Shown here: one piece after another, positions 1 to 23,386 of the stretch | Layout of the letters: each line of letters begins with the position of its first letter | Position numbering within the stretch: the first letter of the stretch is position 1 | Origin: a virus | DNA length: 23,386 bases | IMG/VR virus record: IMGVR_UViG_3300031997_002077 | Coordinates: 1 to 23,386 of that record | Direction: 5' to 3' (one strand) | The notes under the pieces: generated by a model | Told to the model about the DNA's origin: nothing | Seen by the model: the letters and a program-made list of their open reading frames with translations, nothing else | The model's database searches: none | Translations under genes and position numbers: made by a program

Positions 1-839
1 TGCTCCATGCTGATGGCTTCATTGGCTTTGCGGAGCACAGCTACGTAAAAGAATTGCTTGATGGTGCTGGTGAGTGGGGGAAAGCCCCAGCTATTGTCAA
101 TGCCTGCAGGAGCGTCTACCTTCATATGGTAGATGGAGTCACGTGCGAACTTGAATATCTTCTTCTGAGCAATGGTCTCCAGGAACGACATCGGCATCGT
201 GTTGATTAGGTTGGTATCCCCTCGGCGCACGTTTTCGTAGAGCTGTGCCGGAATCTCGTAGAAATACTCCGAGTCCCCTGTTATGGGGTTGTACGCTATG
301 TCAATCTGCTTGGGGTCCCAGCGAATAATGTGGATGTCAGCAGCACGCTGAATCTTTTCGTCGACCACGTCGCCATCAACGTACGCACTGCAGTCGGGGC
401 ATTGATACTGGAACTTCAGCTCTTTCAGTTTGAACTTGTAGTCGACGTACTCGATGTTCCGTTTCTTATGGCATAAGGGACATTGTAAAAAGCGGTGGAA
501 TGGGAAGTAGATACTGGTGAAACTGTTTCCGTAGACGTGGCGGTCGATACCCGTTCGAATCAAGGTGTTCTTCAGCTTCAGGATGTCCTCGACCAGTTTT
601 GTATAGTTTTTCCGTAATCCCTCGTTGTCGGTCTCATAGGTGAAGTTCGTTACGGGGTAAATTGCAAACTTGTTCAGGGCCGCAAAAATCTGGGGCGAGT
701 TGTAGTAAAGGTATTCACAATACTGGAAGAGGGTCTTGAGCTTGCGTGGTACGAACGTTGTCAGGAAGTCGAACAGTGGGTTAGGGTGCTGCAGGCCGCG
801 GGTGGCGATGTCAGTTATCTCTTCGAACTGGAATGGCAT
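1..839 (-). CDS. Phage portal protein, N-terminal part (cut by window edge)
   Basis: The reading frame starts at an ATG at 839 on the minus strand and stays open to the window edge, giving 279 residues without a stop. An AGAGAGG ribosome binding site sits 8 bases before the ATG. Portal proteins form the ring through which DNA enters the capsid. Portal-like signs are the 'NSPQIFAALNKFAIYPVTNF' stretch (residues 48-67), 'HVYGNSF' (101-107, compare the YGNAF motif of portals) and 'GFPPLTSTIKQFF' (252-264) before a helix with 'RKANEAI'. A zinc ribbon, C120-x2-C123 and C147-x2-C150, is inserted in the middle; the terminase in this window carries a comparable one. The C-terminal part is not visible. 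The portal call rests on motif memory rather than a search. The gene is divergent from the helicase with only about 44 bases between, so its promoter probably lies inside the helicase gene. Confidence 0.7.
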   Translation of the reverse strand, partial: MPFQFEEITDIATRGLQHPNPLFDFLTTFVPRKLKTLFQYCEYLYYNSPQIFAALNKFAIYPVTNFTYETDNEGLRKNYTKLVEDILKLKNTLIRTGIDRHVYGNSFTSIYFPFHRFLQCPLCHKKRNIEYVDYKFKLKELKFQYQCPDCSAYVDGDVVDEKIQRAADIHIIRWDPKQIDIAYNPITGDSEYFYEIPAQLYENVRRGDTNLINTMPMSFLETIAQKKIFKFARDSIYHMKVDAPAGIDNSWGFPPLTSTIKQFFYVAVLRKANEAISME

Positions 840-883
840 AGGTATCCTCTCTAAGTTCGGGAATTTCTTGCTGGAATAATAGG

Positions 884-2899
884 TTGGCTGTTGCGCAGAA
901 TCAATATAAATTGTCGGCAATGTTGGAGGCAAACGTGGAAACAGAAGTTCTTTGTGGATTGGGGCGCTTATATGGCACCCCGGTCTTTATCTTACCCGGG
1001 AACAACCCAGAGCTCAAGCGCGTCTTCGGTGCTACCTTTTTCAACAAGGAGGGAGTGTGGCGGTTTCCGGCTTTCTATCCCTACTGCGAAGACGTAGTTC
1101 GAGACCTGGAGATCGTAATCCCTGAAATCAAGTTTACTGAGCTAGCACAGAAGCACATTCAAGTGGGTGGTGTGCAGGACGTTGATCTGTCCAGCTACCA
1201 GTTTCTGACTGAACCCTATGCACACCAGCGCGAGGGTCTGGAGTGGGTGCTGCGGCATCTCCGCTGCGGGCTCTTCTATGATATGGGGCTGGGGAAGACC
1301 AAAATTATCGCCGACACAATCCGCATATTGAAACTTAAAACGCTGGTACTGGCGCCAACAGTGGGTATTGGGACCTGGTTGGCAGAGATCAAGCGCCACG
1401 CCCGCGATTTGACGGCAGTTGCGCTGACCGGTGGCGGGGAAGCAGGCAAACAGGCGGCTAAGTTGGCTACTGAACAGAAGAAGAAGTTGAAAGCAGCACT
1501 CAAAGTTGCCGCAACCGAGACCGAGCAGAAGCTTCTGACAGCCCAGATTGCTGGCCTGTTGGGTCCAGCCAAAGCGGCCAAACAAGCGGATATCCAAGCG
1601 GCTGCCCAGGCGGACGTTATTGTGGTCTCTTACGACACTGCCAAGCTGTACCAGGAATTTATTCTAGCCACGCTGCCCTACGAGATGATTGTGGCGGATG
1701 AGAGCCACAACATGCGAGGACCCACAACGGATCGAACTAAAGCAGCCACAGCGCTGGCATCGAAAGCCGGACGGCGGGTTATTCTGAGCGGGACGCCATC
1801 GCTGGGGAATCCCTTGCATCTATACGGGCAGTTGGCATTTTTAGGGAAGTACATTCCAGCCCACGACTCGTGGGTATTTCGCCGCCACTACACAATACAC
1901 GCAAAGGGTGAGAGAAAAATACTGTTGGGTTTCAAGAACTTGGATGTTCTCCACGACAAGGTTGCACGCATCTGCACGCGCAAGAAGAAAGAAGAGTGCC
2001 TGGATCTTCCTGAACGAACAGTCATCGACGTCCCCTTCATCCTGTCTGCTGAACAGAAGGAGATGTACAATGACATCGTCGAAGGCATCGTGGTGGAGCT
2101 AGATAAGGGCGAACTTTATGAACCTGGACAAGCTACCACTTCACTGATTAAGCTTCTACAAATTACAAGCGGGTTCATGATCAAGCCGCCTCCTCCGGTC
2201 TGTGATGGGTGTGAGAAACTGCTCACCTGCGCCCCAGCCAAGATCAAGCCGTTCACCCCGGTCTGTTCCAAGTATCCCAATCCAAATCCGCAAGAGATCC
2301 ACCGGCTGACGGCCAACGCCAAGTTGGATGCCTTGAAGGAACTTCTGGATAGCATCCTGGCTGAAGAGCGCAACTGCGTCATTATCTGGGGCCTATTTCG
2401 TGAAGAGCTGAATCTCGTCGAAGAGTTGTTGCAGCAAAAAGGTTGGGGCTACTTCCGAGTAGACGGCTCGAACAGCAGCAAGGCACAGGACCTGTCTACC
2501 CAGTTCAACCAGGATCCCACCAAACGCGTCTGGCTTGCCCAGATATCTACAGGCGTAGCCCTGACTTTGGTTGGTGCTTCGTATATGGTCTACTTCGGAC
2601 TCACCTGGCAACTTGGAGACTACCTACAGGCACTTGATCGAAATTACCGCATCGGGCAAACCAATAAGGTCTTCGTCTATCGCCTGCTCTGCCAGAACAG
2701 CGTACTGGACTACATGGTTCGTGCCTTGGACCAAAAGAGGAACATTGCCAGCTCTCTGGTAGACAGGATAGATTGTCTTCTGTGTGCGCATTCCAGAGAA
2801 CGCGGCTGCGTGGAGAACGATACCAAGCCGTTTGAGGGAAATTGCATTCACCAGAGCCGGGTCAAGCGGTTGGTGACGCGGCCAATGGTGCTAACGTGA
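884..2899 (+). CDS. SNF2/SWI2-type DEAD-box helicase (ATP-dependent DNA translocase)
   Basis: This 671-residue protein has the superfamily 2 helicase motifs in order: Walker A 'DMGLGKT' (133-139), DESH box (272-275), 'LSGTP' (301-305), then the second RecA domain with 'GLTWQLGDYLQALDRNYRIGQ' split as motif V/VI (about 555-591). The ending 'LDRNYRIGQ' is typical of SNF2 enzymes, which move on double-stranded DNA and remodel forks or protein-DNA complexes. Residues about 30-80, with 'KEGVWRFPAFYPY', resemble the HARP domain of SMARCAL1-like annealing helicases. Unusual parts are a Lys/Ala-rich, probably helical insert (about 184-242) between motifs Ia and II, and two four-cysteine clusters (C440, C443, C449, C461 and C631, C634, C642, C654), probably zinc sites. 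The frame opens at TTG 884; the first ATG is at 920 and neither has a clear ribosome binding site, so the start is uncertain by 12 residues. Confidence 0.93.
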   Translation: MAVAQNQYKLSAMLEANVETEVLCGLGRLYGTPVFILPGNNPELKRVFGATFFNKEGVWRFPAFYPYCEDVVRDLEIVIPEIKFTELAQKHIQVGGVQDVDLSSYQFLTEPYAHQREGLEWVLRHLRCGLFYDMGLGKTKIIADTIRILKLKTLVLAPTVGIGTWLAEIKRHARDLTAVALTGGGEAGKQAAKLATEQKKKLKAALKVAATETEQKLLTAQIAGLLGPAKAAKQADIQAAAQADVIVVSYDTAKLYQEFILATLPYEMIVADESHNMRGPTTDRTKAATALASKAGRRVILSGTPSLGNPLHLYGQLAFLGKYIPAHDSWVFRRHYTIHAKGERKILLGFKNLDVLHDKVARICTRKKKEECLDLPERTVIDVPFILSAEQKEMYNDIVEGIVVELDKGELYEPGQATTSLIKLLQITSGFMIKPPPPVCDGCEKLLTCAPAKIKPFTPVCSKYPNPNPQEIHRLTANAKLDALKELLDSILAEERNCVIIWGLFREELNLVEELLQQKGWGYFRVDGSNSSKAQDLSTQFNQDPTKRVWLAQISTGVALTLVGASYMVYFGLTWQLGDYLQALDRNYRIGQTNKVFVYRLLCQNSVLDYMVRALDQKRNIASSLVDRIDCLLCAHSRERGCVENDTKPFEGNCIHQSRVKRLVTRPMVLT

Positions 2900-2901
2900 G
2901 G

Positions 2902-2924
2902 CACAGAAAGTAAGCGGTTCTGTG
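2902..2924 (+). other. Small hairpin between helicase and RNase H genes
   Basis: CACAGAA and TTCTGTG form a perfect 7-base stem with a 9-base loop just after the helicase stop codon. It is followed by an A-rich stretch and not a T run, so it is not a standard intrinsic terminator on the plus strand. It could mark RNA processing, or be chance. Confidence 0.3.
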
Positions 2925-2973
2925 GTAAAAGAAAATGAATCCAATCTAGAGTCTAACCAATAGGAGAGACCAT

Positions 2974-3543
2974 ATGGACGTGACGATTACCGTCGATGCC
3001 AGTTGTTCCTGGTGGAAGCGCGTATCCGTGGGTTGTATTGTTCGGAACACCGAGACTGGAGAAATTCTTGAGATGGTGCATCGCGACATTGCGGGGTACG
3101 GAACAGCTAATTCTGGAGAGTATGCTTCATTGATTTTAGGGTGTCAGCTTGCTGAGCAATACAAACCGGGGCAAACGCTTTTCTTTACCGATTCCCAGCT
3201 TGTACTTCGTCAATTAAAAGGCGACTACGCAGTGAAAGATAAGCGACTCAAAGAATTACACTCCCAAGTTCGGACGAAACTTCGCCTGCTGAAGGCTACA
3301 GTCAGGTGGCACGGCCGTCAAAGTGGGGATGGCCCCCTCGCCGATCACATGGCCTCTTACCGTTACAAGGAGGTTCTCAATGAGAATCACGATCGAATTC
3401 AGCCAGACGGACATCGAGGAGCTGATCCTCGAAGCGATGAAGCAGCGCGGGATTATATTACCAGACGGGGAGAAAGTCCAGTGGACAACGAATGCCGGCC
3501 CCCCGGACGGCCTGATGGCAACTGCGCGGGCGTCAGTATCTGA
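2974..3543 (+). CDS. RNase H-like ribonuclease with an out-of-frame-overlap tail
   Basis: The first ~130 residues form an RNase HI fold that cuts the RNA strand of RNA-DNA hybrids, most likely removing primers during phage replication. The four catalytic acids are visible: D8 in 'TVDASC', E49 in 'NSGEYASL', D73 in 'FFTDSQLVLRQL' and D124 in 'GPLADHMA'. The ATG at 2974 follows an AGGAGAG site 6 bases upstream. The usual fold is complete by about residue 135, but the frame runs on to 3543. Its last ~54 residues overlap the next gene in another frame (from 3380) and look like arbitrary polar sequence. Either this is a real long overlap, or a small deletion or substitution removed the original stop codon. 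Confidence 0.85.
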   Translation: MDVTITVDASCSWWKRVSVGCIVRNTETGEILEMVHRDIAGYGTANSGEYASLILGCQLAEQYKPGQTLFFTDSQLVLRQLKGDYAVKDKRLKELHSQVRTKLRLLKATVRWHGRQSGDGPLADHMASYRYKEVLNENHDRIQPDGHRGADPRSDEAARDYITRRGESPVDNECRPPGRPDGNCAGVSI

Positions 3544-3841
3544 CGCACCAATTCCCGAGCCGGTGAAACCTCCCGAACCATACATGTATGCGGCCCCAAC
3601 TTTTACCAGCGGCGGGGCTCCAGCAATAACGGCACGGGCACCAGTTGGATTGTCAAGCCAAGAGCGCGCCCTTTTCCCTGACCCCGGTGCCGTCGAGGGG
3701 CTCATGGCTGCAGTCCAACGAGAGGTAGGTGAACGAGACGGAACTATTTATCCAGGCGAAACCGCGCAGAGGACACAGGAGGTACAGGGACCGGATGACT
3801 TTCGGCCAACTTCTGGGTTCCGGAGAGGATTTGGCCGATGA
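3380..3841 (+). CDS. Hypothetical protein, proline-rich, 153 residues
   Basis: I do not recognise this family. I place the start at the ATG at 3380 because AAGGAGG lies 6 bases upstream; the frame is open further upstream but only inside the RNase H coding region. The N-terminus (residues 1-27, 'MRITIEFSQTDIEELILEAM') looks like a short strand and helix module. Residues 55-110 are rich in Pro, Ala and Gly and probably disordered. The C-terminus ends in a basic 'FRRGFGR'. The stop overlaps the ATG of the nuclease gene as ATGA, which suggests translational coupling and a shared role in DNA metabolism. The GC-rich proline segment also lies in the region of overlap with RNase H. Confidence 0.7.
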   Translation: MRITIEFSQTDIEELILEAMKQRGIILPDGEKVQWTTNAGPPDGLMATARASVSDAPIPEPVKPPEPYMYAAPTFTSGGAPAITARAPVGLSSQERALFPDPGAVEGLMAAVQREVGERDGTIYPGETAQRTQEVQGPDDFRPTSGFRRGFGR

Positions 3842-4701
3842 GTGACCCAGTTGTCTTTTCCGACAGCAAGATGCCGCCGGAAGAGGAATACGACCTGTTG
3901 GTCGAAGCCGGCAAACTGCCGGAGACGAACGTGGTTCTGCCGAAGTCGTACCTGAGCGTGAGCCAGGTGCACCTTTTCCAGAACTGTTCGCGCGCCTACT
4001 ACTGGCGCTACATTCAGGATGTTGTTGTCCCCCCACAGGCGCGACAAGCCGAAGGGTCGGCTGTCCACAAGTCGCTCGAGCGGGCGCATCGAGACTGTCT
4101 GAAGTCCGGTCAAGTAACCTCGCTGGACATTATGTTGGACGCACATAATGACGCCTGGAAAACGCTGAAGCCTGAGATTGAGGTGTGGGACGAGGATGAA
4201 GATGAGGAGCGCATACTGAAACGTGGGCGGTCTTTCCTGACGCAGTACCACGCCAAGTACCTACCCAAGTTGAAGCCGGTTCTCATCGAGAAGCGTTTTT
4301 GGATCTCGATGGGTTCCAAGAATGTACCCCTGACTGGGTATATAGATTTGGTCGCGGATGACCTGACGGACCCAGCCTTCACTGTGAGCACGGTTGTCGA
4401 TTACAAAGTGGTGTCAAAGGCCAAGTCCCAAGCAGCCATTGACACAGACATCCAGCTGACAGTCTACTCCCATGCTGCAGGGGTACCGCGAGTACGCTTC
4501 GACCAATTCGTAAAGACCACCGCTCCTGCTGTCAAAATTCTGCAGTCCGTCCGTAATGTGAAAAGTTACCTGTGGGTACAGGGCATGTTCCAGATGATAG
4601 CAGAGTCCATCGGAACAGGCATCTTCCCACCCTGCGACCCAGGCCACTGGATGTGTACGGAAAAGTGGTGTGGGTACTGGAAACGCTGCCGCGGCAAATA
4701 G
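3838..4701 (+). CDS. Cas4/RecB-like PD-(D/E)XK nuclease, probable iron-sulfur type (copy 1)
   Basis: This 287-residue protein shows the motifs of the RecB/Cas4 exonuclease family: 'LFQNCSRAYYWRY' near residue 50, 'GSAVHKSLERAH' (a GxxxH motif), 'GYIDLVADD' with the metal-binding Asp, 'VVDYKVVS' with the DxK catalytic pair, and 'DIQLTVYSHAAG' (QLxxY). One cysteine in the N-terminal 'NCSRAYY' and three near the end ('MCTEKWCGYWKRC') match the four-cysteine 4Fe-4S arrangement of AddB- and Cas4-like nucleases. Such enzymes trim DNA ends during recombination and replication. It begins in an ATGA overlap with the gene before it. A second member lies at 9305-10081. No Cas1, Cas2 or CRISPR array is present, so a role in phage recombination is more likely than spacer acquisition. 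Confidence 0.88.
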   Translation: MSDPVVFSDSKMPPEEEYDLLVEAGKLPETNVVLPKSYLSVSQVHLFQNCSRAYYWRYIQDVVVPPQARQAEGSAVHKSLERAHRDCLKSGQVTSLDIMLDAHNDAWKTLKPEIEVWDEDEDEERILKRGRSFLTQYHAKYLPKLKPVLIEKRFWISMGSKNVPLTGYIDLVADDLTDPAFTVSTVVDYKVVSKAKSQAAIDTDIQLTVYSHAAGVPRVRFDQFVKTTAPAVKILQSVRNVKSYLWVQGMFQMIAESIGTGIFPPCDPGHWMCTEKWCGYWKRCRGK

Positions 4702-4723
4702 CTGCCATTCAAAGGAGAGACCT

Positions 4724-4936
4724 GTGGACGAAGTACAACAAATTCCAAGAATCTCAAGTGATTCGTTCTACAAACTGCTAACGCTGGTAGAGGAGGCCAA
4801 GGGGGATGCTGTCGCTACAGCTAACGGAAAGAAGGTAGCACGCACCAGACTCCGCAACAAGATGAGCGAGATTGCCAAACTGTGTCGTGAGGTGCGAAAG
4901 GAAATACTGCCCGCAGGAAAAGTTGGAGACGGGTGA
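4724..4936 (+). CDS. Histone H1-like (Hc1-like) DNA-binding protein, 70 residues
   Basis: The GTG start at 4724 follows AAAGGAGA 5-6 bases upstream. The body matches the short helical Hc1/histone-H1-like pattern seen in bacteria and phages: 'FYKLLTLVEEAKGDA', then 'KVARTRLRNKMSEIAKLCRE' and 'VRKEIL'. These proteins bind DNA through basic helical surfaces and compact it or alter access. The gene lies 22 bases after the nuclease gene and its TGA shares one base with the ATG of the zinc ribbon gene, so it sits in the DNA-metabolism operon. The classification rests on pattern memory over about 50 residues; any small basic helical protein is the alternative. Confidence 0.65.
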   Translation: MDEVQQIPRISSDSFYKLLTLVEEAKGDAVATANGKKVARTRLRNKMSEIAKLCREVRKEILPAGKVGDG

Positions 4937-5139
4937 TGGAAAAATATGGAGTTGACACAGGTGAGTCGAGTAAACTCGCATCAGATGGACAGACTTGCCC
5001 CAGATGCGGAGGCGCCGTTAGTCATCATGGCGCCGTCCTTCTATGTCCACTCTGTGGCTCGGAGCCGTTTGAGCCTCCCAGTGCGGGACGAGTTGCGATC
5101 CCAGGAAACAGCACGGATAGCGGAGATCCACAGGAATAG
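4936..5139 (+). CDS. Small zinc ribbon protein, 67 residues
   Basis: Two CPxCG-type knuckles are visible: 'CPRCGGAVSHHGAVLLCPLC', that is C-x2-C, about 13 residues, C-x2-C. This is a classic zinc ribbon, likely to bind nucleic acid or protein. The ATG at 4936 shares its A with the TGA of the gene before; a GTG in frame one codon earlier is possible. The C-terminal half (PSAGRVAIPGNSTDSG) is low in predicted structure. The specific partner is unknown; its place among nuclease and chromatin-like genes suggests a replication or transcription accessory role. Confidence 0.75.
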   Translation: MEKYGVDTGESSKLASDGQTCPRCGGAVSHHGAVLLCPLCGSEPFEPPSAGRVAIPGNSTDSGDPQE

Positions 5140-5176
5140 CATCCTATTGTGTGAAAGAGCCCCAATAGGAAGGGCG

Positions 5177-5674
5177 ATGCTTCTCATTGCAATAGCGGAG
5201 CGTGGCGTAGAACACGTGGGTATGACCAACATTTATACAATCCACAATCTCGTGATTGTTGGCAAGCCCTGCCCACCGTCTCGGGTATTCACAGTCGTAG
5301 TCCCGAATTCCCACCGCCACACTTTTATCCGCAAATTGGTATATAGACAGAACACGGAGGCCGCACTATTTGGCTTGTTGGATCGCTGTATCTACCCAGA
5401 CTGCGCCCTATGTCGCCTGTCAGCCGTATGCCTGACGGGCCGTGTCCCTGTAGCTGCTGCTCTTGATGGCATCATACCCTCGTATGACGTTGCGCTCAAT
5501 ACGTTCTGTGTTGGGGATGCACACCCGCACTTGACCATCGATCTGGGCGAGCCTCGCTATTTGTACCAACCATTGCTCCCCAGGGAGTTTCAGGCTAGCG
5601 GCATCGTAGTTCGAGCTATCCAAACGAGCGATCGCGCCAAACACGTTAGAATTGAATATGTGAGGCCTACATGA
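5177..5674 (+). CDS. Hypothetical protein with a cysteine cluster, 165 residues
   Basis: I do not recognise this family. The frame is open from 4946, but the upstream part lies on top of the zinc ribbon gene in another frame. I choose the ATG at 5177 because it follows that gene and has AGGAAGGG a few bases upstream. The middle holds a dense cysteine cluster, 'CIYPDCALCRLSAVC' (C-x4-C-x2-C-x5-C), that could bind a metal. The N-terminal part contains beta-like segments ('NIYTIHNLVIVG', 'RVFTVVVPNSHRH'). No signal peptide or membrane segment is visible. It ends in an ATGA overlap with the next gene. Confidence 0.65.
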   Translation: MLLIAIAERGVEHVGMTNIYTIHNLVIVGKPCPPSRVFTVVVPNSHRHTFIRKLVYRQNTEAALFGLLDRCIYPDCALCRLSAVCLTGRVPVAAALDGIIPSYDVALNTFCVGDAHPHLTIDLGEPRYLYQPLLPREFQASGIVVRAIQTSDRAKHVRIEYVRPT

Positions 5675-5910
5675 GCAAACAGATTCAGAAGGCGCATACG
5701 GATTTGCTGACCCGTTACCGTCGCATTGCTGATTTATGGATTGCTTATCAGGTAAAAAATGAAGATGGTCCTGCGGTATACGGACGTGAGTTTTACCAAG
5801 CCGTAGGTGAGTTGCTGCAAGGCTTACCCACCAAGAAGTTAGAGTTGTACCATATCGATGTTACCGACGTGGAGTCGGTAGTCTTTCCCGGAGTTCGGGA
5901 AAGTCTGTAG
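5671..5910 (+). CDS. Hypothetical protein, 79 residues
   Basis: A short protein of unknown function, coupled to the previous gene by an ATGA overlap. It looks mostly helical ('KAHTDLLTRYRRIADLWIAYQ', split by charged residues) with a C-terminal strand-like segment before 'GVRESL'. No motif is recognised. Its last codons encode a perfect 8-base inverted repeat (5883-5903), which may serve as a termination or processing hairpin for the operon. Confidence 0.65.
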   Translation: MSKQIQKAHTDLLTRYRRIADLWIAYQVKNEDGPAVYGREFYQAVGELLQGLPTKKLELYHIDVTDVESVVFPGVRESL

Positions 5911-5975
5911 TCGTAGTACAAAGCGAGAGCACCATGGGCAGTACAATACTGGGCTGGGATTCCTTTCCCCGGCCT
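5883..5975 (+). other. Hairpins ending the operon at 5910
   Basis: Three stem-loops follow closely. CTTTCCCG (5883-5890) pairs perfectly with CGGGAAAG (5896-5903) across a 5-base loop and ends just before the stop codon. CAGTA/TACTG (5939-5951) closes on a CAA loop. GGCTGGG (5952-5958) pairs with CCCGGCC (5968-5974), with one G-U pair. None is followed by a clear T run, so a factor-independent terminator is not proven. The interval 5911-6026 otherwise contains no convincing gene; its ORFs are about 25 codons or shorter and lack ribosome binding sites. Confidence 0.4.
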
Positions 5976-6026
5976 GGGGCGAGAGAGCTGCATGCTGTAC
6001 CCTAACCCCAAACAAGGAGGTGTGCT

Positions 6027-6467
6027 ATACCACTCGAACTAGGGAAACTTCTAAGCAGAATTTACCCCATTACGAGAGCAATTGTGAACGCATGTACACA
6101 GCAACCAGAACGGCAGCAGCTGCTATGGGACTCGTGCTTAGCGAGCTTTTTGCAGCTAACATCTAGAAAGGAAACACTCGTGGTGCAAGAACAAGAACAG
6201 ATGGCATTGGGTTTGTATACGATCGATGACGTAGCTCTTACTCGGGCGTTGGTTACTAGAAGGTGGCTGCAGAGTACGGGACTAGATGGCAATGGAGGAA
6301 TCTTCCAACTACTACAGGAGGGTCAGAATGGTACAGCCGAAGAAAGCAGCTGCAGCAATCCCACAAACAACGATGATACCAGTGAGCAGTATCCTGATTC
6401 CGGAGGATGTACCCAACCGGATGAAGGGCTGGGACTCGGAGTTGAAGGACCTGACGGAGTCAATTAA
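6027..6467 (+). CDS. Hypothetical protein, possible AUA start
   Basis: The frame is open from 6006 to 6467 but has no ATG, GTG or TTG before 6084. An almost perfect AAGGAGG (6014-6020) sits 6 bases before an ATA codon at 6027, just where a start codon should be. From there the frame reads 'IPLELGKLLSRIYPITRAI' and continues as plausible helical protein through 'GLYTIDDVALTRALVTRRWL'. Alternatives are a GTG at 6084 (no good ribosome binding site) or the GTG pair at 6180/6183 after AAAGGAAA. The last ~46 codons overlap the ParB-like gene in another frame and are rich in Gly, Asp, Ser and Asn, which resembles read-through sequence. The function is unknown. It may be a real gene with a rare start, or a gene decayed by an ATG to ATA change. 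Confidence 0.4.
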   Translation: MPLELGKLLSRIYPITRAIVNACTQQPERQQLLWDSCLASFLQLTSRKETLVVQEQEQMALGLYTIDDVALTRALVTRRWLQSTGLDGNGGIFQLLQEGQNGTAEESSCSNPTNNDDTSEQYPDSGGCTQPDEGLGLGVEGPDGVN

Positions 6468-7245
6468 CACGCTGGGTTTGATTCAACCGATCGTTGTCAT
6501 GCAACTCGACAAGGAAGGACCGAAAGGAGAAGCATACCGCCTGGTAGCCGGGCGGCGAAGACTGGAGTGTATCCGGCGTCTCAAGCAAACGTCTATCAAA
6601 GCCGTTGCGTTACCCGCGAAGACCAGCAAGAAAGATGCCTACGGAGCGCGGGTAGCTGAGAACTTCGTCCGGAAAAACTATACTCCGCTGGAAGAGGCAG
6701 CACTGATCGATTACGCAGTAAACCAGCTTCACGTGACCCAGCAGGAATTTGCCGAGATGGTGGGCATGACTGCCGGCTGGGTTTCCCAACGCTTGACTGC
6801 TACCAAGCAACCAGAGGATGTTCAGGATGCTCTGGAGAAGGGAGACATAACCTTCACGCACGTGCGCGAGTTGGCACGTGTCAAGGATGACAAAGAGAAG
6901 CAGAAACTGCTCAAACACGCTGTCAAGGAAAACGCACAGGACTTCAAAGCGCGAGTCGAGACAGCATTGAGTGGTACCAAACCAGAAGGAGGTAGCGCGA
7001 ATGCTGGGAACAAGTCGAAGGAACCGGATCTGGACCGCAAGCCTCGGCCTCGTCGTGAGGTTCTGGCAACGCTTGCGAAGTTGGATAAAGCGCTGTCAGA
7101 CGTTACGCACGCTGAGAAGAAGGCCCAACTGGTTTGGTTCATCAAGGGAGTATCCTGGACTTACCGTCTCGCGGGTGCCAATCCACCAAAACCGGAAACG
7201 GTTGAGAGGTGCATAAGCCTACTGGAAGCCCGGGGAGAGGTCTGA
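6328..7245 (+). CDS. ParB-like DNA-binding protein
   Basis: This 305-residue protein has the ParB N-terminal domain: 'LIQPIVVMQL' (51-60), 'GRRRLECIRRL' (75-85, the GERR-like box) and 'ENFVRKNYTPLEEA' (111-124, the ENxxRxxLxPxEEA box). A helix-turn-helix follows at about 137-156 ('TQQEFAEMVGMTAGWVSQRL'). ParB proteins bind specific DNA sites and use CTP to slide along DNA; phage versions act in partition, transcription control or DNA processing. I choose the ATG at 6328 for its AGGAGG 6 bases upstream; 14 more residues are possible upstream in frame. The linker at about 220-245 is charged and probably flexible. No ParA partner is in the window. The gene ends convergently with the sigma factor gene, overlapping by 27 bases. 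Confidence 0.9.
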   Translation: MVQPKKAAAAIPQTTMIPVSSILIPEDVPNRMKGWDSELKDLTESINTLGLIQPIVVMQLDKEGPKGEAYRLVAGRRRLECIRRLKQTSIKAVALPAKTSKKDAYGARVAENFVRKNYTPLEEAALIDYAVNQLHVTQQEFAEMVGMTAGWVSQRLTATKQPEDVQDALEKGDITFTHVRELARVKDDKEKQKLLKHAVKENAQDFKARVETALSGTKPEGGSANAGNKSKEPDLDRKPRPRREVLATLAKLDKALSDVTHAEKKAQLVWFIKGVSWTYRLAGANPPKPETVERCISLLEARGEV

Positions 7246-8061
7246 CGAGCGCTCTATAGAGAGCTGATAGCGTAGTTGTTTCCTGATGCGTCGGAGCGCG
7301 TCCACCTTAACCTGGCGGACGCGCTCCGAGCTCACTCCCAACACACCTGCAATTTGACGCAAGCTCAGTGGGTCGCTAACCCAACCGAAGTAGGCTTTTA
7401 TGACGAACTGCTCCTTCACGGTGGGCAGCATCTTGATAAGCTGCCCTACTAACGCTCGACTCTCTTTGTCCATCAGTCGGCTGTCGATCGTTTTCCTACC
7501 ACTACCTGGTCGGTCGGTCAGATCATTCTCGTCCAAACAGGTAATGCACAATGCCTCGCAATTCAGAAGTCTCTGTATCTGTGTTGGATTCAAGTCAACG
7601 CATTTCTGCAGTTCCTGAACGGAAGCCTTGCGCCCTTGTTGGGACATGGCGCGTGTGTGTGCCTGAGAAATTTTGTTGATGACTTTCTGGCGCCACAATG
7701 GCATCGAGACCGTTCCAACACTGTACAATTCGTTCCGCATTTCCAGCAGTACCCAGCTAGTAGCATAGGATAGAAAGCGAGTTCCATAAGATAGATCGTA
7801 TCTATCGAAGGCTTTTAAGAGGCCCACATTTCCAGCAGAGATTAAATCCTTGGTAGTGTCCACGTCCCGAGAGTAATTCTTGGCAAGCTTGATAACAAAT
7901 CGCAATGCAGAGCCTAGAATACGTTCTCGCACTTGTGGGTCGCGTGTCTTGGAGAAATTGTGAAAAAGTGCCCGCTCATCACGAGCACTCAATATCTCTG
8001 TTTTCCCCACGTCGTGGTAATAGCGTGCGACGTTGGGGTCTTCAGTTTGGTTTCCCCACAT
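7219..8061 (-). CDS. Sigma-70 family RNA polymerase sigma factor
   Basis: The protein directs RNA polymerase to phage promoters. From the ATG at 8061 (280 residues), region 1.2 covers about 8-33 ('DPNVARYYHDVGK', 'ARDERALF'). Region 2 covers about 52-111 ('LRFVIKLAKNYS', 'DLISAGNVGLLKAFDRYD', 'RFLSYATSWVLLEMRNEL'), including -10 recognition. Region 3 lies at about 120-165. Region 4, with the -35 helix-turn-helix 'LSLRQIAGVLGVSSERVRQV', lies at about 232-263. The domain set is that of a primary or group 2 sigma factor without region 1.1. The frame is open upstream to 8259, but that part looks non-coding and region 1.2 starts right after the 8061 ATG; no good ribosome binding site precedes it, so the start is uncertain. 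The codons for region 4.2 contain a perfect 13-base inverted repeat. Confidence 0.92.
   Translation of the reverse strand: MWGNQTEDPNVARYYHDVGKTEILSARDERALFHNFSKTRDPQVRERILGSALRFVIKLAKNYSRDVDTTKDLISAGNVGLLKAFDRYDLSYGTRFLSYATSWVLLEMRNELYSVGTVSMPLWRQKVINKISQAHTRAMSQQGRKASVQELQKCVDLNPTQIQRLLNCEALCITCLDENDLTDRPGSGRKTIDSRLMDKESRALVGQLIKMLPTVKEQFVIKAYFGWVSDPLSLRQIAGVLGVSSERVRQVKVDALRRIRKQLRYQLSIERSSDLSPGFQ
7291..7329. repeat. Perfect 13-base inverted repeat inside the sigma factor gene
   Basis: TCGGAGCGCGTCC (7291-7303) and GGACGCGCTCCGA (7317-7329) are exact reverse complements with a 13-base spacer. They fall in the codons for the helix-turn-helix of region 4. A smaller hairpin, GCTCT/AGAGC (7251-7264), lies between it and the convergent ParB gene end. 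Both could act as terminators for the ParB transcript or fold in the sigma mRNA. No T run follows. Confidence 0.55.
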
Positions 8062-8236
8062 TTGCGAAGTAACCCGTAAACTGCGTTCAGGTTGAACGAC
8101 CCATTCGCTTGTATCAGACTCAGTAGTCTTACACAACCTGTGGTATGACGCAACGAAAAATTCAAGGGTTACAAGGGGGGTGCAACGAAGTACTTGATTT
8201 ACCACCAAAAAACAGCAGCAAACTGAATTAAAGAAC

Positions 8237-8266
8237 TTGACGGGGACCGTGCAATGCACGTACGAT
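8237..8266 (+). promoter_or_regulatory. Sigma-70-like promoter before the ssDNA-binding-like gene
   Basis: TTGACG (8237-8242) and TACGAT (8261-8266) are separated by 18 bases, with transcription expected near 8273. The AAGGAGA ribosome binding site at 8284 and the ATG at 8299 follow. The same -10 and spacing recur before the terminase gene. The rest of the divergent gap (8062-8236) shows no gene; the sigma gene promoter must lie there or further upstream, but no clear match was found. Confidence 0.6.
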
Positions 8267-8298
8267 TCTCCTCACCTCTAATCAAGGAGAGTGTCTAG

Positions 8299-9231
8299 AT
8301 GGCCAAACAGAAGGCACAAAACACAGAAAAGGAAAACGAAATGGAAACGGAAACCAAAGTCAAAACCCTGGATGCAGAGCAGATTGCCGAGGTCGCTGCC
8401 GACTTGGATGAGAGTGATTCTCTTGCACTGGTGCCAGTGCTGCAGAACGTTCCCGCTGAGGTCGCGGTGCGGCTGGTAGAACTGATCACCAGCATGAGCA
8501 GTAGCAAGCCAGGCCTCGAAGAGATGGCTCGAGACTGGGCGCCACCGTTGGTCAAGGTGCGGCAGCCTGTTTCAACAGATGCACCCAAGACGCTGGAGAT
8601 GGGCGGGTTCTACACGGACCTGGGAGAGGTTCTCCCGAAACCCTTCAAGTTTGTCCCACTGTACATGTGGCCGGGGCACTTGAAGTTCTCCGAGGGCGAC
8701 GTGGCACCGTCGTGCCGCTCGGAGGACACGGTCATGGGGCAGTACGGCGTAAAGTGCAAAGACTGCCCTGAAGAGCCCTGGAAGGGTGGGGTTGCAACCG
8801 ACTGCAACAAGTTCCGCTTCCTGTACGCCGTGAGCCCGGAAACGTGGCAGATCTATAGGCTGCAGTTCGGGAAGACTTCCTACAAGGCCGGCGGCAAGCT
8901 GGAAAAGTGGATGCGTGGTACCCCCAAGTGCCCGTGGACCAAGATCTACAATCTGACCTCGAAGGAGGTTGAGCGCAAGGGTGGCGGAGTCTACTACGTG
9001 TTCGACGTGGAGATGACACCCGAGATGGTGACGGATCCCTGGCTCATCAAGACCGGGTATACGTTGCATGAGAAGATCTCCCTCATGCGCAAGAATGTGC
9101 TCGCCGCTGTCAGCCAAGTGCAGCAAATGGCTGGGGAGAAAGCAGCGCAGTTGATCGAGAAATCCGAATCCGACTTTGTGGTACCGCAGGCAGCAGCTGA
9201 GCCCGATTTCAGCGAGAATAAGACTCTGTAG
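8299..9231 (+). CDS. Zinc-binding phage protein, probable ssDNA-binding protein
   Basis: This 310-residue protein resembles a family found in many environmental phages beside RecB-like nucleases, thought to act as single-stranded DNA-binding proteins with an OB-like fold. Residues 1-90 are charged and probably flexible. The core (about 116-240) contains 'FKFVPLYMWPGHLKF', a four-cysteine zinc site (C139, C153, C156, C169), then 'KFRFLYAVSPETWQIYRLQF', 'GKTSYKAGGKLEKWM' and 'YYVFDVEMT'. The C-terminus is acidic, as in many ssDNA-binding proteins ('SESDFV', 'AAAEPDFSEN'). The ATG is preceded by AAGGAGA at 8 bases. It has its own promoter (8237) and terminator-like hairpin (9243), which would allow high expression, as expected for an ssDNA-binding protein. 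The assignment is an inference; the fold could not be tested. Confidence 0.55.
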   Translation: MAKQKAQNTEKENEMETETKVKTLDAEQIAEVAADLDESDSLALVPVLQNVPAEVAVRLVELITSMSSSKPGLEEMARDWAPPLVKVRQPVSTDAPKTLEMGGFYTDLGEVLPKPFKFVPLYMWPGHLKFSEGDVAPSCRSEDTVMGQYGVKCKDCPEEPWKGGVATDCNKFRFLYAVSPETWQIYRLQFGKTSYKAGGKLEKWMRGTPKCPWTKIYNLTSKEVERKGGGVYYVFDVEMTPEMVTDPWLIKTGYTLHEKISLMRKNVLAAVSQVQQMAGEKAAQLIEKSESDFVVPQAAAEPDFSENKTL

Positions 9232-9242
9232 CAAACCAGCGA

Positions 9243-9279
9243 CAACAAGAGCGCTCGGGGTTACCGGGCGCTCTTGTTG
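9243..9279 (+). terminator. Strong hairpin terminator after the ssDNA-binding-like gene
   Basis: A 16-pair stem (9243-9258 with 9264-9279; 12 perfect outer pairs CAACAAGAGCGC/GCGCTCTTGTTG, one T-G pair, then CGG/CCG) closes on a 5-base loop GGTTA. It starts 12 bases after the stop codon. The T tract is weak (CCTTAAT), so it may be a partial terminator or an mRNA-stabilising hairpin that lets some transcripts reach the nuclease gene 26 bases further on. Confidence 0.75.
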
Positions 9280-9304
9280 CCTTAATGCGTGAGGTGCCCA
9301 CAAG

Positions 9305-10081
9305 ATGTCTCTATTTTGCAAGGAATCTCTCTCCCATGTACCGTGGTCACTATCCAAAGCACAATCCGCCATTCGCTGCCCATTCAGTTTCCGCCGCAAG
9401 TATGTAGACAAGGTGAAGGGCAAACCGTCAGCGGGGCAAGCAGCTAACCGCATCGGGAAGGCAGCACACGTGGCACTTGAGTGGTTGCTGCAGGAGAAGC
9501 ATGACTTGCGGGAAGCGATGCGCCGTGCGGCTATCAAGGAGAGATTGACTTCCATCGAGATGGATGAGCTGTACGCCCTCGCGCACAACATCAGTGGATT
9601 TCTGCAAAGGATTGGAAAATTCAAGCAAGAACAAGGCGTCACTGAGCAGGCGGTAGAAAAGAAATTTGGTTTGACCTGTGAGTTGCAACCCTGCGACTTT
9701 TGGGATACCAAGACTGTATTCTTTCGCGGAGTGTGGGACCTTTGCTTGCGAGTGCAGGACAAGTATTTGGTCATTATTGACCACAAGACCGGCGAGGACA
9801 AGGGACTCGATGCTTACGAAGATCAACTTAAAATGTACGCCATCGCAGGGCTCCATGTTTTTCCTGGCATCTCTCGCGTGCAAGCGGCGCTCAACTATAT
9901 TGAAACTGAAGAGGGTGTAACTTGGGACAAACCCTACCCAGCGGACGTGATCACGGCGAAGTTAGTGCCCTGGTTCTCTGGGATGATCCACGACGCGACC
10001 CAAGCGGCAGAAACCTCGGTGGCCAAGAAAGGTTGGTGGTGTAAATTCTGTGAGTATACCGAGGTGTGCCCCTTGAGATAA
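9305..10081 (+). CDS. Cas4/RecB-like PD-(D/E)XK nuclease, probable iron-sulfur type (copy 2)
   Basis: This 258-residue nuclease has the same motif order as copy 1 but low visible identity to it: 'LSKAQSAIRCPFSFRRKYV' (13-31), 'GKAAHVALEWLL' (GxxxH), 'FFRGVWDLCLR' with the metal-binding Asp, 'VIIDHKTGED' with the DxK pair, and 'YEDQLKMYAIAG' (QLxxY). One cysteine near the N-terminus ('IRCPFSF') plus three at the C-terminus ('WCKFCEYTEVC') suggest a 4Fe-4S cluster. The start at 9305 has GAGG about 11 bases upstream. It precedes the primase gene by 9 bases and follows the ssDNA-binding-like gene, so a role in replication-linked end processing or recombination is likely. Confidence 0.88.
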   Translation: MSLFCKESLSHVPWSLSKAQSAIRCPFSFRRKYVDKVKGKPSAGQAANRIGKAAHVALEWLLQEKHDLREAMRRAAIKERLTSIEMDELYALAHNISGFLQRIGKFKQEQGVTEQAVEKKFGLTCELQPCDFWDTKTVFFRGVWDLCLRVQDKYLVIIDHKTGEDKGLDAYEDQLKMYAIAGLHVFPGISRVQAALNYIETEEGVTWDKPYPADVITAKLVPWFSGMIHDATQAAETSVAKKGWWCKFCEYTEVCPLR

Positions 10082-10090
10082 GAGGGAAAT

Positions 10091-13000
10091 GTGGCGACCA
10101 ACAAACCGACTGAAAACCTATCGGCAGCAAAACTGAAAGCCATCTGGCGTCAGATTACACCAGCCGATTGGCTGGTTCTCCTGCAAGAATGTAAGCCCGA
10201 CAACAAGTGGGCACTCACGGGAAATACCATCAAAGGCTTGTGTGTATCCCCTGGACACCAGGACACAACTCCCTCCTTCGTCATCAACTTGGATCGCGGC
10301 AGTGCTCATTGCTTCGGTGCCAGTTGTAACTACTCCCAGTGGAACCCTATCCGCTTCATTGCAGATGTGACGGGTGTCGGGTACGCAACCGCAGTACGAA
10401 AACTCAAATCGCGTTTCAACATTCGCGTTCCGAACTCCTTTGTCCAGGGCATCCAGCAGATCGAGGACAATGACCAGATGAAGCATGCGCTCATGCGCGC
10501 GTTGAACCTGGAACTGATGGGTTTACTGGAGCAGGGCCAAGCACAGGAGCCAGAGTACGATTACGCCGCTCGCGTGGGATTCGCGACCTGGTTTCGCACG
10601 CGGCAATTCCCAGAGGACACGGTTCACACCTGGCCGGTGGGCATACTTCCTCCGCGTGACCGACTGGTCGCTCGGCTGAAAGAGTCCGGCGGGGACCGCT
10701 ATATCGAGCCCGCCACAGCATACCTATCGAAGTATATGTCCGTCCCAGGGGCTCCAACAGCCCACGACGGCTCTCTGGTCTACTTCTTCTTTACCTCCCC
10801 CACCACAATCGGCCGCCTTCGTCTCCGTCATCCCGGAACGAAGGACTTTTACGCCGTAGAGGATCCCTACTGCTCGGACGTGGGGTTCTTCGGGTTGAAC
10901 ATGTTCAACCACCTCCTGGGCGAGCTGGAAAACTACCCTCTGCATGTGGTCGAGGGGGAGATGGACGCTTTGGCCATCATCAGCCACCAGACGTCTCTCG
11001 GCACCGAGGATGTGTGTGTTGTGGCCACCGGGGGCAGTATGGAGAATGACCTGGACTCCCTCATGGAGTACGGGTTCCATACCGCGCACATCATCCCGGA
11101 CAACGACCCCGAAGGGGCGGGTTGGGCCAAGAACCTTTTGTCCAAGAACAAGAGCGCCCGGCGGATCTTCCGCTGGGACAGCAACGACACAACGCTGAAG
11201 ATAAAGGACATCGACGAGGCCATCCGCGCTCAGGGGTTCCTGCCCGTAATAGAGCGCCTCGCCTTGGTAGACAACCTCCCGCATGGACACGAGTGGGTCG
11301 GTGAGCAGCTGGAAAAAGAGATGGCCAACGTGGACCCAACTGACGTTCGGGAGCGCTGCCGCGTGGCCGCAGAGCTCGGGTCCATATTGTGTGACGACTC
11401 GGAACGAAACTACTTTCTGGAGCTGGCGGGCAGTGCGTTCAACATCGACCGCGCATCACTCGTACAAAATATGGCGCCAGACGACGACTCGCCAGAAGCG
11501 TTCATCCCGCGCCTGGCTGCCAAACTGAAGGAGGAGTACTATTTTCTGTCACAACGCCAGCAAGGAATGGGCGTTTCATTGGTCAACGTCTGGAGCCGTC
11601 GCAAGCGCGTTGTTCGCACCATCCCCATCCACTCCAAGTCCCTTACACATGCTGCGTTAGCATCAGATCTTGGGGCACTGAACGAGTACATTCGGCACGA
11701 GTTGGGCATGCCGCACTTCATGCAGTACCGAATGAATTCGCGCGGTTTGGAACTACCTGTCCCTATGGGGCAGCAGGAATCAATGCTGCAACAATGCTTC
11801 CAAGATGCTCTGCACGCTATCGTTGCCAATACTACCCACAAAGATTGGCTTACCGAGTTGGGACAGGGAGTCCACTGGCTCCATGACCTGGTTGACGACA
11901 ATGGCACACCAACTCTGATGATTGCTAATGGGCCCAAGCTATTCCGCGGGACTGTGTACGGTGATATGCAGATGAAGTTCGAGGAGGTAGACAATCCTGT
12001 TATCGGGCACTACTTTTTCCGCCTGCAAAGCAAACCTTGGTCTCGCATGATTAACTCCGTAAAGGATCTCGAGAGCGGGATCGACTACAATCCCCGACTC
12101 ATATTCGAGAGTCTACTGAAACTGTTTCGGGTCGGTTGGAAGTTCCGCAATCATGACTTGGAATCCATGTTCCTGGCCGCAGACTCGATGTACTCCTCCA
12201 TCTTTTCTGCGTTTCACCATTTGAGTATGGTCGATATTGCAGGAGAGACGCATTCGGGGAAAACAACTTTGATGCAGGTCATCGGTGGCAATGAGTTCTC
12301 GGACATCCGACTCTGTGAAGCAGTCCTGGTCATCGACGACTTCTCTGCAGCAGGTATCCGCCAAGCAATGAACGGTGTCCGCCTGCGAATGTTCCTGGAC
12401 GAGTTTGAGGATGACGACATCGGTAACCGGCCGAATCGCCGCTCGCTAGCCGTCCGTGATGTGCTGGAGCTGATACGCAGCATGACTTCAGGTAGCTCGA
12501 AGATACTCCGCGGTACAGCTTCAGGGGATCACCTGGAGTACAATCTACACTTTCCTGCTACCGTTGGTGGTATTTTCACCATGCAAGAGCCCCGCGACAT
12601 CAATCGGTTTGTCCACATTCGTACCCAGCGAATGGAAGGGTGCCGCGACCCTGTTACTCCCATACGAGAGAACTTCACCAGCGAGGAGCTCATGGATCTT
12701 AGGCGGGGAATAACGCTCTGCCTGCTCCCGCGCATACCTACGTTGTTGAAGGCTTACGAAGACGCCAAGCACGAGTTCGCGGACAATGCTTCCCTCCCAT
12801 CTAACATTATGACCCGCATGAAAGACCACTTCCTACCTATCGTAGCTATCTTGAAGCTGGTCGGGGCCGACTACACCACCTTCCTGGCTGAGTTCAGTAA
12901 GATTAAGATGGAAGAGATGGAAGAGCAGGGAGGCATGGTGCAGGAGTCCGCGAGCATCTGGGACCATCTGCTGTACACCCAATTTGACCTGTCTCGGTTT

Positions 13001-13492
13001 GCTCCAGACAGTGATCTCGCAGGGTACACATCCATTTCCAAAATTCTTACCAATCATACTACCCGCCTCCAATTGAACGCTTCTGACGCAGGTGTCTACT
13101 ACATTGAACGAAAGAAGTGGATGGTTGTTTTCTGGCAAAAGGCTATGACCGGCATTTTGCGGCACTCGCCCAAGTACCGAAATGTGCTCAGTCCCGGGCG
13201 ATTGAAGATCATGGCTGACGCGGATACCCGCTCCATCTCCAAAGAGAACCTCAAGCATGATGTTGCTTTTCTCCGAGACATCCGACAACGTGTTGGAACC
13301 AACGTGCGGTTGGACCAGCTGTCTGTGGTAGACCTGACGTCAACCCTATCCAATCAGGATTGCAGTGAAGGTGAGGAAGATGAGGTGGTGGATGCTCGCG
13401 TACGCGAGCAGATGCTGTCTGACATCCCAGGCCCTGAATCTGCCACTCTGATGAACCCCATCGTAAAACAACGCGGAAACTTCGAGGTGTGA
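10091..13492 (+). CDS. CHC2/TOPRIM DNA primase fused to a P-loop ATPase (primase-helicase)
   Basis: This 1133-residue protein joins priming and, probably, DNA unwinding. The N-terminus has a CHC2-like zinc ribbon (C51, H56, C74, C79: 'CVSPGHQDTTPSF', 'AHCFGASC'). A DnaG-type TOPRIM domain follows (about 283-350) with 'VVEGEMDALAI' (E288) and 'HIIPDNDPEG' (D337, D339), which synthesises RNA primers. Far downstream are Walker A 'GETHSGKTT' (718-726) and Walker B 'RMFLDEFEDDD' (D770, E771), followed by 'RGTASGDHLEYNLHFPA' and an R-rich segment. This ATPase is not an obvious DnaB or T7 gp4 RecA fold; the spacing recalls SF3/AAA or DUF927-type helicases. About 370 residues between the two parts (350-717) match nothing I know. 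GTG start, with AGAGGG 4 bases upstream. It is 1 base from the polymerase gene. Confidence 0.88.
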   Translation: MATNKPTENLSAAKLKAIWRQITPADWLVLLQECKPDNKWALTGNTIKGLCVSPGHQDTTPSFVINLDRGSAHCFGASCNYSQWNPIRFIADVTGVGYATAVRKLKSRFNIRVPNSFVQGIQQIEDNDQMKHALMRALNLELMGLLEQGQAQEPEYDYAARVGFATWFRTRQFPEDTVHTWPVGILPPRDRLVARLKESGGDRYIEPATAYLSKYMSVPGAPTAHDGSLVYFFFTSPTTIGRLRLRHPGTKDFYAVEDPYCSDVGFFGLNMFNHLLGELENYPLHVVEGEMDALAIISHQTSLGTEDVCVVATGGSMENDLDSLMEYGFHTAHIIPDNDPEGAGWAKNLLSKNKSARRIFRWDSNDTTLKIKDIDEAIRAQGFLPVIERLALVDNLPHGHEWVGEQLEKEMANVDPTDVRERCRVAAELGSILCDDSERNYFLELAGSAFNIDRASLVQNMAPDDDSPEAFIPRLAAKLKEEYYFLSQRQQGMGVSLVNVWSRRKRVVRTIPIHSKSLTHAALASDLGALNEYIRHELGMPHFMQYRMNSRGLELPVPMGQQESMLQQCFQDALHAIVANTTHKDWLTELGQGVHWLHDLVDDNGTPTLMIANGPKLFRGTVYGDMQMKFEEVDNPVIGHYFFRLQSKPWSRMINSVKDLESGIDYNPRLIFESLLKLFRVGWKFRNHDLESMFLAADSMYSSIFSAFHHLSMVDIAGETHSGKTTLMQVIGGNEFSDIRLCEAVLVIDDFSAAGIRQAMNGVRLRMFLDEFEDDDIGNRPNRRSLAVRDVLELIRSMTSGSSKILRGTASGDHLEYNLHFPATVGGIFTMQEPRDINRFVHIRTQRMEGCRDPVTPIRENFTSEELMDLRRGITLCLLPRIPTLLKAYEDAKHEFADNASLPSNIMTRMKDHFLPIVAILKLVGADYTTFLAEFSKIKMEEMEEQGGMVQESASIWDHLLYTQFDLSRFAPDSDLAGYTSISKILTNHTTRLQLNASDAGVYYIERKKWMVVFWQKAMTGILRHSPKYRNVLSPGRLKIMADADTRSISKENLKHDVAFLRDIRQRVGTNVRLDQLSVVDLTSTLSNQDCSEGEEDEVVDARVREQMLSDIPGPESATLMNPIVKQRGNFEV

Positions 13493-13493
13493 T

Positions 13494-16385
13494 ATGCGTC
13501 AACGACCAGGTGCACCTGTAAGCAAGGGGTGCCTGGGCTGTCCCGCGGAATTCGACCCCTGCCTGTGGAGTGGGAGCGGAAACAACCCAGCACACTTGAT
13601 TGTAGTCAGCAGCAACCCGTCTGGGTTCTCTATTGGACGGGATAAAGCCTTCTTCGGCTCCAGCGGCCGGCTCTTCCGCCGCTTGATGGACCGCGTCAAG
13701 CAGTACCAACAGGGGAAGTATGCAGACATCCAAATTTACACCACTTACGCCGTATTGGTAGGGGCAGTAGACCCCAATGCAGAACACATTCACCACTGTC
13801 AGCACAACCTGTTCCGTGAGTTGGCAAAAGTTCGTGGAGTAAACCCCACACGGGAACCAGTTATTGTTGCCATCGGGATGACCGCCCTCAAAGCGCTAGG
13901 CATACGTGCAACAAAGATTACGAGTGTGGTAGGGCGCGAACTGTCTGCAACCATCCCTTCTGCCTCTGGCCCTCGGACACTCAAAGTCATCCCAATATTC
14001 GATATGAAGTCTGTCAGTAGCAAACCTGGATTAACTAACGTAGTGGTTGCTGCATTGGCGCACGCTGCCCGAATGTCCTATGGGGAGGTTGATACCGATC
14101 GAATCCCCATGGACGTACTCACCAAAGACTACGTTTTTCCACAGACAATTGACGAGGTAAAGAAGCTGGTTACGGACATCATTAACTATAGCAACGCCAA
14201 CAGCCAGCTGGGGCCAGAAAATTGGCTCATCGCGCTCGACACCGAGACCAATACGTTGTACCCGGACAGGCACCCAGATCCTCAGGTTCTGATGGTTTCA
14301 GTAGCGTGGGATGATGGGAAGGCTGCAGCTATTCTGCTGGATCACAAGTTGACCCCATACAGTAGCGCGGATGCTTGGCAGGAGGTTGCGCGGCTGCTCC
14401 GCTGCCCCAAGCCCAAGACCTTTCACAATTGGAAATTCGACCGAAAGTTTTTGGAGGAGGTACGAGGGATTCCGGTTAATAATGTGGTGTGGTGCACGCT
14501 TTGCGGAGAACATTTTATTGATGAGGACAAGAAGGGTCTTTACGGCTTGAAGAAGCTCGCAGCTATCTACACGCCAAACTATACAGGCTATGATGATGAG
14601 CTCCAAGACATACTGCGTGCTTCTGATGACACAGCTAGCGGGAACATTCTGCCCGTTACCGAGAGTGACATCTTGCTCAGCTACACAGTTGCTCCAGAGG
14701 GTCGCGACCAAAACATCTGGGACCACCTGCGAGAAGTCATCAAGACCAGAGTCGCAGAAAAGGCTAAGGCCAAGGGCTGGCAGGACCAGAAGATCATTGG
14801 GGACTGTGCCAAGGAGATCGTTCAACTCTACAAGCGTCTCGATCTGCGAAAAATAAAAAGAGTCAAGCTGGCTGTGAAAGACGTCGGGTATGAGGAGATC
14901 CCCCTGGAGGTAATCCTACGCTACGCAGCCATCGACGCAGACGTAACGCGAATGATCGCTAAGGTACAGACCCACCGTCTTGTAGCAACCAACACCCGCA
15001 ACGAAGCTACTTACGTAATGCGGTACACCTACCTCCCTGCCAGTTGTGCCCTCGGAGACATGGAGTTCCGGGGGTTCAATGTTGATCTGCGATACCTCAC
15101 CCAGCTCGAGCAAGACGTGGGAGCTCTTTTGTGGAAGGCGGAGACCGACCTGAAGCAGAATTTTGGTGCTATCAACTACCGTTCGATACCCCAAGTAATG
15201 GCCATGTTGGCTAAGTTGTCTTTTGAGCGCATCCCGGGTGCGGACGGGACCTCGACTGATAAAGAGGTTCTGGAACGCTACGTTTCGTACTACCCAGTCG
15301 GAGACCCGCGGAGATTATTTGCCGAGAGTCTGTTGGTTTTTCGCGCAGCTGATAAGGCCGCAGGAAGTTTCCTGAAGGGCATTCGTAAGATGTCAGCAGC
15401 CGATGGGCGGGTACACTGCAATTTCCACTTAACTGGCACAGCCACCGGCAGACTTTCCAGTTCCGACCCCAACATGCAAAATGTGAGTAAAGTCATGTGC
15501 CGCTCTGTTCGCAAGAATCCCGACGGCACCAGCGAAGAACTTCACCCCGGATTCAACACCAAGAAGCTGTTCATTCCCTACGCTCCCGACAGCCTCATCG
15601 TGAATGTTGACATCAAAGGTGCAGAACTGCGGGTCTATACGGCGTATAGTCACGACGCAAAGATGATCAAAGCCTTGCTGGATGGTTTGGATGTTCACAG
15701 CTTCACCGCATCAAAAATTTATGGGATACCATATGACCAAATAATGGCAGAGCGCTATATCTCTAAGCGTATTGCAGAGATGCGTGACCGGGCCAAACGA
15801 GTGGTGTTCGGGACGTTTTATGGTGCTGGAGCATCCAAGATCGCAGAGCAGATCAACGACACCAAGGCTGAAGCCCAGCGCATCATGGATCTGCTTTTTA
15901 CCGAATTCCCAGACCTCTTGCATTACATCGAGCACACCAAGGCAGAAGTGCACGCCAAGCAGATGGTCAAAACCCACTTCGGTCGCTTCCGCCGCTTTCG
16001 GCTAGCTCACGCTTCCAAGGAGCACATGGCTGATGCCACACGTGAGGCAGTGAACTTTCTCATCCAGAGTACAGCATCAGACCTTGTCCTGAATCAGCTG
16101 TGTGAAATCGCTGCACATCAACAGGACATTGATGGTAAACTCCTGATAACCGTTCACGATTCCATGACCCTTGAAGTGCCCAAGTCGCGGGTCAACCTGG
16201 AAACGCGGACTGATGACAAAGGTAAGAAGAGGCTGGTTGATACCAAGGGTGACCTGCACAAGTTTTTCGACCACTGGATTGTAGAACGTGTGGCGCAGAA
16301 ATACAGTTGGTTGCCAGTACCATTTCTCTATGACATCGAGATAGGGCCTTCGTACGGAGAGCTCAAGGAGGTGCATCGTGGATGA
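13494..16385 (+). CDS. UDG-like domain fused to family A DNA polymerase with 3'-5' exonuclease
   Basis: This 963-residue replicative polymerase has three parts. Residues 1-200 resemble family 4/5 uracil-DNA glycosylase: C13, C16, C23, 'VVSSNPSGFSIGRDKAFFG', 'GSSGRLFRRLMD' and 'VIVAIGMTALKALG'. The usual HPS motif is replaced by 'FDMKS', so glycosylase activity is doubtful. The proofreading exonuclease is complete: 'LDTETN' (D249, E251), 'HNWKFD' (D316) and 'YAAID' (Y477, D481). The polymerase has motif A 'VDIKGAELR' (D706, E711), motif B 'RDRAKRVVFGTFYG' (R764, K768, F772, Y776) and motif C 'VHDSMTLEV' (H888, D889). Motif C has Ser890 where most family members have Glu. Phe at 772 matches the E. 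coli Pol I type, which disfavours dideoxynucleotides. The ATG lies 1 base after the primase stop. Confidence 0.95.
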   Translation: MRQRPGAPVSKGCLGCPAEFDPCLWSGSGNNPAHLIVVSSNPSGFSIGRDKAFFGSSGRLFRRLMDRVKQYQQGKYADIQIYTTYAVLVGAVDPNAEHIHHCQHNLFRELAKVRGVNPTREPVIVAIGMTALKALGIRATKITSVVGRELSATIPSASGPRTLKVIPIFDMKSVSSKPGLTNVVVAALAHAARMSYGEVDTDRIPMDVLTKDYVFPQTIDEVKKLVTDIINYSNANSQLGPENWLIALDTETNTLYPDRHPDPQVLMVSVAWDDGKAAAILLDHKLTPYSSADAWQEVARLLRCPKPKTFHNWKFDRKFLEEVRGIPVNNVVWCTLCGEHFIDEDKKGLYGLKKLAAIYTPNYTGYDDELQDILRASDDTASGNILPVTESDILLSYTVAPEGRDQNIWDHLREVIKTRVAEKAKAKGWQDQKIIGDCAKEIVQLYKRLDLRKIKRVKLAVKDVGYEEIPLEVILRYAAIDADVTRMIAKVQTHRLVATNTRNEATYVMRYTYLPASCALGDMEFRGFNVDLRYLTQLEQDVGALLWKAETDLKQNFGAINYRSIPQVMAMLAKLSFERIPGADGTSTDKEVLERYVSYYPVGDPRRLFAESLLVFRAADKAAGSFLKGIRKMSAADGRVHCNFHLTGTATGRLSSSDPNMQNVSKVMCRSVRKNPDGTSEELHPGFNTKKLFIPYAPDSLIVNVDIKGAELRVYTAYSHDAKMIKALLDGLDVHSFTASKIYGIPYDQIMAERYISKRIAEMRDRAKRVVFGTFYGAGASKIAEQINDTKAEAQRIMDLLFTEFPDLLHYIEHTKAEVHAKQMVKTHFGRFRRFRLAHASKEHMADATREAVNFLIQSTASDLVLNQLCEIAAHQQDIDGKLLITVHDSMTLEVPKSRVNLETRTDDKGKKRLVDTKGDLHKFFDHWIVERVAQKYSWLPVPFLYDIEIGPSYGELKEVHRG

Positions 16386-16683
16386 CAACAATTACCGCGT
16401 ATACATCACGATTGCTGGTAGTCGGATTGCAGGAGCGGAAAATCATCGAGACGATCAGTTTATTACCATTCGTGGGGCGGCCTACATGGAGATGGATCCC
16501 TCGCAGACCAGAGTAAATTTTCACGCCATTCCCATGGTTGAACCAGAAAAACCTCTTCCCATCAGGGTGCAAGCTCTGCTAACAGATATACCCATGGCCC
16601 CCATGATTGAGGAGAGGTTTCGTCTGTACTTGGAGCAGTTAGACCTGGAAGCGCGTAAGCGCCAACTAGACAAAGGAGATTGA
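16378..16683 (+). CDS. Hypothetical protein, 101 residues
   Basis: Unknown protein. The GTG start at 16378 overlaps the polymerase end by 8 bases and follows AAGGAGGTG about 7 bases upstream, so translation is probably coupled. The N-terminal half looks beta-rich ('NYRVYITIAGSRIAG', 'QFITIRGAAYMEMD', 'TRVNFHAIPMV'). The C-terminal 30 residues look helical and charged ('EERFRLYLEQLDLEARKRQL'). There are no cysteines, signal peptide or membrane segment. The place right after the polymerase suggests a replication accessory, but nothing in the sequence shows a specific job. Confidence 0.7.
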   Translation: MDDNNYRVYITIAGSRIAGAENHRDDQFITIRGAAYMEMDPSQTRVNFHAIPMVEPEKPLPIRVQALLTDIPMAPMIEERFRLYLEQLDLEARKRQLDKGD

Positions 16684-16685
16684 GT

Positions 16686-16964
16686 ATGGCTATCAAAATG
16701 CTTCCCGCTGGCGTTGCACACTGTGGCATGTGTCCCTATTTTGCCTTTATCGGACGATCAGCTCAGGAGCCGGATAAGAAGTTGTATGCGTGCCGGTACC
16801 GCAATACGGGGGTGGAGAGCTCGCTGATCTGGACAGTCCCGGTCGCGGAAGAAGCGACCTACACAATTCCGGAAAGCTGCCCGTTATCGTCTGCCCCCGA
16901 GGGAGTGGTAGCAGTACCGGTTGCCGGCGCTGATGACGTGCCCGCTGAGATAATTCCAGTATAG
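16686..16964 (+). CDS. Small cysteine-containing protein, 92 residues
   Basis: I place the start at the ATG at 16686, 5 bases after GGAGA; a TTG two codons earlier is in frame. C13-x2-C16 ('HCGMCPYF'), C36 ('YACRY') and C65 ('ESCPLS') could form one zinc or iron-sulfur site. The spacing CxxCP...C...CP recurs in the 17328 protein and near the helicase C-terminus. The last ~25 residues are Val, Ala and Pro rich and probably unstructured. Function unknown. It is the last plus-strand gene before the structured non-coding region. Confidence 0.7.
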   Translation: MAIKMLPAGVAHCGMCPYFAFIGRSAQEPDKKLYACRYRNTGVESSLIWTVPVAEEATYTIPESCPLSSAPEGVVAVPVAGADDVPAEIIPV

Positions 16965-16995
16965 CGTATAACGCGTAGTGTGGTACCCTGGTGCA

Positions 16996-17058
16996 GTGTT
17001 TTGGCAAACACAGGCGATGCAACATCGCCAGCTTCTGCCCGGCGCAAAAGGCGCGCCG
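16996..17058 (+). ncRNA. Candidate structured RNA, module copy 1
   Basis: A GTGTTT/AAACAC hairpin with loop TGGC (16996-17011) is followed 1 base later by GGCGATG/CATCGCC with loop CAA (17013-17029). After an 11-base spacer comes GGCGC/GCGCC with loop AAAAGGC (17041-17057), extended by one C-G pair. The last two hairpins match those of copy 2 in order, in loop sequence (CAA versus TAA; AAAAGGC identical) and in spacer length (11 versus 12), while stem bases differ in a paired way. No promoter was found directly upstream. Strand is assumed from copy 2 and the neighbouring genes. Confidence 0.4.
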
Positions 17059-17126
17059 CCGTATAGCGGATCCCCACATAAGTAACGAGATCTGCAGGAC
17101 TTGAAATTCGCAGGGTACATCTTTAG

Positions 17127-17155
17127 TTGGGCTTGGTTTTGAGTTGTGCTATAAA
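17127..17155 (+). promoter_or_regulatory. Promoter upstream of the structured leader
   Basis: TTGGGC (17127-17132), 17 bases, then TATAAA (17150-17155). Transcription would begin 7 bases later at 17162, the first G of the first hairpin of module copy 2. It would drive the structured RNA and probably the 17328 gene. Confidence 0.6.
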
Positions 17156-17161
17156 CTCTAT

Positions 17162-17255
17162 GGCTGTGTAACACAGCCCACTGAGAGTGGGGTGGTGAGC
17201 AAAAGGCGCTCACCACCGCGTCGTCACGAGCTGGTCCAACGACTGGCTGACGACG
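17162..17255 (+). ncRNA. Candidate structured RNA or leader, module copy 2
   Basis: Three hairpins are stacked end to end. The first is GGCTGTG/CACAGCC with loop TAA (17162-17178). The second is a perfect 10-pair stem GGTGGTGAGC/GCTCACCACC with loop AAAAGGC (17191-17217). The third is CGTCGTC (17219-17225) pairing with GACGACG (17249-17255), topped by AGCTGGTC/GACTGGCT (8 pairs including two G-U) around loop CAAC, with a 3-base bulge. The predicted transcript starts at the first hairpin, a layout that often protects RNA 5' ends. The RNA may be an independent small RNA or the 5' leader of the gene at 17328. No known riboswitch or ribozyme family was recognised. Confidence 0.45.
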
Positions 17256-17291
17256 AACTGACGACGAACTGACGACGAAACTGACGACGAG
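17247..17291 (+). repeat. Four tandem copies of CTGACGACGAA
   Basis: Copies start at 17247, 17258, 17269 and 17281. The first three are identical; one extra A separates copies 3 and 4, and copy 4 ends in G. Every copy contains TGACGACG, the exact complement of the single CGTCGTCA at 17219-17226, so any of the four could pair with it. The 11-base period is close to one helical turn, which would place bound proteins on one face of DNA. Confidence 0.85.
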
Positions 17292-17327
17292 GTCTCATAA
17301 ATACGCAAGCCCGCGGAGAATTAAGAG

Positions 17328-17654
17328 ATGAGTGAGTTTGACAAGGCCCCGGTCAAATTGGAGTGTCGTTCCTGCCCGATGTTCGGAGAGACACTGTTAT
17401 GTGCCCTACGTGACCGACCGGTTTCTCCTACCAACACCTGCCCATTTGGTACTTTGCTATTCGAGCATCGAGCAGCCCTTCAACTGCTAGACCAACTCTA
17501 CCACCACTTTTGCGCAGATCCGTCTACCCTCCTGGATGAAGCCAATCGACTACTGCGGCGGACTAGCTATTATCAAAAGCACATCGACCGTTTTCGAAGT
17601 GGATTCAGGCCATACCCCCTAAGAGCAAAACAACGACACCACAAGGGAGCCTAG
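17328..17654 (+). CDS. Small four-cysteine protein, 108 residues
   Basis: Unknown protein. The ATG has GGAGA 8 bases upstream. The N-terminus has C13-x2-C16-x8-C25-x12-C38 ('ECRSCPMFGETLLCAL', 'TCPFG'), a likely zinc or iron-sulfur site. The rest looks helical ('ALQLLDQLYHHFCADPSTLL', 'EANRLLRRTSYYQKHIDRF') and ends strongly basic ('RAKQRHHKGA'), which fits nucleic-acid binding. It lies downstream of the structured leader and is convergent with the terminase gene: the two stop codons share the palindrome CTAG at 17651-17654. Confidence 0.7.
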   Translation: MSEFDKAPVKLECRSCPMFGETLLCALRDRPVSPTNTCPFGTLLFEHRAALQLLDQLYHHFCADPSTLLDEANRLLRRTSYYQKHIDRFRSGFRPYPLRAKQRHHKGA

Positions 17655-19858
17655 TTCGCGTCGTACAGCTCGAGGTCCTGGCGTGCAATCTTCATAGCCA
17701 GCCACGCAAAAACCTGGGCATGTAGGCAGTCATCAGGCGTCGATGGTGCATGACGCCAGACCTTTCGGGACACACCTCCCTGCCCTGTCATGGTGGACTC
17801 CTCGTACTCAGCCAGCATGTCCAGGAAGGGTAATCTCATCTGTGCTTCATTCGGGTAGATGCACCCCTGATGCTTTAGTACCAGCATGAAACTGTCAATG
17901 GCGGCTGTGCGATCGACCAGGTAGCGATCCTTTTTGTTCCACTTGAGCAGCTTCAAGAAAGACCCATACTGAACTTGGAACATCCGGTGCGCCCCCAGGG
18001 CGCGCATCAAGTGCGAGTTGGCAACCGCCCCTTCGCCAGCGTCGCCAACTACGATATCACAGCGGCAGGCGTTGAAAATCTTGGCAACCTCCTCAACGTT
18101 GGCAATGGGGTTGTCGCTGGGGAATATCTTGTAGTACAATGTTCGATACCGCCCATCCCCCGTATACCCGAACACCCAGGCAACTGTACGCGAAACATAT
18201 TCCGAGCCCCCTCCGGACCAGTCAACGCCGCCGGTAACGAACCGGCACTCCTCAACCTGTTCCGGGTCCAGGGGTGGGGACTCAGGAATACAGTAGTCAT
18301 GGCACATGGCCAGCAGCTCATCTTGCGAGATGAAGCGCGTGCCGATTGCATCACTAACGCCCAAGACCTCATTCTTGAACTTGCTCTCGGAGTACGTCTC
18401 GAGCTTGTCCAGAATGCGATCCCAGCGCTCCTGGTATTCGTTGTTGACCGGGAGCATGGGCTGGGAAACGTGGAAGCCCTTGATGCGAGTGTCCTTGGCG
18501 AAGTCGTACCAAAACCCCTCGCGGACATTGAGCCGCTTGCCACACTTGATGCAGATAACCCCGTGCTTGCCGATAGACCGTGCGCTGTCGATGAATTGGT
18601 GGCTGCTGCAGCCTTCACACTTCATCACCCATTCACTTCTACTGCTGCGCCCCCAGAGGTACTCGATGGTGTTCTCCATGGACTTGGGGGTTCCGCAGTA
18701 GTCCATGTAGGCGTACTTGGAGACAGCTGCGCACTCTTTTACGACGGGGATTACGGCCTCGTAGTGAATATCCTGGACCTCATCGACCAGGTTCCGGTCC
18801 GAAGTATTTCCGCGGACGCGATCGGGATCGTCCATGGCGTAGGACAGAACCATCAGGGACCCGTTCTTGAGCACCTGCAGGAGTACGTTGTTGGGCAGCG
18901 TCGTATCGATGTAGTTCTTCCGAATGTGCGGCGAGTAGTGGATCGTCTTGGTCAGCCGGGTGTTGGAGAACTTGCTCGTCTGTTCCTTGGTGGGCGTCAG
19001 ATAAAGCGTTTTGAAATGTGGTATACGAATAGAGTCGATGATCATTAGGTTGGCGCAGTAGGTACTGTTGTGGGTAACAATCCCCTCAGCCACAAAACTC
19101 TCGGTATCTTTTACAGAGATGTCATAGCACCACTGCTTTCCAATTTTTTCGATGGATACGACGCGGTCCCAATAGATATCGCGTCGTTCTAGGTGAAGAG
19201 CCAGCTCCTCGACCAAGCTTTGGTTATACTCTTCATTCCCACGGAAGTGCTCAACATATTTGGCCAGTTTGGTATAAGTCAGTGGGTACTCAGGACTATG
19301 TCGTTCATGGATTTGGTGAATGGAGCTATGGCACTCAGAAGGCAGTGTATCACAATCATCATTGGATCGCTGTGTAAGTACTCGAGACGTACCAGTGAAC
19401 CGTCCCCCCTGGCGCACAGAGGCTATACGCGTTCCGATTGTCAGCTTTCCTGCAGGAACCCACCGATCCCAGCAGCGAATGGGGTGCTCTAACCCAGCCT
19501 CCAGAACCAGCCCAAGCCGTGTCGTGATTCGCACACACGGCTTCTGGTAACGTGGAGATTTCCAAGTAACGGGTGCGCTGAGCAACGTAGCACCGTCCAC
19601 ACCCAAGGAGACGATGCGTTCCCCTACCTGGATTTTGGATATTTCTTTGGTATCTCCAGACTCCAGCAAGCAGGCTGTAGTCTCTACGCAAGTCTTCGAA
19701 ACTTGCCTCGCGGTTTTCAGCAATGTTTCCTGGGCATCTGTGTTGTAAATGGTATAAAAAAATGGATAGTCTTTTAGCGAGAAAGGGGCCCCGTCGAGGT
19801 GTAGCAACCTCTCTGCCAAGTGCGACCGTGAGTATTTTCCTATGCAAGTGGTTGTCAT
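17651..19858 (-). CDS. Terminase large subunit interrupted by an intein
   Basis: The terminase motor packages phage DNA using an ATPase and a nuclease domain. Before splicing it has 735 residues from the ATG at 19858, and about 527 after. The Walker A motif is split: 'TARQVSKT' before the intein and 'STYCANLM' after. Walker B is 'NLVDEVQD' and the coupling motif is in 'DYCGTPKSME'. A zinc ribbon ('KCEGCSSH', 'CIKCGK') sits between the domains. The RNase H-like nuclease shows 'GGVDWSGGG', 'VVGDAGEGAV' and 'PDDCLHAQ'. The frame opens 13 codons upstream at a TTG, but that TTG is the promoter -35 box. No ribosome binding site precedes the ATG, which lies only about 3 bases from the predicted transcription start. 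Confidence 0.92.
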   Translation of the reverse strand: MTTTCIGKYSRSHLAERLLHLDGAPFSLKDYPFFYTIYNTDAQETLLKTARQVSKTCVETTACLLESGDTKEISKIQVGERIVSLGVDGATLLSAPVTWKSPRYQKPCVRITTRLGLVLEAGLEHPIRCWDRWVPAGKLTIGTRIASVRQGGRFTGTSRVLTQRSNDDCDTLPSECHSSIHQIHERHSPEYPLTYTKLAKYVEHFRGNEEYNQSLVEELALHLERRDIYWDRVVSIEKIGKQWCYDISVKDTESFVAEGIVTHNSTYCANLMIIDSIRIPHFKTLYLTPTKEQTSKFSNTRLTKTIHYSPHIRKNYIDTTLPNNVLLQVLKNGSLMVLSYAMDDPDRVRGNTSDRNLVDEVQDIHYEAVIPVVKECAAVSKYAYMDYCGTPKSMENTIEYLWGRSSRSEWVMKCEGCSSHQFIDSARSIGKHGVICIKCGKRLNVREGFWYDFAKDTRIKGFHVSQPMLPVNNEYQERWDRILDKLETYSESKFKNEVLGVSDAIGTRFISQDELLAMCHDYCIPESPPLDPEQVEECRFVTGGVDWSGGGSEYVSRTVAWVFGYTGDGRYRTLYYKIFPSDNPIANVEEVAKIFNACRCDIVVGDAGEGAVANSHLMRALGAHRMFQVQYGSFLKLLKWNKKDRYLVDRTAAIDSFMLVLKHQGCIYPNEAQMRLPFLDMLAEYEESTMTGQGGVSRKVWRHAPSTPDDCLHAQVFAWLAMKIARQDLELYDAN
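19067..19690 (-). other. Intein in the terminase P-loop, 208 residues
   Basis: The in-frame insert starts with Cys (codon 19690-19688; block A 'CVETTACLLESGD') and ends 'SFVAEGIVTHN' before Ser (codon at 19066-19064). The His-Asn end and the following Ser are the residues used in protein splicing. Block B is 'VLEAGLEHPIRCW' and block F begins 'YWDRVVSIEKIG' and 'CYDISVKDTES'. About 80-100 residues between blocks B and F show no LAGLIDADG or HNH motif, so this looks like a mini-intein or one with a decayed endonuclease. Splicing should restore the Walker A sequence 'ARQVSKTSTYCA'. Confidence 0.93.
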
Positions 19859-19867
19859 TCTGATTCT

Positions 19868-19897
19868 ATCGTAATTGAAAGGAGAGAAAGGTGTCAA
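19868..19897 (-). promoter_or_regulatory. Consensus promoter for the terminase gene
   Basis: On the minus strand, TTGACA (19897-19892), 18 bases, TACGAT (19873-19868). The -35 box is a perfect consensus, and the -10 and spacing equal those of the 8237 promoter. Transcription should start about 1-5 bases before the ATG at 19858, giving a leaderless or nearly leaderless mRNA. The spacer lies on top of the ribosome binding site of the divergent MoxR-like gene. Confidence 0.7.
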
Positions 19898-21153
19898 TGA
19901 AAGAGAACAAACAGGACATCAATAAATTCTGGGAAAGACTGGGAATTCCGGTCTGCTCCCCCTCTGAAGCGTGGAAAGTTTTAGAGCTCTGTGTCTCGGC
20001 TCGCCAATCAGTTAACCTCATCGCCGAGGCTGGAACGGGTAAAACGCAGATGCTGAAGCAATTCGCCGCTGCGCCCATTCGCGATTGGAACGCCGTGTTC
20101 ATGTACCTGGCTCACCTGGAACGCGAGGACATCGGAGGCTACGCCTACCCGTCATCCGTGGACAAGCACTACGAGTTCTTTTGCGAAAAGTCCATGAAGA
20201 AGGTGATGGCCAGTACCAAACCCACGCTGCTTGTTTTCGATGAGTGGAACCGTGGTGAGAAGAGTGTCATGAATGCCGCCTTCACTGTCATGGAAGCGCG
20301 ACGCTGGGGCAGCGAGACACTACCTGACCACGTTTACATCGCCTCGGCGATGAACCCCTCCGAGGCCAATTACTTGGTCAACGAGGTAGAGCGGGACCCT
20401 GCGTTCCGCCGCCGGCTGGTGATGGTTGCCATGCAGGCCAACATCACCTCGTTCCTGGAGCACGCCCGGGGTCTGGGGAACTTTCACCCACTGGTTGTTG
20501 GATACCTGACCGCTCAACCGCAAAGTCTCACAGATGTTGCGTCGCGAGAAGCTGGGAAGGTCTACGCCAACCCAGCTGCTTGGGAAAAGATTTCTGACGG
20601 GCTGAAGAAGCTGGAGTCCCAGGGGGTGGACCTGACCTACGATGAGCGGTTGCTGCACATCTGGGGATCCGGCATCATCGGGATGGGCATGATGAGCCAG
20701 TTTATGTCCTACGTGAGGGAGAACGCGAGTGTCATCAACCCGTTTGACATCATGGAAGACTACAATCGGCTGGCACGTCAGCGGGTACACCACCTGGTTC
20801 AGATCAACCGGAACGACGCCTACGGAGAAATCAGCGACAGTCTGGCAGTTGCCATCATCAGCTCGCGGGAAGATGAGAAGGTCAAGGGTGACCTATCCAA
20901 TATTGCCCGCAACGTCAGCGAGTACCTGGTCGACCTCCCCCGGGAGGGCGTCATCGCCTTCCTGACCAAGCTGGGCAAGCACGCCACGGCCGCCGGTTCT
21001 CAAGCAGAGGAGTTCCACCTGGAGTTCTCCGACGAACTGAGCCAGCAAGAGGCCTACAACCGAGCCATCAACACGGTGGTTGTCGCGCAGGAAAAGGCTG
21101 AGGCAGAGAATGACAAGTACAGTCCGGGCGGGTCACGCGTAAAGTCTCGCTAA
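19891..21153 (+). CDS. MoxR-like AAA+ ATPase
   Basis: This 420-residue ATPase has Walker A 'EAGTGKTQ' (46-53), Walker B 'LLVFDEWNR' (D117, E118; the DExNR form typical of MoxR proteins), sensor 1 'ASAMNPSEANY' (N155) and an arginine-finger-like 'RDPAFRRRLV' (about 169-177). MoxR ATPases work as chaperones that insert metals or remodel protein complexes, usually with a VWA or metallopeptidase partner. The HEXXH protein at 22947 fits that role. The GTG at 19891 has GGAGAG 5-6 bases upstream; an ATG two codons later is equally possible. The C-terminal half (about 215-420) is helical and ends in a charged, probably flexible tail. It converges with the 21133 gene, overlapping by 21 bases. Confidence 0.88.
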   Translation: MSMKENKQDINKFWERLGIPVCSPSEAWKVLELCVSARQSVNLIAEAGTGKTQMLKQFAAAPIRDWNAVFMYLAHLEREDIGGYAYPSSVDKHYEFFCEKSMKKVMASTKPTLLVFDEWNRGEKSVMNAAFTVMEARRWGSETLPDHVYIASAMNPSEANYLVNEVERDPAFRRRLVMVAMQANITSFLEHARGLGNFHPLVVGYLTAQPQSLTDVASREAGKVYANPAAWEKISDGLKKLESQGVDLTYDERLLHIWGSGIIGMGMMSQFMSYVRENASVINPFDIMEDYNRLARQRVHHLVQINRNDAYGEISDSLAVAIISSREDEKVKGDLSNIARNVSEYLVDLPREGVIAFLTKLGKHATAAGSQAEEFHLEFSDELSQQEAYNRAINTVVVAQEKAEAENDKYSPGGSRVKSR

Positions 21154-21876
21154 ATCAGCGCGATAGCGTTCTGCTCGTTCTCGAACGTAGAGCTGCACAG
21201 CAGATAGTTGGGCGAGCTGGACATCGATGGGGTTCTCCAGAAATTCCACGGTGTCCAGCTTGTCTTTGTCCAAACCTTCCCACCGTTTTTTGAGCTCTGG
21301 AATCAGGTCCTGATGCCCCCGGGTCAGCCGGTCAAGCTCCCTCTGTGAAAACACCAGCAGCTCTGGCGCCAGCAGGAACCCCTCGCGGTGCAGGCTGACC
21401 GCGGTGTACTTGGCGGGTTCGTAGTCGAATTCTGGATCCTGGCCCGTTCCTTGCATCAGAATCTCAGCCTCGTACACCGCCCAGGACAGCTGGGCAGGGG
21501 AGGCCTCCTGGAGAGCGTCCGGGATCACCACCTCGTTGTTGAACGCCAGCGCGGTGTCCTCGAACGCGTTCACCTCCCAGTAGAAGGCTGGGTAGACCAG
21601 GAGGGTATTGATGGCAGAGATCTTGTCCTGGTTCGTAGACGGCACAGAGATGCCGTGGTCGCCTAGACCGAGCCAGATGGACTCCGGCTCCCAGTTCCGC
21701 ACCTGGTTCCCCAGAAGTAGCTCTACGGCCCTGTGGACGGCTGTGGCTGCGGCCTCTGGATCCTGGATCAGCTCGGCCGCCGCAGTCTTGCGCTCGGCAT
21801 TCATCTTGATGGGGATGAAGGCTGGCGTGCTGCGGACGATCGGAATGGAGTCTTCCGCGAGCTTGATGAGGTCCAT
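21133..21876 (-). CDS. Hypothetical protein, 247 residues, possibly virion-associated
   Basis: Unknown protein. The start is the ATG at 21876, sharing one base with the stop of the upstream gene (TGATG); the longer frame up to 22143 lies antisense or out of frame within that gene and reads like a shadow. Segments such as 'LLVYPAFYWEVNAFEDTALAF' (in pieces), 'NNEVVIPDALQEASPAQLSW' and 'GFLLAPELLVFSQRELDRL' suggest a folded alpha/beta protein, ending in helical 'VQLYVRERAERYRADLARL'. Sitting in a minus-strand pair downstream of the 326-residue gene, it is probably made together with that protein. Coupling to head or packaging genes is inferred only from strand. Confidence 0.75.
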   Translation of the reverse strand: MDLIKLAEDSIPIVRSTPAFIPIKMNAERKTAAAELIQDPEAAATAVHRAVELLLGNQVRNWEPESIWLGLGDHGISVPSTNQDKISAINTLLVYPAFYWEVNAFEDTALAFNNEVVIPDALQEASPAQLSWAVYEAEILMQGTGQDPEFDYEPAKYTAVSLHREGFLLAPELLVFSQRELDRLTRGHQDLIPELKKRWEGLDKDKLDTVEFLENPIDVQLAQLSAVQLYVRERAERYRADLARLYA

Positions 21877-22856
21877 CAGACCCCCAGTTGGGCAATCAGA
21901 GCCTGTTTGAGGTCTAGTGGGACAGAATCCCACACGAGCTTGAGCTTCTCCGTGTCGACCACACCATCTTCGATGAAGTCCGAGGCGATGTCCTCCCCGA
22001 AGGCGTCGATGAACGCCTCCGGCGGGACCGTGGCCAGAACCGACGCCGGAATCTGCTTCGTGGCCACGTCGAAGGTCTCTTCCGCAATCTTGTTCGTGTT
22101 GAACACCGTCTGCATCGGATCCGGCAGGCGGCGGTCGTACCACTTGGTCAGGCCAGCAGCCTGGTCAAGCTCGTCGATGACGCTGGCCATCTTCACCAGC
22201 TCGTCTCGGTTCGAGAAGTACTGCTCCTTCGTCCGGGTGATCTCCGCCAGCTTCTCGTACGCCACCTTGATCATCGGGTCTGTCACGGCCGCTGCGCGAG
22301 CTTCGAGCCAGGTACGCAGCTGGGGCATGTACGACATGGTCACTCCAGCCATCTTGTAGATGCCGTCGGGGAGCACTGTGTCATGCTGCATCGACTTCTT
22401 CACCAGGTTCACACAAGCCTCGGCGCGGGTCACAGCGCTCATCTTCCGCTGGTTTCGTACGATGGCCTCGGAGGCCAACTTCACAGTCTCTTGATCCACC
22501 ACCCGGAACCTCTTCTTTTCCGGAAGCAGGTACTCGTCCGGGTCGGGGGCCGCGGCGGTCTTTTCCTGGAGTGGCATCTCGACCCCGTAGAGCTCGAGCG
22601 CTTTGTCGCAACGAGCTCGAGCATAGTCCGGAATCCCGGCCTGCTTCTCCATGTACAGCCGGCTCAGAGCCGCCTGCTCGGGGGTATCGATAGGGAACAT
22701 CCGCTGCTCGGGCCAGGCGAACGCTGCCTCGGCGCGCTTCTCATTCTCGTCATGGTCGATTTGCGCGGTCTTGATGTAGTCTTCCGTCTCAGGATGGTCT
22801 TGGAACAAACGGTACAACCGCTTGAAGGATTGGTCGTTGAACTGATCGATAGGCAT
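21876..22856 (-). CDS. Hypothetical phage protein with FPIDTPE motif, 326 residues
   Basis: I choose the ATG at 22856 because GGAGGG lies 7 bases upstream; the frame is open to 22916. Residues about 45-75 contain 'FAWPEQRMFPIDTPEQAALS', a short motif I have seen in other phage structural or capsid-associated proteins, in which the FPIDTPE box follows an F..PE.R pattern. The remainder is helical, acidic and without membrane segments ('DPDEYLLPEKKRFRVVDQET', 'AYEKLAEITRTKEQYFSN', 'ASVIDELDQAAGLTKWYD'). A virion or head-assembly role is a guess from strand and motif. It is translationally coupled to the following gene by TGATG. Confidence 0.7.
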   Translation of the reverse strand: MPIDQFNDQSFKRLYRLFQDHPETEDYIKTAQIDHDENEKRAEAAFAWPEQRMFPIDTPEQAALSRLYMEKQAGIPDYARARCDKALELYGVEMPLQEKTAAAPDPDEYLLPEKKRFRVVDQETVKLASEAIVRNQRKMSAVTRAEACVNLVKKSMQHDTVLPDGIYKMAGVTMSYMPQLRTWLEARAAAVTDPMIKVAYEKLAEITRTKEQYFSNRDELVKMASVIDELDQAAGLTKWYDRRLPDPMQTVFNTNKIAEETFDVATKQIPASVLATVPPEAFIDAFGEDIASDFIEDGVVDTEKLKLVWDSVPLDLKQALIAQLGV

Positions 22857-22946
22857 GCACAGGCCCTCCGTGGATTGGAACATTACGCGGTAATAGTAGG
22901 ATAAAATACGTTGCAAAACAAGAACTAAGCAGTAGAGGAGGATTCC

Positions 22947-23386
22947 ATGGACATAGACTTCTCAGAGGCACTTTGCTACTTGATCTCTGGTAAAGGCAAC
23001 AATTTCTACGCACGTACGCTGTACGCTCTTCAGACTCGGGAGGCCCGAGACCGGGACGGGATCCCCATGATGGGGGTCATGCTGGTAGAGCGACTGCTGG
23101 TTTTGCTCTACAACGTCGCCTGGATGCTCAAGGCAGAGTTCCAGGATGTGGTCGCTACCATCGAACACGAGGGTCTCCATGTGATTCTGGAGCACGTACC
23201 CCGCAAGCTGACCCTGGCAGCAACGTTCCAGACGCCCCAGGACAAGGAGAGTTTTCGACGGGTTACTCACTGGGCTGAGGACATGGCGACCAACTGCCTA
23301 CTTTTTGGCTCAAATGAGTACATGAGGGATCACCTGACTGAGTGGATAGTGCCTGAACAGGAACCATTCCGCTTGCCCAGGGGTCT
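22947..23386 (+). CDS. HEXXH metallopeptidase-like protein (DUF2201/VWA type), partial
   Basis: The frame starts at the ATG at 22947 after GAGGAGG (7 bases upstream) and is open to the right edge, giving 146 residues. 'TIEHEGLHVILEH' holds a zinc-protease HEXXH box (H74, E75, H78) with another His at 83. The preceding part ('FYARTLYALQTREARD', 'IPMMGVMLVERLLVLLYNVA') matches the layout of the N-terminal metallopeptidase-like domain of VWA proteins that pair with MoxR ATPases: a helix, a strand-like stretch, then HExLH. If that is right, a VWA domain should follow beyond the window edge. The gene is on the same strand as the MoxR-like gene, with two minus-strand genes between. Confidence 0.7.
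   Translation, partial: MDIDFSEALCYLISGKGNNFYARTLYALQTREARDRDGIPMMGVMLVERLLVLLYNVAWMLKAEFQDVVATIEHEGLHVILEHVPRKLTLAATFQTPQDKESFRRVTHWAEDMATNCLLFGSNEYMRDHLTEWIVPEQEPFRLPRG

Follow-up and report, generated by a model that had tools for sequence, protein, structure and literature searches.

The noncoding gap that follows the polymerase operon in this phage is probably a two-domain member of an unclassified, modular family of structured RNAs carried by a clade of large uncultivated phages; we put the probability of this reading at roughly two in three. That the domains form a family, and that they belong to the strand of the polymerase operon, is very probable from sequence comparison. The most likely role is that of a protein-binding or self-assembling noncoding RNA. 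Four 11-base repeats in the gap, singled out by an earlier note on this DNA, are an expansion, specific to one lineage, within the second domain, M2, where they extend the 3' strand of the peripheral arm P5.

The window (the whole stretch analysed, a 23.4-kb IMG/VR record from an uncultivated phage) encodes an SNF2-type helicase, an RNase H-like (RVT_3) domain, PD-(D/E)XK nucleases, a ParB-like protein, a sigma factor, a DNA polymerase and an AAA ATPase. The convergent minus-strand gene was assigned, from its own sequence and its alignment with relatives, as the putative large terminase subunit. Its ORF carries an insertion of ~200 aa, with a Cys at the start and VTHN before a Ser at the end, which looks like an intein; the polymerase of the relative L003 has a large insertion too. 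Two small ORFs with CxxCP motifs border the gap. Neither matched a Pfam or PHROG family, relatedness between the two was undetectable, and an IMG/VR search with the protein of the downstream ORF gave no relative. Elsewhere in the window are two near-perfect long hairpins (16-nt arms, 94%), one intergenic and one within the 3' part of the sigma-factor ORF.

We found that the gap, folded as RNA, lies well below shuffled sequences in energy (z = -3.4). Sliding folds of 160 nt indicated that it is not uniquely stable within the contig and that the antisense strand folds equally well. Two domains, M1 and M2, are predicted within it, and their outer P1 stems have pair probabilities of 0.85-1.0 in the whole-gap ensemble. 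In both domains a 7-bp G-NWA-C hairpin starts 0-3 nt after P2, and P1 is accompanied by an A-rich junction whose last base before P1' is G (GAAATTCG-CAGGGTAC and TAAATACG-CAAGCCC). The P4 loop AAAAGGC is identical in M1 and M2, which suggests a duplication. A search for relatives with the AAAAGGC hairpin returned scattered matches and no relatives.

Table 1. Coordinates in the window of the predicted RNA domains, the repeats and the surrounding features.
Feature	Position	Strand	Details and basis
Noncoding gap, polymerase operon to 17328 ORF / convergent terminase gene	16965-17327	+	363 nt; RNA fold against shuffles
Domain M1	16983-17118	+	P2+P3 model, 32.2 bits (training-set member); fold ensemble
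M1 P1	16983-16990/17111-17118	+
M1 P2	16996-17011	+
M1 P3	17013-17029	+	CAA triloop
M1 P4	17040-17058	+	AAAAGGC loop
M1 junction	17103-17110	+	GAAATTCG
Domain M2	17129-17312	+	P2+P3 model, 20 bits (training-set member); fold ensemble
M2 P1	17129-17135/17306-17312	+
M2 P2	17141-17158	+
M2 P3	17162-17178	+	TAA triloop
M2 P4	17191-17217	+	AAAAGGC loop
M2 P5 hairpin	17219-17255	+	Arm CGTCGTCA (17219-17226), inner helix, CAAC loop, repeat copy 1 as 3' strand; folds
Four tandem CTGACGACGAA copies	17247-17290	+	Copies 2-4 are spare arm partners; TRF, constrained folds
M2 junction	17297-17305	+	ATAAATACG
Small Cys-containing ORF directly after M2	17328-17654	+	GGAG before start; ORF list, protein searches
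Small ORF before the gap	16680-16964		CxxCP motifs
Putative terminase ORF	17651-19897	-	Candidate intein
ParB-domain protein	6286-7245
Long hairpin	7291-7329		Within sigma-factor ORF
Long hairpin	9243-9279		Intergenic

More than 60 related loci were gathered by polymerase and terminase searches, and in many of these relatives the same place is taken up by hairpin-packed DNA of 0.3-1.3 kb or more, without convincing genes. Sequence comparison of the arrays gives one plan for the domain. A P1 stem and a flanking G are followed by the P2 hairpin and an adjoining 7-bp P3 with a G-NWA-C triloop, then by variable arms, an A-rich segment ending in G, and P1'. Counting P3 hairpins on the sense strand, we found 77 distinct ones in 84 kb of gap and 10 in 356 kb of flanking DNA, a density ~33-fold higher in the gap. 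Mispairs were G.U in 41 cases and A.C in 13, and the loop classes expected of the opposite strand were rare. The excess of G.U over A.C and the strand-specific loops therefore favour an RNA of the polymerase strand over sites in duplex DNA. Covariation within P3 is a biased measure because these hairpins were picked by complementarity. P2, which played no part in the selection, adjoins P3 on its 5' side in most modules.

A covariance model of P2 and P3, run over 886 kb, matched 106 sites at E values up to 2; nearly all of them fell in the gap, and many belonged to the training set. When 78 control loci from IMG/VR were seeded only by a P3-like string, none exceeded 25.5 bits and no arrays were seen, while M1, which like M2 belonged to the training set, scored 32.2 bits. 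P1 was recovered by looking for the segment that best complements the sequence 5' of P2, and before P1' there is usually a short A-rich segment ending in G, such as AACGAAG, CCAAAG, AAATACG or AAATTCG. Of the modules, 37% have both a P1 complement and this junction motif; in swapped controls the share is 0.8%. The motif was defined and scored on the same modules, except for those of array L068. Double changes between L014 and L016, which are 80% identical, were compensatory in 12 cases and broken in 8, compared with 10 and 28 in slid controls. Covariation over the full length of this pair thus points in the right direction, to a modest degree.

The arrays contain from 2 to at least 9 domains and turn up in most subclades, having been lost or relocated repeatedly. 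Among 43 relatives whose terminases were compared, the gap holds at least two P3 hairpins in 24 and a single one in 3 more. There is no gap in the near relatives L002/L008 and L004/L009, and the closest of all, L008 and L009, do not have the element here. Since few gaps align with one another, the homology of all arrays rests on architecture more than on sequence. A second array, L068, lies at bases 144500-150500 of a 180-kb record that also holds L015. Its modules, at least nine over ~2.2 kb, lie well away from the terminase gene and ~100 kb from the first array of the same phage, and the ORFs flanking the array had no PHROG matches. L068 was outside the definition of the junction motif; seven of its nine modules have strong 8-nt P1 matches, each of these with AG before it, while the strict motif pattern is present in only four of the nine. 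BLAST searches with two arrays found no matches in isolated phages, and the phage collection searched held no close isolate of the clade. One locus, L067 (QMZE01000001.1; 78,677 bases), is filed as an Archaeoglobales MAG contig; it coincides in length and match with the viral contig L050, so it is probably a phage contig binned in an archaeal genome.

This distribution bears on the possibility that the gap is simply a 3' stabilising or processing region of the polymerase mRNA, which would block exonucleases and act as a spacer between convergent operons. Its location fits such a role, since the polymerase operon ends there and, in several relatives, the terminase gene converges on it (the arrays of L003, L006 and L007 adjoin that gene); its frequent loss fits as well. 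A conserved triloop, the adjacency of P2 and P3, and the junction motif would be superfluous in a plain stabiliser, and one phage has a separate array ~100 kb away. We consider this explanation unlikely, although it is the strongest of the rivals weighed here.

Within M2, the repeats lie between P4 and the junction and form the 3' strand of an extra arm. The observation that four repeats follow a single upstream arm was borne out. Exact copies start at 17247, 17258 and 17269, and the fourth, CTGACGACGAGG, is preceded by one additional A, giving spacings of 11/11/12. TRF reported a period of 11 with 3.9 copies and 94% matches, and the best self-match over 31 nt at offsets 7-20 was 27/31, compared with at most 22/31 in 200 dinucleotide shuffles. 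The proposed hairpin of ~15 pairs was recovered as well: the arm is followed by CGAGCTGGTC-CAAC-GACTGGCTGACGACG, and its fold with copy 1 has 8 + 7 pairs, a 3-nt bulge and the CAAC loop. All four copies are perfectly complementary to the arm, in agreement with the suggestion that the other three are alternative partners. Constrained folds of the arm with copies 1 to 4 gave -24.5, -24.1, -24.6 and -21.8 kcal/mol, so that copies 2 and 3 are close to copy 1 and copy 4 is weaker. When the whole gap is folded as an ensemble, copy 1 is the arm's main partner, with a pairing probability of ~0.76; the values for copies 2, 3 and 4 are 0.14, 0.09 and ~0.

The earlier note offered an RNA switch with several registers. 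In the form weighed here, the arm would swap repeat copies and control the ORF at 17328, whose ribosome-binding site comes right after M2. A structured RNA is supported and the registers are thermodynamically possible, copies 1-3 being nearly equal in constrained energy; a GGAG also lies a few bases after P1', upstream of the ATG. Comparative support is absent: the repeats were found in this phage only, and the arrays of L003, L006 and L007 have no such ORF. In addition, the ribosome-binding site is left uncovered in every register, and the ensemble keeps P1 paired at ~0.99. A switch of this kind is thus improbable.

The note had also likened the repeats, as DNA, to origin iterons or to a regulator's array, for instance one bound by the ParB-like protein. 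A DNA element of this kind could be an origin or a hairpin-bearing region for single-strand initiation. The spacing of the repeats by one helical turn, the cluster of hairpins where the replication operon ends, and the ParB-domain protein encoded in the window would all suit this explanation. However, the repeat core has no further exact copy in the window, including near parB, and TRF found no array comparable to the 11-mers in the gaps of relatives. A 21-nt string across two repeats had zero matches among the IMG/VR contigs scanned. Cumulative GC skew reaches only a small local maximum at the gap, coincident with the change of gene direction. The wobble balance and strand-specific loops described above, and the second array far from the first in one phage, also weigh against a DNA site, and we regard this explanation as very doubtful. 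When related phages are compared, the 11-mer is not conserved and the recurring unit is the domain (P1, P2, P3 and junction). The expansion of the repeats was probably made by replication slippage, and copies 2-4 may serve as optional partners of the arm.

Returning to a modular structured RNA, the element would be transcribed from the polymerase operon and would work as RNA rather than as a DNA site. Its repeated domains could present many copies of one binding surface, to which a protein of the phage or of its host would attach, or through which the RNAs would assemble with one another. Tentatively, and at less than even odds, we infer that the array acts as a scaffold or sponge. The case is evenly balanced for a broader reading, a class of giant modular phage RNAs with 2 to 9 or more copies of one domain, up to ~2.2 kb, that are gained, lost and moved between phages and that would assemble or capture a partner in proportion to domain number.

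Our searches of open-licence papers found no description of such tandem-domain RNA arrays. The gap had no Rfam match at gathering level and the L027 array none at E<=1; weak Rfam matches, all to eukaryotic RNAs, were at chance level and were rejected. The Rfam models of GOLLD, ROOL and OLE stayed below the gathering threshold, and a relaxed search gave no match either.

Iterons and ParB sites of plasmids and phages resemble the direct repeats of the window in being spaced by one helical turn; unlike them, our repeats are not conserved in relatives, are absent elsewhere in the window and come with no strong skew signal. The packaging RNA of phi29 is a folded phage RNA unit of ~120 nt that can multimerise. 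Like it, the arrays often lie beside the terminase gene, but they are tandem and covalent with 2-9 copies, none is found beside the terminase of the nearest relatives, and Rfam gave no match to a phi29-type packaging RNA. Protein-sequestering RNAs of the CsrB/CsrC type carry many copies of one hairpin type per RNA, and by functional analogy the arrays do the same. In contrast to CsrB/RsmZ, the recurring loops are NWA closed by G-C rather than GGA, and the hairpins sit within closed multi-branched domains. Nearest among known RNAs are GOLLD and ROOL, which are large and elaborately folded noncoding RNAs of phages and prophages whose role is open (PMC12286853). The arrays would share with them the character of a large folded phage RNA, here predicted from sequence and folding. 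They differ in that a short domain is repeated 2-9 times in variable number, and no tRNA gene was found in the window. Few large structured RNAs have been described from phages, with roles still open, and the gap array adds a large noncoding element to this phage clade. Because domain number varies from 2 to 9 across relatives, the arrays provide a natural copy-number series for the question of scaffold, sponge or assembly.
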